Assembly (NCBI GenBank): GCA_947166905.1 | Contig: CAMVFZ010000002.1 | Coordinates: 1-64,000 of the forward strand | Reading direction: 5' to 3' | Length of the DNA stretch: 64,000 nucleotides | Source: an uncultured Prevotellaceae bacterium | GTDB taxonomy: Bacteria; Bacteroidota; Bacteroidia; Bacteroidales; UBA932 | Program-made: the position numbers and the translations under genes | Notes under the pieces: model-generated | Database searches by the model: none | Told to the model about the DNA's origin: nothing | What the model saw: the letters and a program-made list of their open reading frames with translations, nothing else | Shown here: piece by piece, positions 1 through 64,000 of the stretch | Layout of the letters: each line of letters begins with the position of its first letter | Position numbering within the stretch: position 1 is the first letter of the stretch

Positions 1-324
1 CTGCTTGGCTTCCACGTGGTTATAGCGTTCCTGTACGGCTTTTACCAGATGGTATCTGGCTTTGTCGTAGTCTTTAAGGTTGAACCAGTATTTACCGGCC
101 AAATAGTTCAGGTTAGGATCGTTGGGCCATTTCTGGAGACCTTCGTCCAAAAGCTCCTTACCCTTGGTCCAATGGTGCTGTGCGAACAAGGATGTAACCT
201 GGTCGGCATATTGTACGGGGAGGATAGGCTTTTCGATGGCATTTGCCGCCGTGCCATACAGCATCAGAAGTACTGTAAGGGCGCAGCAGATGCGGCTGAA
301 GGATATTTTCCCAAATAATTTCAT
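1..324 (-). CDS. TPR-like exported protein, N-terminal part (runs off left edge of window)
   Basis: Minus-strand open frame from ATG at 324: MKLFGKISFSRICCALTVLLMLYGTAANAIEKP...KWPNDPNLNYLAGKYWFNLKDYDKARYHLVKAV; signal peptide then TPR-like helices; no stop before window edge. Confidence 0.7.
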   Translation of the reverse strand, partial: MKLFGKISFSRICCALTVLLMLYGTAANAIEKPILPVQYADQVTSLFAQHHWTKGKELLDEGLQKWPNDPNLNYLAGKYWFNLKDYDKARYHLVKAVQERYNHVEAKQ

Positions 325-327
325 AAA

Positions 328-1857
328 TTAGTTTTCTTCTGTCTCTTCCGGGCCTTCGTCAGGCATTGTTACAATCTCAGGGCCTTCGGCAGCGCTTTCA
401 CCTGCATCGGCAGCACCGGCAGGAGCTGCGCCAGGTGTAGGCTGGAAGCCTTTTCGGGTCATGTTACCCCATACCATCTGTGCACCGAAGATGTGCTTGA
501 CGTATCCTCGCAGTGCGTAGAACACGTTCAGAGGATGGTACAGGAAGGGCTCCAACAGTGAAGCCAGCATAAACCACAGGTATTTGCTTCGTTTCTTGAA
601 GCCGTTACCGGTGTAAATATCGAAGGAGATAATGGTCATTGTAAGCATCTGCGCAAAGCAGTACAATGCAAAGAAGGTAATCCATACCGTCTTGTAGTTA
701 ACTCCGCTGGTTACAATCAGATAGAGCAGGGAGAAGTATCCCGTGAACTCAATAACCGGAGCCAACATCTCAAAGATAAGGATGTAGGGCAGGGTAACGA
801 TACCATACTGCCGATAGGTTCTGTTGAACACCATATCCCTGTGCACGATGAAGAACTGCAGCAGACCACGTCCCCAACGGGTTCTCTGACGTGCAAGCAC
901 CTTTACGGTGTTAGGACCTTCTGTCCAGCAGCAGATTTCCGGGATCTGTACAATACGGTAATCCTCACCAGAGTCGCACATGTATCGGATCATACGGGCA
1001 ACCATATCCATATCCTCTGCAAATGAGTCACCATCGTAACCACCAGCCTTGATAACGATCTCAGTGTCAAAGAAACCGAAGCCACCGGATACGTTCTGCA
1101 TGGCGTTGATGGAGCTGAGGGCCTGCTTACCTACAAGGTAGGAACGGGCGTACTCAAGGTCCTGGAACAGAGGGATAAGGGAGTGCGGCGGGCGCGGCTG
1201 TACCATCTGTCCGTTACGTACGTCGCAACCGTTGGACATACGCATGGACGCACTCACTGCGATAACCTTTCTTGTACCGGTCATCGTAGGCCATACAACC
1301 CTGTAAAGTGCGTATTTGTCGATAATACAGTCCACATCGGTACATACAAAGTATTTGTTGGACACGATGTTCACACCTGCGTTGGAGGCATCGGCCTTTG
1401 TACCACCGTTCTCTTTGTCCACAACGGTAAGGCGTTTGAATATCGGGTTGTCCGATGATGTCTTGTATATCCTTTTTACAGGCTTTGTCTTAATCTTTTC
1501 TACGTATGCGTAGGGGACCTCTACAAGCTGGAAGTTCTCTATAAGGAGCTTCAGTGTGTCGTCCTTGGAACCATCGTTCACGATAACCACCTCATAGTCA
1601 GGGTAGTCAAGGCTAAGCAGCGAGTTTACGTTGTCGATGATGGTCTTTTCCTCGTTGTAGGCCGGCGCCACGATTGATACACCAGGTGTGTACGGAGAAG
1701 TACGCAGCTGGGCGATCATGTTTTTCTCGTAGTGATATGTATTGTGGCGCTTGTGCTGACGGTACGCAGCTATAATCATTGAGAGATAACTGGTAATCAG
1801 CAGGCCAGAATACACAATCACTGCATAATTGAAGAACGTTTGAAACGAATCAGGCAT
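328..1857 (-). CDS. Processive family-2 glycosyltransferase (membrane)
   Basis: GT2 motifs VSIVAPAYNEEKTI, VNDGSKDDT, and QRTRWGRG (QxxRW); multiple TM segments. Confidence 0.9.
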   Translation of the reverse strand: MPDSFQTFFNYAVIVYSGLLITSYLSMIIAAYRQHKRHNTYHYEKNMIAQLRTSPYTPGVSIVAPAYNEEKTIIDNVNSLLSLDYPDYEVVIVNDGSKDDTLKLLIENFQLVEVPYAYVEKIKTKPVKRIYKTSSDNPIFKRLTVVDKENGGTKADASNAGVNIVSNKYFVCTDVDCIIDKYALYRVVWPTMTGTRKVIAVSASMRMSNGCDVRNGQMVQPRPPHSLIPLFQDLEYARSYLVGKQALSSINAMQNVSGGFGFFDTEIVIKAGGYDGDSFAEDMDMVARMIRYMCDSGEDYRIVQIPEICCWTEGPNTVKVLARQRTRWGRGLLQFFIVHRDMVFNRTYRQYGIVTLPYILIFEMLAPVIEFTGYFSLLYLIVTSGVNYKTVWITFFALYCFAQMLTMTIISFDIYTGNGFKKRSKYLWFMLASLLEPFLYHPLNVFYALRGYVKHIFGAQMVWGNMTRKGFQPTPGAAPAGAADAGESAAEGPEIVTMPDEGPEETEEN

Positions 1858-3043
1858 ACTTACTACTGTCTAAGAGGTTACACTCAATGTGCTCAAAAAG
1901 GATCTTGGTTGCAGGCGTGGCCTCTGCCTTGAGCTTGTTATATGCGTCGCGGCCCCTGCGGCCGTAGTTGTGGAGGACTCGGAGGGCCTTCATCTTGGAG
2001 ACGAAGTCCGTAGAGCCTTCATAGTCATATATAAGGTAGTTCACAACTTCAGGGTTACCGGAGTTCATCACACCAAGGGCGTCTGCCAAGGCCTGGCGTT
2101 CTGCGAATGATGCCATGGCGTAACGGTGACGGAACTCACTCTCTGCAGGGATGTACTCCAACTCACCCAGTGCCTTGATAAGCGCGATTGCAAAACGCTC
2201 GTCCCTGCAGTCCTTAAGCATTGAAAGGAGCTCAGGGCAGTCGTCGTACCTCTTGAAGAGTCGGATTTCGTTCACGGCGAAGATACGCAACTCCTCGTTT
2301 ACAGGGGTACGGTTACACCAGCGGATGAAGTTAGGCATGGACATGTTGTTCTGGTTACGGTAAACAAGGATGTTGTGGAAGTTCACCATCATCTCGTCCG
2401 TGAACAACAGGTTGCTATCCTCTTCCAAGGCCTTGAAAGGGTAGGAGGTACCGAATCGGGCCACGTGGAAACGGGCGTTCATCCTCATCTTCTCGTCCTT
2501 TGCGAAGAGGTGTCGGGAGGCCACGGCCTCCTTAAGGTCTGCGTCCATATCGGCGATGTTCTTAAGGGCCTTCACACGTTTGGCCGTGTTACGGGAACGC
2601 ATCATCATCTCAAAGTAGGACGGGATCTTGAACGCCTGAAGTACTCTCTGCCAGTTGGTTCGGTTGATTTCTTCCTTATGGGTTCGCTGTACTGTGATAA
2701 GAATAGGGATCATACATCCTGTGGTCCTGTTCTTCATACGGAAGTTCTTGGGGATGCCAAGTTCGTCCGTAATTGTAGGCAGGTCCAGGATTTCTTCCAT
2801 CGTAGCCAGCTCTATTATCTTCTTTTTATACTTTTCGTCGTACACCTGGATGCGGTGGATACGACGGGCGGCCTTCTGGCTCTTGATGAAGTTACCCAAC
2901 ACCAGGAGCAAGAAGGTGATAATACACGCCGTTGTAAACAAGGCTATGATTCTTATTATCGGCGGCATTTCTCCAAACCGATAATAAAGAAGCATGATGT
3001 AATACTTCCAGTACTCTAATCCATCAAGGGTGTAGTATTCCAT
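1850..3043 (-). CDS. Membrane-anchored HEAT-repeat-like protein
   Basis: N-terminal TM then repeated helical pairs; start overlaps upstream end of GT2 ORF (translational coupling). Confidence 0.6.
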   Translation of the reverse strand: MEYYTLDGLEYWKYYIMLLYYRFGEMPPIIRIIALFTTACIITFLLLVLGNFIKSQKAARRIHRIQVYDEKYKKKIIELATMEEILDLPTITDELGIPKNFRMKNRTTGCMIPILITVQRTHKEEINRTNWQRVLQAFKIPSYFEMMMRSRNTAKRVKALKNIADMDADLKEAVASRHLFAKDEKMRMNARFHVARFGTSYPFKALEEDSNLLFTDEMMVNFHNILVYRNQNNMSMPNFIRWCNRTPVNEELRIFAVNEIRLFKRYDDCPELLSMLKDCRDERFAIALIKALGELEYIPAESEFRHRYAMASFAERQALADALGVMNSGNPEVVNYLIYDYEGSTDFVSKMKALRVLHNYGRRGRDAYNKLKAEATPATKILFEHIECNLLDSSKYA

Positions 3044-4555
3044 TTACCACCAACAGGTTACGTATTTCTCGTCAGGATACAGATACCAATCTACATCTTC
3101 TTCACCCTTGGTGCTGATGTAGTTTGCGAACTTAGGATAAGCGAGGTCGAAGGCATATTTCTCCCAGGCGTGCCTGGTGAGTGTAGGAACCTTGAAGGCC
3201 CAAATGCTGCCGTCCTTGCCATAGTAGGAAATCTCTTCGTCAAGATTGTTCTTGTTAGAGTTGTAGCCTTGGGTATACCTGCTATTATCCTTGTCCAAAG
3301 GCTTGTAACCCTTAACACAGATAGGAAGTGCAGTACTTGTAATAATGTAAAAGTTCTGGTTTGCAGTGTTGTTTACAGCATCAATTATATTCTTAAGGCA
3401 CTTCTCGCTGTCTTCTGCAGTCATATTTGCACGTGACTTGATATTGAAGATAACGGTATAGGTGATAAGGCCTCCGGCAACGTTTACATAACCGGGAGTG
3501 GTGTTGTAATAACGGCCGCTGTAAGGAGCAATACCGGCTTGGAACTGGCTTTGATCGGGTGCGTTCCAATAGCCTCTGCCGGGATTGAATACGGTTTTGT
3601 GAGATTTACCGTTGTTTGTATAGGTGTACTCTCCGCTCTTGGAACCGGCAACGGCCTGGTTAAGATAGTTGATGTTAATTATCTCCATAAAAGGACGGAG
3701 CGCTGTACTTACGTTATAGAAGCTGTTTTTGCCGATATTACTATTAACCCACTTGGGAAGATCTCCGTGAGGGTTGTCGTAACTGTCAAGAGTTACATAA
3801 TGCTCTATGTTCTCTATGTATTTCTTGTCAAGTCCTTCAAGTACAAGTCCTGCGCGACGGGGGTTGGAACCACCTACTGCGCGAACGTGAAGGACGGCCC
3901 TGATCTGCTCTCTCCAACCGTCGGACTCAAGGACTGAATTGGAAACGGTCCTGGCCTCGATGTCATAGTCAAGAACTACGTCATTGTAGTCAGAGTCGAT
4001 GGTGCCGTTGCGAACCTCGGGGAGAACGGGCCAGCTGTCGTCAAACATTACGGTACCGCTGGAGTGGTAGAAAGTCTGATCCTGGGCGGTTGTAACATAG
4101 GGGGCGGGTTCTGCAAGCTCAAGCTTCTGGGCTGAACTGCTTGCCTGGGCAAGGCTTGTCTGCTCAATAGGGAGGTTGGAGATAGAATAAATCTTCTCTG
4201 ACCTCTGGTTTGCGGTTGAGTAAACGGATACCTTTGTAGGTACGTTTGCCTTGATAAGAAGTTCTACCAGGCCGAAGGGCTCTGGGTCCTTACCGTCCTG
4301 GGGCGCAGCCACAACGGGTTTTACGGGAACTTCGATAACTTTGCCTGCTTTGTCAGAGCCTGTGTACTCTACAAAGACTGTTTTGGTAGCAGCCGGTACG
4401 CTGAACTGTGCGAATCCGTAATAGTCTCCTACCTTTACTTCAGGAGTGTTGGTTTCTTCTCCTTCTTTGGGCTGGATTGAGCCCTTGCTGCAGGATGCCA
4501 GAACTGTCATTGCCGCAGCGGCGATTGCAAGAATTTTAGAACACGTTTTAGCCAT
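3044..4555 (-). CDS. LruC domain-containing lipoprotein
   Basis: Lipobox-like LASCSKG; DSDYNDVVLDYDIE motif typical of LruC/DUF4842 proteins. Confidence 0.75.
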   Translation of the reverse strand: MAKTCSKILAIAAAAMTVLASCSKGSIQPKEGEETNTPEVKVGDYYGFAQFSVPAATKTVFVEYTGSDKAGKVIEVPVKPVVAAPQDGKDPEPFGLVELLIKANVPTKVSVYSTANQRSEKIYSISNLPIEQTSLAQASSSAQKLELAEPAPYVTTAQDQTFYHSSGTVMFDDSWPVLPEVRNGTIDSDYNDVVLDYDIEARTVSNSVLESDGWREQIRAVLHVRAVGGSNPRRAGLVLEGLDKKYIENIEHYVTLDSYDNPHGDLPKWVNSNIGKNSFYNVSTALRPFMEIININYLNQAVAGSKSGEYTYTNNGKSHKTVFNPGRGYWNAPDQSQFQAGIAPYSGRYYNTTPGYVNVAGGLITYTVIFNIKSRANMTAEDSEKCLKNIIDAVNNTANQNFYIITSTALPICVKGYKPLDKDNSRYTQGYNSNKNNLDEEISYYGKDGSIWAFKVPTLTRHAWEKYAFDLAYPKFANYISTKGEEDVDWYLYPDEKYVTCWW

Positions 4556-4839
4556 AATCTTGAATAGTTTATCAGGCTGTTTAAAGTTATGTTAATTACA
4601 TCTGGCAAATATAACTAGTAAATGTCTAATATGCAAGTATTTATGGATGAAAATTCACTCCCTGATGCCGGTTTTTGGCTATTTGTCGATTTTTAAATAA
4701 ATCGTTAAAATATTCATCTAATCGTTTTAATTTCTTCAAATTTTGTATATTTGTTACATGAGTAAAAAATGTTTATTCATTTGCGTATCAATGGACATTT
4801 TTTGTGTACTAATGGATATTTTTTAACGATGAGTGAATA

Positions 4840-6111
4840 ATGATAGGTTTTGAGGTTCTGATTACAGCTGTTTTGGCGGCCTTGGTTATTGCCGCCCTAA
4901 TTACATATATTATCTTTAAGTCCCGCTTTACAGGCCGCCTTGCAGAGAAGGAGGCGGAAATTAAAGGCCTTCAGGCCCTGCGCCAGAAGGAAGAAGAGGT
5001 CTATGCCAAGACCCTGGCAGATGTCAAGGAGGCCAGTGCCAAGGCCATAGAGGCTACCAAGACCCAGCTGGCTCTGGAGAACGAGAAGCTGATGAAGGCT
5101 CGTGAGGAATCCCTTAAGAAAGAGGCTGCGGAGACTATGAAGAATATCACCGGCGGCCTTGACAAGGAGATTCAGAATATGAAGCAGGCCTTCGAGGATC
5201 AGAAGAAGTCATCGTCCCAGGATGCATCGGCGATTAAGACCAAGTTCGAAGAGACGGTAAAGGCCATCCAGGACGAGGCCAGAAGAATTGGTACGTCGGC
5301 ATCGGACCTGACAAATGCGTTGAAGGGTAAAAACAAGATGCAGGGCATCTTTGGAGAGACTGTGCTGGAGAATATACTGCGAGCAGAGGGTCTTACAAAG
5401 GGGCAGGACTACGATACAGAGTTTTATCTACGCGACAAGAAGGGCAATATCGTCCGGAATGAAGAGACGGATAAGCGTATGCGGCCGGACTTCGTGCTGC
5501 ATTTCCCGGACGATACCGATGTTATCGTGGATGCCAAGGTGTCCTTGACGGCTTTGGCGGATTATTTTGAGGCCGATGATGACGCGGCCCGCGCAGAGGC
5601 TTCGCGCAGGAATCTTGAGTCTGTGCTGGCGCACGTGAAGGAGCTAACTTCCAAGGAGTATCAGAAGTACCTTGAAGGGCGTAAGACTCTTGATTTTGTA
5701 ATTATGTTCATCCCTAATTACGGGGCTTACCAGTTGGCCAAACAGGAGGATCCTGATATTTTCTCGGAGGCTTTCCGCCAGAATGTGCTTATTACTACAG
5801 AGGAGACTCTGCTGCCGTTCGTGCGCCTGATCCGTTCTGCCTGGGTGCAGAAGGCCCAGCTGGACAATATGGCAGAGATTGTGGCTGCCGCACGGCGTAT
5901 GGTAGACCGCGTGGCGCTGTTCTGCGAAGAGAACGCCAAGTTGGGATCGGCGCTGACTAACGCCATGAAGGTATACGATAATAACACTAAGCGACTTACT
6001 GACGGGCAGAGTATTCTTAAGGCGGCCAAGGATGTTAGCAGCCTTGGGGTGCGGCCAACTTCGCGCGATCTTCCCGCCTTGGATACATCGGACGAAATTA
6101 TAGAACTTTAA
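4840..6111 (+). CDS. rmuC: DNA recombination protein RmuC
   Basis: N-terminal TM + coiled coil followed by RmuC nuclease-like core (MQGIFGETVLENIL, MRPDFVLHFPDDTDVIVDAKVSL). Confidence 0.92.
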   Translation: MIGFEVLITAVLAALVIAALITYIIFKSRFTGRLAEKEAEIKGLQALRQKEEEVYAKTLADVKEASAKAIEATKTQLALENEKLMKAREESLKKEAAETMKNITGGLDKEIQNMKQAFEDQKKSSSQDASAIKTKFEETVKAIQDEARRIGTSASDLTNALKGKNKMQGIFGETVLENILRAEGLTKGQDYDTEFYLRDKKGNIVRNEETDKRMRPDFVLHFPDDTDVIVDAKVSLTALADYFEADDDAARAEASRRNLESVLAHVKELTSKEYQKYLEGRKTLDFVIMFIPNYGAYQLAKQEDPDIFSEAFRQNVLITTEETLLPFVRLIRSAWVQKAQLDNMAEIVAAARRMVDRVALFCEENAKLGSALTNAMKVYDNNTKRLTDGQSILKAAKDVSSLGVRPTSRDLPALDTSDEIIEL

Positions 6112-6135
6112 CCATATAAAAACTAGTAACCAATT

Positions 6136-7437
6136 ATGCTTCCTGTTTCTAAAGAGGTAATTAGCGGTGTTTTGCAGCAGGCAGACATTGCCGATGTCTC
6201 CCGTGCTTCCATACGCCAGAACGTGGCGGTGGGGGCAGAGTTGGAGCGCCTTACCGGAGAGAAGTTTACCCATCTTGAGATTGGAGTTCCAGGCATCAAG
6301 GCTTGCCCCATCGGCATAGAGGCGCAGAAGAAGGCCCTGGATGACGGCATCGCTTCTATCTATCCTGTTATCAGTGGTTTACCGGAGCTTAAGGAGAATG
6401 CGTCAAGGTTTATAAAGGCTTTTATTGACATTGATATTGCGCCTAAGGGCATCGTGCCTACGGTTGGGTCTATGCAGGCGGCTTTTACCCTTGTGCTGGA
6501 GTGTTCGCAGTTGCATCCGGAAAAGGATACTATACTTTATATCTGCCCGGGGTTTTCCGCCCATGGGCGTCAGCCGGATGTGCTGGGGATCAAGAACGAG
6601 ATCTTCGATATATATGATTATCGGTCCGGAAAGCTTAGGGATAAGTTGGAGTCGTATATGTCCCAGGGGAATATTGCGGCGATTTTGTATTCGAATCCCA
6701 ATAATCCGGCTTGGATTTGCCTGACTGATGAGGAGTTGCAGATCATAGGGGAGTGTGCTACCAAGTACGATGTTATTGTGCTGGAGGATATGGCTTACCT
6801 ATGTATGGATTTCCGCAAGGATCTGTCTGTGCCTTTCCAGCCGCCGTTCCAGCCTACTGTGGCCAAGTATACGGATAATTACGTAATTATGCTATCTTCT
6901 TCTAAGATATTTAGTTACGCAGGTGAGAGGGTGGCTATGGCTTGTATTTCCGACCAGTTGTTCAATAGGGAGTATCCAACGCTTAGGGAGCGTTATGGCC
7001 TGGGTACTTTTGGCGATAATTACATTCTGAATTACTTGTATTGTGCTTCTTCTGGCACGTCGCATTCTGCGCAGTATGCTTTGTCTGCGATGCTTGCGGC
7101 TGCGGTTGATGGCCGATATGATTTTGTTGGCCAGGTGAAGGAGTATGCGGTGCGGTCGCATAGGTCGCGTGAGATTCTTGAGCGTCATGGTTTCCATTTG
7201 GTTTACGATAAGGATATCGACCAGACTATCAGCGATGGTTTCTTCTATACGGCCGGTTATAAGAACTTGGATAACAAAGAGTTGCTGGAGAGGTTGCTGC
7301 GGTGTGGCATTATTGCCATCGGCTTGAATTCTACCGGGTCCGGGCAGAGGGGTATCAGGGTTTGTGTGTCGCGTTTGCTTAGTGATGCGGATTTTGAGGC
7401 ATTGGATAAGAGACTTGAATTGTTTGAGAGATTATGA
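6136..7437 (+). CDS. PLP-dependent class I/II aminotransferase
   Basis: Fold-type I aminotransferase signatures (YSNPNNPAW, SSSKIFSYAGERVA). Confidence 0.85.
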   Translation: MLPVSKEVISGVLQQADIADVSRASIRQNVAVGAELERLTGEKFTHLEIGVPGIKACPIGIEAQKKALDDGIASIYPVISGLPELKENASRFIKAFIDIDIAPKGIVPTVGSMQAAFTLVLECSQLHPEKDTILYICPGFSAHGRQPDVLGIKNEIFDIYDYRSGKLRDKLESYMSQGNIAAILYSNPNNPAWICLTDEELQIIGECATKYDVIVLEDMAYLCMDFRKDLSVPFQPPFQPTVAKYTDNYVIMLSSSKIFSYAGERVAMACISDQLFNREYPTLRERYGLGTFGDNYILNYLYCASSGTSHSAQYALSAMLAAAVDGRYDFVGQVKEYAVRSHRSREILERHGFHLVYDKDIDQTISDGFFYTAGYKNLDNKELLERLLRCGIIAIGLNSTGSGQRGIRVCVSRLLSDADFEALDKRLELFERL

Positions 7438-8726
7438 GATATGTAACTGCTGATGAGGCTGTTAAGCTTGTCCGTAGCGGGGACACTGTTTGTTGCCAGG
7501 GTGGTGCTTCGGTGCCTGTTATTTTGCAGGAGGCTCTTGCGCGCAGGCATGCTGAGCTTCGGGATGTGACTATTACTTCCGGCTTTAATGTGCATAAGGA
7601 TCCGGCTCCGTTTTGTAAGCCGGAGTACAAGGATTCTTTCCTTGTGAATAGTATATTTTTGTCTGCGGATCAGCGTGCTCATGTGGCCGATGGTTACGGA
7701 AGCATGACTCCTGCTTTCCTTGGGGAGGTTCCGCGGATGTTTCGTAGCGGGGAGTTTCCGGTTGATGTGGCTTTTATCACTTGTTCTCTGCCGGATGAGA
7801 ATGGTTACTGTAGTTTTGGTATTTCTGCCGATATTGCTGTGTCTGCGGCTGAGGTTGCGCGTGATGTGATTGCTTTGGTGAGTCCTAATATCCCGTATTT
7901 ATATGGTGACTGCTTGATTCATGAGAGTAAGATTTCGGCGGCTGTTCAGTGCGATGTGGCTCCGTTTGCTATGACTTTCGGGGAGCCTACGCCGATTGAG
8001 GCTGCTATCGGTGCTAATGTGGCGTCGCAGATTCCGGATGGGGCGTGCTTGCAGATTGGTGTTGGGGGCATCCCGAATGCTGTCCTTAATGGTATCAAGG
8101 ATCATCAGCATCTTGGCCTTCATACTGAGGCTATGACGGATGGGGTGATTCGTTTGATTAAGGAGGGTGTGATTGATAATTCTCTTAAGAAGGTGCATCC
8201 TGGGGTTAGTGTGGCTGCGCTGGCGATTGGTTCTAAGGATATGTATGGATACATTGATCATAATAGGTCGATGGAGTTTTATGATGTGGCTTATACCAAC
8301 AATCCTTTCCTTATTGCGCAGAATCCGCGTGCGTGTGCGATTAATTCTGCTATTGAGGTGGATCTGACCGGGCAGGTTTGTGCGGATTCGATAGGGGAGA
8401 CTATCTTCTCCAGTGTTGGTGGGCAGCATGATTTTATGTATGGATGTTCGCTGGCAGAGGGTGGGCGTACGTTTATTGCGCTTCCTTCGCGTACTGCTAA
8501 GGGGCGGGCTAAGATTGTAGCAAACCTTGCGCCTGGCGCGGGCGTTGTTACTACTCGCTTCCAGACGCAGTTTGTTGCTACTGAGTACGGTATTGTTTAC
8601 CTGCGGAATCTTTCTCTGGCTCAGCGTGCCAAGGCGCTTATCTCCATCGCGCATCCTGACGATCGCGAAGCCCTGGAGCAAGCCGCCTGCCGCCGCTTCG
8701 GCTACAGTTTCCTTCGCTTGAAATAG
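7434..8726 (+). CDS. Acetyl-CoA hydrolase/transferase family (4-hydroxybutyrate CoA-transferase-like)
   Basis: Family motifs (ASQIPDGACLQIGVGGIPNAVL, GLHTEAMTDGV, VGGQHDFMYG, TEYGIVYLR); ATGA overlap with upstream gene. Confidence 0.88.
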   Translation: MRYVTADEAVKLVRSGDTVCCQGGASVPVILQEALARRHAELRDVTITSGFNVHKDPAPFCKPEYKDSFLVNSIFLSADQRAHVADGYGSMTPAFLGEVPRMFRSGEFPVDVAFITCSLPDENGYCSFGISADIAVSAAEVARDVIALVSPNIPYLYGDCLIHESKISAAVQCDVAPFAMTFGEPTPIEAAIGANVASQIPDGACLQIGVGGIPNAVLNGIKDHQHLGLHTEAMTDGVIRLIKEGVIDNSLKKVHPGVSVAALAIGSKDMYGYIDHNRSMEFYDVAYTNNPFLIAQNPRACAINSAIEVDLTGQVCADSIGETIFSSVGGQHDFMYGCSLAEGGRTFIALPSRTAKGRAKIVANLAPGAGVVTTRFQTQFVATEYGIVYLRNLSLAQRAKALISIAHPDDREALEQAACRRFGYSFLRLK

Positions 8727-8804
8727 CGTTTTCCCGCGCACGTTGACAGACCGATGTGCCTCTCAGGCTATTCTACATGCGATTCCCTTGTCAAAGCGCA
8801 GCTG

Positions 8805-10889
8805 TTACAGATAAAGGGTGAGCTTGAGGGTGAGGTTGCGGCCGGGGTTGAAGACGCCGATGCGGCCGGTGCGGGCGTTGGCGTCGGCGTACTTGAGGCG
8901 GCTCAGATGGTTCTGGTAGGCTTTGTCCGTAAGGTTGGATGCAATCAGGTGCAGGCTGGCGACGGTCTTACCGCAAATCACTATGTCAGTGCCGGCAGAG
9001 GCGCCAAGAAGGACGTAGGCCGGAGTGGGCGTCTCGGTGTCGTTCAGGGCGAAGATTCTGTCCTGCTTGAAGTTCCAATCAAGATTCAGCGCTAAGAAGC
9101 TGTTATTGAAGAGCTTACCGTCGTGCGAAAGCTCGTACTTGGCCTCAGAGAAAAGCCTGGGCGCAGGAGTCATCGGCAAGTTGTTACCGGACTTTTCCTT
9201 TGCGTAAACGCAAGAGAAAGCGCTACTAAGGTGCAGACTGTGAATCGGGTGGAAGTCTACGCTTGCTTCAAGGCCCTTCAGGGTTGCGTGGCCAGCAACA
9301 TATGTGTACACGGGAACGCCTTCGTCGGAGAGCTGGCCGTTTCGCGTCAGATAAATGTAATTGTCGATGCGGCTGGCAAAGAGAGCCGTATGTAGGGATA
9401 AGTACTTGGAGCTGAAATCCAGGCCCAGATCGGCCTGAAGGCTCTTTTCAGGGGACAGGCCGTGGTTTCCGACTTCGTAGCGGAAGGTACCCTCGTGCTC
9501 GCCGTCAGAGCCAAGCTCGCTTAGGTTCGGCGCCCTGAAGCCATGGGCCACATTAGCGCGGATGGTAAGGTGTTCGCCCAGAGGCCTTACTGCGCCGATG
9601 CTGCCAGAAAAGCCCTTGAAATCGCGCTTAAAGGCCGTGAAATGGTCTTCAATCGCCTTGCTGCTAAGATGCCTCAAGTCTGCGCGCAGTCCGCCGGAAA
9701 GTATCCATTCGCCGGCTGTCTTAGTGGCCGTCACAAATGCGCCTGCATCCAGAAGATTGTAGTTAGGAATCAGCGCCTCTTCTCCCAGATTCTTGTTATT
9801 CTGATACATTCCGCCGATGCCCGCTGCGATTTTCCATCCGCCTATGTTACCGCTTTGGTACCGGAGGTCGTAATTTACGGTATTTAGCTTCATGTAAAGG
9901 CCGCACTCGTCCGGTGACTCCTCAAACTCCTGTCTGCGGTTCTGCTGCCAGCCGACGATGGCCTTCACCTCACCTTCGCCAATACGTATAGTGTTGTCTG
10001 ATACTACTTTATAATGGTAGATATGCTGGAAGGGGAGATCTGGCTTATGGCCGAAGCAGTCTCCTTCAAGTTCGCCGGTCTGGGCATCCCTTTCGCCCTC
10101 TATGATGCCGGGACGCAGGTGGTACCAGCTGGCTTTCAGTCGGGTGTAACCCCAGCTGCCGTTCTTTCCTACCATGGCGCTGGCTGCCCTTTCCATGAAA
10201 CCGGAGTTGGGAACCTTGCCATCGTATTTGTTGCGGTATGCTCCTGCGTATCGGTCAGAAAAGCGGGCGTTCCATACCCATCCGTTAAGGTTGCCGGAAT
10301 TGGATAGGGAATAGCTGAACAGATTGTTATTGCTTTGATACTCAGAGCTTAAGCTGCTGCTCACTGTGCCAAAGGCTGCCTGCGGCTGCGGGTGAAAGAT
10401 GATTACTCCGGACAGCGCATCTGAGCCGTACATCAAGGATGCCGGGCCCTTGAAGACCTCGGCATAATGGATATCGGCGCCATCAATCTCTACTCCGTGT
10501 TCGTCGCCCCACTGCTGGCCTTCCTGGCGGATGCCGTCGTGGACTACCAGTACTCGGTTATAGCCAAGGCCTCGGATTACGGGTTTGCTGATGCTTGGGC
10601 CGGTTGTAATCTGCTGGATTCCAGGTTCTTGCGCCAGCGCGGCGATTATATTGGTGGCTGCTCTTGAGCGCAGGTCCGTGGGTCTTACTACCGATACAGG
10701 CGACGGCATTTCCTTGACCTTGGTGTCTCCGGCCAGACCGGTAATAACCACTTCACCAAGCTCCAGGTGCTGGTAAAATATATCTGTGCTGTCGTTTTTC
10801 TCTTTATTCTCTTGTGCCGATGCTACTCCGGCGCTGGCTGCCAATGCTATTACAGTCAGCATCGGCAAAATAAATTTTGTCTTGTTCAT
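8805..10889 (-). CDS. TonB-dependent outer-membrane receptor
   Basis: Signal peptide; plug domain (EMPSPVSVVRPTDL, IRGLGYNRVLVVHDGIRQEGQQWGDEHG), C-terminal beta-barrel. Confidence 0.9.
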   Translation of the reverse strand: MNKTKFILPMLTVIALAASAGVASAQENKEKNDSTDIFYQHLELGEVVITGLAGDTKVKEMPSPVSVVRPTDLRSRAATNIIAALAQEPGIQQITTGPSISKPVIRGLGYNRVLVVHDGIRQEGQQWGDEHGVEIDGADIHYAEVFKGPASLMYGSDALSGVIIFHPQPQAAFGTVSSSLSSEYQSNNNLFSYSLSNSGNLNGWVWNARFSDRYAGAYRNKYDGKVPNSGFMERAASAMVGKNGSWGYTRLKASWYHLRPGIIEGERDAQTGELEGDCFGHKPDLPFQHIYHYKVVSDNTIRIGEGEVKAIVGWQQNRRQEFEESPDECGLYMKLNTVNYDLRYQSGNIGGWKIAAGIGGMYQNNKNLGEEALIPNYNLLDAGAFVTATKTAGEWILSGGLRADLRHLSSKAIEDHFTAFKRDFKGFSGSIGAVRPLGEHLTIRANVAHGFRAPNLSELGSDGEHEGTFRYEVGNHGLSPEKSLQADLGLDFSSKYLSLHTALFASRIDNYIYLTRNGQLSDEGVPVYTYVAGHATLKGLEASVDFHPIHSLHLSSAFSCVYAKEKSGNNLPMTPAPRLFSEAKYELSHDGKLFNNSFLALNLDWNFKQDRIFALNDTETPTPAYVLLGASAGTDIVICGKTVASLHLIASNLTDKAYQNHLSRLKYADANARTGRIGVFNPGRNLTLKLTLYL

Positions 10890-10952
10890 TCTGTTAAATT
10901 GTTGATAATTAGATACAATAATCCCGTTTAAAGACGCTATGGTCTTAAATGC

Positions 10953-11309
10953 TTAACAGAATGATGCCGGGGGTGCTCTTTGGGAGGCTGGTTGTTTGTA
11001 TAGATCGGGTACAAACTTATACTGGATGGCTTCTATGAAGCTGCAGTAGTCGGCGGTGCAGTTGTATACCTGTTCTGTTCCGGGCAGATAGTTTGCGCCC
11101 TGGAGGTGGCAGAGGATACAGTCTTGAAGGTGAAGGTCTTCTGTGAGGTGGCCCTGGTGGGGGAGGTCCTGGGCGCAGGCTTGGCACTCAAAGTGGTCTT
11201 GATGCTCGGCTTCGTCGTGATGATGGAACGGGAGCAGCGCTGCCATCGGCATGAATACCGTCAGCAATACTGCAGCCAATATGTTCTTCATCGTCCTTTT
11301 CATCTTCAA
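10953..11309 (-). CDS. Small exported His/Cys-rich (putative metal-binding) protein
   Basis: FHHHDEAEHQDHFECQACAQDLPHQGHLTEDLHLQDCILCHLQ; located upstream of TonB receptor. Confidence 0.6.
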   Translation of the reverse strand: MKMKRTMKNILAAVLLTVFMPMAALLPFHHHDEAEHQDHFECQACAQDLPHQGHLTEDLHLQDCILCHLQGANYLPGTEQVYNCTADYCSFIEAIQYKFVPDLYKQPASQRAPPASFC

Positions 11310-11408
11310 AATTCTGCGGCAAAGCTATACAACAAATCCCACTTCTGCAATACCAAATAGTTGGGATTCTGTATACAAAAAAAGGATTGGCGTGAACCAA
11401 TCCTTTTG

Positions 11409-11482
11409 TGCTCCCTCAGGGGCTCGAACCCTGGACCCCAACATTAAGAGTGTCGTGCTCTACCAACTGAGCTAAGGAAGCA
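11409..11482 (-). tRNA. tRNA-Lys (CTT)
   Basis: Reverse strand folds as cloverleaf; acceptor TGCTTCC/GGGAGCA, T-loop GGTTCGAGCCC, anticodon loop CTCTTAA. Confidence 0.93.
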
Positions 11483-11493
11483 GAATCTCTCGT

Positions 11494-11565
11494 GACCCGT
11501 TCGGGGCTCGAACCCGAGACCCCCACATTAAAAGTGTGATGCTCTACCGACTGAGCTAACGAGTC
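11494..11565 (-). tRNA. tRNA-Lys (TTT)
   Basis: Reverse strand cloverleaf; acceptor GACTCGT/ACGGGTC, anticodon loop CTTTTAA. Confidence 0.93.
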
Positions 11566-11676
11566 TTTCCACTTCCGTTTTTTTCAAACGGGATTGCAAA
11601 GGTATATCGTCTTGGTGAAACTTCCAAATGTTTTGGAAAAAATTTTACAAAAAACTTCAATAAAAATCGTTTCAAG

Positions 11677-12723
11677 CTAGAATTTGCTCATATCCTTGAT
11701 AGCCTGATCCTGGGAAAGCTGGCAGATAAGCAGCTTGCCGTCTTTAAGGGCGACGATGCTGTCCCGCAGCCCCTGAAGAACTATCTGTCCGCCGGCAGGC
11801 ACATGAACCACGCAATTATGGCAATCAAATAGGCGTGCGTCGCCAACCACGCAGTTACCATCGGCATCGGGAACAATGTGCTCCTTAACGGCAACCCAGG
11901 TACCCAGGTCACTCCACTGCGGCTCGCAGGCGATAACGTAGATGTCCGGAGACTTCTCCATTACTGCGTAGTCGATGGAAATCTTCTCGCACTCGCAGAA
12001 GTGGGCGCGAAGGGCCTCGTCCTCCTTATCGGTGAACAAATAAGGCTCAATCTTGTCCATAACGCCGGTAATCTGCGGGGCGTACTTTTGGAGCTGGGCG
12101 TTGATAGTGGCAACATTCCACACAAAAATGCCCGCATTCCAGAAGAAATTGCCCGCTGCCAGATACTTCTTGGCGGTCTCCAGATCCGGTTTCTCGCGGA
12201 ACTCAGACACCTTGACAACAGTCTCCTGCTCCAAAGACTCGGCACAAATATAACCATATCCGGTTTCCGGCCTTGTCGGCTTAATGCCGATGGTGACAAT
12301 CTTGCTGCTGCCGTCCACGGCCTCAAGGGCCTTGGCAATTACGGAGGTAAACAGCTTTGTATCAACCACTAAGGCATCGGACGGAGTAACAACCACATTG
12401 GCATTCGGGGCCACCTTGGCAACCTTGCGGCAAGCGTAAGCGATGCAAGGGGCTGTGTTGCGGCCCTCCGGCTCTGCAAGAATATGGCTTTCAGGTATTT
12501 GCGGCAATTGCTCGCGAACCTGGGCAACATAGCGCGCACCTGTGACGACCCAAAAATTCTCCATCGGCGCAACAGGCAAAAACCTGTCTACCGTCATCTG
12601 GATGAGGGACCGGCCGCTACCGGTGATGTCGATGAACTGCTTGGGGCAATCCGGGGTGCTGACGGGCCATAGCCTGCTGCCGATGCCGCCTGCCATTATA
12701 ACAACGTGGTTATTGTTGGTCAT
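11677..12723 (-). CDS. manC: Mannose-1-phosphate guanylyltransferase
   Basis: MAGGIGSRLWPVSTPDCPKQF nucleotidyltransferase signature, FREKPDLETAKKYLAAGNFFWNAGIF. Confidence 0.9.
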   Translation of the reverse strand: MTNNNHVVIMAGGIGSRLWPVSTPDCPKQFIDITGSGRSLIQMTVDRFLPVAPMENFWVVTGARYVAQVREQLPQIPESHILAEPEGRNTAPCIAYACRKVAKVAPNANVVVTPSDALVVDTKLFTSVIAKALEAVDGSSKIVTIGIKPTRPETGYGYICAESLEQETVVKVSEFREKPDLETAKKYLAAGNFFWNAGIFVWNVATINAQLQKYAPQITGVMDKIEPYLFTDKEDEALRAHFCECEKISIDYAVMEKSPDIYVIACEPQWSDLGTWVAVKEHIVPDADGNCVVGDARLFDCHNCVVHVPAGGQIVLQGLRDSIVALKDGKLLICQLSQDQAIKDMSKF

Positions 12724-12745
12724 AGTTTATATTATTGAAACTGAA

Positions 12746-13336
12746 TTACTTGCCGATGAGCTTAAGGAATTCGCTCCTGGTTCGCAGGGACTGCATGAAG
12801 GCTCCGGAGAAGGCCGATGTGGTTGTGGTTGCGTTGGTCTTTTCTACTCCACGGACCATCATACAGGTGTGCATCGCCTCGATGACTACTGCTACGCCCA
12901 GGGGATGAAGGGCTTTTTGGATGGCATCGCGAATCTCTATGGTAAGTCTTTCCTGCACCTGAAGCCTTCTGGCGTAGGTTTCAACTACGCGTGCAATCTT
13001 GCTAAGGCCGGTGATTTTACCATTGGGAATGTATGCGATATGTGCCTTTCCGATAAAGGGGAGCATGTGGTGCTCGCACATAGAGAAAAGCTCTATGTCC
13101 TTTACCAGAACCATCTGCTGATATTCTTCGTCAAAAAGTGCTGACTGTATAATCTGGATTCCGTTCTGTGAATAGCCCTTGGTAAGGAACTGGAGGGATT
13201 TTGCCACGCGCTCAGGGGTCTTCAGAAGGCCCTCGCGCTGGGGATCTTCTCCCAGCAGTGCCAATATTTCTTTAACGTGTCCGGCAATCTCTGCGGTCAC
13301 TTTTTCGTCGTATAAATCTTCTCTTGAATAAGCCAT
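12746..13336 (-). CDS. folE: GTP cyclohydrolase I
   Basis: [44 protein letters not shown]-type C-terminus [12 protein letters not shown]. Confidence 0.95.
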
Positions 13337-13470
13337 CTTCAATATTGAAAATAATCCGCTGCAAATATAGGTATTTTTTAGATTTTTTGTCTATATTTGC
13401 CGCCTATAAGGGGGCCGAAAACGGCCCTGGAGCGTAATTAATTGAATAATAATTAATTAAATCGAATCAT

Positions 13471-13692
13471 ATGTATTGGACACTAGAACTTGCAAGCAGC
13501 CTGGACGACGCACCGTGGCCTGCAACCAAAGAAGAACTGATTGATTATGCAAATCGTTCCGGCGCTCCGGAAGAGGTTATTGAGAACCTGCAGGAGCTGG
13601 AAGAGGAGAATGAGGTCTACGAATCCATAGAGGATATCTGGCCCGATTATCCCACAAAAGAAGACTTCTTCTGGAACGAGGAGGAATATTAA
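13471..13692 (+). CDS. DUF2795-like small acidic protein
   Basis: WTLELASSLDDAPWPATKEELIDYANRSGAPEEVIENLQEL... Confidence 0.7.
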   Translation: MYWTLELASSLDDAPWPATKEELIDYANRSGAPEEVIENLQELEEENEVYESIEDIWPDYPTKEDFFWNEEEY

Positions 13693-13728
13693 AAAGAATC
13701 CCGCGAGGCAATCGCGGGATTCTTTTTA
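13692..13728. terminator. Bidirectional rho-independent terminator
   Basis: aaaaagaatcccgcgaggcaatcgcgggattcttttt: long GC stem flanked by A/T runs between convergent genes. Confidence 0.88.
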
Positions 13729-14016
13729 TTCGAACTTGATGACCTTGGCGGTGTAGCCTAGTTTGCGAATGGCCTTGGCAAGGGTAAGGGTGTCGGTTTT
13801 GGCCTCATCGAAGACAATCTTGACCGTTTTCTCCGGAAGGTTTACTACAACATCCTTTACGCCTTTTTCGAAGGCAATGTTATCCAAAATCTTGGTCTTG
13901 CAGCTTTTGCATTCAATTGATGCCCTGTATAAAACAGTACGTTTTACCTTTGGCTTTGAAGCCTCAGCAACAAACATTATGGACAGGGCGGCGAGAACGA
14001 TAACAATCTTTTTCAT
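13726..14016 (-). CDS. Exported heavy-metal-associated (HMA) domain protein
   Basis: Signal peptide; ECKSCKTKILDNIAFEKGVKDVVVNLPEKTVKIVFDEAKT..LAKAIRKLGY (CxxC HMA fold). Confidence 0.85.
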   Translation of the reverse strand: MKKIVIVLAALSIMFVAEASKPKVKRTVLYRASIECKSCKTKILDNIAFEKGVKDVVVNLPEKTVKIVFDEAKTDTLTLAKAIRKLGYTAKVIKFE

Positions 14017-14025
14017 ATCTTCTTT

Positions 14026-16086
14026 TTATTCTGTTTTCCAAATTGTAATGCGGATGCCGGCGTAAAACCTTGCTCCCATAAGCGGGCCCCAGACGCAACC
14101 GGCGTCAAAATCCCTTGAAAAAGGATCATCTGCATTAATTATAGGGTAAGGCTGGCGGTAATTTGTAAGGTTTTCGGCTCCTATATATACATCTACACCC
14201 TTAAATCGCTTAGTTACCTGGGCATAAAGCAATGGATAAACAGGAGTGTTGCCATTGGTATAATGTCCTTTATATCCTTTCATGAAGTCCCATACTTTGC
14301 ACGGGCCGTTGACTGATGCTGTAAAGTCAAAGATCCATTTCTTAAGGTGCGTAGCATACTGAAGGTTTAGGACCCCCTTGTATCGGCTAGTCATGGGTTT
14401 AACGTCCGATGCTACATTGGCGATACGCGTCTGACGGGCGTTGGTATAGCGTCCCGTAAGGGTAAGCGTAAGCCCGTCCAAGGGCTCGGCGTTGAAATCG
14501 ACCTGGAAATTATCGGTGAATGAATGTGCCCCGGCCATTGAACTGAGGGGTGCAAATTCAATCATTGAGCCGCCATCGGGGCCGATAACATCATAATCCA
14601 CAACCATCTGCTCACGGAACTGCGTGCGGAAGTAATCAAAGCTAAAGTAGGTTGTAGAAGATCCGCCGATATACAAAGTGGCGTTGCCTCCGAAGGTCCA
14701 CGAATCTTCAAGGATATGGTTCATAACATCTCCGAACAGGGGCTTTCCGGATGCCAGGACACCGAAATTGTCTGCAATGGGAAGGCTCCGGCGCAGTCCG
14801 CGGCCGCCGTTGGCGCGGAGCACCAGGCTTTCTGACGGCGCCCATTTAAGCGTAAGACGCGGGGAAAAACGCAGCCCGACACCGCCATTGAACCAGTCAG
14901 TCCTTAAACCAAGTATGGCGCTGAATGTCTTCTGGTCGGCAGAGTGGAATGTGTATTCGGCAAATGCACCGGCATCGCCAAACCTGTTGGATATTTTTGA
15001 TCTTAAGCCGATGTCTTCTTTGTAGAAATCGGCCAGACCGCTAAGGCCCAGGGTATAATGGTGCTGAGTGGCATTCTGGTTCTGGTACAGGAGGTTCACG
15101 AACACGGAATGCTGCGAAGCGTCGTAGATGCGGGTGGTGAAGTCGCCGTCAAGCCGATGGTAATTATAATCGGCCACTACAGCGATGTTGGAGGTGTTGG
15201 CTTCGTTCAGGGGAAAGCCGGCTTTAATATAGCCGCCGGCATCGCTATTGCGTATCTTAGACTTCCAGTTGCCAGCGTCTTTCATCTGGCCACCGCGGCG
15301 GCTGTCTATTACCAGATGCCCGCCGAAGCGAAGCTGCATACCCGAAGGGTCGAAGTACAGCCAGCGGTTGGCCAGGTTAACCTGGAATTGGCGCGGGTCG
15401 TCCATAAAACCGTCGTCATTGTGATCCATGGTCATAAAGTTGCCATCGGCATGGCCAAGGAAAACGGTGCTCCATTTGCCCTCATCGTCAAGCTGGAGCG
15501 AGCTGGCTAAGTTAAAATCGGTTTTGCTGTCATTCATCACCGAGGCATGGATGAAGAGCGGTTTTTCGTCGGTCGGTTTGCGGTGTTCAAGGTTTATCTG
15601 CCCCGTCATCGATTCCATTCCGTTGATGACAGATGTGACGCCTTTGGCTATCTGGATGCTTTCCAGCCATTGTCCGGGGACATAGTTAAGGCCGAAGGGA
15701 GCGGCCAGGCCGCGCATCACAGGCCGGTTTTCGTCAAGCATCTGCGTGTAGATGCCGTTCTGGCCAAGGAGGCGGATCTGGCGGGCGCCCGTGACAGCAT
15801 CGGAATAGCCTACGGTCACACTGGCGGAGTTCTCGAAACTTTCGGCAAGGTTGCAGCAGGCCATTTTGCACAGGCCTGCCGCTGTGATTACTTCTGTGCG
15901 GATTTCCTTTCCCTTCGGGAGGTAATTGCCGTTAATTGAAGTAGATACTACAGATTGGGTAAGGGTGTCACGACGCTCTCCGTAGATGCCGGTAGTATCC
16001 GGAGGGGTTACTATCTGCGCCTGCACATTGAGTATAGAAATGACGCTTAGCGTCAAAATGCTTATTAAATATTGATTTCTTTTCAT
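14026..16086 (-). CDS. TonB-dependent receptor, likely metal-related
   Basis: Plug motifs (SFENSASVTVGYSDAVTGARQIRLLGQNGIYTQMLDENRPVMRGLAAPFGLNYVPGQWLESIQIAKGVTSVINGMESMTGQINLEHRKP), barrel C-terminus; adjacent HMA gene. Confidence 0.88.
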   Translation of the reverse strand: MKRNQYLISILTLSVISILNVQAQIVTPPDTTGIYGERRDTLTQSVVSTSINGNYLPKGKEIRTEVITAAGLCKMACCNLAESFENSASVTVGYSDAVTGARQIRLLGQNGIYTQMLDENRPVMRGLAAPFGLNYVPGQWLESIQIAKGVTSVINGMESMTGQINLEHRKPTDEKPLFIHASVMNDSKTDFNLASSLQLDDEGKWSTVFLGHADGNFMTMDHNDDGFMDDPRQFQVNLANRWLYFDPSGMQLRFGGHLVIDSRRGGQMKDAGNWKSKIRNSDAGGYIKAGFPLNEANTSNIAVVADYNYHRLDGDFTTRIYDASQHSVFVNLLYQNQNATQHHYTLGLSGLADFYKEDIGLRSKISNRFGDAGAFAEYTFHSADQKTFSAILGLRTDWFNGGVGLRFSPRLTLKWAPSESLVLRANGGRGLRRSLPIADNFGVLASGKPLFGDVMNHILEDSWTFGGNATLYIGGSSTTYFSFDYFRTQFREQMVVDYDVIGPDGGSMIEFAPLSSMAGAHSFTDNFQVDFNAEPLDGLTLTLTGRYTNARQTRIANVASDVKPMTSRYKGVLNLQYATHLKKWIFDFTASVNGPCKVWDFMKGYKGHYTNGNTPVYPLLYAQVTKRFKGVDVYIGAENLTNYRQPYPIINADDPFSRDFDAGCVWGPLMGARFYAGIRITIWKTE

Positions 16087-16146
16087 AAATGCGTGTTTTG
16101 GGTTATACAATGATGCCATAGCAGTCCTTTAAAGGACCGCCAGGAA

Positions 16147-16581
16147 TCAAACCCTAAGCACGCAAAGCTTTGAAAGAAAAGCCGATGGCGGGGGATTGGC
16201 GCTGAAGACCGGATGAGCCTCACCGCAGGCCGGAACGGCTGCCTGGAAGACAGGCATCAGGCAGAAGAGCGTTGTGGCCGGAATGACATGCTGCGTTTCG
16301 CTGATCTCGCTTGGTGCCGTAATGGCGCGGAAGTCATCCGAGCAGCAGGATTCGTCTTCAAGGCAGGCTTCTTCCGACTCTGAATCGTGACAATGGGAGC
16401 CGGGGTGAATACTCTCGCATTCATGCGAGGCGATACCGGAAACGACATAGACATTTCCGTGCTCGTTGTCACGGTGGATATCAAGGCCGACGATAGAGAA
16501 CAGATACCATACTGCCAGCAGAACTGCGGGCAGGGCCTGAGATAATGTCCATCTATGTTTATTCGTATGCACCAGGCGCAA
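16147..16581 (-). CDS. Small membrane/exported His/Cys-rich protein
   Basis: CESIHPGSHCHDSESEEACLEDESCCSDDF; upstream of TonB receptor and HMA protein. Confidence 0.55.
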   Translation of the reverse strand: MRLVHTNKHRWTLSQALPAVLLAVWYLFSIVGLDIHRDNEHGNVYVVSGIASHECESIHPGSHCHDSESEEACLEDESCCSDDFRAITAPSEISETQHVIPATTLFCLMPVFQAAVPACGEAHPVFSANPPPSAFLSKLCVLRV

Positions 16582-16628
16582 ATTTAATAAAAAATGTTAA
16601 CTTTGAATAATAAAAAGAACTGATAGAA

Positions 16629-17291
16629 ATGAAGAAAGCTCTACTTATTCTTGGCCTGGCAATGTCCCTATGCATTGCTGCTCATGGACAGAAGGTTATT
16701 CATCTGAACCGATATGCTGCTGCTAATGAGCAGCTCGCTCCAGCCAATGGGGCACGTGTGGTACTTTTTGGCGATTCCATCACCGATAACTGGGCTCGCA
16801 TGCGCCCGGAGTTTTTCAATGAATTCGGCTTCATCGGCCGTGGTATCGGAGGAGAGGTAACAGCGCAGATGCTTTGTCGCTTCAGGGCCGATGTTATTGA
16901 TATCCAGGCTTCTACCGTTGTTATTCTTGCCGGCATCAACGACATTGCCATGAATCTTGGTGATACGTACAACGAAGATTCCACTTTTGCCAATATCCAG
17001 AGTATGGTAGACCTTTGCTGGCAGAACGGCATCCGCCCGGTAATCTGCTCTTTGCTTCCGTCTTACTTCCTCCGCTGGCGCCAGGAAGTTACCGACTGCC
17101 TTGAAAAGGTAAACAGCCTTAACGCCCGCCTCAAGGCCTACTGCAGCCGTCACGGTATCACTTATCTGGATTACGCTGCTCTTATGGCTGGCCCGGATGG
17201 CAAAGTAAAGGATGGTCTCACAGAAGACACGGTTCACCCCAACGACGCCGGCTACGAGATCATGGAAGCCGCGCTGCTGAAAACTCTTTAG
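16629..17291 (+). CDS. SGNH/GDSL-family hydrolase (exported)
   Basis: Signal peptide; RVVLFGDSITDNW, GIGGEVTAQML, AGINDIA, DTVHPNDAGY motif blocks. Confidence 0.92.
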   Translation: MKKALLILGLAMSLCIAAHGQKVIHLNRYAAANEQLAPANGARVVLFGDSITDNWARMRPEFFNEFGFIGRGIGGEVTAQMLCRFRADVIDIQASTVVILAGINDIAMNLGDTYNEDSTFANIQSMVDLCWQNGIRPVICSLLPSYFLRWRQEVTDCLEKVNSLNARLKAYCSRHGITYLDYAALMAGPDGKVKDGLTEDTVHPNDAGYEIMEAALLKTL

Positions 17292-17321
17292 TGCGCTAAC
17301 GATAGCGCATCTTATGCACTC

Positions 17322-17352
17322 AAAGAGCCAGGTTACTAGCCTGGCTTTTTTG
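17322..17352 (+). terminator. Rho-independent terminator downstream of SGNH hydrolase
   Basis: AGCCAGG-ttactag-CCTGGCT followed by T-run. Confidence 0.8.
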
Positions 17353-17360
17353 CTGCATGC

Positions 17361-17590
17361 TGTCGCAGGTGTGCGCGAAGTGCTGCAGGTGTGAGGCAAA
17401 AGTGTCGCAGGTGTGCGCGAAGTGCTGCAGGTGTGAGCAAAAGTGTCGCAGGTGTGCGCGAAGTGCTGCAGGTGAGAGCAAAAGTGTCGCAGGTGTGCGC
17501 AAAAGTGTCGCAGGTGTGCGCGAAGTGCTGCAGGTGTGAGGCAAAAGTGTCGCGGATGTGAGATAAAAAGTGTCGCAGGTGTGACAAAAA
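17361..17590. repeat. Tandem array of about 11 ~21-bp units with GTCGCAGGTGTG / GCTGCAGGTGTG variants
   Basis: Alternating units tgtcgcaggtgtgcgcgaag and tgctgcaggtgtgagcaaaag read directly. Confidence 0.97.
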
Positions 17591-17712
17591 TGGCTGACCT
17601 GCGACGCTGGAAGCGCTGGAAGGCCGAAAACCGTCGCAGATCGGGCAAAAATATCACACCTGCGACGGTAGTAGCCAAGACCTGCGACGGTAGTAGCAAG
17701 ACCAGCGACGTT
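17548..17712. repeat. Palindrome-bearing repeat block, copy 1 (direct repeat with 19529-19695)
   Basis: Near-identical ~165 bp to copy 2; contains GTCGCAGGT..ACCTGCGAC (17572-17605) and GTCGCAG..CTGCGAC (17633-17666) inverted repeats. Confidence 0.95.
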
Positions 17713-17732
17713 TTAAAATGACAGCAGGAGGT

Positions 17733-17856
17733 CAAAGGCATTGTGCCTCCGAGAGGCGTGGACGCCCGTGTCCACGTGAACGGGGGGACCATGAGCGTTA
17801 GCGAAATGGTGGGATGAGCACGTAGTGCGAACCGGGTCGGAGGCACAATGCCTTTG
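17733..17856 (+). other. Nested-hairpin structured element (copy 1)
   Basis: 20-bp perfect outer inverted repeat CAAAGGCATTGTGCCTCCGA / TCGGAGGCACAATGCCTTTG enclosing three internal hairpins; shares core GGGGGGACCATGAGC..TAGCGAA(A)TGGTGGG with 30362-30478. Confidence 0.85.
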
Positions 17857-18110
17857 GCCGATGGGGCAGGAAGGGGCAAACGTTTTTGATGCATTTGGCG
17901 GGGATGGGTGGCCGATTTTAGGGTTTTTGCCATGGATAATCATGAAAAGAAACGTTTTTTTGCACGGTAAAATCGGCCATAGAGGTGTACGGACGGGCTA
18001 TTCTTGCAAATAAGTGTTTACATTTTTCAGTAAACGGTTTTTTCTCTTGTTATTTGCGATAGAACTGCCGGCGCGGTGCCAGCGGTCATCATCACAAATA
18101 ATAGAGTATT

Positions 18111-18572
18111 ATGAAAAACTTTTTGACCGTTACTACAGATGAATTCGGGAACTTTTCTTTCAGTACAGACTTTAGTTTCCCTGCCGGCGAATCTGGGAAA
18201 GCGTTTAAGGTTAACAGAAAAGACACTGATTACCAAGAACTTGCAAAAGCATTAACAGGCTGCGATTCAAATGTTTTCAGCGCTATTGATGTGCTAACCA
18301 GTGCAAGAAAGGATGCAAAATATGATTATGGTTTCCTGCATCCGGAGCTTGAAGATAAGCTAAAAGAATGGCGCTTGAATAAAGCCAAGGAAGCGAAAGT
18401 CCCCGCGTATATGATTATGGGCCAGCAAACGCTGTATAACATTGCGGATGTCGCTCCAATCAATGAGAAAGAACTAAAGGAAATTCCCGGTTTCGGTCAC
18501 ACTATGTTTGAACGCTACGGTGCTGAATTACTGGACATCATCGGCAGATATCTTCAACCCTTTATTGAGTAA
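18111..18572 (+). CDS. Stand-alone HRDC domain protein
   Basis: LKEWRLNKAKEAKVPAYMIMGQQTLYNIADVAPINEKELKEIPGFGHTMFERYGAELLDII matches HRDC fold signature. Confidence 0.8.
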   Translation: MKNFLTVTTDEFGNFSFSTDFSFPAGESGKAFKVNRKDTDYQELAKALTGCDSNVFSAIDVLTSARKDAKYDYGFLHPELEDKLKEWRLNKAKEAKVPAYMIMGQQTLYNIADVAPINEKELKEIPGFGHTMFERYGAELLDIIGRYLQPFIE

Positions 18573-18574
18573 AA

Positions 18575-19519
18575 ATGGCTTTCCAACGAGTTGTGGCCCG
18601 GGTCCTTCCGGACAAAAGCGTACAAAAAGTCTATCCATTCCACATTAGCTTGAAGGGTATGGAATCGACGTTGCTTTGCCGATGCGACGATGATTTCGAT
18701 CATTTGGAAAAAAGCTTTTATGTATCGTCGTATATGGCTAACTGTCTGGTAATCATCGGCATAGTAATGTCAAACCATGGGCATTGTGCGGTGTTGGCGA
18801 CGGATCTTGCATCGGCGGTGCGTGCTGGGGAATTAATAAAGAAACGCCATTCTCAATATTTGAGTTGGAAGTACCCGGAACGGAAAGTGATGATGCGGGC
18901 CGATATTAATGTGCAACACCTTGATTCTGAATGGTATGTGAGGAATGCTTTGGCGTACATTGCCAGGAATGCGATAGATACGGGCCATAGAGTAGAGGAT
19001 TACCGATGGTCAGGATATCGCGGGATGTTCGCAGGAGGGATGTGTCAGGAAGGAGTAAGGCGAGTGTCGATGATGTCGCGGCGAGAGCGTGAGGCACTGT
19101 TTCATACGCACGAGGATTTGTCCGATGTCCCATGGATTATAAACGAATTTGGAAGTGTAGAACCCGCGAGCGCCTGCGACTACAGGTACCTGGAAAGCGC
19201 TTTTGGGAATGATCAAGCCTTTTTCCTTAAGATGATTGGTTCTGTTAACGTGGCGGAAATGACGCTGAAGTTGGAGCTAAACGGACTCACCCGCCAGACA
19301 GATTCTCATATGATAGCCATTGTTAAGAATCTGGCTTACAAGTGGTTCCAAAAAACTTTGCTGGATCTGACTCCGGAGATGAAATCCCGCTTGGCGTCCT
19401 ATCTGTACAAGGCTTACCGGACTACTCCTGCGCAGCTGGCCCGGTGCCTGGGTCTGTCGCGAGAGATTGTCGAAACTCTTATCGGCCATGGAAAGGTCCC
19501 GGATCCGTTGCGGGTGTGA
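18575..19519 (+). CDS. RAYT-like (Y1/HUH, REP-associated tyrosine) transposase with C-terminal HTH-like extension
   Basis: YPFHISLKGM...VIIGIVMSNHGHCAVL (HxH) ... YVRNALAYIARNAIDTGHRVEDYRWSGYRGMF (catalytic Tyr region and DYRWSxY typical of the Y1/RAYT family); C-terminal TPAQLARCLGLSREIVETLI HTH-like. Confidence 0.82.
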   Translation: MAFQRVVARVLPDKSVQKVYPFHISLKGMESTLLCRCDDDFDHLEKSFYVSSYMANCLVIIGIVMSNHGHCAVLATDLASAVRAGELIKKRHSQYLSWKYPERKVMMRADINVQHLDSEWYVRNALAYIARNAIDTGHRVEDYRWSGYRGMFAGGMCQEGVRRVSMMSRREREALFHTHEDLSDVPWIINEFGSVEPASACDYRYLESAFGNDQAFFLKMIGSVNVAEMTLKLELNGLTRQTDSHMIAIVKNLAYKWFQKTLLDLTPEMKSRLASYLYKAYRTTPAQLARCLGLSREIVETLIGHGKVPDPLRV

Positions 19520-19528
19520 GGGCAAAAG

Positions 19529-19695
19529 TGTCGCGGATGTGAGAGCAAAAGTGTCGCAGGTGTGACAAAAATGGCTGACCTGCGACACTGGAAGGGCTGG
19601 GAGGCCGAATACCGTCGCAGATCGGGCAAAAATATCACACCTGCGACGGTAGTAGCCAAGACCAGCGACGGTAGTAGCCAAGACCTGCGACGGTA
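19529..19695. repeat. Palindrome-bearing repeat block, copy 2
   Basis: Direct repeat of 17548-17712 with scattered substitutions. Confidence 0.95.
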
Positions 19696-19699
19696 ATAC

Positions 19700-19733
19700 A
19701 AAAAAGAGCCAGGCGAAAACCTGGCTCTTTTTT
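19700..19733. terminator. Bidirectional rho-independent terminator
   Basis: AAAAAAGAGCCAGG-cgaaaa-CCTGGCTCTTTTTT, perfect 14-bp inverted repeat. Confidence 0.9.
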
Positions 19734-19788
19734 GTGGGATGCCCGATCTGGTCGGGCATGACATGGGTGAGACCTCGGGAAGGACGGG

Positions 19789-21795
19789 CTACCAGATGTG
19801 AACGCGCTCGGACTCGGGACGATACATCGGGTCGCCCTCCTTGATGTCGAAGGCATCGAAGAAAGTCTGGAAGTTGCGGATAGAAACATTCACGCGGTTA
19901 ACTGCCAGAGAGTGAACGTCCAGGTTGGTAAGGCGAGCCTTCTCCTGGTCGGTGATATTCTGGGCCCAGATAGCGCCGTAGCTAAGGTAGAAGCGCTGTG
20001 CGCGGGTGAATCCGTCAATCATAGGATCCTCGCCGGAAACGGCATTCTCCATAGCGGTGAAGGCGATTGAAAGGCCGCCGTGGTCGCCGATGTTCTCTCC
20101 AAGGGTGTATCGGCCATTAGCCTTAACGCCGGGGAGAATCTCAACCTCGTCGAACTGAGCGACAAGCTTGTCACCAAGTGCATCGAACTTGGCCTTGTCC
20201 TCTTCTGTCCACCAGTTGACCATGTTGCCATTGGCATCGAACATTGAACCCTGATCATCGAAGCCGTGAGACATTTCGTGGCCGATAACAACACCGATAC
20301 CGCCGTAGTTAACAGGCTCATCGGCATCAGGATCGAAGAAAGGCTTCTGCAGAATAGCGGCAGGGAAGCAAATTTCGTTGGTAGTAGGGTTGTAGTAAGC
20401 GTTTACGGTCTGAGGAGTCATACCCCACTCGGTCTTGTCGGTAGGCTTGCCAAGCTTGCTAAGATTGTCTGCAACATACCACTTGCTGGCATTGCGCAGG
20501 TTCTCGTAGTAAGTGTTGTTAGGATCGATCTCAAGGGTGCTGTAATCCTTCCACTTGTCAGGATAACCAATCTTGACGGTAAAGGAAGCGAGCTTCTCCT
20601 GGGCCTTAACCTTGGTCTCGTCGCTCATCCAATCAAGTTCCTGGATGTGCTGACCAAGAGCGGTCTTAAGGTTGTTAACCAGGGTAACCATCTTCTGCTT
20701 AGAGCTCTCAGGGAAGTAACGGGCTACGTACATCTCGCCGACAGCCTCTCCAAGGATACCGTTAGGAACTGACATTGCACGCTTCCAGCGGGGTGTCTCT
20801 TCCTGGGCGCCGCCCATCTGGTGTGAGAAGAACTCCCAGCTAGCTGTATAGAAATCGTCTGACAGGGCGCTGCACTGACCAGAAACGAACTGTGCAAGAA
20901 CATAAGCCTTGAGGTCCTCGATAGGGGTGGCCTCGATAAGTTTGGACAGACCCTCGAAGAAAGAAGGATGCTGAACGATGACCTTATCCTGTGCAGGGAT
21001 ACCGCAAATCTCGCATATCTTGTCGAAGCGAATTGCAGGCCATGCCTTGCAGATATCCTCTGTTGACATCGGGTTGTAAATAGCCTGCATGTCACGGGTC
21101 TGCTCACGGGTCCAAGAGAACTCTGCAAGAGCCATCTCGATTGCCATAGCCTTGTCTGCAACGGTCTTGGGATCGGTAAGACCGGCAAGGTCAAGAACCT
21201 TGGTAAGGAACTTAACGTAGCCCTCGCGGAACTCTGCGTTCTCTTCCTTAATATAATAGTCACGGTCGCCCATGCCAAGGCCGCCCTGGCCAAGATAGAG
21301 AACCTGCATGTCGCTGTTCATGAGGTCGGCTTCTACGCCGGCGCCAAAGAATGCGGTCTCTCCGTAAACGTTCATCCTGCCAATGAGCTCTGCGAGCTGG
21401 TCTTTATCCTGTACGGCCTCAATATCCTCTATGTAAGGTTGGATAGGCTCTGAACCAATCCTGTTACGGGTGGTAGAATCAAGGGCCATTTTGTAAAGGT
21501 CTGAAATCTTCTGCTCTACCGTGCCATACTTGGCATTCATGGTAGTCATACTCTGGAATAGTTCGTTCAGGTTCTCCCTTGCCTGCTCGCGAATGGCGTC
21601 GAAGCTGCCATAGCGGGTGAATTCTCCCTTGAGGGGGTTCTTAGCCTGCCATCCGCCGGTAGCATACTGATAGAAGTTTACTTTGGGGCTGACTGTGGTG
21701 TCCAAATCAGTCAAATCCAGTGCAGGTGCCTTGCTTTTCTGGGTGCAAGCAGCCACTGCAAACAATGACATCATAATGATTGAAATCTTTTTCAT
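19789..21795 (-). CDS. M13-family (neprilysin/PepO-like) metallopeptidase
   Basis: VVIGHEMSHGFDDQG (HExxH) and ENIGDHGGLSIA; C-terminal RVHIW-type end. Confidence 0.95.
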   Translation of the reverse strand: MKKISIIMMSLFAVAACTQKSKAPALDLTDLDTTVSPKVNFYQYATGGWQAKNPLKGEFTRYGSFDAIREQARENLNELFQSMTTMNAKYGTVEQKISDLYKMALDSTTRNRIGSEPIQPYIEDIEAVQDKDQLAELIGRMNVYGETAFFGAGVEADLMNSDMQVLYLGQGGLGMGDRDYYIKEENAEFREGYVKFLTKVLDLAGLTDPKTVADKAMAIEMALAEFSWTREQTRDMQAIYNPMSTEDICKAWPAIRFDKICEICGIPAQDKVIVQHPSFFEGLSKLIEATPIEDLKAYVLAQFVSGQCSALSDDFYTASWEFFSHQMGGAQEETPRWKRAMSVPNGILGEAVGEMYVARYFPESSKQKMVTLVNNLKTALGQHIQELDWMSDETKVKAQEKLASFTVKIGYPDKWKDYSTLEIDPNNTYYENLRNASKWYVADNLSKLGKPTDKTEWGMTPQTVNAYYNPTTNEICFPAAILQKPFFDPDADEPVNYGGIGVVIGHEMSHGFDDQGSMFDANGNMVNWWTEEDKAKFDALGDKLVAQFDEVEILPGVKANGRYTLGENIGDHGGLSIAFTAMENAVSGEDPMIDGFTRAQRFYLSYGAIWAQNITDQEKARLTNLDVHSLAVNRVNVSIRNFQTFFDAFDIKEGDPMYRPESERVHIW

Positions 21796-21900
21796 ATAGT
21801 ATTGAATTACAATAGTTCTGTAAAAAAGCGGTCTAAGGTATAAAATTTTTTATGAATACTATCGTATAATAAACGAAAAATAAACCAAAATGTAACAAAA

Positions 21901-21931
21901 AGCCCTCAAATCATATAAAGACCTGAGGGCT
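21901..21931 (-). terminator. Rho-independent terminator downstream of Wzz-like gene
   Basis: AGCCCTCA-n-TGAGGGCT followed on minus strand by T-run. Confidence 0.8.
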
Positions 21932-21951
21932 AAACTATTAAGAATTGTAGA

Positions 21952-23082
21952 TTACTCTTCTGTAGCTTTAAATTTCTCCTTAAGCTTGGGGAGGTAATCC
22001 TTTCCAAGGACTATTCCGCAGCCAACTACAAAGCCAAAGAACAACCAGCCGATGAGTGTTTTTGCGCGGCTGTTGGCAGGCTTGGTGGGCACGGTTACAG
22101 GCTGGATTACGGTAAGCACCGGAGTGTCTTTCTTTACCTGCATCTTGGCCTGCTCCAGCTGTTTTGCCATTTCTCCGTAAATTGTATTGGCAATGTTGTA
22201 CTTGGACTGGATGCGTTCCATCTCTATGCGTGAGCGGGTGGTAAGCATGTCCTGTGAGCGGTCCTTGATAATGGCAAGGGAGTTCTGATAAGACTCGGTC
22301 TCTGCCTTGATCTCGTTGTACCTGGCCTGTACATAATCAAGCTGCTCCTGGGCTTTCTGTGTACGGAACTTGGTGATTTCTTCCTGAATCAGTTCCTGAG
22401 CCTTAATCGCAAGTTCTGCGGTCTGGAGAGGCTCTGTTCCGGTAACGGAAAGTGTGATGAGGCCCTCTTTCTTATCTACGGACAGGTTAACTGCTGCGCC
22501 AATCATAGGGAGCATCTTCTCCTCGTCCTTGGTAAGTTTAAGAGGCTTGAGAGTGCCATCGTCTGCGACGGTTGTGGCCGGAAGGGCTACCTCAGGCTTT
22601 TCTTTCTTGAAAAGGCCCAGAATAACGCCGGGAAGGCCAATGGTATACTTCTTAACGTAACTGAAGAAACCGGGCTTGTTATACTCCTTGGCATAAGTGA
22701 GCATGCTTACGGCAGTATCGGCCTTTTCCCAGTGAAGGGGAGTGTAAAGCAGCTTAAGCCTGAAGGGTACGCTGTTTACAATCTGCGGATATACAAGCGG
22801 GGAAAGCTCCTGACCGCTCATATTGCTTGTACCAATGTCAAAGCCTGCCAGGGAAGCCAGGCTACTGAGGGAAGAACTGGCTCCTTTTGATGCTAACTGG
22901 GGCACCATTACGCTATGCACGTTGTAAACGCGTGTCATAGTGAATGCGGATATCGCACCCAGTACAAAGAAGACAGCCAGGGTTTTGAGTACGGTCTTTC
23001 GGCCGCACCAAATCTTCTTGGCAAGGGCCATGAAATCTATGCCCTGTTCTTCCTGGTTGATGTTTTCTATGTTCTCTGCCAT
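21952..23082 (-). CDS. Wzz/GumC-type chain-length determinant
   Basis: Two TM segments flanking coiled coil, Wzz N-terminal region, PxxP-like TVPTKPANSRAKTLIGWL. Confidence 0.85.
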   Translation of the reverse strand: MAENIENINQEEQGIDFMALAKKIWCGRKTVLKTLAVFFVLGAISAFTMTRVYNVHSVMVPQLASKGASSSLSSLASLAGFDIGTSNMSGQELSPLVYPQIVNSVPFRLKLLYTPLHWEKADTAVSMLTYAKEYNKPGFFSYVKKYTIGLPGVILGLFKKEKPEVALPATTVADDGTLKPLKLTKDEEKMLPMIGAAVNLSVDKKEGLITLSVTGTEPLQTAELAIKAQELIQEEITKFRTQKAQEQLDYVQARYNEIKAETESYQNSLAIIKDRSQDMLTTRSRIEMERIQSKYNIANTIYGEMAKQLEQAKMQVKKDTPVLTVIQPVTVPTKPANSRAKTLIGWLFFGFVVGCGIVLGKDYLPKLKEKFKATEE

Positions 23083-23085
23083 GGC

Positions 23086-25788
23086 TTAAAGTCTGTTAAC
23101 AAGCAGGATGATGGATACAACTGATGTAACTGCAGACAGGGCTTTCTGTGCCCAGTTCTCCCAGTCTACCTTCTCCTTAGGCTCTGCAGCCTTTTCTATC
23201 CTCTTCTGGTCCATGCTTACGGTAATTACGCTACCGGGTTCAACAGTAGGATAATTCCTGAAGAAGATAAGGGTCTTGCTGGTACTCCTGGTCTGGTAGT
23301 TAGGCATTGTAACAGTAACGCTGTTCTTGTCTGCCATCTTGTGGAAGCCACCAGCGTAGTTCTTGATGTACCAGCCTGCGCTGTGACGACCCTGGAATAC
23401 TATGGTCTTCTTGCTAAGCTCGTACTCGTCCGGAACATACTGGGACATACGGGTACCGATTTCGTAAATGGTAACGGTATTCTCCTGGCGTACGATATTG
23501 ATTACATCGCCTTCCATAAGGATGGGGTCGATCTTCTCTTTACGCTTGTTCTTCATTACATCCTTAACGTTTACACCGATGGGGCCTCTGTCGTTGTAGG
23601 TGCGCATCAGGGTAGCGTAAGGGCTTCTGTCGTCCATAAGACCGCCGGCCTTCTCTATAATCTCTGAAAGGTGGGTCTTGCCGTCGCTGAGTACGTATAC
23701 ACCAGGATAGCGTACACGGCCGTTGATTTCTACTGTACGGCCAAGTGTGAAGTCAGGAATCTGGCGAACTACGATCTGGTCGTAAGGCTGAATCTGGAAA
23801 TTGCTGCTTGCAAGGGTGTAATCCTCGTTAACAGCGATGCTGAGCATCTTGAGTCTGGTCTGGCTGGTTCCGTTGAACTCTACGCGGAATACCTCGATTC
23901 GGCTACGGTCTGCCGCAATTGTAAGGCCGCCAGCCATCTCAATAAGGTCGTGGATATTGAGCGTAGCGTCGTATGCAGTCTTGAAAGGCTCGTTAACTGC
24001 ACCGCTGATGCTAACCTGGCCGATATCGGTATAAAGGCTGTTGTCGTATACATTGAGTCTGTCACCAGGCTGCAGGAACATGTCGCCATCCTTCTTGAGG
24101 GTTACTCTCTTGTACTCCATCTTGTTAGGATTGGTGACGTCCTTGCGGAAGATATAAGCGACAGGGTAGCCTGTGGTCTTCATACCGCCGGCGTATTCGA
24201 TAGCCTGGCTTACGGTCATCTTGTCGTAAAGGCCGAAGATCTTAGAGAAAGGCTGACGTACCTGACCGCTTACTGCGATGGTGTCAAGGTCTCTGTAAGA
24301 AGTCTGTGCAAGCACGGTAACCTTGTCCCTCTTCTGCAGGCGGAAGTCTGCATTGCCCTTTGTGCCAGGGAAGGGAACTGTGAGAACCTCTGAGGTCTCG
24401 TCATCCCTTACACGCTCTACGAATACAAAGTCTGTGCGTGCGCTGTATTTGGGCTTGGCGTTCTCAATCAAAGTCTTGAGGCTGCCGTTGCGGTAAATGT
24501 CGTAGTTGCCGTCATAGTAAACTTCACCCTCGATGGCTACATACTCCTGCAGAGGCTCTGTAGCTGCCTTGATGCGGACGATATCACCGGGGATAAGGTC
24601 TACTCTCTTGCCGCCGGCCATAACCTCGTTAAGGTCATATTCAAGGAATTTCTTTTGGCCGTCGTCGTAACGCTCTACCTGCACGAAGCGGGTGTAAGCG
24701 TCTGCCTTGAGGCCACCGGCAAGTTTGATGAGCTTGAGGAGGTCTTCGCCTTCTACCATCTCATAACGCATAGGACGGTTGACTGCGCCTTCAATCTTTA
24801 CGATCTTCTGTGCAACGGGAACGAAGATAACGTCACCGTTCTGAACATCGTATACGCTGCCGCCGGGGTTGGTCATATAGGAGTAAAGGTCCAGACGATG
24901 GGTCTTGCCGCTGCGTGAGAGCTGGATGTTACGGATGGAACCTATCTCGGTAGGACCGTCGGCTGCTGTAAGAGCGTTGAATGCGGTATTGAGAGCGCTG
25001 ATGGTATAGCCACCCTGTACGTTAACTTCTCCGAAGATGCTTACAGAAACTGTACGTGCCGTGGTGATGGTAACGGCAATCTGGTCTTTGTTGAAGGAGA
25101 AGTGCTGTGACAGCTTGCTGCGGATGGCCTCGCGTGCCTGGCGGATTGTCATTCCCTTAAGGAAGATCTTGCTTGATCCGGCGGGCTGGATGGAACCATC
25201 TGCTGCGATGCGCTGGTGAATTTCTGTCTGTGAAGAACCGAAGATGGAGATGTGAACCTCGTCCCCGTCGCCAAGTACATAGGTATCAGGGGCCTGAGCG
25301 CCGTCGGTGGTACGGAAGACGTCAAGAGCCTTGTTCTTGAAGATGGCGTGGCCGTAAATAGCGTTGGTATCGGCAACTTCATTGGCTGCTTCCTCCAATA
25401 TGGCTTTGTTATCGGCCTCTACCTTGGCTTCATTTGTTGTGGTCTCGGCTGCTGTGAGATTAGGATTGAGGATCTCAAGGCCAACCTTTACGGAATCAGG
25501 AGTCTGCTGGTATGCTCCGTTTGCTCCGAAGGGCACGTAAGTTCCATTTGCCTTCTCTGCCTGCATCTGGTTCAGGATATCCATGACCCTGCTCTGATAG
25601 TTAGCGTATTCTGAAGGTGCGATTGCATCTACATTAATGCCGTTCTGCATCAGGCGGCTGCGAACCTCAGTTTCATTGAGGCCGCGTTTTGCGAGCTCTG
25701 TGCTGACGAGGCTCATGATAGAACCAGACTGTGCATATGCCGTCACAAGCAGCATACTGCACAATAGCGAAGTTAGAATTTTTCTCAT
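23086..25788 (-). CDS. SLBB-domain polysaccharide export protein (Wza-like)
   Basis: YVLGDGDEVHISIFGSSQTEIHQRIAADGSIQPAG poly-export domain followed by multiple SLBB repeats. Confidence 0.92.
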   Translation of the reverse strand: MRKILTSLLCSMLLVTAYAQSGSIMSLVSTELAKRGLNETEVRSRLMQNGINVDAIAPSEYANYQSRVMDILNQMQAEKANGTYVPFGANGAYQQTPDSVKVGLEILNPNLTAAETTTNEAKVEADNKAILEEAANEVADTNAIYGHAIFKNKALDVFRTTDGAQAPDTYVLGDGDEVHISIFGSSQTEIHQRIAADGSIQPAGSSKIFLKGMTIRQAREAIRSKLSQHFSFNKDQIAVTITTARTVSVSIFGEVNVQGGYTISALNTAFNALTAADGPTEIGSIRNIQLSRSGKTHRLDLYSYMTNPGGSVYDVQNGDVIFVPVAQKIVKIEGAVNRPMRYEMVEGEDLLKLIKLAGGLKADAYTRFVQVERYDDGQKKFLEYDLNEVMAGGKRVDLIPGDIVRIKAATEPLQEYVAIEGEVYYDGNYDIYRNGSLKTLIENAKPKYSARTDFVFVERVRDDETSEVLTVPFPGTKGNADFRLQKRDKVTVLAQTSYRDLDTIAVSGQVRQPFSKIFGLYDKMTVSQAIEYAGGMKTTGYPVAYIFRKDVTNPNKMEYKRVTLKKDGDMFLQPGDRLNVYDNSLYTDIGQVSISGAVNEPFKTAYDATLNIHDLIEMAGGLTIAADRSRIEVFRVEFNGTSQTRLKMLSIAVNEDYTLASSNFQIQPYDQIVVRQIPDFTLGRTVEINGRVRYPGVYVLSDGKTHLSEIIEKAGGLMDDRSPYATLMRTYNDRGPIGVNVKDVMKNKRKEKIDPILMEGDVINIVRQENTVTIYEIGTRMSQYVPDEYELSKKTIVFQGRHSAGWYIKNYAGGFHKMADKNSVTVTMPNYQTRSTSKTLIFFRNYPTVEPGSVITVSMDQKRIEKAAEPKEKVDWENWAQKALSAVTSVVSIILLVNRL

Positions 25789-25859
25789 ATCTTTGGTTAA
25801 TTTTTTGCCAATTTAACACACAAAGTTATCAATTATTATCAATAATTGCAAGAGTTTGT

Positions 25860-27884
25860 CTATTTGTTGGCACTCTGGTAGAATATGATGGCTTCGCGGA
25901 GAAGATTTGACAGAACATCCTCAGGCACGTTTTTGCCGTAGGTCAACTGCTCAACCTTGCGGACGGGAGACAGAACGGTCAGTACGCCATCGGCATAATA
26001 ACCAAGGTCCTGATAGGTGGCCATGAAGGCCCTTTCCTTGAAGTCGGGGGCCAGAATATCCTGTCCGTAGAACTGCGAATCGTATGAGAAATGCAGCATA
26101 GAAAGCAGTGTAGGCATCAAATCTATCTGTGAGCATACCTTGTCTACTGCGGCCGGTTCAACGAAGCCGGGGCTGTAGATTATGGCAGGGATGTGATAGC
26201 ATTCCAGGGGCAGTGAGGTCTTGCCTGCGGATGATGCGCAGTGGTCGGCCAATATTACAAAGACTGTTTCCGGGAACCAGGGCTTCGTAGAGGCATCGGC
26301 CAGGAATTTACCTATTGCCCAGTCTGTATATTTGACGGCGGCGCGGCGGCTCATGGGGTTGCCGTCGTACTGGATCCTGCCCTCTGGGTATGTGTAAGGC
26401 CGATGGTTGGAGATGGTCATTATATGGCCGAAGAACGGCTCCCCAGCTGCGTAGGAGGCATCGAATCTGCCGATGGCTTCACGGTATGAGTCCTCGTCCG
26501 ATGTGCCCCAGATATTGGAGAATACGATGGCTTCCTTGTCATAGGTTTTCTTGTCTTCTATGCTGTAGCCGCAGGCTCCGAAGAAGGTTCCCATGTTGTC
26601 GAAGTAACTGTCTCCGCCGTAGATGAAGGAGGTCTTGTAGCCTCTTTCCTGAAGTATTTTGCCTACAGAGAAGAAGTCCTGCATCTGAGGCCTTTTTACA
26701 AGGCTTTCGCCGGCTGCGGGCGGCAGGCTAAGCGTTACGGCTTCAAGGCCGCGGACGGTCCTGTTGCCGGTGGCGTAAAGGCTGTCAAATACAAGGCCGT
26801 GGGTGGCCAGGCTGTCAAGGTTGGGTGTGATTCCGTCCTCGCAGCCATAGCGGGCCAGGTATTCTGCGCTCATGCTTTCGATGGTGATAAGCACAACGTT
26901 CTTGCGGAGTTCCGGCAGGCTGTCGCGAATGGCCTGGATGCCGTCCTGATCCTGCTTGCAGAGCTCTTTTTTGCCGGCGGAAACTTCTTCTTCCGGTAGC
27001 ATTTTATAGAACTGCTCGTAGTCCAGTTCGTTGGACATAAAGGCTTCCATAAAGTCCCAGCAGCCGTTTTGCTGGATTTGTGTGGCAAAAAGGTTGTCGC
27101 TTCCAAAGTTCCTGTAGCCGTTGTGCAGCCACAGGCAGGCAACGATGCATGAAACTACCATCGTACCTGCGTGTACAAGCCATCTGCGCCATGATTCCAC
27201 TCCGCTGGCGGATATATCTTTGCCGCGTATCATCAGCCAGCATATACCCCCTGCGATAAGCATCATCGCCGATATCATCCATCCCATCGGATAGGATTCA
27301 AATATATTGCCGATGACTTCGTTGGTATAGACCAGATAGTCTACGGCGATAAAGTTGAATCGGACTCCGAATTCGCTCCAGAACACTACCTCGCTAAAGG
27401 CGATGGTTATGGCTATGCAGGAATAAAGCATCATCATTATGTAGATGGATACTTTACGCCATACGGCGCGGACTGCGGGGACAAAGAGTTTGATGCTGAA
27501 GCAGGCTGTCAGGAATATAAGTACTGCATTGACTATGCGGGGGAGGGGGCCTCCGTATTCATCGGTGATGTCGTTGCAGAGTACTATATACAGCGTCAGT
27601 AGCAGCAGGGCGCCCCATACAATGTAGCCTGTCGGTTTTTTGTATTTGGCGTCCGTCAGGAAACTGTAAAAGATGAAGGCGGGCACCAGGGCTATTGCGG
27701 TGAATGCCACATCGTTAAGTATGCCCAGGACAAGGATTTTGATCCAGTCCCAGAGGCCCCAGTCTACAACCGTCAGCGGATGGAGTACCAGGGCGATTCT
27801 TATTATGAAGCCAAGAATCAGGGTCAGTGCCAGAAATCTAGGGCCAAAAAATGAAAACCAGTCTTTTACAGTTTCTTTTCTCAT
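25860..27884 (-). CDS. LTA synthase-like membrane sulfatase
   Basis: N-terminal TM helices; NVVLITIESMSAEYL, RNRTVRGLEA-type region, FVILADHCASSAG. Confidence 0.9.
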   Translation of the reverse strand: MRKETVKDWFSFFGPRFLALTLILGFIIRIALVLHPLTVVDWGLWDWIKILVLGILNDVAFTAIALVPAFIFYSFLTDAKYKKPTGYIVWGALLLLTLYIVLCNDITDEYGGPLPRIVNAVLIFLTACFSIKLFVPAVRAVWRKVSIYIMMMLYSCIAITIAFSEVVFWSEFGVRFNFIAVDYLVYTNEVIGNIFESYPMGWMISAMMLIAGGICWLMIRGKDISASGVESWRRWLVHAGTMVVSCIVACLWLHNGYRNFGSDNLFATQIQQNGCWDFMEAFMSNELDYEQFYKMLPEEEVSAGKKELCKQDQDGIQAIRDSLPELRKNVVLITIESMSAEYLARYGCEDGITPNLDSLATHGLVFDSLYATGNRTVRGLEAVTLSLPPAAGESLVKRPQMQDFFSVGKILQERGYKTSFIYGGDSYFDNMGTFFGACGYSIEDKKTYDKEAIVFSNIWGTSDEDSYREAIGRFDASYAAGEPFFGHIMTISNHRPYTYPEGRIQYDGNPMSRRAAVKYTDWAIGKFLADASTKPWFPETVFVILADHCASSAGKTSLPLECYHIPAIIYSPGFVEPAAVDKVCSQIDLMPTLLSMLHFSYDSQFYGQDILAPDFKERAFMATYQDLGYYADGVLTVLSPVRKVEQLTYGKNVPEDVLSNLLREAIIFYQSANK

Positions 27885-27886
27885 GG

Positions 27887-28984
27887 CTATTTTATTTTAG
27901 CGTCGCAGTAACAGCAGCGCAGGGTACCGGATTCGGTGCGATGGAAGCGGTAGGGTGCGTGCTCGTTGTTGCATATGCATTTACGGTTCGTGCAGCGGAG
28001 GCCTGCGTATTCAGGGGCGCTGTCCGGGGTTATTGTTTCTGTGGGTTGGGGATTTGCGTGGGTAGGGTCGTCCTTCCATTCCAATAATTTGGTAATGAGG
28101 GCCATACGTACGAATTTGCCGTTTTCTACCTGGCGGAAGTATGCTGCGCGGGGGTCTGCATCAACCTCTGTGAGAATCTCGTTTACGCGCGGTAGAGGGT
28201 GCAGTACGGCCATCTTTTCTTTGGCGAGGGCCATTTTCTTTGCGTCCAGTACGAAGCTGTCTTTAACGCGGTCGAATTCGTCCATGTCAAGGAAGCGCTC
28301 CTGCTGTACGCGTGTCATGTAGAGTACGTCAAGTTCAGGCATAACTTCTTCCATGGTGCTGACTTCGCGGTATTTGATGCCCAGGCGGTCGCAGACGTCC
28401 TGTTTGATATAGTCAGGGAGTTTGAGCTCGTCGGGGGCGATGAGTATTACGTTGATGTCTTTGTAGCGGGAGAGGGCCTTGATTAGTGAGTGTACTGTAC
28501 GGCCGAATTTAAGGTCTCCGCAGAAGCCGATGGTGATGCCGTCTACATGACCCAGTTCACGTGTGATGGTCAGGAGGTCTGTAAGCGTCTGTGTGGGGTG
28601 GCTGTGGGAGCCGTCGCCTGCGTTGATAATGGGCACGCGGCTAACTTCTGTGGCGTATTGCTGGGCGCCTTCGATGTGGTGGCGCATAGCGATGATATCG
28701 GCAAAACAACCTACTACGCGTACGGTGTCCTGTACTGTTTCTCCTTTGCTTGCGGAGCTGTTTTTGGCGTCAGAGAAGCCTAGGACGTTGCCTCCGAGTT
28801 CCATCATTGCCGATGTGAAGCTGAGTCTTGTACGGGTACTGGGCTCGTAGAACAGGGTGGCCAGCTTTTTATGGGCCATTATGTCCTGATATTTTTCTTT
28901 GTTGGCGATGATGTCCTGTGCCAGGGCGATGATCTGGTCGGTCTCCTGTTTGGAGAGGTCCATCGGATCGATTAGATGTTTCAT
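27887..28984 (-). CDS. pyrB: Aspartate carbamoyltransferase with C-terminal PyrI-type zinc-ribbon extension
   Basis: FYEPSTRTRLSFTSAM, HPLPRVNEI; extra C-terminus CTNRKCICNNEHAPYRFHRTESGTLRCCYCDAKIK. Confidence 0.93.
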   Translation of the reverse strand: MKHLIDPMDLSKQETDQIIALAQDIIANKEKYQDIMAHKKLATLFYEPSTRTRLSFTSAMMELGGNVLGFSDAKNSSASKGETVQDTVRVVGCFADIIAMRHHIEGAQQYATEVSRVPIINAGDGSHSHPTQTLTDLLTITRELGHVDGITIGFCGDLKFGRTVHSLIKALSRYKDINVILIAPDELKLPDYIKQDVCDRLGIKYREVSTMEEVMPELDVLYMTRVQQERFLDMDEFDRVKDSFVLDAKKMALAKEKMAVLHPLPRVNEILTEVDADPRAAYFRQVENGKFVRMALITKLLEWKDDPTHANPQPTETITPDSAPEYAGLRCTNRKCICNNEHAPYRFHRTESGTLRCCYCDAKIK

Positions 28985-28998
28985 GGTGTGCCGATATT

Positions 28999-29628
28999 TT
29001 ATTTTATCCAACTTTCGTCTGAGGGGTTGTCGCGGAATTTGAGGATGCGGTCTTTCCACTGGGGTGCTATGCGTCCTTCTGCTACTGCTACTTCTACCAG
29101 GGCGTCAAGGTTGCTTAGGGAGTGGTTTACGGTGCCTGCTGCGGCGATGCGTTCAAGGCCTTTCTTCATTCCGTATGTAAAGATACTAACTATTCCCAGA
29201 ACTTGTGCTCCTGCTTCGCGTAATGCTTCTACTACTTCTATTGCGCTGCCTCCGGTGGAGATTAGGTCTTCGATTACTACTACCTTGGTGCCAGGGTCCA
29301 TTTTGCCTTCGATGCGGTTGGTGCGGCCGTGGGTTTTGGCTTCGCCGCGGACGTAGCCCATGGGGAGGTTAAGTAGTGTGGCGGTCATTGCTGCGTGGGC
29401 GATTCCTGCTGTGGATGTGCCCATGAGCATTTGGCAGTCAGGGTGATACTTCTTTACTAGTTCTGCGAGTCCGGCTTCTACTTTGTCTCTTGTTGCTGGG
29501 GCGGAGAGGGTAAGGCGGTTGTCGCAGTAGATTGGGCTTTTGATTCCGCTGGCCCAGGTGAAGGGTTCTTCGGGTCTTAGGAATACTGCTCCAATGCTCA
29601 GGAGTTCATGTGCTATTACTTTTTCCAT
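28999..29628 (-). CDS. pyrE: Orotate phosphoribosyltransferase
   Basis: KVVVIEDLISTGGSAIE PRPP-binding motif. Confidence 0.94.
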   Translation of the reverse strand: MEKVIAHELLSIGAVFLRPEEPFTWASGIKSPIYCDNRLTLSAPATRDKVEAGLAELVKKYHPDCQMLMGTSTAGIAHAAMTATLLNLPMGYVRGEAKTHGRTNRIEGKMDPGTKVVVIEDLISTGGSAIEVVEALREAGAQVLGIVSIFTYGMKKGLERIAAAGTVNHSLSNLDALVEVAVAEGRIAPQWKDRILKFRDNPSDESWIK

Positions 29629-29643
29629 ATAGTTAGTACTTTT

Positions 29644-30351
29644 TTAGTCGGCGAATTCTTGGAGGCAGCGGGTGTAGGATGCGAGGGGGTCGGGGGAGGC
29701 GGTGATGGGGCGGCCGACTACGATGAAGTCGGAGCCTATCTGGCGGGCCTTGGCGGGGGTGGTGATGCGAACCTGATCGTCGGTAGCGGCATCGGCAAAG
29801 CGGATACCGGGGGTGACGGTTAGGAAGCTGGCGCCGCAGGCGTCCTTGACCATGGCGGCCTCAAGGGGGGAGCAGACTACTCCGTCAAGGCCGGCGGCCT
29901 TGGCGTTCTGCGCGTATTTTACTATTGTTTCGTTTATGCTGGGGCCTATAAGCAGCTGATTGTGAAGTACTTCCTCTGAGGTTGAGGTGAGCTGCGTTAC
30001 GGCGATGAGTAGCGGGCGGGTGCCGTCGGGGCGGGTGAGGCCTTCAAGGGCTGCTTCCATCATGGCGATGCCGCCGCCGGCGTGTACGTTTACCAGGTCT
30101 ACGTCAAGGCCGGAGAGTACGGACATGGCTTTGCGGACGGTGTTTGGGATGTCGTGAAGTTTAAGGTCCAGGAAGATTTTGTGGCCGCGGGCTTTGATTT
30201 GGCGGACGATGTCGGGGCCGGCGGCGTAAAAGAGTTCCATGCCTATTTTTACGAAGGGTTTCCTGCCGCCTTGGAACTTGTCCAGGAAGGCTAGGGTGGC
30301 TTCTGCGCTGCTAAAATCGCAGGCTATTATTACGTCTCTTTCCATATTCAA
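29644..30351 (-). CDS. pyrF: Orotidine 5'-phosphate decarboxylase
   Basis: IFLDLKLHDIPNTV; TPGIRF; IVVGRPI. Confidence 0.95.
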   Translation of the reverse strand: MNMERDVIIACDFSSAEATLAFLDKFQGGRKPFVKIGMELFYAAGPDIVRQIKARGHKIFLDLKLHDIPNTVRKAMSVLSGLDVDLVNVHAGGGIAMMEAALEGLTRPDGTRPLLIAVTQLTSTSEEVLHNQLLIGPSINETIVKYAQNAKAAGLDGVVCSPLEAAMVKDACGASFLTVTPGIRFADAATDDQVRITTPAKARQIGSDFIVVGRPITASPDPLASYTRCLQEFAD

Positions 30352-30361
30352 ATTTTCAAAT

Positions 30362-30478
30362 CATCTGTGTCTATTCCAAAACCGTCTCACTTCGTTCGAC
30401 CCCACCATTCGCTATAGCTCATGGTCCCCCCTCTTACATCGCCGAGGGTGGCATGGGTTTATGGAATAGACACAGATG
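30362..30478 (-). other. Nested-hairpin structured element (copy 2), in pyrD-pyrF intergenic region
   Basis: 17-bp perfect outer inverted repeat CATCTGTGTCTATTCCA / TGGAATAGACACAGATG; same core as 17733-17856 on the minus strand. Confidence 0.85.
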
Positions 30479-30485
30479 CTCATTC

Positions 30486-31400
30486 TTATACTACCTTAAT
30501 GATATCCTTTATGGATTCAATATTTAGATCTTCTAATTTGTCGGGCAGAGCCTCTATTATTTCGGGGCAGGCGAAGGGGTTGCGGAGGTTTTCTGCGCCG
30601 ACTTGGACGGCGGTGGCGCCGGCCATCATCATTTCAATGACGTCTTCTGCGCTGGCAACGCCGCCGCAGCCCATTACGGGAATCTTGCAGGCGTGGGCTA
30701 CCTGGTAGACCATGCGCAGGGCTACCGGGAAAACTGCGCGGCCTGAGTAACCGCCCATAGTGTTGGCTATCACGGGTTTACGCTGCTTGATGTCAATGCG
30801 CATGCCCAGGAAGGTGTTTACCAGGGTAAGGCCGTCGGCGCCGGCGTCTTCGCAGGCGCGGGCGATGGCTACTATGTCCGTTACGTTGGGGCTGAGCTTG
30901 ATGAATACGGGCTTGTTTTTGCAAACCGACTTTACAGCCCGAGTGACATCGGCGGCGGCATCGGGACTAGTGCCGAAGGCCATTCCTCCGTTGTGTACGT
31001 TGGGGCAGGAGATGTTTACTTCTATAATGTCTATGCCCTCGCATGCGTCGGCTTTGGCGCAGCAGGTGCGGTATTCGTCTATGGAGAAGCCGCTGATGTT
31101 GGCGATTATGCAGCCGTCGTAGACTTTGCGCAGGGCGGGGACTTTCTGGCTTACCAGGGCATCGATTCCGGGGTTCTGGAGGCCTACGGAGTTGATCATT
31201 CCGTCATGGCATTCGGCTACGCGCGGGGTAGGGTTTCCGTAGCGGGGCTCCAGGGTGGTTCCTTTAAGGGAGATTCCGCCCAGGATGTTAAGGTTAAAGC
31301 TGTCTGCCAGCTCAAGGCCAAAACCGAAGGTGCCGCTTGCGGGTACTACCGGGTTGGCGAGCTTGATTCCGCAGAGTTCTATTGACAGGTCTTTTACCAT
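30486..31400 (-). CDS. pyrD: Dihydroorotate dehydrogenase, type 1B catalytic subunit
   Basis: VPASGTFGFGLE, GLQNPGID, NISCPNVHNGG, MGCGGVASAEDV. Confidence 0.94.
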   Translation of the reverse strand: MVKDLSIELCGIKLANPVVPASGTFGFGLELADSFNLNILGGISLKGTTLEPRYGNPTPRVAECHDGMINSVGLQNPGIDALVSQKVPALRKVYDGCIIANISGFSIDEYRTCCAKADACEGIDIIEVNISCPNVHNGGMAFGTSPDAAADVTRAVKSVCKNKPVFIKLSPNVTDIVAIARACEDAGADGLTLVNTFLGMRIDIKQRKPVIANTMGGYSGRAVFPVALRMVYQVAHACKIPVMGCGGVASAEDVIEMMMAGATAVQVGAENLRNPFACPEIIEALPDKLEDLNIESIKDIIKVV

Positions 31401-32122
31401 ATTATGTCCTCCTTTTTGAATACGGGGCCGTCTTTGCATACGCGTTTGGTGCCGGCGGCGGTATGGATGCTGCAGCAGTAGCAGAAGCCGGCTCCGCAGC
31501 CCATGCGCTCTTCAAGGCTGGCCTCTCCGCTGCCCTCAAGGGCGCCGCAGACTGCGCGCATCATCACCATCGGTCCGCAGGTGTAGAAGAAGTCGTAGTT
31601 AGGTTTCATGGCCGATATGGCATCGGTCACAAAGCCTTTGATGCCTGCCGATCCGTCCAGTGTGGCCAGCTCAAAGCTGTCGCACAGGGCCTTGTACTCG
31701 TCGACCAGGACAATCTCGTCGGCCTTGTTGAAGCCAAGCACTACGTTTACTTTCTTGCCCTGGGCTTTCAGTTTCTTTGCCAAAAGGTAGAGCGGGGCTG
31801 CGCCAAGTCCTCCGGCAACCAGAAGGGCCTCTTCCTTGCAGGCATCGGCATCAAATCCGCGGCCAAGGCCTGTCAGGACGCCGATTTTGGAGCCTTCGGG
31901 AAGGTCGGCCAGAAAGGCGGTTCCTTTGCCTACGGTCTTGTAATACAGCGTGATCCGGCCTTCCTCTGCGTCGCAAACCGATATCGGCCTGCGAAGATAA
32001 AAGCCCGGAATCTCCAGATTTACGAACTCGCCATCCACCAGGCCTTCGCCCTCCAGTACCAGTTTATAGGTCTTGGTAGCCACCAGCCTGTTCTCTGCAA
32101 TCGTATAACTCTGTTTCTTCAT
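31394..32122 (-). CDS. pyrK: Dihydroorotate dehydrogenase electron-transfer subunit
   Basis: FAD/NAD reductase fold (GFYLRRPISV, GLGAAPLYLLAKKL) and GCGAGFCYCCSIHT cluster-binding motif. Confidence 0.93.
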   Translation of the reverse strand: MKKQSYTIAENRLVATKTYKLVLEGEGLVDGEFVNLEIPGFYLRRPISVCDAEEGRITLYYKTVGKGTAFLADLPEGSKIGVLTGLGRGFDADACKEEALLVAGGLGAAPLYLLAKKLKAQGKKVNVVLGFNKADEIVLVDEYKALCDSFELATLDGSAGIKGFVTDAISAMKPNYDFFYTCGPMVMMRAVCGALEGSGEASLEERMGCGAGFCYCCSIHTAAGTKRVCKDGPVFKKEDIIW

Positions 32123-32123
32123 A

Positions 32124-35100
32124 CTATTTGTATTCTTCGTCGATAGTGGATACACCCAGCGTGATTTCTTCCAGGACGTCCAGCAGTACGCGAACCGTCT
32201 CTAAAGCTGTAAAGATAGTAACATTATTCTCAACTGCGGTGCGCCTGATTTCATATCCGTCAAGATGGCTGCTCTTCTGGTTAAGGTCGATGGTGTTGAT
32301 AACATAGCTCACATGACCTTTGCGCAGGGCCTGATAAATCTCGTCGCTGCCCTCGGAGAGTTTGCGGAGGGTCTTTGTGCGGATGCCGTTCTTCTTAAGG
32401 AAGGCGGCCGTACCCTTGGTGGCCTCTATGTTGAAGCCAAGGTTGTAGAAGCGGCGGATAAGGGGCAGGGCCTCCGGCTTGTCTTTGTCTGCGATGGTGC
32501 AGAAGATGGTTCCGTAAGGCTTAACATCCATTCCAGAGGCCTGGAGGGACTTGTACAGGGCCCTGGTCAGGGATTTGTCGTAGCCGATGGCCTCGCCGGT
32601 AGACTTCATTTCAGGAGAGAGGTAGGTATCGATACCCTTGATCTTTCCAAAGGAGAAGGCGGGAGTCTTGACAAAGTGACGTTTGCGCTCCGGGAAATAT
32701 ACATCCTTGATTCCCTGCTCCTTGAGCGGGTGGCCAAGCATTACGCGGGTTGCAATCTTTGCCATCTGTATACCGGTACTCTTGGAAATGAAGGGCACGG
32801 TGCGGGATGAACGGGGGTTAACCTCGATTACGTAGACATCGTCATTCTCGTCAACAATGAACTGGATGTTGAAGAGGCCCACAATGCCGATGGCTTTGCC
32901 AAGTTTGACGGTATCGTCGATGATTTCTTTTTTAACCTTGTCGCTAAGGCTGAAGGACGGGTAGACGCTGATACTGTCGCCGCTGTGGATACCTGTGCGC
33001 TCTACATGCTCCATAATTGCGGGGATGAAGACATCGGTGCCGTCGCAGATGGCGTCGACCTCTGTCTCGCGGCCCATAATGTATTTGTCTACAAGAACGG
33101 GGGAGTTCTCGTTGATTTCTACGGCGTTCTGAAGGTAGTGACGCAGGGTATCGTCGTTACCTACGATCATCATTGCACGGCCGCCAAGCACGAAACTGGG
33201 GCGTACCAGTACGGGGTAGCCTATGTCGTGGGCTGCCTTGAGGCCTTCTTCTACGCTGGTAACTGCGTGTGCCTTGGGCTGGCGTATTCCTGTGTGGCGC
33301 ATTATGGCCTCGAAGAGCTTGCGGTCCTCGGCATTGTCAATTGCCTGCAGGCCGGTGCCTATGATGGGCACTCCGAACTCTGCCAACGGGCCGGCCAGGT
33401 TGATGGCCGTCTGGCCGCCAAGTGTTACTATTACGCCTTCCGGCTGCTCCAGGCGGATGATATTCATTACGTCCTCTGTGGTGAGCGGCTCAAAGTAGAG
33501 TTTGTCGGATATGGTGTAATCGGTAGATACGGTCTCCGGGTTGTTGTTAATGATGATGGCCTCGTAGCCGGCTTCGCGGATGGCCCAGATGGCATGAACG
33601 GTTGAATAGTCGAATTCTACGCCCTGGCCGATGCGGATAGGGCCGCTACCCAGTACCAGGATCTTCTTGCGTACGCTGCGAAGAGACTCGTTCTCTTGCT
33701 CGTAGGTAGAGTAGAAGTAAGGCACGTAGGTCTCGTGCTCTCCGGCGCAGGAGTCAATCATCTTGTACACCGGAACTATGTTGTTGGCAAAGCGAAGGCG
33801 GATGATTTCTGCCTCTGACTTGCCCCAGAGCTGGCCGATGAATTTATCGCCGAAGCCCATGCGCTTGGCCTCAAGAAGTACGTCCATGTCTCCGGGGGCT
33901 GCCTTTACAAGGCGCTCCATGCGGACGATGTTGTAAATCTTCTCAAGGAAGAGCATGTCTATCTTGGTGCGGTCGTAGATGCGTGAAAGGTCAATTCTCA
34001 GGCGCAGCAGCTGGGCGATGGCGTGATAGCGGTCATCGGTAGGAGTGCTGATGTAGTCCAGCAGCTGGTCTTCTGTCCAGTCGTCGAACTTCTTTTTGTG
34101 AAGATGGCAGCATCCGCTTTCCAGAGAGCGCATTGCCTTAAGTATGCCTTCTTCAAGGGTACGGCCGATGCTCATTACCTCTCCGGTGGCCTTCATCTGG
34201 GTTCCGAGCTCGTTGGAAGCCTCGCTGAACTTATCGAAGGGGAAGCGGGCGACCTTGGTGACAACGTAGTCTATGGCGGGCTCTGTACAAGCGGGCTGGC
34301 CAGCTATCATAATCTCGTCCAGAGTAAGGCCGACGGCTATTTTTGCGGTTACGCGGGCGATGGGGAAGCCGCTGGCCTTGGATGCCAGGGCCGATGAGCG
34401 AGAGACTCGCGGGTTAACTTCTATGATGTAGTATTTGAAGGACAGCGGGTCAAGTGCGAACTGCACGTTGCAGCCGCCTTCGATATGAAGGGCGCGGATG
34501 AGTTTGAGGGCGCTGGTGCGCAGCATCTCGAACTCTTTGTCCGTAAGTGTCTGGGCGGGGGCGACTACCATTGAATCGCCGGTGTGGATGCCTACAGGGT
34601 CTACATTCTCCATAGAGCAGATGCTGATGGCGGTGTCCTTATGGTCGCGCATCACCTCGAATTCTATCTCTTTGTAGCCCTTTATGCTCTTTTCTACCAG
34701 TACCTCGTGAACAGGGGAGAGGTAGAGTGCGTTGCGCATCATGTCGCGGAGTTCTTCCTCGTTGTATGCGAAGCCGCCACCGGTGCCTCCCAGGGTGAAG
34801 GCGGGGCGTAGAATTACAGGGTAGCCAATCTTTTTGGCGGCCTCTACGCCTTCTTCTATGCTGTAGCAGATCTCGGAAGGGATGACGGGCTCGTCAATTG
34901 AGAGGCAGAGTTCCTTGAAGAGCTCGCGGTCTTCGGCCTTTTCAATATCGGTGAAGTCGGTGCCAAGGATTTCTACTCCGCATTCTTCAAGTATTCCTTT
35001 CTTTGCCAGTTGTACTGCCAGGTTGAGGCCTGTCTGGCCACCGAGGCCGGGTACAAGGGCATCGGGACGCTCGTATCTTATTATTTTGGCTATGTAATCA

Positions 35101-35312
35101 AGCTTGAGGGGTTCCATATAGACCTTGTCGGCCATATGGGTATCGGTCATGATGGTGGCGGGATTGGAGTTAACCAGGATAACCTCGTAGCCTTCTTCTT
35201 TGAGGGCAAGGCAGGCCTGTGTGCCTGCATAGTCGAATTCTGCTGCCTGGCCGATGACGATGGGGCCGGAGCCTATGACCATTACTTTCTTGATATCTGT
35301 TCTTCTAGGCAT
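32124..35312 (-). CDS. carB: Carbamoyl-phosphate synthase large subunit
   Basis: Duplicated ATP-grasp halves; VMVIGSGPIVIGQAAEFDYAGTQA. Confidence 0.98.
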   Translation of the reverse strand: MPRRTDIKKVMVIGSGPIVIGQAAEFDYAGTQACLALKEEGYEVILVNSNPATIMTDTHMADKVYMEPLKLDYIAKIIRYERPDALVPGLGGQTGLNLAVQLAKKGILEECGVEILGTDFTDIEKAEDRELFKELCLSIDEPVIPSEICYSIEEGVEAAKKIGYPVILRPAFTLGGTGGGFAYNEEELRDMMRNALYLSPVHEVLVEKSIKGYKEIEFEVMRDHKDTAISICSMENVDPVGIHTGDSMVVAPAQTLTDKEFEMLRTSALKLIRALHIEGGCNVQFALDPLSFKYYIIEVNPRVSRSSALASKASGFPIARVTAKIAVGLTLDEIMIAGQPACTEPAIDYVVTKVARFPFDKFSEASNELGTQMKATGEVMSIGRTLEEGILKAMRSLESGCCHLHKKKFDDWTEDQLLDYISTPTDDRYHAIAQLLRLRIDLSRIYDRTKIDMLFLEKIYNIVRMERLVKAAPGDMDVLLEAKRMGFGDKFIGQLWGKSEAEIIRLRFANNIVPVYKMIDSCAGEHETYVPYFYSTYEQENESLRSVRKKILVLGSGPIRIGQGVEFDYSTVHAIWAIREAGYEAIIINNNPETVSTDYTISDKLYFEPLTTEDVMNIIRLEQPEGVIVTLGGQTAINLAGPLAEFGVPIIGTGLQAIDNAEDRKLFEAIMRHTGIRQPKAHAVTSVEEGLKAAHDIGYPVLVRPSFVLGGRAMMIVGNDDTLRHYLQNAVEINENSPVLVDKYIMGRETEVDAICDGTDVFIPAIMEHVERTGIHSGDSISVYPSFSLSDKVKKEIIDDTVKLGKAIGIVGLFNIQFIVDENDDVYVIEVNPRSSRTVPFISKSTGIQMAKIATRVMLGHPLKEQGIKDVYFPERKRHFVKTPAFSFGKIKGIDTYLSPEMKSTGEAIGYDKSLTRALYKSLQASGMDVKPYGTIFCTIADKDKPEALPLIRRFYNLGFNIEATKGTAAFLKKNGIRTKTLRKLSEGSDEIYQALRKGHVSYVINTIDLNQKSSHLDGYEIRRTAVENNVTIFTALETVRVLLDVLEEITLGVSTIDEEYK

Positions 35313-36387
35313 TGCGGTTGTCCTCCATCATTTTAATGAATTTGTCAAAGAGTGAGATGTTGTCGTAGGGGCCGGGGCCGGATTCGGGGTGGAACTGGAA
35401 GCCGAGCACTTTGTCGGCTTCGTTCTTGAAGCCCAGTACGTAGCCTTCGGGTACTGCTGCGTGGGTGGGTGTGAGGGTTGTGCCTTCTACATCCTTGAAG
35501 CAGTGGCTCTGGCCGAGTACTGCTATGTTGATGCGGCCTGTTTCGATTTCTTTTGCGGGATGGTCTCCGTGTACGCCGCAGCCCATGTCGGAGAGTTTTG
35601 CTCCGTATTCAAGGCCGATGGCTTCCATTCCAAGGCCAAGGCCCATTACGGGGACTTTGCCTTTGATTGCGGCAAAGAGGGCCGGGATTTCGGGGACTTC
35701 GGCTGCGTTGCCGGGGCCGTCGGAGAGTAGTACGCCGTCGGGGTTGAATGCGAGTATGTCTTTTGCGGGGGTGTTGAACGGTACGATGGTTACGTTGCAT
35801 CCCCTTTGGTTAAGGGCCTGGATTACGCTGTGTTTGATTCCGCAGTCGGCGGCTACTACGTGGAAGCGGTGGTTGGAGGTGCGGGTTACCCATCTTTTTT
35901 TGCAGCTTACGGTGCGTACAAGGTTTTTGGGACGGGGGGTGCTTGCGATGAGTTCCAGGGCTTCTTCTTTAGACATGGCGGCGTCTACTAGGGCTGCCAT
36001 GGGTTTTTTGCCTTTGCGGATTATTTTTGTGAGTAGGCGGGTGTCGATGCCGCTGAGGCAGGGGATGCCGCGTTCTTCGAGTTCTTCTTCAAGGGTTTTG
36101 GCTGCGCGGAAGTTGCTGGGGGTGTCGCAGCATTCGCGGACGATGAGGCCGCCTAAGAAGGAGGTTTTGGATTCGTTGTCTTCGTTGGTTATTCCGTAAT
36201 TGCCGATTAGTGGATAGGTCATTACGATGAATTTGCTGGCGTAGCAGGGGTCGGAGATTATTTCTTGGTATCCTACTACGCTTGTGTTGAAGACGATTTC
36301 GCAGACTTTGTTTTCGGTTGAGCCGAAGCCTATGCCTACGAATTCTTCTCCGCTTTCTAATACTAGCTTTCTTTCAGGCCTTTTCAT
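35305..36387 (-). CDS. carA: Carbamoyl-phosphate synthase small subunit
   Basis: N-terminal CarA domain plus class I glutaminase-like region (QFHPESGPGP). Confidence 0.93.
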   Translation of the reverse strand: MKRPERKLVLESGEEFVGIGFGSTENKVCEIVFNTSVVGYQEIISDPCYASKFIVMTYPLIGNYGITNEDNESKTSFLGGLIVRECCDTPSNFRAAKTLEEELEERGIPCLSGIDTRLLTKIIRKGKKPMAALVDAAMSKEEALELIASTPRPKNLVRTVSCKKRWVTRTSNHRFHVVAADCGIKHSVIQALNQRGCNVTIVPFNTPAKDILAFNPDGVLLSDGPGNAAEVPEIPALFAAIKGKVPVMGLGLGMEAIGLEYGAKLSDMGCGVHGDHPAKEIETGRINIAVLGQSHCFKDVEGTTLTPTHAAVPEGYVLGFKNEADKVLGFQFHPESGPGPYDNISLFDKFIKMMEDNRNA

Positions 36388-36403
36388 TTATTGTTAGTTT
36401 TTG

Positions 36404-37453
36404 TTATTCGTATACAACTGTACCATCTAATACTGTTTTTACAATCTTTCCATAAACTTTCCAGCCGTGGAAGGGGGTGGAGTGGCCCATGGAGGCGAAG
36501 GTGGTGCTGTCTATGGTGAAGGGGTTGTCAAGGTCTATGAAGACGCGGTCGTCGGGGGTGGAGGGGAGGCCGAAGATGCGGCGGGGAGCGGTGGACATGG
36601 CCTCGAGGAGGCGCTCCAGGCTGATGCGCCCGCTGCGAACCAGACGGGTGTACAGTACCGGGAAGGCGGTCTCCATGCCGACGATTCCCATGGCGCTGCG
36701 GGCAAAGCCGCGGCCTTTCTCCTCTGCGGTGTGCGGGGCGTGGTCAGTGGCAATGACGTCGATGGTGCCGTCGGCCAGGGCTTCGATCAGGGCCTCGCGG
36801 TCTGCGGCGGAGCGCAGGGGCGGGTTCATGCGGAAGCGTCCGTCGTCCAGTACGTCATCGGAACATAGCGTCAAATAGTGCGGAGCGGTCTCGCAGGTGA
36901 CATTAACTCCGCGGGCCTTGGCGGCGCGGATCAGCTGAACGCTCTCCTTAGTTGAGATGTGGCAGACATGGTAGTGGCAGCCGGTGGCTTCGCAGAGCTT
37001 GAGGTCGCGCTCTATCTGGCCCCATTCGCTGCGGGGATCGGTGCCGGGCAGGCTGTTGTCTTCGCAGTGCGCGGCGATTATTACGCCTTCGCGCGCGGCT
37101 ATGCGCATGGCTTCCAGCATTACGGACTCGCTCTGAACTCCGGAACCGTCGTCAGAGAAGGCGCAGCAGTGGGCTTTGAGAGCGGCGAAGTCTACAAGTT
37201 CAAGACCCTTGCGCTCCTTTGTGATGGAGCAGTAGGGGAGAACCCTTACTACGGCGTCCCTGTCAATGGCGGCCTGCTCCAGTGCCAGTGTTTCAAGACT
37301 GTCCGGAACCGGGTTGAGGTTGGGCATGGGGCATACTATCGTATAACCCCCGCGCGCTGCGGCGCGCGTACCCGTAAGGATGGTCTCTTTAGCGGTGAAG
37401 CCGGGCTCGCGCAAGTGTACGTGGACATCGGCAAAGGATAGACAGTCAAACAT
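36404..37453 (-). CDS. pyrC: Dihydroorotase
   Basis: DVHVHLREPGFTAKETI; ATDHAPHTAEEK. Confidence 0.94.
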   Translation of the reverse strand: MFDCLSFADVHVHLREPGFTAKETILTGTRAAARGGYTIVCPMPNLNPVPDSLETLALEQAAIDRDAVVRVLPYCSITKERKGLELVDFAALKAHCCAFSDDGSGVQSESVMLEAMRIAAREGVIIAAHCEDNSLPGTDPRSEWGQIERDLKLCEATGCHYHVCHISTKESVQLIRAAKARGVNVTCETAPHYLTLCSDDVLDDGRFRMNPPLRSAADREALIEALADGTIDVIATDHAPHTAEEKGRGFARSAMGIVGMETAFPVLYTRLVRSGRISLERLLEAMSTAPRRIFGLPSTPDDRVFIDLDNPFTIDSTTFASMGHSTPFHGWKVYGKIVKTVLDGTVVYE

Positions 37454-37466
37454 CGGCCTTAATAAT

Positions 37467-37494
37467 AAAAAAAAGACAACCCCGAAAGGTTGCC
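37467..37494 (-). terminator. Intrinsic terminator in the pyr leader (candidate attenuator)
   Basis: Minus strand GGCAACC-TTTC-GGGGTTGTC then T8, between leader ORF and pyrC start. Confidence 0.75.
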
Positions 37495-37502
37495 GACAAT
37501 AA

Positions 37503-37586
37503 TCATAAACAAAAATGAGAAGAAGATGCAAGGCCCTTGTTGGGGGCTCCGGCAAAGGAAGAATGTTTACTCTTTACTTGCATCAT
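37503..37586 (-). CDS. Candidate pyr operon leader peptide (27 codons)
   Basis: Minus ATG ATG CAA ... TCT TCT TCT CAT TTT TGT TTA TGA = MMQVKSKHSSFAGAPNKGLASSSHFCL*, directly upstream of terminator. Confidence 0.55.
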   Translation of the reverse strand: MMQVKSKHSSFAGAPNKGLASSSHFCL

Positions 37587-37604
37587 AGCTTCTCGCATTT
37601 CCTA

Positions 37605-37637
37605 CAAAGGTACGGCGGATTTGTGTAAATTTCCAAA
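37605..37637 (-). promoter_or_regulatory. Bacteroidota-type promoter for pyr operon
   Basis: Minus strand TTTG (37634-37637), 21-nt spacer, TACCTTTG (37605-37612). Confidence 0.65.
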
Positions 37638-37703
37638 TAAAATTTGATAAAAATTTCAGGAAATTTTATTGAAACGTTAAAGTCAAATTTTTTGGCGAAA
37701 CTA

Positions 37704-37735
37704 TTTGGCAGGTTCAATTTTACGTCCTAACTTTG
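37704..37735 (+). promoter_or_regulatory. Bacteroidota-type promoter for pur operon
   Basis: TTTG (37704-37707), 20-nt spacer, TAACTTTG (37728-37735). Confidence 0.65.
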
Positions 37736-37775
37736 TATCCCGTTGTTACTGGATTTTTACTCATTTTTCTGCAAT

Positions 37776-38243
37776 ATGAAAGTAGCCGTAATTATGGGCA
37801 GTGCAAGTGACTGGGACGTAATGTCCGCAGCCTGCACAACACTGGAAGACTTCGGTATTCCTTATGAAAAAAAGGTGCTCAGCGCACACCGCAATCCCGG
37901 CCCTCTGGCCGAGTACATTGCCTCCGCTCCCTCTAAAGGTTGTGAAATAATTATCGCCGGTGCCGGCGGAGCGGCACACCTGCCTGGTGTGATAGCCGCG
38001 CTCACAACTCTCCCTGTGATCGGCATACCTGTAAAAAGCAAAGCGCTCAACGGCCTGGATTCCCTCCTCTCCATAGTGCAGATGCCTTCCGGAATCCCCG
38101 TAGCAACCATGGCAATCGATGGTGCCAAAAATGCCGCCCTCTATGCGGTTTCAATACTGGCACTCAAGGATGATGCCCTTGCTGCGCGCCTGAAAGAATT
38201 CCGCCAGCAGCAGAGCGACAAAGTACTGAATACCATTATATAA
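37776..38243 (+). CDS. purE: 5-(carboxyamino)imidazole ribonucleotide mutase
   Basis: VIMGSASDWDVM, SAHRNP, AGAGGAAHLPGV, LLSIVQMPSGIPVATMAI. Confidence 0.95.
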   Translation: MKVAVIMGSASDWDVMSAACTTLEDFGIPYEKKVLSAHRNPGPLAEYIASAPSKGCEIIIAGAGGAAHLPGVIAALTTLPVIGIPVKSKALNGLDSLLSIVQMPSGIPVATMAIDGAKNAALYAVSILALKDDALAARLKEFRQQQSDKVLNTII

Positions 38244-38293
38244 TATAAATGCCCACCACGCGGTAAGCGCCGGTGGGCTTCTTAATTAAATTT

Positions 38294-41200
38294 ATGAGCA
38301 GCAAGCGATTGTTCGTAGAAAAGAAGGATAGGTTCCGCGTAGAGGCCGCCAGTCTCCTGGCAGAGTTCAACGAGAACCTCTCCCTTAATCTGAAGTCCCT
38401 CAGACTCCTTAATGTGTACGATTTGTTCGGTTTTTCCGATGAACTTGTAGAGGCCTGCCGTTACCGCGTCTTTGGAGAGGTGGTAACAGACACCGTGACC
38501 GATGACATCGACCTTACAGGCAAAAAATACATTGCCGTAGAGTTCATTCCCGGTCAGTTTGATCAGCGCGCCTCTTCTGCAGTAGACTGCGTTCATCTGA
38601 TTGACCCTTCGGCCGATGTGGTTATCAAAAGCTCCCGTCTGGTTGTTTTTGAGGACGAGATATCCGATGATGTCCTGGCCCGTATCAAGCATTACTTCAT
38701 CAACCCGGTAGAGTGCCGCGCAAAGGACCTTTCAGTACTCAGCCTGGCAGACAGGGCAGAGGTTAAGCCTCTGGAGGACCTGAGCGGATTTACTGCTATG
38801 CCGGAGTCTGCTTTCGCAGGCTTCTGCAAGAGCCACGGCCTGGCAATGAATACCGACGACCTCAAGGAGGTTGTACGCTACTTCAAAGGAGAGGGGCGCG
38901 AGCCTTCAGAGACAGAACTTCGCATTCTTGATACTTACTGGAGCGACCATTGCCGCCACACCACCTTTACCTCTGAACTTGAAGAAATCAAGGTTGACGA
39001 TTCCTTCATGAAAGGTGAAATCGAGTCTTCACTTGAGCTTTTGAACCAGATGCGCGCAGAGCTTGGTCGCAGCGCCAAGCCGCTTTGCCTGATGGAGCTT
39101 GCTACCATCGGCGCCCGCTGGCTTCGTGCCCACGGCAAGTTGGAAGACCTTGAGCAGAGTGAGGAGAACAATGCATGCAGCATCTTTGTAGACATCGACG
39201 TTGACGGAGAGCCCCAGAAGTGGCTGCTTCAGTTCAAGAACGAGACACATAACCACCCCACGGAAATCGAGCCTTTCGGTGGTGCTGCCACTTGCCTTGG
39301 CGGCGCTATCAGGGATCCTCTTTCCGGTCGTGCCTATGTATATCAGGCTATGCGCGTTACCGGCGCCGGTGATATCCTGGCTTCTGTTGCCGATACCATC
39401 CCCGGCAAACTTCCGCAGCGCAGCATAAGCCGCAAGGCTGCCGCCGGCTATTCCAGCTATGGCAACCAGATCGGCCTTGCAACAACCCATGTACGTGAAA
39501 TCTATTCTGCCGGCTATACCGCAAAGCGTATGGAGATTGGCGCAGTAGTCGGTGCCGTAAAGGCTTCTGACGTCCGCCGTGAGAGCCCCGCTCCTGGTGA
39601 TGTAATCCTGCTGCTGGGCGGCCGTACAGGCCGTGACGGCATCGGCGGTGCAACAGGTTCATCTAAGGAACATACAGAGGCTTCCCTTGAAACTTGCGGC
39701 AGCGAGGTTCAGAAAGGTAACGCCCCCGAGGAACGTCAGCTCCAGAGGCTCTTCCGCCGTCCGGAGGTGACCAGACTTATTAAGAAAAGCAACGACTTTG
39801 GCGCCGGTGGAGTCAGCGTCGCTATCGGCGAGCTTGCCGACGGCCTTGACATTTATCTTGACCGCGTGCCCGTTAAATATTCCGGCCTTAACGCTACCGA
39901 GCTTGCAATCAGTGAGTCCCAGGAGCGTATGGCAGTGGTTGTGGAGGCCGCCGACGAGGCCGCTTTCCGCGCCCTTTGCGCAGCAGACAACATAGAGATT
40001 ACCCATGTTGCCGATGTCACCGCAACCGGCCGCATGCGTATGTTCATGGGCGGCGTTCAGGTCTGCGATCTTGCCCGCAGCTTCATTGACAGCGCAGGTG
40101 CAAAGCACTATGCAAAGGCTTGCATCGCCGGTGTAGACAAAACAGCCGCTCCGTTTGCCCAGAATCCTGCTGGTGAGACCTTGCAGCAGAAGATGGAGGC
40201 CGTAATGGCTTCTCCTAACGTTGCCTCCCAGAAGGGCCTTGTAGAGATGTTCGACAGCACCATCGGCCGTTCAACCGTACTTATGCCTTATGGCGGTGCG
40301 CGCCAGGCTACTGAAACTCAGGTTTCAGTACAGAAGCTTCCGGTTGCCGGTTATACCGATGCCGCAAGTGCCATGGCCTTTGGTTACAACCCGGATATCG
40401 CCCTTTGGAGCCCTTATCACTCAGCTGCTTACGCAGTTGTAGAGGCTTGCACCAAAGTGGCTTGCTGCGGCGGTGACTGGTCCAAGATGCGCTTCTCTTA
40501 CCAGGAGTACTTTGAGAGGATGACATCGGATCCCCACACCTGGGGCAAACCGCTGTCCGCCCTCCTTGGCGCCCTTAAGATGCAGGTGGCCCTTGGCCTT
40601 CCTTCCATCGGCGGTAAAGACTCAATGAGCGGAACCTTCGAGCATCTTCACGTACCTCCGACACTTGTTGCCTTCGGTATCACTACCGTAGATGCCTCCA
40701 AGGTCATTTCCCCTGAATTCAAGAAGGCAGGAAACAAGATTTACCTGCTTAAACATACTCCTAAGGCCGATTTCATGCCCGATACCGATGCCCTTTCTAC
40801 AAACTGGACCTGGCTCCGCGAGCAGATAGAGAAGGGTAGTGTAGTGTCCGCTTGGTCACTATCTTACGGAGGCGTAGCTGAAGGTCTTGTAAAGATGGCC
40901 ATGGGTAACAACCTGGGCTTCAATGTGAACATTGCAGAGTCTGAGCTCTTTGGGCTTGGCTACGGTTCAGTGCTGATAGAGGCAACTGAGGCTCTTTCCA
41001 ACCCTGGTGCCAGTCTGCTTGGTGAAGTTACTTCAAGCGAAGCTTCAATTAACGGTGTCAAGCTGAACCAGAAGGCTCTTGAGGCTGCTTACGAAGGCCG
41101 TTACGCCAGGATTTATCCCGCAAAGGTAAAGCCTCTCTTCGACGAGCCTGTACCCGATGTGGAAACTAAAGACGCAAATCATTCTAACCTTGTATATAGT

Positions 41201-41986
41201 GGGACAGCAGTGCAGACTCCTGTAGTCTGCCTGCCTGTATTCCCCGGCAGTAACTGCGACTACGACACTGCCAAGGCCTTCCGCAAGGCTGGCGCAGAAG
41301 TACGTCCTTTCATTTTCCGCAATCTTACTCCGGAGGCAGTGCTTGAGTCCATCGACGCCCTAGCAAAGGCCATCGGCGATTCTCACATCCTTGCCTTCTG
41401 CGGCGGCTTCTCTTCAGGAGACGAGCCCGACGGCAGCGGTAAGTTCATTGCCAATGTAATCTGCAGCGCAAAGGTAAGCGCAGCTATAGGGGCCCTGCAG
41501 GCCCGTGGCGGCCTTATCCTGGGTATCTGCAACGGCTTCCAGGCCCTTGTAAAGAGCGGTCTGCTGCCTTACGGAAAGGTAGGCAGCGTTACCGCCGATT
41601 CACCCACACTGTTCCGCAACGACATCAACCGTCACGTCTCACTTATAGCAGAGACAGAGGTTGCATCGGTTAATTCACCTTGGCTCAGCAGCTTCCGTAA
41701 AGGCGACAAGCATCAGATCGCCTTCAGCCACGGAGAAGGTAAGTTCGTAGTAGACGAGGCCTATGCAAAGGAACTCTTTGCCAACGGCCAGGTAGCCTTC
41801 CGTTATAAAGACAACCCCAACGGCTCCCACTATGACATAGAAGGCGTACTCAGCCCCGACGGCCACATCCTTGGCAAGATGGGCCACAGCGAACGCTTCG
41901 AACCCAACCTCTTCAAAAACATCTCCGGCAACTGCCTCCAACCAATATTTAAGAATGCCGTTAACTACTTTAGAAAAACAAAATAA
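38294..41986 (+). CDS. purL: Phosphoribosylformylglycinamidine synthase (large, single-chain)
   Basis: LDTYWSDHCRHTTF, FKNETHNHPTEIEPFGGA, C-terminal glutaminase FPGSNCDYDTAKAF / GICNGFQAL. Confidence 0.97.
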   Translation: MSSKRLFVEKKDRFRVEAASLLAEFNENLSLNLKSLRLLNVYDLFGFSDELVEACRYRVFGEVVTDTVTDDIDLTGKKYIAVEFIPGQFDQRASSAVDCVHLIDPSADVVIKSSRLVVFEDEISDDVLARIKHYFINPVECRAKDLSVLSLADRAEVKPLEDLSGFTAMPESAFAGFCKSHGLAMNTDDLKEVVRYFKGEGREPSETELRILDTYWSDHCRHTTFTSELEEIKVDDSFMKGEIESSLELLNQMRAELGRSAKPLCLMELATIGARWLRAHGKLEDLEQSEENNACSIFVDIDVDGEPQKWLLQFKNETHNHPTEIEPFGGAATCLGGAIRDPLSGRAYVYQAMRVTGAGDILASVADTIPGKLPQRSISRKAAAGYSSYGNQIGLATTHVREIYSAGYTAKRMEIGAVVGAVKASDVRRESPAPGDVILLLGGRTGRDGIGGATGSSKEHTEASLETCGSEVQKGNAPEERQLQRLFRRPEVTRLIKKSNDFGAGGVSVAIGELADGLDIYLDRVPVKYSGLNATELAISESQERMAVVVEAADEAAFRALCAADNIEITHVADVTATGRMRMFMGGVQVCDLARSFIDSAGAKHYAKACIAGVDKTAAPFAQNPAGETLQQKMEAVMASPNVASQKGLVEMFDSTIGRSTVLMPYGGARQATETQVSVQKLPVAGYTDAASAMAFGYNPDIALWSPYHSAAYAVVEACTKVACCGGDWSKMRFSYQEYFERMTSDPHTWGKPLSALLGALKMQVALGLPSIGGKDSMSGTFEHLHVPPTLVAFGITTVDASKVISPEFKKAGNKIYLLKHTPKADFMPDTDALSTNWTWLREQIEKGSVVSAWSLSYGGVAEGLVKMAMGNNLGFNVNIAESELFGLGYGSVLIEATEALSNPGASLLGEVTSSEASINGVKLNQKALEAAYEGRYARIYPAKVKPLFDEPVPDVETKDANHSNLVYSGTAVQTPVVCLPVFPGSNCDYDTAKAFRKAGAEVRPFIFRNLTPEAVLESIDALAKAIGDSHILAFCGGFSSGDEPDGSGKFIANVICSAKVSAAIGALQARGGLILGICNGFQALVKSGLLPYGKVGSVTADSPTLFRNDINRHVSLIAETEVASVNSPWLSSFRKGDKHQIAFSHGEGKFVVDEAYAKELFANGQVAFRYKDNPNGSHYDIEGVLSPDGHILGKMGHSERFEPNLFKNISGNCLQPIFKNAVNYFRKTK

Positions 41987-41988
41987 AG

Positions 41989-42711
41989 ATGACAAAGGGA
42001 GAAAAGATTTTCGACGGAAACGAGAAACAAGTCTTCGCTACCGACGACCCAAATAAGGTTATATTCCACTACAAGGACGTAACCGTAGCCTTCAACAACA
42101 TCAAACGCGCACGCTTCGTAGGCAAAGGCATCCTGGACAACCAGATCTCTGCCATCCTCCTGGACAACCTTAACAAAAACGGCGTCCACACCCACTTCGT
42201 AGAACTATTAGGCGACCGCGAACAACTCTGTCGCAAGATAGAAATCATCCCCCTGGAAGTCATCGTCCATAACCGCATCGCCGGCACACTGGCCCAGAGA
42301 CTAGGACTGGAAGAAGGCTTCAAACCCGCCAACACCATCGTAGACCTCCGCTACAACAACGACGACCTTGACGATCCGTTTATCAACGACGACATCGCAG
42401 TAGCCCTTGGCCTTGCCACCAAAGAAGAACTCAAGCACATTTACGCACAGGCCCTCAAAGCCAACAAAATACTCTCCGCCCTCCTTAAGAAAGCCGGCAT
42501 AGAACTCATCGACATGAAACTTGAGTTCGGCCGCGCATCCGACAACGGAGAAATCATCATCTCCGACGAGATCAGCCCGGACACAAGCCGATTCTGGGAT
42601 ATCGCCACCGGAGAAAAACTGGACAAAGACCGCTTCCGCTACGACCTTAGCGATGTCGTAGCCTCTTACAGAACCGTTTGCGAAAGACTTAAAAAGCTGG
42701 AAAATAAATAG
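41989..42711 (+). CDS. purC: SAICAR synthetase
   Basis: KIFDGNEKQVFATDDPNKVIFHYKDVTVAFN, IIPLEVIVHNRIAGTL, ISDEISPDTSRFWD. Confidence 0.96.
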   Translation: MTKGEKIFDGNEKQVFATDDPNKVIFHYKDVTVAFNNIKRARFVGKGILDNQISAILLDNLNKNGVHTHFVELLGDREQLCRKIEIIPLEVIVHNRIAGTLAQRLGLEEGFKPANTIVDLRYNNDDLDDPFINDDIAVALGLATKEELKHIYAQALKANKILSALLKKAGIELIDMKLEFGRASDNGEIIISDEISPDTSRFWDIATGEKLDKDRFRYDLSDVVASYRTVCERLKKLENK

Positions 42712-42713
42712 TT

Positions 42714-44075
42714 ATGGGACTTCTTGGTGTATACGGCGTACCTGACGCATCCACTTACATTTACTACGGCCTTCATAACCTTCAGCACAGGGGCCAGGAA
42801 GGCGGCGGCATTGCCACCTTTGACGACAAAGGCGAAGCCTATCGCTATCGCGGACTTGGCCTGCTGAATGAGATCTTCACCAACGGACAGATCGGCAAAC
42901 TCAAGGGAAACCTTGGTATAGGTTCCGTTAAGTATTCCAACGTATCAAAAGCCGGCCTGGACAACGTTGAGCCCCTGTTTTTCCGCCACAAATCCGGAGA
43001 CTTCGCAATAGCCGGAGAAGGCAACATCGTCAACTCCAAACAGATTGCAGAATACCTGGAGAAAAGCGGAATTATCTTCCAGACCGATACCGACAGCGAG
43101 CTGCTTGCCCACCTTGTAAAAAAGAGCACCAAGATAGACCGCATCCAGATGATGGTAAAGGCCCTGAACATGATGGAAGGCGGCTTTACCTTCGTTGTGA
43201 TGACCAAGAACCGCATTTACGCCTGCCGCGACAAATACGGTATCAAGCCCCTTTGCCTTGGTAAACTGGCCGATGGATACGTGGTTAGCAGCGAATCCTG
43301 CGCCTTCGAGATCATGGGCGCAACCTTCATTCGCGATATCAAACCCGGAGAAATCATTTCCATCGACGATAAAGGCATCCGTAGCACCTTGTACTCCAGA
43401 TTCAACCGCCATCACATGTGCGCTATGGAGTACATTTACTTTGCCCGCCCCGATAGCGACATTGACGGTTGCAACGTCCACGCCTACCGCATGGAAGCCG
43501 GCCGCCGCCTTTATCGCGAGTGCCCCGCAGAGGCCGATATCGTAGTAGGTGTTCCGGAGTCAAGCCTTTCTGCAGCAATGGGTTACAGTGCAGAAAGCGG
43601 CATCCCTTACGAGATGGGACTTGTAAAGCATAAATACGTGGGAAGAACCTTCATCCAGCCGGTTCAGGCAATGCGTGAGCTTGGCGTAAAGATGAAGCTC
43701 TCCCCGGTTCACAGCATTGTTAACGGCAAGAGAATAGTACTTGTAGACGACTCCATCGTCCGTGGTACAACATCCCTCAAGATAGTGAAGCTGCTCCGCG
43801 ACGCCGGTGCCACAGAGGTGCATGTACGTATCGCCAGCCCTATGATGAAGTACACCTGCCACTATGGTGTGGATACTTCCACCCCGGAAGAGCTGCTTTG
43901 CTCTAACCGCACCCTTGAAGAGGCTTGCGCTGCCATCGGCGCCGATACCCTGGGCTACCTTAGCCCTGAGTCTACCCGCGAGTCATGTTTTGGCTGCGCA
44001 GACCCTTGCCAGGCTTGCTTTACCGGTAAATATCCCACACTTCTTTACGAAAACGACGTAGAAAATAACGACTAA
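42714..44075 (+). CDS. purF: Amidophosphoribosyltransferase
   Basis: LLGVYGVPDASTYIYYGLHNLQHRGQE; IVLVDDSIVRGTTS. Confidence 0.96.
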   Translation: MGLLGVYGVPDASTYIYYGLHNLQHRGQEGGGIATFDDKGEAYRYRGLGLLNEIFTNGQIGKLKGNLGIGSVKYSNVSKAGLDNVEPLFFRHKSGDFAIAGEGNIVNSKQIAEYLEKSGIIFQTDTDSELLAHLVKKSTKIDRIQMMVKALNMMEGGFTFVVMTKNRIYACRDKYGIKPLCLGKLADGYVVSSESCAFEIMGATFIRDIKPGEIISIDDKGIRSTLYSRFNRHHMCAMEYIYFARPDSDIDGCNVHAYRMEAGRRLYRECPAEADIVVGVPESSLSAAMGYSAESGIPYEMGLVKHKYVGRTFIQPVQAMRELGVKMKLSPVHSIVNGKRIVLVDDSIVRGTTSLKIVKLLRDAGATEVHVRIASPMMKYTCHYGVDTSTPEELLCSNRTLEEACAAIGADTLGYLSPESTRESCFGCADPCQACFTGKYPTLLYENDVENND

Positions 44076-44080
44076 TAGAT

Positions 44081-45112
44081 ATGGCTAAGACTTACGAAAA
44101 TGCAGGTGTTAACCTGGAGGCTGGATACGAGGTTGTCCGCCGCATCAAACAGCATGTTGCATCGACATCCCGCGTCGGCAGCATGGGTAACATCGGCTCT
44201 TTTGGCGGTATGTTCGATCTTTCGGCTCTCAATGTAAAGGAGCCGGTCCTGGTTAGCGGCACCGATGGTGTCGGCACCAAACTTAAGATTGCCTTTGCAA
44301 TGGACAAACACGATACCATCGGCATTGATGCCGTTGCAATGTGTGTGAACGATGTCCTTGCACAGGGCGCTGAACCGCTGATTTTCCTTGATTATGTGGC
44401 TCTTGGCCACAATGTTCCCGCCAAGGTAGAGGCTATCGTGGCTGGTGTTGCAGAGGGTTGCCGTCAGGCTGGTTGCGCACTGGTTGGCGGTGAGACCGCA
44501 GAGATGCCTGGCATGTACGAGGGTGACGAGTACGATATCGCTGGTTACACCACTGGTGTAGTTGAGAAGTCAAAACTAATTGATGGAAGCAAAGTTAAGG
44601 TTGGTGACGTACTGGTAGGCGTTGCTTCTACCGGTGTTCATTCGAATGGCTTCAGCCTTGTGCGCAAGATTGTTGCCGATGCCGGTCTTAAGTATACCGA
44701 CGTTATCCCTGAATTCGGTGGCCGTACTCTTGGCGAGGTGCTTTTGACTCCTACCAAGATTTACGTTAAGCAGATGCTTAAGGTTATCCGCTCCGTAGAT
44801 GTTCACGGAATCTGCCATATTACCGGCGGTGGTTTTGACGAGAATATTCCGCGCGTTCTGCATAAGGGCCAGGGCCTTGTGATTACAGAGGGTACTTGGG
44901 AAATCCTTCCTGTATTCAAGATGCTGGAGAAGTGGGGAGGCGTTCCTCACCGCGAGATGTTCAACATCTTCAATATGGGTATCGGTATGATCGCCGTAGT
45001 TGACGCTGCCGATGCAGACAAGGTAATCTCTATACTTGCCGACTGCGGAGAAAAGGCTTCCGTTATTGGTAAAGTAACTGATAAAGAAGGAGTTAATATT
45101 TTCTTGAAATGA
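44081..45112 (+). CDS. purM: AIR synthetase
   Basis: VSGTDGVGTKLKIAF, GGETAEMPGMY, ITGGGFDENIPRVL. Confidence 0.97.
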   Translation: MAKTYENAGVNLEAGYEVVRRIKQHVASTSRVGSMGNIGSFGGMFDLSALNVKEPVLVSGTDGVGTKLKIAFAMDKHDTIGIDAVAMCVNDVLAQGAEPLIFLDYVALGHNVPAKVEAIVAGVAEGCRQAGCALVGGETAEMPGMYEGDEYDIAGYTTGVVEKSKLIDGSKVKVGDVLVGVASTGVHSNGFSLVRKIVADAGLKYTDVIPEFGGRTLGEVLLTPTKIYVKQMLKVIRSVDVHGICHITGGGFDENIPRVLHKGQGLVITEGTWEILPVFKMLEKWGGVPHREMFNIFNMGIGMIAVVDAADADKVISILADCGEKASVIGKVTDKEGVNIFLK

Positions 45113-45666
45113 AAAGATTAGCGGTCTTTGCAAGCGGGACGGGAAGTAATTTCCAGGCCATAGCCCAGGCTTGTGCCGATGGCACTCTGGACGCGCGCGT
45201 AGCGCTGCTGGTGTGCGACAAGCCAGGTGCTCCGGTCGTGGAAAAGGCGCAGGCCTTCGGCATTGAAAGCTTCGTCTTCAATCCCAAAGCCTATGGAAGC
45301 AAAGCCGAATACGAGGCCGATATCGTCAAGAAACTGGACGCACAAAAGGTAGACCTTGTCTGCCTTGCCGGCTATATGAGAATCGTAGGAGAGGTTTTGC
45401 TGGGCGCCTATGACGGCAAGATTATCAACATTCATCCTTCCCTGCTGCCGGCCTTCCGCGGCGCACATGCCGTAGAAGAGGCTGTGGCCTATGGAGTAAA
45501 GGTGTATGGCATTACCATCCATTGGGTGAATGCAGACCTTGACGGGGGTAAGATAATTGCCCAGAAGGCCTTCGAATACGATGGCGACGATCCTGCAGAA
45601 GTGCATCGCATCGGCCAGAAGATAGAGCATAAACTTTACGTAGAAACAATCAAACAACTTATTTAA
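45109..45666 (+). CDS. purN: GAR formyltransferase
   Basis: VFASGTGSNFQAI; AGYMRIVGEVLLGAYDGKIINIHPSLLPAFRG. Confidence 0.97.
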   Translation: MKRLAVFASGTGSNFQAIAQACADGTLDARVALLVCDKPGAPVVEKAQAFGIESFVFNPKAYGSKAEYEADIVKKLDAQKVDLVCLAGYMRIVGEVLLGAYDGKIINIHPSLLPAFRGAHAVEEAVAYGVKVYGITIHWVNADLDGGKIIAQKAFEYDGDDPAEVHRIGQKIEHKLYVETIKQLI

Positions 45667-45670
45667 TATT

Positions 45671-47203
45671 ATGAGAGCATTAGTCAGCGTAAGCGACAAA
45701 ACAGGTCTTGTAGAGTTCGTGCAGGGACTCGTAGACCTTGGATGGGAAATCATCGCAACGGGCGGAACCCAGAAACTCCTTGAAAGCAAGGGCGTTAAAA
45801 CCATTGGAATCAGTGAAGTAACCGGTTTTCCGGAGATTTGCGACGGTCGTGTAAAGACCCTTCACCCCAAGGTTCACGGCGGTATCCTTGCCCGCAGGGA
45901 CGTCCCCGCCCACATGGAAACCCTTAAAGAGAACGGCATCGAGACCATCGAGCTCGTATGCGTTAACCTCTATCCCTTCCGTCAGACCATCGCCAAGGAA
46001 GGTGTAACCCTTGAGGATGCAATCGAGAATATCGACATCGGAGGCCCTTCAATGGTACGCAGCGCTGCCAAGAACTGGAAGGACGTTACCATCGTTTGCG
46101 ATCCTGCCGACTACGGTACCGTTCTTGACGAGCTCAAGGCCAATGGCAAGACATCGGACGATACCCGTCTTAAACTGTCTGCAAAGGCTTATACCCACAC
46201 TGCAGAGTACGATGCATGCATCGCTACCTATATGCGCAAGGCTGCCGGCCTTAATGAGAAACTCTTCCTTGAATACGACCTTAAGCAGGGTCTTCGCTAC
46301 GGAGAGAACCCTCACCAGAGCGCTAACTTCTACGCTGCAATGCAGCCGGCTTCTTACTCTTTGGCTTTTGCTAAGCAGATTCAGGGTAAAGAGTTGTCTT
46401 ACAATAATATACAGGATGCAAACGCTGCACTTAACGTGCTCCGTGACTTCAAGGACCAGCCTTTCTGCGTTGCCCTCAAGCACATGAACCCTTGCGGTGC
46501 AGCCGTTGGCAAGACCATCGAAGAGGCATGGCAGGCAGCTTACGAGGCTGACAAGGTGAGCATCTACGGTGGCATCGTGGGTGTTAACCGCGAGCTTACC
46601 GCAGAGGTTGCACGTGGCATGAAGCCCATCTTCCTTGAGATCGTAATCGCTCCTTCTTATACTCCCGAGGCTCTTGAGATCCTTGCTACCAAGAAGAACC
46701 TTCGCGTTATGCAGGTAGATATGACTCCGGAGGAGGGTCCTGTTGCCCAGTACATCAGCGTAAACGGCGGCCTGCTGGCTCAGCAGCTTGACACCCAGGT
46801 AGAGACCGTTACCCCTGGAATGTGCGTTACCGTCGTTAAGCCCACAGAGGCTCAGCTGGCCGATGCAAACTTCGGTTGGAAGATAGTTAAGCACGTGAAA
46901 TCCAATGCTATAGCAGTGGTTCGCGACAATCATACCATCGGCATTGGCGCCGGTCAGACCAACCGTGTCGGTTCTGCCCTCATCGCTCTGGAAGAGGCTA
47001 AGAACGCAGGCTTTACAGAGGGTCTTGTACTGGCATCCGACGGCTTCCTGCCGTTTGACGATACCGTTGCTCTTGCTGCCAAGTACGGTGTTACTACCAT
47101 CGTTCAGCCCGGCGGAAGCATCCGCGATGCAGATGCTATCGTTAAGGCCGACGAGCTTGGAATCACTATGCTCTTTACCGGTGTAAGACACTTCAAACAT
47201 TAA
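45671..47203 (+). CDS. purH: AICAR transformylase/IMP cyclohydrolase
   Basis: ALVSVSDKTGLVEF, RVKTLHPKVHGGIL, VALKHMNPCGAAVG, TIVQPGGSIRD. Confidence 0.98.
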   Translation: MRALVSVSDKTGLVEFVQGLVDLGWEIIATGGTQKLLESKGVKTIGISEVTGFPEICDGRVKTLHPKVHGGILARRDVPAHMETLKENGIETIELVCVNLYPFRQTIAKEGVTLEDAIENIDIGGPSMVRSAAKNWKDVTIVCDPADYGTVLDELKANGKTSDDTRLKLSAKAYTHTAEYDACIATYMRKAAGLNEKLFLEYDLKQGLRYGENPHQSANFYAAMQPASYSLAFAKQIQGKELSYNNIQDANAALNVLRDFKDQPFCVALKHMNPCGAAVGKTIEEAWQAAYEADKVSIYGGIVGVNRELTAEVARGMKPIFLEIVIAPSYTPEALEILATKKNLRVMQVDMTPEEGPVAQYISVNGGLLAQQLDTQVETVTPGMCVTVVKPTEAQLADANFGWKIVKHVKSNAIAVVRDNHTIGIGAGQTNRVGSALIALEEAKNAGFTEGLVLASDGFLPFDDTVALAAKYGVTTIVQPGGSIRDADAIVKADELGITMLFTGVRHFKH

Positions 47204-47281
47204 TAGAATATGGGCCTTGTTTATCCTCTTCCTACCAACAGGCGTTCTGCCGAGGCGAAAGAGATCAACCTGGAAAACATC

Positions 47282-48598
47282 ATGGGTAAAACCGTACTGG
47301 TCGTCGGTTCCGGCGGACGTGAGCACGCCATTGTAGACGCGCTGAGCCGTTCCCCTCAGGTGAGCAGAATCTACTGCGCACCCGGGAACGCCGGCATAGG
47401 CCTGCAGGCAGAGAACGTTCCGATCAAGGATACCGATGTGCCCGGTCTGCTGGCTTTTGCTAAAGAAAAGGCCATAGACCTGACTGTTGTAGGGCCTGAG
47501 GCTTCGCTGTCGGCCGGCATCGTAGATGCCTTCCGTGCAGAGGGCCTGGCTATCTTCGGCCACACGGCTGCCGCTACCGCCATAGAGAGTTCCAAGGAGT
47601 TTGCCAAGGAGCTTATGGCTAAATATGACATTCCTACAGCCTCCTATAAGGCTTTCTCTGACTTCGAAGAGGCCAAGGCCTATGTTGCTTCACGTCCTTT
47701 CCCCGCTGTGCTCAAATACGACGGCCTGGCCGCCGGCAAGGGCGTGGTAATCGCAGAGGATATGGACCAGGCAGAGGCCGCGCTTCGCAGCATGCTGCTG
47801 GACGAGTCCTTTGGCAAGGGCAGGGTAGTGGTGGAGGACTTCCTCCAGGGCCCTGAATTCTCTTTCCTTTGCTTTGTTTCCGGTGCCGATGTTTACCCTA
47901 TGCCCCTCTCCCAGGACCACAAGCGCGCCTTCGACGGCGACAAAGGTCCCAATACCGGCGGTATGGGCGCCTACACCGGCCTGCCCTTCATAACGGAAGA
48001 GGACAAGAGATTCGCTTATACCAATATCCTTTGTAAGGCTGCTTCCGCCATGGTGGCGGAGGGTCGCCCGCTCTCAGGCGTACTTTACGGCGGTCTTATG
48101 AAGACTGCTGACGGCATCAAGGTTATTGAGTTCAATGCCCGCTTTGGTGACCCTGAAACAGAGGTTATACTGCCTTTGCTTGAAAGCGATATCTATGATA
48201 TCTTCTACGGTATCGCCTGTGGTAAGGCTGTCGGCACTCCGGTATGGTCTGCAGACCTTACCCTGGGCGTTGTGCTTGCTTCCAAGGGCTACCCCGGCTC
48301 CTACAAGAAAGGCTTCGAGATCCGTGGTCTCGACAACGTAAATGCCCACGTTTACCATATGGGTACTGCTCTGGCTAAAGAGGGTGGACAATCCACCGCT
48401 CAGGCCAGAAATGACGGCCGATGGCCTTCGGGTGGACAGTCCACCCTCTTGACCAACGGCGGACGTGTTCTGATGGTAGTAGGCAGGGGTAAGAGCCTTG
48501 CAGAAATCAAGGATAAAGTGTACAAAGAGATTGAAAAAATAGATTGCGACAACCTTTTCTACCGCAAGGATATCGCACATTGTGTATTTGATAAATAA
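47282..48598 (+). CDS. purD: GAR synthetase with in-frame palindromic insertion
   Basis: [20 protein letters not shown]-grasp motifs, [17 protein letters not shown]; insertion [25 protein letters not shown] near C-terminus. Confidence 0.95.
48378..48450 (+). repeat. Palindromic element inside purD
   Basis: AAGAGGGTGGACAATCCACC ... GGTGGACAGTCCACCCTCTT (18/20 inverted match; each arm also self-complementary) with inner AGGCCA...TGGCCT. Confidence 0.85.
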
Positions 48599-48602
48599 TA
48601 TT

Positions 48603-49454
48603 ATGGGACAAATAATTGACGGAAAGGCGCTTAGCGTTGTTGTAAAAGATGAAGTTAAGGCAGAGGTGGCAGAGCTGGAGGCGAAGTACGGACGTAAACC
48701 TTGCCTGGTTGTGATAATAGTGGGGGAGAACCCTGCCAGCCAGGTATATGTACGCAATAAGGTTAAAGCAGCGGCTTATACTGGAATGGAGTCACAGCTT
48801 ATCGAATTGCCTGCAGACATATCCGAGGAAGCTCTTCTTGGTAAAATTGTGGAACTGAACAACGATCCCAAGGTGGACGGCATTCTGGTTCAGCTGCCTC
48901 TTCCTAAACATATCGACGAAGAAAAAGTCATCGACACTATCTCCCGTGAGAAGGATGTGGATGGCTTCCATCCTGGCAACGTGGCCGGCCTCTGGCTTGG
49001 CAAGGACTGCATAGTACCCTGCACCCCTGCTGGTATCATGAGGCTTATCGACAGCATCGGCTATGAACTCAAGGGTAAAAATGCCGTTGTGGTTGGCCGC
49101 AGCAACATTGTAGGCAAGCCTGTTGCAAAGTTGCTCCTTGACCGCCATGCTACGGTAACCATCGCCCATTCACGTACCGCCGACCTTGGCGCCGTTTGCC
49201 GCACTGCCGACGTACTTATCACCGCTGTTGGTAAGGCTGGTCTTGTCGATGGCAGCATGATCAAGCCCGGTGCAATCGTTATTGATGTCGGTATGAACCG
49301 TAATGCAGAGGGCAAGCTCTGTGGCGATGTTGACTTTGCTTCAGCCGAGCCCGTTGCATCCTGGATCACTCCGGTTCCCGGCGGCGTAGGTCCCATGACC
49401 ATCGCCATGCTCATGAAAAATACCATCCACTGCTTCCTAAGCAGGCAGAAGTAA
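48603..49454 (+). CDS. folD: Methylenetetrahydrofolate dehydrogenase/cyclohydrolase
   Basis: [58 protein letters not shown]. Confidence 0.97.
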
Positions 49455-49471
49455 TTCTACGGACCATCTGT

Positions 49472-49939
49472 CTAGAAATAGAGGCCGTAACTGTGTTTGA
49501 TTTCATTCATGACGAAGCTGGACTGTATGCTGCCAATGGCATCGACCGTTCCCAGTACGTTGATAATGAAGTCGTTATACTCCTTCATGCTGCCGGAGCG
49601 TATCTTTAGAAGATAGTCATATTCTCCTGAGATATTGTAGCACTCCATCACCTGAGGGATTTCCTTAATAATACGCACGAAATTCTCCGCCACGTCCTTG
49701 GACATCTGGCGGAGTTTTACTGAACAGAAGGCCTCGAAGCCCAGGTCCAGCTTCTCCGGATCCAGAATTGCCACGTACTTGCGGATGTATCCTTCCCGTT
49801 CAAGTCGCTTGATGCGCTCGAATACCGGGGTAGAGGAAAGATTGACCCTTTCTGCAATCTGCTTTGTGGTAAGGCGGCCGTTTTCCTGGAGTATGCTAAG
49901 TATGCTGTAATCTGTCTTGTCAAGTACTGTGGGCGTCAT
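49472..49939 (-). CDS. Lrp/AsnC family transcriptional regulator
   Basis: N-terminal HTH (DYSILSILQENGRLTTKQIAERVNLSSTPVFERIKRLEREGYI) plus RAM domain. Confidence 0.94.
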   Translation of the reverse strand: MTPTVLDKTDYSILSILQENGRLTTKQIAERVNLSSTPVFERIKRLEREGYIRKYVAILDPEKLDLGFEAFCSVKLRQMSKDVAENFVRIIKEIPQVMECYNISGEYDYLLKIRSGSMKEYNDFIINVLGTVDAIGSIQSSFVMNEIKHSYGLYF

Positions 49940-50090
49940 AGAAAGATATTCTTTAAACGGGTTCTATTTTGGTTGTATTTTCTGTTTTCTCTTGAATTAT
50001 TGGCAAATTTAGAAAATATTTCCATATTTTAATAGACTATTGTTTCTTTTTTCTACGCATCCTAATTTTGCACCGTAAATTATTACTGAA

Positions 50091-51389
50091 ATGAGCGTAG
50101 AGACAAGAAAACAGGGCATCGGAACAAGATGCGTACACGCCGGCTACAATCCCGGAAAAGGGGAGCCCAGGCAGATTCCCGTGATTCAAAGCACAACCTT
50201 CAAATACCAGACATCGGAGCAGATGGGAAAGCTCTTCGACCTGGAAGAAAGCGGATATTTCTATTCCCGCCTTCAGAACCCTACCAACGACCATGTGGCT
50301 GCAAAAATAGCCAATCTGGAAGGCGGAGTGGCCGCCATGCTGACATCATCCGGCCAGGCTGCCAACCTGATTGCCTGGCTTAACCTTTGCCAGGCCGGCG
50401 ACCATATTGTCAGTGCCGGCAACATTTATGGCGGTACCTTCAACCTTTTGGGTACCTCCCTTGGCAAACTTGGTATTGAAGTGACCTTTGTGAATCCCGA
50501 TGCAAGCGAAGAAGAAATCTCTGCCGCCATACGCCCGCAGACCAAACTGGTATTTGGAGAGACCCTTTCTAATCCGGGTGTAGAAGTGCTTGATATAGAG
50601 AAGTTTGCAAAGATTGCCCACTCTCACGGAGTGCCGCTGATTATTGACAATACCTTTGCTACACCTATACTTTGCAGGCCATTCGAATTCGGGGCCGATA
50701 TAGTAACCCACTCCACAACCAAGTATATGGACGGACATGGCGTGGCTGTTGGCGGAGCAATTGTGGACAGCGGCAACTTCGACTGGGAAGCGCATGCCGA
50801 CAAGTTCCCCGGCCTTTGCACCCCGGATGCTTCATATCATGGCCTTGTTTATACAAAGGCCTTTGGTAAGAACGCCTTCATAGTTAAGGCTACAAGCCAG
50901 CTGATGAGGGACTTCGGCGCCATACAGAGCCCCCAGAATGCTTTTTATCTTAACCTTGGCCTGCAGAGCCTGCATCTTAGGATCAAGCGTCATAGCGAGA
51001 GCGCTCTTGCCGTTGCCCGCTTCCTGGCCGGCCATCCGGACGTAGCCTGGGTAAAGTATCCCGGCCTTGAGACTGATAAGCATCATGCCGATGCCGTTAA
51101 ATACCTTCAGGGCGGCTTCAGCGGAGTAATGTGCATAGGCCTTAAAGGTGACAGGGAATTCAGCAAGAAGTTCATCGATTCCCTGCAGCTTATAACTATT
51201 GAAACTCATGTTGCCGACTGCCACAGCTGCATTCTGCATCCGGCTTCACATACCCATCGCCAGTTGACTGACGAGCAGCTGAGGGCTGCTGGAATAGCAC
51301 CGGAGCTTATGAGGCTTAGCATCGGCCTTGAAGATGCTGAAGACGTAATCGCAGACCTTGAACAGGCCCTTGAAGCAGCGCATAAATGA
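50091..51389 (+). CDS. metY: O-acetylhomoserine sulfhydrylase (Cys/Met PLP enzyme)
   Basis: GYNPGKGEPRQIPVIQSTTFKY, DIVTHSTTKYMDGHG, ETHVADCHSCILHPASHTHRQL. Confidence 0.92.
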   Translation: MSVETRKQGIGTRCVHAGYNPGKGEPRQIPVIQSTTFKYQTSEQMGKLFDLEESGYFYSRLQNPTNDHVAAKIANLEGGVAAMLTSSGQAANLIAWLNLCQAGDHIVSAGNIYGGTFNLLGTSLGKLGIEVTFVNPDASEEEISAAIRPQTKLVFGETLSNPGVEVLDIEKFAKIAHSHGVPLIIDNTFATPILCRPFEFGADIVTHSTTKYMDGHGVAVGGAIVDSGNFDWEAHADKFPGLCTPDASYHGLVYTKAFGKNAFIVKATSQLMRDFGAIQSPQNAFYLNLGLQSLHLRIKRHSESALAVARFLAGHPDVAWVKYPGLETDKHHADAVKYLQGGFSGVMCIGLKGDREFSKKFIDSLQLITIETHVADCHSCILHPASHTHRQLTDEQLRAAGIAPELMRLSIGLEDAEDVIADLEQALEAAHK

Positions 51390-52399
51390 TAAGGCAAGCA
51401 CTTGACATACAAAACTTTAAGCTAGAGGCCGGTGGCTGTCTGGAAGATCTGCACATAGTTTATCACACTGCAGGCCCAAAGGACGGCAAGGTAATCTGGG
51501 TGTGCCATGCGCTTACCGCTAACAGCGATGTAGAGGACTGGTGGCCTCAGGTGGCCGGGCCAGGAAAATTGATCGATACGGACAAGTACTTTGTGGTCTG
51601 TGTAAATCTAATAGGCTCACCCTACGGTACAACTGGCCCGGCCAGCATCAACCCGGCTACCGGGAAGCCTTACTTGCTGGACTTTCCGGCAGTTACTGTA
51701 AGGGATACTGTAGAAGCGCTTGTCCTTGTACGTAAACATTTGGGAATTAAGAAAATTGGATTGTTGATTGGAAGCTCTGTGGGCGGTTATCAGGCCATAG
51801 AATGGGCTGTTAGGGAGCCGGATGTATTTGAGAATGTGGCGTTTATGGCTACTGCTCCAAGAATCTCCCCTTGGATGACAGCCTGGACAGAAACCCAGAG
51901 GATGGCCCTGGAAGCAGATCAGACCTTCCGCCAGGCCGCATCCGTAAAGGGCGGCGAGGCCGGACTTCGTTGCGCGCGTGCCCAGGCGCTCATTTCTTAC
52001 AGATGCTTCCGCGGTTACGGGCTGCGCCAGAGCGAGCCTTCAGATGACTGCCTTTTTGCCGGCAGGGCGGCTTCTTATCAGCGCCATCAGGGAGAAAAAC
52101 TCCCGGCCCGCGGTTTTGATGCCTATTCTTATTACTATATTTGCAATGCTATGGACAGCCATAACGTAGGCCGTGGACGCGGCGGCGTGGCTGCTGCATT
52201 GGGACGTATAAAGGCCAGTGCTACAGTTGCTTATATAGATACTGACGGCATCTTTCCGCCTGAAGAAACCCTGTCCTGGGCCGGATCCATACCTGGCGTC
52301 AGGATAGAAGAAATAAAATCGGACTTCGGTCACGACGGCTTTTTGCTGGAGACCGAACAATTAACCAGAATCATCGGACCTGTAATATGCAAGTTATAA
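51386..52399 (+). CDS. metX: Homoserine O-acyltransferase (MetX-like alpha/beta hydrolase)
   Basis: VIWVCHALTANSDVEDWW, GSSVGGYQAIEWA, VAYIDTDGIFPPEE, SDFGHDGFLLE. Confidence 0.9.
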   Translation: MIRQALDIQNFKLEAGGCLEDLHIVYHTAGPKDGKVIWVCHALTANSDVEDWWPQVAGPGKLIDTDKYFVVCVNLIGSPYGTTGPASINPATGKPYLLDFPAVTVRDTVEALVLVRKHLGIKKIGLLIGSSVGGYQAIEWAVREPDVFENVAFMATAPRISPWMTAWTETQRMALEADQTFRQAASVKGGEAGLRCARAQALISYRCFRGYGLRQSEPSDDCLFAGRAASYQRHQGEKLPARGFDAYSYYYICNAMDSHNVGRGRGGVAAALGRIKASATVAYIDTDGIFPPEETLSWAGSIPGVRIEEIKSDFGHDGFLLETEQLTRIIGPVICKL

Positions 52400-54744
52400 A
52401 GTTTGGAGGCACATCGGTTGCCAGACCTGAAAAGTTAGTAGATATTGTTTCAAAGGCCATCGGCAAGGATAGGACAATCCTTGTCTGTTCTGCCATAAGC
52501 GGCTGTACAGATGCCCTGATTGCCCTGGGAAACAAGGCTGCGGCAAAGGACCGTGCTTATCTTGAAGATCTGGAAGCCCTGAAGCAAAAGCATATTAGTT
52601 TGGCAGAGCAGCTGCTGGACAGCGGTTCGCTTGCTAAGACCCTTGCCATAGAAGAGGAACTGTTCGGCTCCCTGGCCGGCATCCTTCACGGAGTCTATTT
52701 GCTTGGAGAGCTCAGTAAAACCAGCCTGGACGCTGTCCAGAGCTTTGGAGAGCTGTTTTCTACCCGCATTCTGGAGGCTAAATTCACTGCGCTTGGCATC
52801 TCCTGCAAATGGTTGGATGCGCGCGGAATCATTATTTCTGATGCAGGTGTAGTGGACACGGCAGCCAGCTATGCAAACATAGAAAAAGCCATCGCTGCGC
52901 ATGCACGTACAAAGCTTTTCATTGTGCCTGGCTTTATAGCTTCTGACAGTCTTGGACGAACCAGCACTCTTGGCAGGGGAGGCTCCGACTACACGGCAGC
53001 CCTTTTTGCTGCCGGAATCAAGGCCCGTCTTGTAGAGATCTGGACCGATGTTCCCGGCATAATGACGGCCAATCCAAAGACGGTCCCGGGCGCAAAAACA
53101 GTAAGGAACATTTCTTACCGTGCCGCCCAGGAATTGTCCCACTTTGGGGCCAAGGTAATCTTTCCTCCTACCATCCAACCCGTTGTGGCAGAGGGAATTC
53201 CAATCTACGTAAAGAATACTTTTGACCCGGCGGACGAAGGCACACTTGTAGAGAAAAATCCTCCGCGTAGGGAGGATGCTCTTCTGGGTATTTCAAACTC
53301 TGACAAGATAGCCCTTATCTCTTTGGAAGGCAGCGGAATGGTGGGTATTCCGGGCTTTTCTTCACGCCTTTTCGAGGCCCTGAGCCGCGCCGGAATCAAC
53401 ATTATACTTATTACTCAGGCCTCTTCTGTGCACACCATGTGTATAGCAATTGCAGAGAAGGATGCCCCGCTTGCCAAGAAGGCTGCCGATGCCTGCTTTG
53501 CCTACGAGATCTCCATGGGTAAAATCAATCCGCTTAAGGTAGAGCCTGGTTATTCCATTGTCTGCCTTGTGGGCGACAATATCCTTGGTCACAGTGGCGC
53601 AACCGGAAGGATGCTTTCTGCAATTGATTCCGCAGGCATACGCGTAAGGGCTACGGCGCAGGGTTCTTCAGAAAGAAACATTTCCGTTATTGTCCCTTCA
53701 GAGGATGCAGAAGATGCAATCCGCGCCATACACAAAGAGTTCTTTGAGAAGGCCGCATCACGAAAGGTGCATCTTTTTATTGCCGGCTACGGTCAGGTTG
53801 GAAAAGCCCTTGTAAAGATAGTTGAAAACAATTCCAAGACTATAGCAGAGCGTACGGGCAAAGAGCTGATTATCAGTGGCATAGCCAATAGTAAGCGTTA
53901 CCTTGTAAATGCGGCTGGAGTAAATGCAGCAGAGCTTGCCGATGGTACTGAAGGCAGCATCTTTGAAGCCCTTGAAGGCGGCGTTCCGCCGGAATCTATC
54001 TTTGTGGATTGTACGGCAAGCAGCACTACGGCGGTGCGCTACGCGGCCCTGCTGGATGCAGGCGTCAAAGGCATTGTCGCCTGCAACAAGCTGCCCTTCT
54101 CGGGCAGCTGGCAAAGCTACACGCAGCTTTGCCGCAGCGCCGCCTCCCACGGCGCCCATCTCAGGTACGAGACCACGGTAGGAGCCGCCCTCCCGGTCCT
54201 GGATACATTGGAGCGCGTTGCCTGCTCAGGCGATAAGCTTATTAGCATAGAGGCTGTGGTTTCCGGTTCTCTTAACTACCTGTGTGACAATTACAAAGGT
54301 GATGATCTCAATACTGTCATAGAGGATGCCCGCGCAAGAGGCTACACAGAGCCTGATCCGGCGGAAGATCTTTCCGGAAGGGATGTGCTGCGCAAGCTCG
54401 TAATTATGGCCCGCGTTGCCGGAATTGCTTTGGAAGAAGCGGATATCGAGGCCCGTGCCTTCCCTCTGGAAGAAGCCATTAAGCATCTTTATGCCAAGGC
54501 TTCTGCACGCGGAAATGTGCTGCGCTATGTCGCCCGCCTCCAGAATAAGGAAGACGGAGTCGAGGCCAGCATCGGCATAGAAGAAATAGGCCCGGACAGC
54601 CCGCTTTACAAGCTTGACGGCACGGATAATTGCATAGTCATTACAACGGAGCAATATCCTGATTCAATAGTTATCAGAGGCTCCGGAGCAGGCCCTGAGC
54701 GCACTGCAGGCGGTGTTTTAAGTGATATTTTAAAGTGTATTTAA
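52387..54744 (+). CDS. thrA: Bifunctional aspartokinase/homoserine dehydrogenase
   Basis: VIKFGGTSVARPEK, ACT domains, C-terminal HSD (VVSGSLNYLCDN, DPAEDLSGRDVLRKLVIMAR). Confidence 0.95.
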   Translation: MQVIKFGGTSVARPEKLVDIVSKAIGKDRTILVCSAISGCTDALIALGNKAAAKDRAYLEDLEALKQKHISLAEQLLDSGSLAKTLAIEEELFGSLAGILHGVYLLGELSKTSLDAVQSFGELFSTRILEAKFTALGISCKWLDARGIIISDAGVVDTAASYANIEKAIAAHARTKLFIVPGFIASDSLGRTSTLGRGGSDYTAALFAAGIKARLVEIWTDVPGIMTANPKTVPGAKTVRNISYRAAQELSHFGAKVIFPPTIQPVVAEGIPIYVKNTFDPADEGTLVEKNPPRREDALLGISNSDKIALISLEGSGMVGIPGFSSRLFEALSRAGINIILITQASSVHTMCIAIAEKDAPLAKKAADACFAYEISMGKINPLKVEPGYSIVCLVGDNILGHSGATGRMLSAIDSAGIRVRATAQGSSERNISVIVPSEDAEDAIRAIHKEFFEKAASRKVHLFIAGYGQVGKALVKIVENNSKTIAERTGKELIISGIANSKRYLVNAAGVNAAELADGTEGSIFEALEGGVPPESIFVDCTASSTTAVRYAALLDAGVKGIVACNKLPFSGSWQSYTQLCRSAASHGAHLRYETTVGAALPVLDTLERVACSGDKLISIEAVVSGSLNYLCDNYKGDDLNTVIEDARARGYTEPDPAEDLSGRDVLRKLVIMARVAGIALEEADIEARAFPLEEAIKHLYAKASARGNVLRYVARLQNKEDGVEASIGIEEIGPDSPLYKLDGTDNCIVITTEQYPDSIVIRGSGAGPERTAGGVLSDILKCI

Positions 54745-54745
54745 T

Positions 54746-55726
54746 ATGAAGGTAGCAGTTGTCGGCGCCACCGGCCTGGTTGGCGAAAAGATGTTGGAAG
54801 TACTGTACGAGCGCCGCTTCCCGGTAAGCGAAATTATCCCCGTGGCCTCTGAAAGATCTGTTGGCAAGAAGGTGCTCTTCGGAGGAAAGGCGTATACGGT
54901 TGTGAGCGTCGATGAGGCCCTTGCCCGCCGCCCCCAGCTTGCCTTGTTCTCTGCCGGAGCCACAGCATCCGGCGAGCTTGCTCCGCGTTTTGCCGCCATC
55001 GGCTGCCGTGTTGTGGACAATTCTTCCCGCTGGCGCATGGATCCTGCCGTCAAACTGATAGTTCCGGAAATCAACGGTCATATACTGACGGGGGACGATT
55101 ACATTATCGCTAATCCCAACTGTTCTACGATACAGATGATACTGCCTCTGGCTCCGCTTCACAGAAGATTCGGTATTAAGCGAATTGTAGTATCTACATA
55201 TCAATCAGTTACGGGAACGGGGCGCAAGGCGGTGGAAGAACTTTTCTCTGAGCGCTCCGGCAAGGAGACTCCCTGCGAAGCCTATCCTTACCCGATTGAC
55301 CTTAACGTGCTTCCTCATATAGACAGCTTCCTGGAAGATGGCTATACCAAGGAAGAAATGAAGATGGTGAACGAGACCCGCAAGATTCTTGATGCTCCGC
55401 AGATAGGCGTCAGCGCCACCACCGTGCGAGTCCCGGTCACAGGCGGCCACAGCGAGTCCGTCAATGTGGAATTCGAGCAGCCATATACCCTTGAAGAAGT
55501 AAGGCAGATACTTGAAAATACAGAAGGTGTCGTCCTGCAGGACAAGCCCCAGGAGATGCTTTATCCCATGCCCCTTTATGCCCTGGGCCGCGATGAAGTC
55601 TTTGTCGGGCGCCTTCGCAGGGACCCTTCTGCCCCTAATGCCCTTAATCTTTGGTGCGTTGCAGACAACCTCCGCAAAGGCGCCGCCACTAATGCCGTCC
55701 AGATAGCCGAACTCTTCCTGAACTAG
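54746..55726 (+). CDS. asd: Aspartate-semialdehyde dehydrogenase
   Basis: [44 protein letters not shown]. Confidence 0.96.
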
Positions 55727-55775
55727 TCTGGTTTTTGTCGGAAAGTATTCCTATATTTGTGGAAATTGCTTTGCT

Positions 55776-57407
55776 ATGGACAGACGGGATTTTATGAAGG
55801 TGTCGGCCCTTGGGGTCGCAAGCTTCGGCCTTGGCGGTTTTTTAGGCCGCAGTGTTTCCACAAAAAAGACATTTGACACTATCATCAGGAATGGTGTCGT
55901 TTATGTGGGCGACGGAAAGCCCGGAATTCATGGTGACATAGCCGTTAAAGGCGGCAGAATTGCAGCAATAGGACAAGACCTGGGCGACAGCGCAGACCTT
56001 GTCCTTGATGCTAAGGGCCACGTGGTTTGCCCCGGCTTTATAGATATCCACACCCATACGGACACCAATCTGCTGAAAGCGCCCAAAGGCGACAGCCGAA
56101 TCTATCAGGGCATAACCAGCGAGGTCGGAGGCAACTGCGGCCACGGTCCGTTCATCAATACTCAGTGGAAGGATATAGACGGCTTCTATCAGGCCCTGGA
56201 AGAGAATAAGATTGGAATCAACTATTCTTCTTTGGTCGGTCACGGAGACCTTCGTGAGGCTGTGGTTGGGCCATACAATGTAAAGGCCACGGACCAGCAG
56301 TTAAAGGAGATGTGCGCCCTGCTGGACAGGCAGCTGTCCCTTGGTGCCATAGGCCTCTCTTACGGCCTGGAATACGCTCCCGGCTGCTACAGCGACACAA
56401 GGGAAATGGTTGCCCTGAACAAGGTCATCGCCAAGCATAACGCGCTGTATTCCATTCATATGCGCAACGAGGACGACCATGTGCTTGAGGCTATGGACGA
56501 GGCCATCGAGGCCGCGCGTCAGTCAGGCGCCCGCCTTGAAATATCGCACCTGAAGGCCCAGAATCCTGCTAACTTCGACAAAATAGACCGAATGCTGGGC
56601 AAGATAGATGCCGCCCGGGCAAGCGGTATAGATGTGGCTACGGACCGTTACCCCTACACTGCTTTTTCTACTGGTTTTGATTGCTTCATACCCATAGAAC
56701 TGCGTGACGGTACCAGGGCTGATATACTGGCCCGTCTGAATGACCCTGCGGCCTGCGAAAAGATGCGCAGCTATGCCTACGGCCGTCTGGAACGCTTCGG
56801 TGGCCCCCAGCAGGTTGTCGTCGCCGGCTGCAAGAATGCTGCGAATGCAGAATATGCCGGAAAGAATCTTGCCGAATGCTGCAAGCTGTCCGGTCTGGAC
56901 GAATGGGAAATGATTCGTTACCTGCTGATTTCAGAAGATCTGGACGTAAACCAGGCCACCTTTGCCATGAAGGAAGAAAACCTTAAAAAGATTTATTCCC
57001 ACACCCTGGCTATGCCGGCTTCCGATGGCCTTGTATATTCGCCGGAAGGCGAATTGGGCCAGGAACTGCCGCATCCCCGTTCTTACGGCACCTTCCCCAG
57101 ATTCTTTGAAAAGTACGTACGTGAAGACAAGGTCGTAGATATGGCAACGGCCATCTACAAATGCACCGGACTGCCTGCTTCGCGCGCCAAATTCAAGGAA
57201 AGGGGACTGCTGATTCCCGGTTATGCCGCTGATATCACCATCTTCGATCCAGACACAATAGCAGACAAATGCACCTATGCCCAGCCGCACACGTTTCCTA
57301 CGGGCATAGAGCATGTTTTTGTGAACGGAGTGCAGGCTATCAGTGACGGCAGGCATACCGGAGCCCTTGCCGGAGTCATTCTGGGTAACGATCAACTTTC
57401 AAGATAA
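55776..57407 (+). CDS. N-acyl-D-amino-acid deacylase-like amidohydrolase (Tat-type N-terminus)
   Basis: [71 protein letters not shown]. Confidence 0.88.
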
Positions 57408-57421
57408 TTCAAACACAGTTA

Positions 57422-57443
57422 CGGCCTCTATTTCTAGAGGCCG
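57422..57443 (+). terminator. Hairpin downstream of amidohydrolase
   Basis: CGGCCTCTA-TTTC-TAGAGGCCG, perfect 9-bp stem; no strong T-run. Confidence 0.5.
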
Positions 57444-57457
57444 CTTCCTGCGCTAAA

Positions 57458-57778
57458 TTAGTCGATTATTACGCCGGTGCCGGAGGCGGTAACCATAAGC
57501 ATGGAGCCGCCGTCGCCAAGGGTTTCGTAGTCTATTTTGACTCCTACGATGGCGTTAGCGCCGTACTGTCCGGCCATGTTAACCATCTCCTGGATGGCTT
57601 GGCTGCGGGCTTTGTTCAGCTCGCCCTCGTATGCGTTTGTACGTCCGCCAACCAGGTTACGCCAGCTGGCAGCGATGTCTTTGAATGCGTTTACACCGGA
57701 GATTACTTCTCCGAATACAAGGCCACGGTATTCCTTAATGTTGTGGCCTTCAACTGATTGAGTTGTAGTAAGTATCAT
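57458..57778 (-). CDS. YbjQ family heavy-metal-binding-domain protein
   Basis: MILTTTQSVEGHNIKEYRGLVFGEVISGVNAFKDI...GGRTNAYEGELNKARSQAIQEM..GANAIVGVKIDYETLG. Confidence 0.93.
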   Translation of the reverse strand: MILTTTQSVEGHNIKEYRGLVFGEVISGVNAFKDIAASWRNLVGGRTNAYEGELNKARSQAIQEMVNMAGQYGANAIVGVKIDYETLGDGGSMLMVTASGTGVIID

Positions 57779-57790
57779 AGCGTTAATAGA

Positions 57791-59881
57791 TTAGTCAACA
57801 AATTCCATTTCGTCAAAGAGATAGGCAGCGTGGCCGATGTACTCTATGTTAAAGAGCAGGTAGCGCACATCAAGTGAGATATTGCGGCAGAACTCCGGGT
57901 CAAAGGCGATGTCGCTCATGGTGCCTTCCCATACGCGGTCGAAGTTGATACCGATAAGGTTACCATCGGCATTGAGTACCGGGCTGCCGGAATTGCCTCC
58001 GGTTGTATGGTTGGTGGCCAGGAAGCAGACGGGCTGGTCTTCATGTCCGCCCTGGGCGTAGATGTCGCGGAGTACCTGCGGGATGTTGTAGTCGAAGATA
58101 TCCGGGTTGTCCTTCTCAATTATGCCCTTGAGGGTTGATACGGGACGGTAGTCGATGCCGTCGGCAGGGGAGTAGCCGGCAACTTTGCCATAGGCCACGC
58201 GAAGCGTCAGATTGGCATCGGGATAGAAATTCTTCTCTGGCTGGAAGTCCATCTGGCCCTGCATATAGTCGCGGTAGGCAAGGTTAATCTTGGAATTGAG
58301 CTTAACTACAACGGGCCTAAGGGTGTTGCGCTGCCATTCGTTGAAGGCATTGTACATCAGGGTGGCGGGGTCGTTCTTTACAAGGGTGGTGTCGGCGGCG
58401 GTAAGGGCGCGGACCTTAGCCTTGTCGGTGAATATGGACTTGCTGAAAACAGAGTCCTTCCAGGCCTCTACAGTGCCGTATTTGGCAAGCTGCTCCTTAT
58501 AGTAGGCCGGCAGCATGTCTTCTGACAGGTTCTCTCCAAGGGCCTTCATCATAGAAACGAAGATCTCTTCGTCGATGGGCTGATAGTAGTCTTTGTAGAA
58601 GTTTTCAATGCTGATGGCTTTAGACAGATCCTTTGATATATTAAGCTCCTTGAAGGATGCTACCATGTTGGCTACGGACAGAATCTCTATCGGACGGACG
58701 GTCTCGTTGTAATACTCGTATGCCCGATAGTAGGGGATGTATTCCTTGTACAGGCTGGAGAGTTTCTCCAGTACGCCGTCGTAGCGTTTACCCTTTGCCC
58801 ACTCTTTGAAGCGGGCCTCGTAGGCCTGTTTTGTGGCAACTGTCTTCATTTTGGCTATGCCCTTGGCCTCTCCCTGCCACTTCTTCCAGGCATTGGAAAC
58901 AGAGGCATATTTTGCAGAGTACTGGATGCGTACAGCCTGGCTCTGGTCCATGTGCTTCTTCATTATTTCAAGACGCTTTGTGCGCAGTGCAATCTTCTGA
59001 GGGTCAGATACTTCTGCGGTGTAGGCGGTCTCGTCGGAGGTGATGTATTCCTTGGTGCTTCCGGGGCAGCCGTAAACAAAGGTGAAGTCGTCTTCCTTTA
59101 CTCCGGCGCGGGAAATCTTGAAGAACTTCTTGGGGTGATAGGGCACGTTGTTTTGTGAATAAACGGCCGGATTGTTGTCGGCATCGGCATAAATGCGGAA
59201 GATGGAAAAGTCTCCAGTATGACGGGGCCACATCCAGTTGTCGGTGTCTCCACCAAATTTGCCGATGCTGGACGGGGGAGCGCCTACAAGGCGTACGTCG
59301 CTGTAAACGCGGAAGACAAATAGGAAGTACTGGTTGCCGTAGTACAGGGCCTCGACGCTGGCGGTGAGGCCTTTGGACTCGTCGCGGGCTGCGCGCATCA
59401 GCTTATTGGAATTCTCGCGGACAAGCTGGCTGCGCTCTTCTTCTGTCATCTCCGGCTTGTAACCTTCAAGTACCTGGGCAGTAACATCTTGCATATACTC
59501 CAGGAAGCTTACGGTAAGGCCGGGGTTGGGTAATTCCTCTCCTCTGTTAAGGGCCCAGAATCCGTCCTTCAGGTAGTCGTGTTCAACGCTGCTGTGCTTC
59601 TGGATGTAGCTGTATCCGCAATGATGGTTGGTGAAAATAAGGCCGTCATTTGATACCAGTTCTCCGGTACATCCGCGGCCGAAGAGGACCACGGCGTCCT
59701 TAAGGGAGGCCTGGTTGACGCTGTAAATGTCTTCGGCGGTCAGCTTGAAGCCTTTGGCTTGCATATCGCCGATACGCTGGGATATCAGCGCGGGCAGCCA
59801 CATGCCTTCATCGGCCCTGGCTGGCAGAATGGCCATAAGTGCAATGGCCAGAGGTAGCATAAATTTCTTCATATCAATCAA
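57791..59881 (-). CDS. S46 family dipeptidyl-peptidase (DPP7/DPP11-like)
   Basis: DEGMWLPALIS, FTNHHCGYSYIQ (catalytic His), TTGGNSGSPVLNADGNLIGINFDRVWEG (catalytic Ser). Confidence 0.95.
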   Translation of the reverse strand: MIDMKKFMLPLAIALMAILPARADEGMWLPALISQRIGDMQAKGFKLTAEDIYSVNQASLKDAVVLFGRGCTGELVSNDGLIFTNHHCGYSYIQKHSSVEHDYLKDGFWALNRGEELPNPGLTVSFLEYMQDVTAQVLEGYKPEMTEEERSQLVRENSNKLMRAARDESKGLTASVEALYYGNQYFLFVFRVYSDVRLVGAPPSSIGKFGGDTDNWMWPRHTGDFSIFRIYADADNNPAVYSQNNVPYHPKKFFKISRAGVKEDDFTFVYGCPGSTKEYITSDETAYTAEVSDPQKIALRTKRLEIMKKHMDQSQAVRIQYSAKYASVSNAWKKWQGEAKGIAKMKTVATKQAYEARFKEWAKGKRYDGVLEKLSSLYKEYIPYYRAYEYYNETVRPIEILSVANMVASFKELNISKDLSKAISIENFYKDYYQPIDEEIFVSMMKALGENLSEDMLPAYYKEQLAKYGTVEAWKDSVFSKSIFTDKAKVRALTAADTTLVKNDPATLMYNAFNEWQRNTLRPVVVKLNSKINLAYRDYMQGQMDFQPEKNFYPDANLTLRVAYGKVAGYSPADGIDYRPVSTLKGIIEKDNPDIFDYNIPQVLRDIYAQGGHEDQPVCFLATNHTTGGNSGSPVLNADGNLIGINFDRVWEGTMSDIAFDPEFCRNISLDVRYLLFNIEYIGHAAYLFDEMEFVD

Positions 59882-60034
59882 TTAATTTGTTTATCATCTT
59901 TTCCGGCCCCGTGATCCGTGGCTCATCCAAATTACCTGCGTGTTTGTCAAAAGACATTATCTAGAACTTCTTTTGCGCAAGTTAACAAAAAATTCTTATA
60001 TTTACACGATACGATTATTTTAACACAGTATTAT

Positions 60035-61066
60035 ATGAAACTTGTAAGATTATTCAGCATTTTTGCAGCTGCGGCTTTTGTTGCCAGTTGCGGATCCAAT
60101 GAGAACGTAACCCTTCTCAAGGGTGTTTTCACAGGAGAATCCATTCCGGATGAGGTTCATATTGAAGACACAGACAATGGTCTTGATACCCTCATCGCTC
60201 TTAAAGACGGAAAATTCAGCATTGAGCTCAACAGGGACAAAACCACCTGTGTGGGCATGGACTTCCTGATTGACGGTGTACGCTGGGACGGCGGTATAAT
60301 TCCGGACTGCGCAACAATTACCTATACTCTTGATAAAGAGCCTGTTAGCATTGAATATTCAGACCCTAACAGCCTTAACGTACAGCTCAGGGCTTTCATG
60401 GAGATGCAGTCACAGATCAGGGAAAAGGCAAAGGAGAATCCCGATGCTTACGACGAGATGTTCGACTATGCTAAGCAGATGTTCGACAATAACCCTGACA
60501 ACTTCATAGGTTACATCGGCTATCTTATCTCTTCCCAGGGCAAGAATGCCGATGAGAAACTGGAGATGATTGAAAAGCTTTCAGAGGAACTCCAGGCAAA
60601 ACCTGCTATCGCACAGGACAAGACCGTTATCGTTGCAGCCAAGAAAATGGGTGTTGGTGCCATGTTTACTGATTTCGAGGCCGAGCAGCCCGATGGTTCC
60701 GTTAAAAAGTTCTCTGACTACATCGGCAAGGGAAAATATGTCCTTGTAGACTTCTGGGCCTCTTGGTGCGGCCCCTGCCTGGGTGAAATTCCTTATCTTA
60801 AGGCAGCTTACAAGAAGTACAAGGGTGACAAGTTCGATATCCTTGGAGTTGCAGTTTCCGACAAGCCTGAAAACACATTGCGTGCAATCAAGGAGAACGA
60901 GATTCCTTGGAATGTAATCCTTAACGCACAGCACAAGCCGGGAGACCTTTACGGATTCAATACTATTCCGCAGATCTTCCTCTTTGGCCCTGACGGCACC
61001 CTGCTTAAGCGAGACGGTCTTCGCGGCGAGGAAATGGATGCCGCTCTTGCCGAGTATCTGAAATAA
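60035..61066 (+). CDS. TlpA/AhpC-type thioredoxin lipoprotein (DUF4369-like N-terminus)
   Basis: Lipobox VASCGS; VLVDFWASWCGPCLGEIPYLKAAYKKY. Confidence 0.9.
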   Translation: MKLVRLFSIFAAAAFVASCGSNENVTLLKGVFTGESIPDEVHIEDTDNGLDTLIALKDGKFSIELNRDKTTCVGMDFLIDGVRWDGGIIPDCATITYTLDKEPVSIEYSDPNSLNVQLRAFMEMQSQIREKAKENPDAYDEMFDYAKQMFDNNPDNFIGYIGYLISSQGKNADEKLEMIEKLSEELQAKPAIAQDKTVIVAAKKMGVGAMFTDFEAEQPDGSVKKFSDYIGKGKYVLVDFWASWCGPCLGEIPYLKAAYKKYKGDKFDILGVAVSDKPENTLRAIKENEIPWNVILNAQHKPGDLYGFNTIPQIFLFGPDGTLLKRDGLRGEEMDAALAEYLK

Positions 61067-61072
61067 TTCAGT

Positions 61073-61921
61073 ATGAATACTATTTGGATTGTACTGCCTA
61101 TTCTTACCCTTTTGATGTTCGATCTGGGCCTGTCGCTGCGCCTGGGGGACTTCGGTAAGGTATTTAAACATCCTTCTCCTATTATTATAGCACTCGTCGG
61201 CCAGTTGATACTGTTGCCGGCGATTGCTTTGGGCCTGGCATACTTCTTCAAGTTGCCACCGGTGTTCTTCATCGGCCTTGTGCTTATTGCTTGCTGCCCG
61301 GGTGGAAGTTCGTCAAACATCTTTTCCAAGCTTGCCGGGGGCGATGTGGCTTTGTCGGTGATTCTTACGGCCCTTAGCAGCATTATCACGCTTTTTACTA
61401 TTCCTGTTGTGATGACTTATGCGACGCAGCTGGTAGGGCAGAGCGTGGGTATTTCCCTGCCGGTGGGCAATCTTATCAAGCAGAATCTGTTGCTGATGCT
61501 TGTGCCGGTGCTACTGGGTATACTGCTTAATTATGCCTGGCCTAAGGTGGCGGAGAAGATTGACAAGGTTCTTACTAAGCTTGCATTCCCGCTTCTGCTG
61601 GTGCTAATTACCGTTTTCTATATTCAGCACCATCAGACTATACTGGATAATGTAAAGGTGCTTGGACTTTGCGTGATGGCGCTTATTTTGATTGCCATCG
61701 CCGTGTCTGGCTTCCTTTCAAAGTTGGTACGTAACAATCCGGCCCAGAGCCGCACTGTTGTCATTGAGGTTGGTATGCAGAATGCTGCGCAGGCAATAGC
61801 GATTGCATCCAGCCCGTTCATCTTTGCCAACGAGGTAATGGCTATCCCTGCCATTCTCTACTCTTTGGCTATGAATATTGTACTGCTGGTGTACGTATTT
61901 GTCGTCCGCAGGCATCTATAG
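61073..61921 (+). CDS. Bile acid:sodium symporter family transporter
   Basis: ACCPGGSSSNIFSKLAGGDVALSVILTALSS; VIEVGMQNAAQAIAIA. Confidence 0.9.
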   Translation: MNTIWIVLPILTLLMFDLGLSLRLGDFGKVFKHPSPIIIALVGQLILLPAIALGLAYFFKLPPVFFIGLVLIACCPGGSSSNIFSKLAGGDVALSVILTALSSIITLFTIPVVMTYATQLVGQSVGISLPVGNLIKQNLLLMLVPVLLGILLNYAWPKVAEKIDKVLTKLAFPLLLVLITVFYIQHHQTILDNVKVLGLCVMALILIAIAVSGFLSKLVRNNPAQSRTVVIEVGMQNAAQAIAIASSPFIFANEVMAIPAILYSLAMNIVLLVYVFVVRRHL

Positions 61922-61964
61922 GTATTGCAGATTAAGATATTTTGCTTATCTTTGCAATCCCAAT

Positions 61965-62037
61965 GGGGTATTAGCTCAGTTGGTAGAGCGTTTGAATGGC
62001 ATTCAAAAGGTCAGGAGTTCGATTCTCCTATGCTCCA
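61965..62037 (+). tRNA. tRNA-Ala (GGC)
   Basis: GGGGTAT/ATGCTCC acceptor, TTTGA-ATGGCAT-TCAAA anticodon arm, GTTCGATTC T-loop. Confidence 0.94.
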
Positions 62038-62041
62038 CACG

Positions 62042-62070
62042 AAGGGTCAGCTTAGGCTGACCTTTTTTCG
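62042..62070 (+). terminator. Terminator downstream of tRNA-Ala
   Basis: AAGGTCAGC-ttag-GCTGACC-TTTTTT-like hairpin. Confidence 0.8.
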
Positions 62071-62381
62071 TGTGGGCAGCTGCAACTTGCTTTTGCAAGT
62101 CTTGCAACGCTCCGGCCGGCGCCTGAAGGCGCAGCAGGCGCTCGTTGATCTGGGACTTGCCGCCGGTGGCCAGCCAGAGGAAGCGGGCGCGATGTGGCCG
62201 AACTCCAGTCTCAAAATCTCTTTGCTTCTCTTCTTGTTCCGGAGGATGAAGATGTCCCCCTCCCCGAGCGCTGCCGCAGGGTGAACCGCGTTTGCTCTGA
62301 ACTTGGTCGCGCGTAGTTTGTCGCATGCTTGTCCCCGGCGCGTTCCGGGGAGGTCCCTGGGACGTTCCAGGGGCACAGCTG

Positions 62382-63302
62382 CTAGTCCCCCAGCTTCAGG
62401 CGTTTTACCATGGCCTGCATGCCCTTGCGAGGCTCCGGGGTGACGAACTCCATATAGGTGTTCACGGTACCGGCTACATTGTCATTACCCAGGAGCTTTG
62501 CCAGGGTTACGAAGTCTACTCCTGATTCCAGGCAGCGGACGGCAAAGGTGTGGCGAAGGTCCTTGAAGGTGACGGCCGGGAGTCCCAGGTTCTTGGCCAC
62601 TGTTGTGCAGAATACACGGAGTGTGCGGGGCTGCAGGGCGTCCGGGGTGTTGGTGAGGAAGAACATCTCCGGAAGGTGGTCTGCGACCAGCGGGGCTATG
62701 TAGGCGATCTGTTCCGGAGTCAGGGGCACATCCCTTGGCGAGGATTCGGATTCTGCGTCTGTTTTGCGCCTCCATTCGAAGGATTCGCCGGAGACGGCAT
62801 AGAGATACCCCTGGATGCCGCGGACGTGAATAAAGCCGTTTTCAAGGTCGAAATCCTGCCAGCGTAGGGCGCAGATTTCTCCCAGACGAAGTCCGGCGGT
62901 AAGGGCCAGATAGATTCCTATGTATCTGGGATTGGGATGGGCGTATAACTCTTGCAAGAACTTCTTCTCTTCTTTCAGCGAGAGAATCAGCAGATCCTGC
63001 GGAGCCTTCGCTGCCCAGCCATTTGTCTGCCACGTGGGCATGGGCCACCAACCTTCTTTGGCGGCATAGCGCAGGATGCCGAGAAGCAGTACAGACACAT
63101 CCGCCGCCGTACGCTTGCTCCCCCCTGCCGCCAGCACACTCTCCTCAACCGCCCGAGCGTCTGCTTCCGAAACACTCTCTTTATCTCCAAGCAGCGGCAA
63201 GATATTCTTCTCTGCCAACAACGAATACGTGGCCAGCGAAGACGGTTTAAGCGTCCCCTGTTTCACCGCTTTCCAACGGGTATATATTTCTGCGAACTTC
63301 AT
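62382..63302 (-). CDS. Tyrosine-type site-specific integrase
   Basis: LTAGLRLGEICALRWQDFDL (first Arg), LRHTFAVRCLESGVDFVTLAKLLGNDNVAGTVNTYMEF (HxxR ... Tyr). Confidence 0.92.
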   Translation of the reverse strand: MKFAEIYTRWKAVKQGTLKPSSLATYSLLAEKNILPLLGDKESVSEADARAVEESVLAAGGSKRTAADVSVLLLGILRYAAKEGWWPMPTWQTNGWAAKAPQDLLILSLKEEKKFLQELYAHPNPRYIGIYLALTAGLRLGEICALRWQDFDLENGFIHVRGIQGYLYAVSGESFEWRRKTDAESESSPRDVPLTPEQIAYIAPLVADHLPEMFFLTNTPDALQPRTLRVFCTTVAKNLGLPAVTFKDLRHTFAVRCLESGVDFVTLAKLLGNDNVAGTVNTYMEFVTPEPRKGMQAMVKRLKLGD

Positions 63303-63411
63303 GACTTTAGTGTTATGCTATGGACGGAACAAAGATAAGGGATTCTGGGGATAAAAACAAAGCGACACCCCATAGAGAGATGTCGCAATGATATACATAC
63401 ATATACTCAAA

Positions 63412-64000
63412 TTATTCTTCGTTTACACCTATTGCGCCTAAATAGATTGCTTTATCTGCAGAATTGGTGTATGTAATAACGATTGTTCCTGTAGCGGACC
63501 CTGTAAAAGTATAATCGGTAGCTGTTGTAGTTAAGCTTACTGAGGTGGCAGAACTTCTTTCAAAGGGTGTTCCTCCAACAGATACTTGAAGTGTGGCAGA
63601 ACCGCTCTTAGCGATACTAGCATTGACACGAACTTTAGTAATTGTGATTGAGCCAAAAGATGATGTACTAACCACAAAAGAAGTAGCCGGATTATTGCCA
63701 GTACCTATACCTACCCCCTTTCCAGCTTGCCACTGGGGATTAGAAGCAGTTGTCTTCCAAGTATACTCCAAATTCCATGTACGTGACGGGCTGCCTTTAG
63801 ATACAGATGCTGCATAAGCTCCTGATGAAGTCAAATCACCACTTGCAAGCGTCCAAGTATACGCTGAAGTGGCTATGACAGCAATATCATAAGATGTCTT
63901 GATGTTTGTAGGATCAGCATCGTAAGTGACATGTACTGTATAATCATCTGCCACACCCATGTTAACTCCGCTAGCATCAATAGTATAACCTGAATTAATC
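63412..64000 (-). CDS. C-terminal part of large beta-rich secreted protein (runs off right edge)
   Basis: Frame stays open to 64000 upstream of the listed Met (NSGYTIDASGVNMGVADDYT...); Ser/Thr/Gly-rich beta-strand pattern. Confidence 0.6.
   Translation of the reverse strand, partial: INSGYTIDASGVNMGVADDYTVHVTYDADPTNIKTSYDIAVIATSAYTWTLASGDLTSSGAYAASVSKGSPSRTWNLEYTWKTTASNPQWQAGKGVGIGTGNNPATSFVVSTSSFGSITITKVRVNASIAKSGSATLQVSVGGTPFERSSATSVSLTTTATDYTFTGSATGTIVITYTNSADKAIYLGAIGVNEE

Follow-up and report, generated by a model that had tools for sequence, protein, structure and literature searches.

The REPtrons formed by RAYT (TnpAREP) enzymes, such as E. coli RayT (PDB 4er8), combine a Y1/HUH fold, a gene lying between palindromes of its own, inverted doublets dispersed over intergenic regions (REPINs), a private repeat for each RAYT, diverged paralogues and an absence of near-identical gene copies within a genome. 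Subclass 2.6 of TnpAY1 (Bertels group 5), from Bacteroidetes, is described in the accessible part of PMC6006769 as lacking GT[AG]G and as having atypical secondary structures at the gene as well as in other parts of the genome, with a median protein length of 179 aa and the motifs NH[LIV]H, WQ and YIH[QN]NP. Bacteroidetes are also among the hosts of the CGTC-tagged REPs, which have 4–5-nt loops and no associated transposase (PMC3733652).

The locus analysed here, from a gut Bacteroidales genome, resembles the RAYT REPtrons in all the traits listed, the fold being a predicted one in our case. In contrast to the 165-aa E. coli RayT, its enzyme has 314 aa with a long C-terminal part, contains an HxH motif with a small middle residue and lacks both the GTAG guide and the residues contacting it, while 16/17-nt loops, 22-nt outer arms and a partner gene set it apart from the characterised REPtrons. 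Compared to subclass 2.6, the proteins are longer (~310 aa), carry NH[GCAS]H and Y[IV]PRNA and have no WQ, and they are accompanied by a partner gene, of which the accessible part of PMC6006769 makes no mention for the subclass. The motifs of the clade fit none of the TnpAY1 subclass signatures in Table 1 of the same paper; the one closest in character, within the part of it available, is subclass 2.6, which likewise comes from Bacteroidetes and has no GTAG. Some stems read (C)GTCGC as in the CGTC-tagged REPs, but here the stems vary freely between species. With the IS200/IS605 elements (IS608, ISDra2) the enzyme shares the catalytic fold (Foldseek) and, presumably, the single-stranded DNA (ssDNA) chemistry; in contrast to them, no near-identical mobile copies with tnpA were present, and the putative mobile unit does not include the gene. 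The HRDC domain of RecQ and RNase D makes up the C-terminal half of the partner protein in the window (the whole 64,000-nt stretch of DNA that was analysed), which is, however, a stand-alone protein without helicase or nuclease, its HRDC being joined to a tag characteristic of the RAYT loci. A search of the open-access literature brought up no article connecting RAYT with HRDC in a bacterial system. By its predicted fold and its organisation the system belongs with the RAYT REPtrons, yet GTAG and the guide residues are missing from it, and it is apparently an undescribed, unusual version of the REP/RAYT repeat-spreading systems. The features of the locus are as follows:

17326–17346, + strand: terminator-like hairpin AGCCAGG..CCTGGCT, 3′ of a GDSL gene, probably outside the system
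17361–17571, + strand: left array of ~10 direct arms (GTCGCAGGT and variants) with a period of 20–23 nt
17572–17666, + strand: left REPIN-like unit of 95 nt, two inverted hairpins with 9-bp stems, 16-nt loops and a 27-nt spacer
17667–17710, + strand: two inverted arms, ACCTGCGAC / ACCAGCGAC, ~22 nt apart
18111–18572, + strand: partner gene (153 aa) with the N-terminal tag MKNFLTVTTDEFGNFSFSTDF and a C-terminal HRDC domain
18575–19519, + strand: RAYT (Y1/HUH) gene (314 aa) with H68/H70, Y128 and a C-terminal helical HTH-like region, as predicted
19507–19552, + strand: two direct arms with a 23-nt period, overlapping the 3′ end of the RAYT gene
19553–19647, + strand: right REPIN-like unit of 95 nt, near-identical to the left unit
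19648–19695, + strand: two inverted arms, ACCAGCGAC / ACCTGCGAC, 22 nt apart
19698–19735, no strand assigned: bidirectional terminator-like hairpin (AGCCAGG/CCTGGCT hairpin at 19707–19726), probably outside the system

An earlier, sequence-only reading of this DNA had noted an HRDC gene and a RAYT-like gene in tandem between near-identical palindromic blocks. Both observations were confirmed: the HRDC stop and the RAYT start are separated by 2 nt, and the pair is bracketed by a 158-nt direct repeat with 96% identity (17540–17697 and 19521–19678), one copy on each side. The flanking palindromes proved to be real inverted units, while the left block additionally contains the tandem array of ~10 more arms, which had been lumped in with them. 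A separate element (17733–17856), located 3′ of the left unit and 5′ of the HRDC gene, has 23-bp inverted ends GGTCAAAGGCATTGTGCCTCCGA; 33–34-nt pieces of this element are present at two further places in the genome. The palindrome ATGCCCGATCTGGTCGGGCATGAC at 19736–19770 also accompanies ~5 of the unit's other genomic copies; it may be a second dispersed repeat sharing its insertion sites with the unit.

The same reading had placed look-alike terminators at both extremities and suggested that the gene pair might itself be mobile. The two hairpins with the AGCCAGG/CCTGGCT stem do exist (shuffle expectation 0.01 per window). A rare stem shared by the two ends (it has three copies in the genome), together with a gene order around the site which is not conserved in 29 relatives, where the peptidase and GDSL genes that neighbour the locus do not lie next to each other, would suit a composite mobile element comprising the whole 17.3–19.7 kb block and bounded by the terminator hairpins. 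This explanation is, nevertheless, very improbable: such a hairpin was found at just 4 of the 102 other loci, on which ground the hairpins were rejected as element ends, and paralogous RAYTs within one genome were merely 40–53% identical, with no recent duplicates, which also speaks against the gene pair as a mobile unit. The two terminators are probably incidental to the RAYT system.

The predicted structure of the RAYT protein, built from 68 natural relatives, had a mean pLDDT of 91.4, and its best match in the PDB (Foldseek) was 4er8, in which the E. coli RAYT is complexed with a REP hairpin (E 5.6e-4, probability 1.00); the TnpA transposases of IS608 and ISDra2 ranked next. The catalytic tyrosine was invariant (68/68) and each histidine of the HxH motif was present in 67 of the 68 relatives, the middle residue being mostly small (G, C, A or S) and not bulky. 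A profile alignment with E. coli RayT paired the HUH and Tyr motifs, at a weak hhalign probability of 6%, and the guide-contact residues W94/Q95 of the E. coli enzyme had no counterpart in the clade. The 314-aa protein had no model match in Pfam, NCBIfam, PHROGs or PADLOC; Pfam Y1_Tnp (PF01797), which did not match the window protein, was matched weakly by 14 of 19 relatives (best E 5e-5). With the HUH/Tyr residues aligned and the predicted fold matching 4er8, the initial assignment to HUH-type transposases was upheld and, according to the model, 18575–19519 encodes a RAYT-type Y1/HUH enzyme. Two other, distant RAYTs occurring together in one genome (L028 and L029; 280 and 294 aa, with NHIH and YILRNP) each had direct repeats of their own on either side (67 nt at 93% and 51 nt at 86%, respectively).

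Of 300 genomes of the family, 40 contained the RAYT clade, distributed over 5 of 26 genera; among the genomes sampled from the order's other families there was none with it. The named records carrying it were mostly Bacteroidales MAGs from the ruminant forestomach; three matches in Fibrobacter or Clostridia MAGs were all located on short contigs and were probably mis-binned.

A small gene of the partner families adjoined the RAYT gene in 64 of 80 loci, usually ending within 10 nt of the RAYT start, while ~16 of the 80 loci had no recognised partner. Three partner types were distinguished: A (~140 aa), B (117 aa) and H, containing HRDC, the last occurring at 16 of the 80 loci. Types A and B were related over 73 columns (hhalign E 7e-13), while A and H were alike in the first 25 residues only (E 3e-6). 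The three types share an N-terminal tag, so that the HRDC protein encoded in the window represents one form of a partner general to these loci. The HRDC assignment itself was firm (Pfam HRDC 2.3e-18, 66.3 bits against a threshold of 23.8; 15/15 relatives matched HRDC). Type A was helical, with a confident predicted model (pLDDT 86) that had no match in the PDB (best E 0.2), and was seen exclusively beside RAYTs (9/9 matches in 36 genomes). PADLOC matched the HRDC part alone, through DpdF-type models, and a defence-system reading was rejected. At two loci an HRDC partner of 215 aa was located downstream of the RAYT gene (L035, 2418–3062; L083, 4918–5562). Of the proposal of an HRDC accessory factor, the accessory role is probably right, but HRDC is not the sole type.

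The partner might also be a repressor or anti-transposase holding the RAYT inactive, an explanation compatible with the rest of the interpretation preferred below and one we regard as possible but doubtful. Its gene lies close upstream of the RAYT gene and often overlaps the start of the latter, which would suit a stoichiometric regulator, and varied C-terminal ends on one common tag would suit a tag that binds the RAYT. HRDC, however, serves RecQ and RNase D as a nucleic-acid-binding module, which better fits a helper acting on structured DNA, and some loci hold two partners (H plus A).

The 95-nt core unit consists of two inverted hairpins (GTCGCAGGT-16 nt-ACCTGCGAC) located 27 nt apart and, as ssDNA, forms a single long hairpin (z = -6.5; every shuffle was less stable). 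A search of 89 distinct loci for perfect 9-bp stems ending in AGGT/ACCT, with loops of 8–30 nt permitted, produced 124 hairpins, in which the loop was always 16 or 17 nt, and none in threefold shuffled sequence. The stem design across the family was N5-AGGT/ACCT-N5′, with a spacer of 27–28 or ~40 nt between the hairpins in most pairs; the spacer tracked the partner type, being 27–28 nt with A or H and mostly 40 nt with B. Species differed in the five outer stem bases, and the changes were compensatory (44 and 46 doubly changed cells of the stem against ~12 in shuffles), and the outer arms showed additional pairing at positions outside those used for the selection of units. The arms beyond the unit had a direct orientation on its left side and an inverted one on its right; among four close relatives, 162 of the 165 steps measured exactly 22 nt. 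In the flank adjacent to the stem the pairing was limited to Y:R, and GTAG at the hairpin foot was absent from the flanks next to the stem across the loci. The motif GGTAGTAG 3′ of the hairpin, previously likened to the GTAG/GGAG recognition tetranucleotide, was confined to the two window copies among ten in the genome and was absent from the other eight, so that this comparison had to be abandoned.

Different RAYT loci had their own private stems; for example, a single genome (G048) with three RAYTs contained three stems, GGCGCAGGT, GTTCAAGGT and GGGCAAGGT. In the 2.1-Mb genome of the window, GTCGCAGGTGTG had 26 exact sites against 0 for its reversed control, and the unit was present in ~10 copies, of which the eight outside the locus were all intergenic (8/8 outside ORFs of at least 100 aa). 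A joint query with the units of 15 species recovered dispersed copies, chiefly of a genome's own type, in nearly all of the 15 RAYT genomes and in none of the eight genomes without a close RAYT (in G006 the sole match was the flank itself). Because the units are species-specific, this control is weak, and a structure-based covariance model was therefore used, a genome being counted as positive with at least 6 matches on both strands taken together. Within the genus, units were found in 20 of the 21 genomes that have the RAYT and in 1 of the 40 that lack it (Fisher p 7e-14, in a test that ignores kinship), and in 14 of 15 against 1 of 40 after removal of the six genus genomes known to feed the model (p 5e-11, likewise ignoring kinship). 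In one exception (G038) a RAYT was present and the covariance model found no unit; in the other (G011, an assembly 85% complete) there were 18 unit matches and no close RAYT, which means that either the repeat family is an orphan or the RAYT gene is missing. The repeats consequently track the RAYT, and the earlier claim that this Bacteroidota RAYT-like system has an unusual repeat family of its own is borne out.

Orthologous sites were compared, using concatenated flanks, in four close relatives (G422–G425) with 12–18 unit matches each; some sites were uninformative, the flank being inverted, repetitive or split between contigs. A clean empty site was identified, with a ~266-nt element (arms, unit, arms) in G424 and uninterrupted sequence between conserved flanks in the other three, for which gain in G424 is simpler than loss in three relatives. 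At other sites, one or two of these genomes had a unit, or occupancy was shared, and no target duplication was evident at the compared sites of these genomes. At two orthologues (L306 and L307) of a site where another genome has a REPIN-like element (L271), a different palindrome with GCCGTCAACACGGC ends was present, which suggests shared insertion hotspots.

These data bear on the explanation that the RAYT and its partner form a chromosomal DNA-binding system, for nucleoid organisation, supercoiling or transcript termination, with the units as fixed binding sites whose turnover is due to host recombination alone. It agrees with the intergenic position of all eight other units in the window's genome, with at least eight unit sites common to related species and with the contraction of tandem arms by direct-repeat recombination, one unit copy having lost 103 nt between direct CACCTGCGAC repeats. 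The catalytic His and Tyr residues, needless for a pure binder, are conserved, though, and the 266-nt element is missing at the clean orthologous site in three relatives, and we consider this explanation unlikely.

It appears quite probable, instead, that the locus is REPtron-like, with a domesticated RAYT and a tandem partner matched to dispersed units which the enzyme likely recognises, nicks and spreads. Since neither GTAG nor W94/Q95 is conserved, recognition and the choice of the cleavage site must differ from those of the characterised RAYTs. By analogy with the systems covered in the accessible parts of PMC6006769 and PMC8266576, the RAYT would act on units exposed as folded ssDNA, for example on the lagging strand, and, on the same analogy, would cleave and mobilise them to new intergenic sites through an ssDNA intermediate. 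AGGT/ACCT with the 16/17-nt loop may provide a common recognition frame, with the N5 stem bases as a private key, and the 22-nt arms (about two helical turns) may offer extra docking sites for further molecules, perhaps through the C-terminal HTH-like region. The partner may bind the RAYT through the shared 25-residue N-terminus and either help it to load on structured DNA or restrain it, in which case HRDC would be one of several interchangeable effector ends. The fuller picture of a previously undescribed three-component ssDNA repeat-spreading machine, with a modular tag-docked partner whose exchangeable effector end is HRDC or one of two helical types of unrecognised kind, large symmetric repeats with constant 16/17-nt loops, outer arms on a 22-nt ruler and a five-base private key, is put forward tentatively, our confidence in it falling somewhat short of even.

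The published models of TnpAREP are based on a GTAG guide and a single protein, while this clade represents a GTAG-independent solution with a conserved partner gene. It offers covarying enzyme/repeat pairs in dozens of natural variants, several pairs within one genome, as well as presence or absence of the repeats at the species level. With such natural variants, the partner and the presence/absence pattern at hand, three questions become directly testable: what a RAYT recognises, whether it needs accessory factors, and whether RAYTs actually move REPINs.
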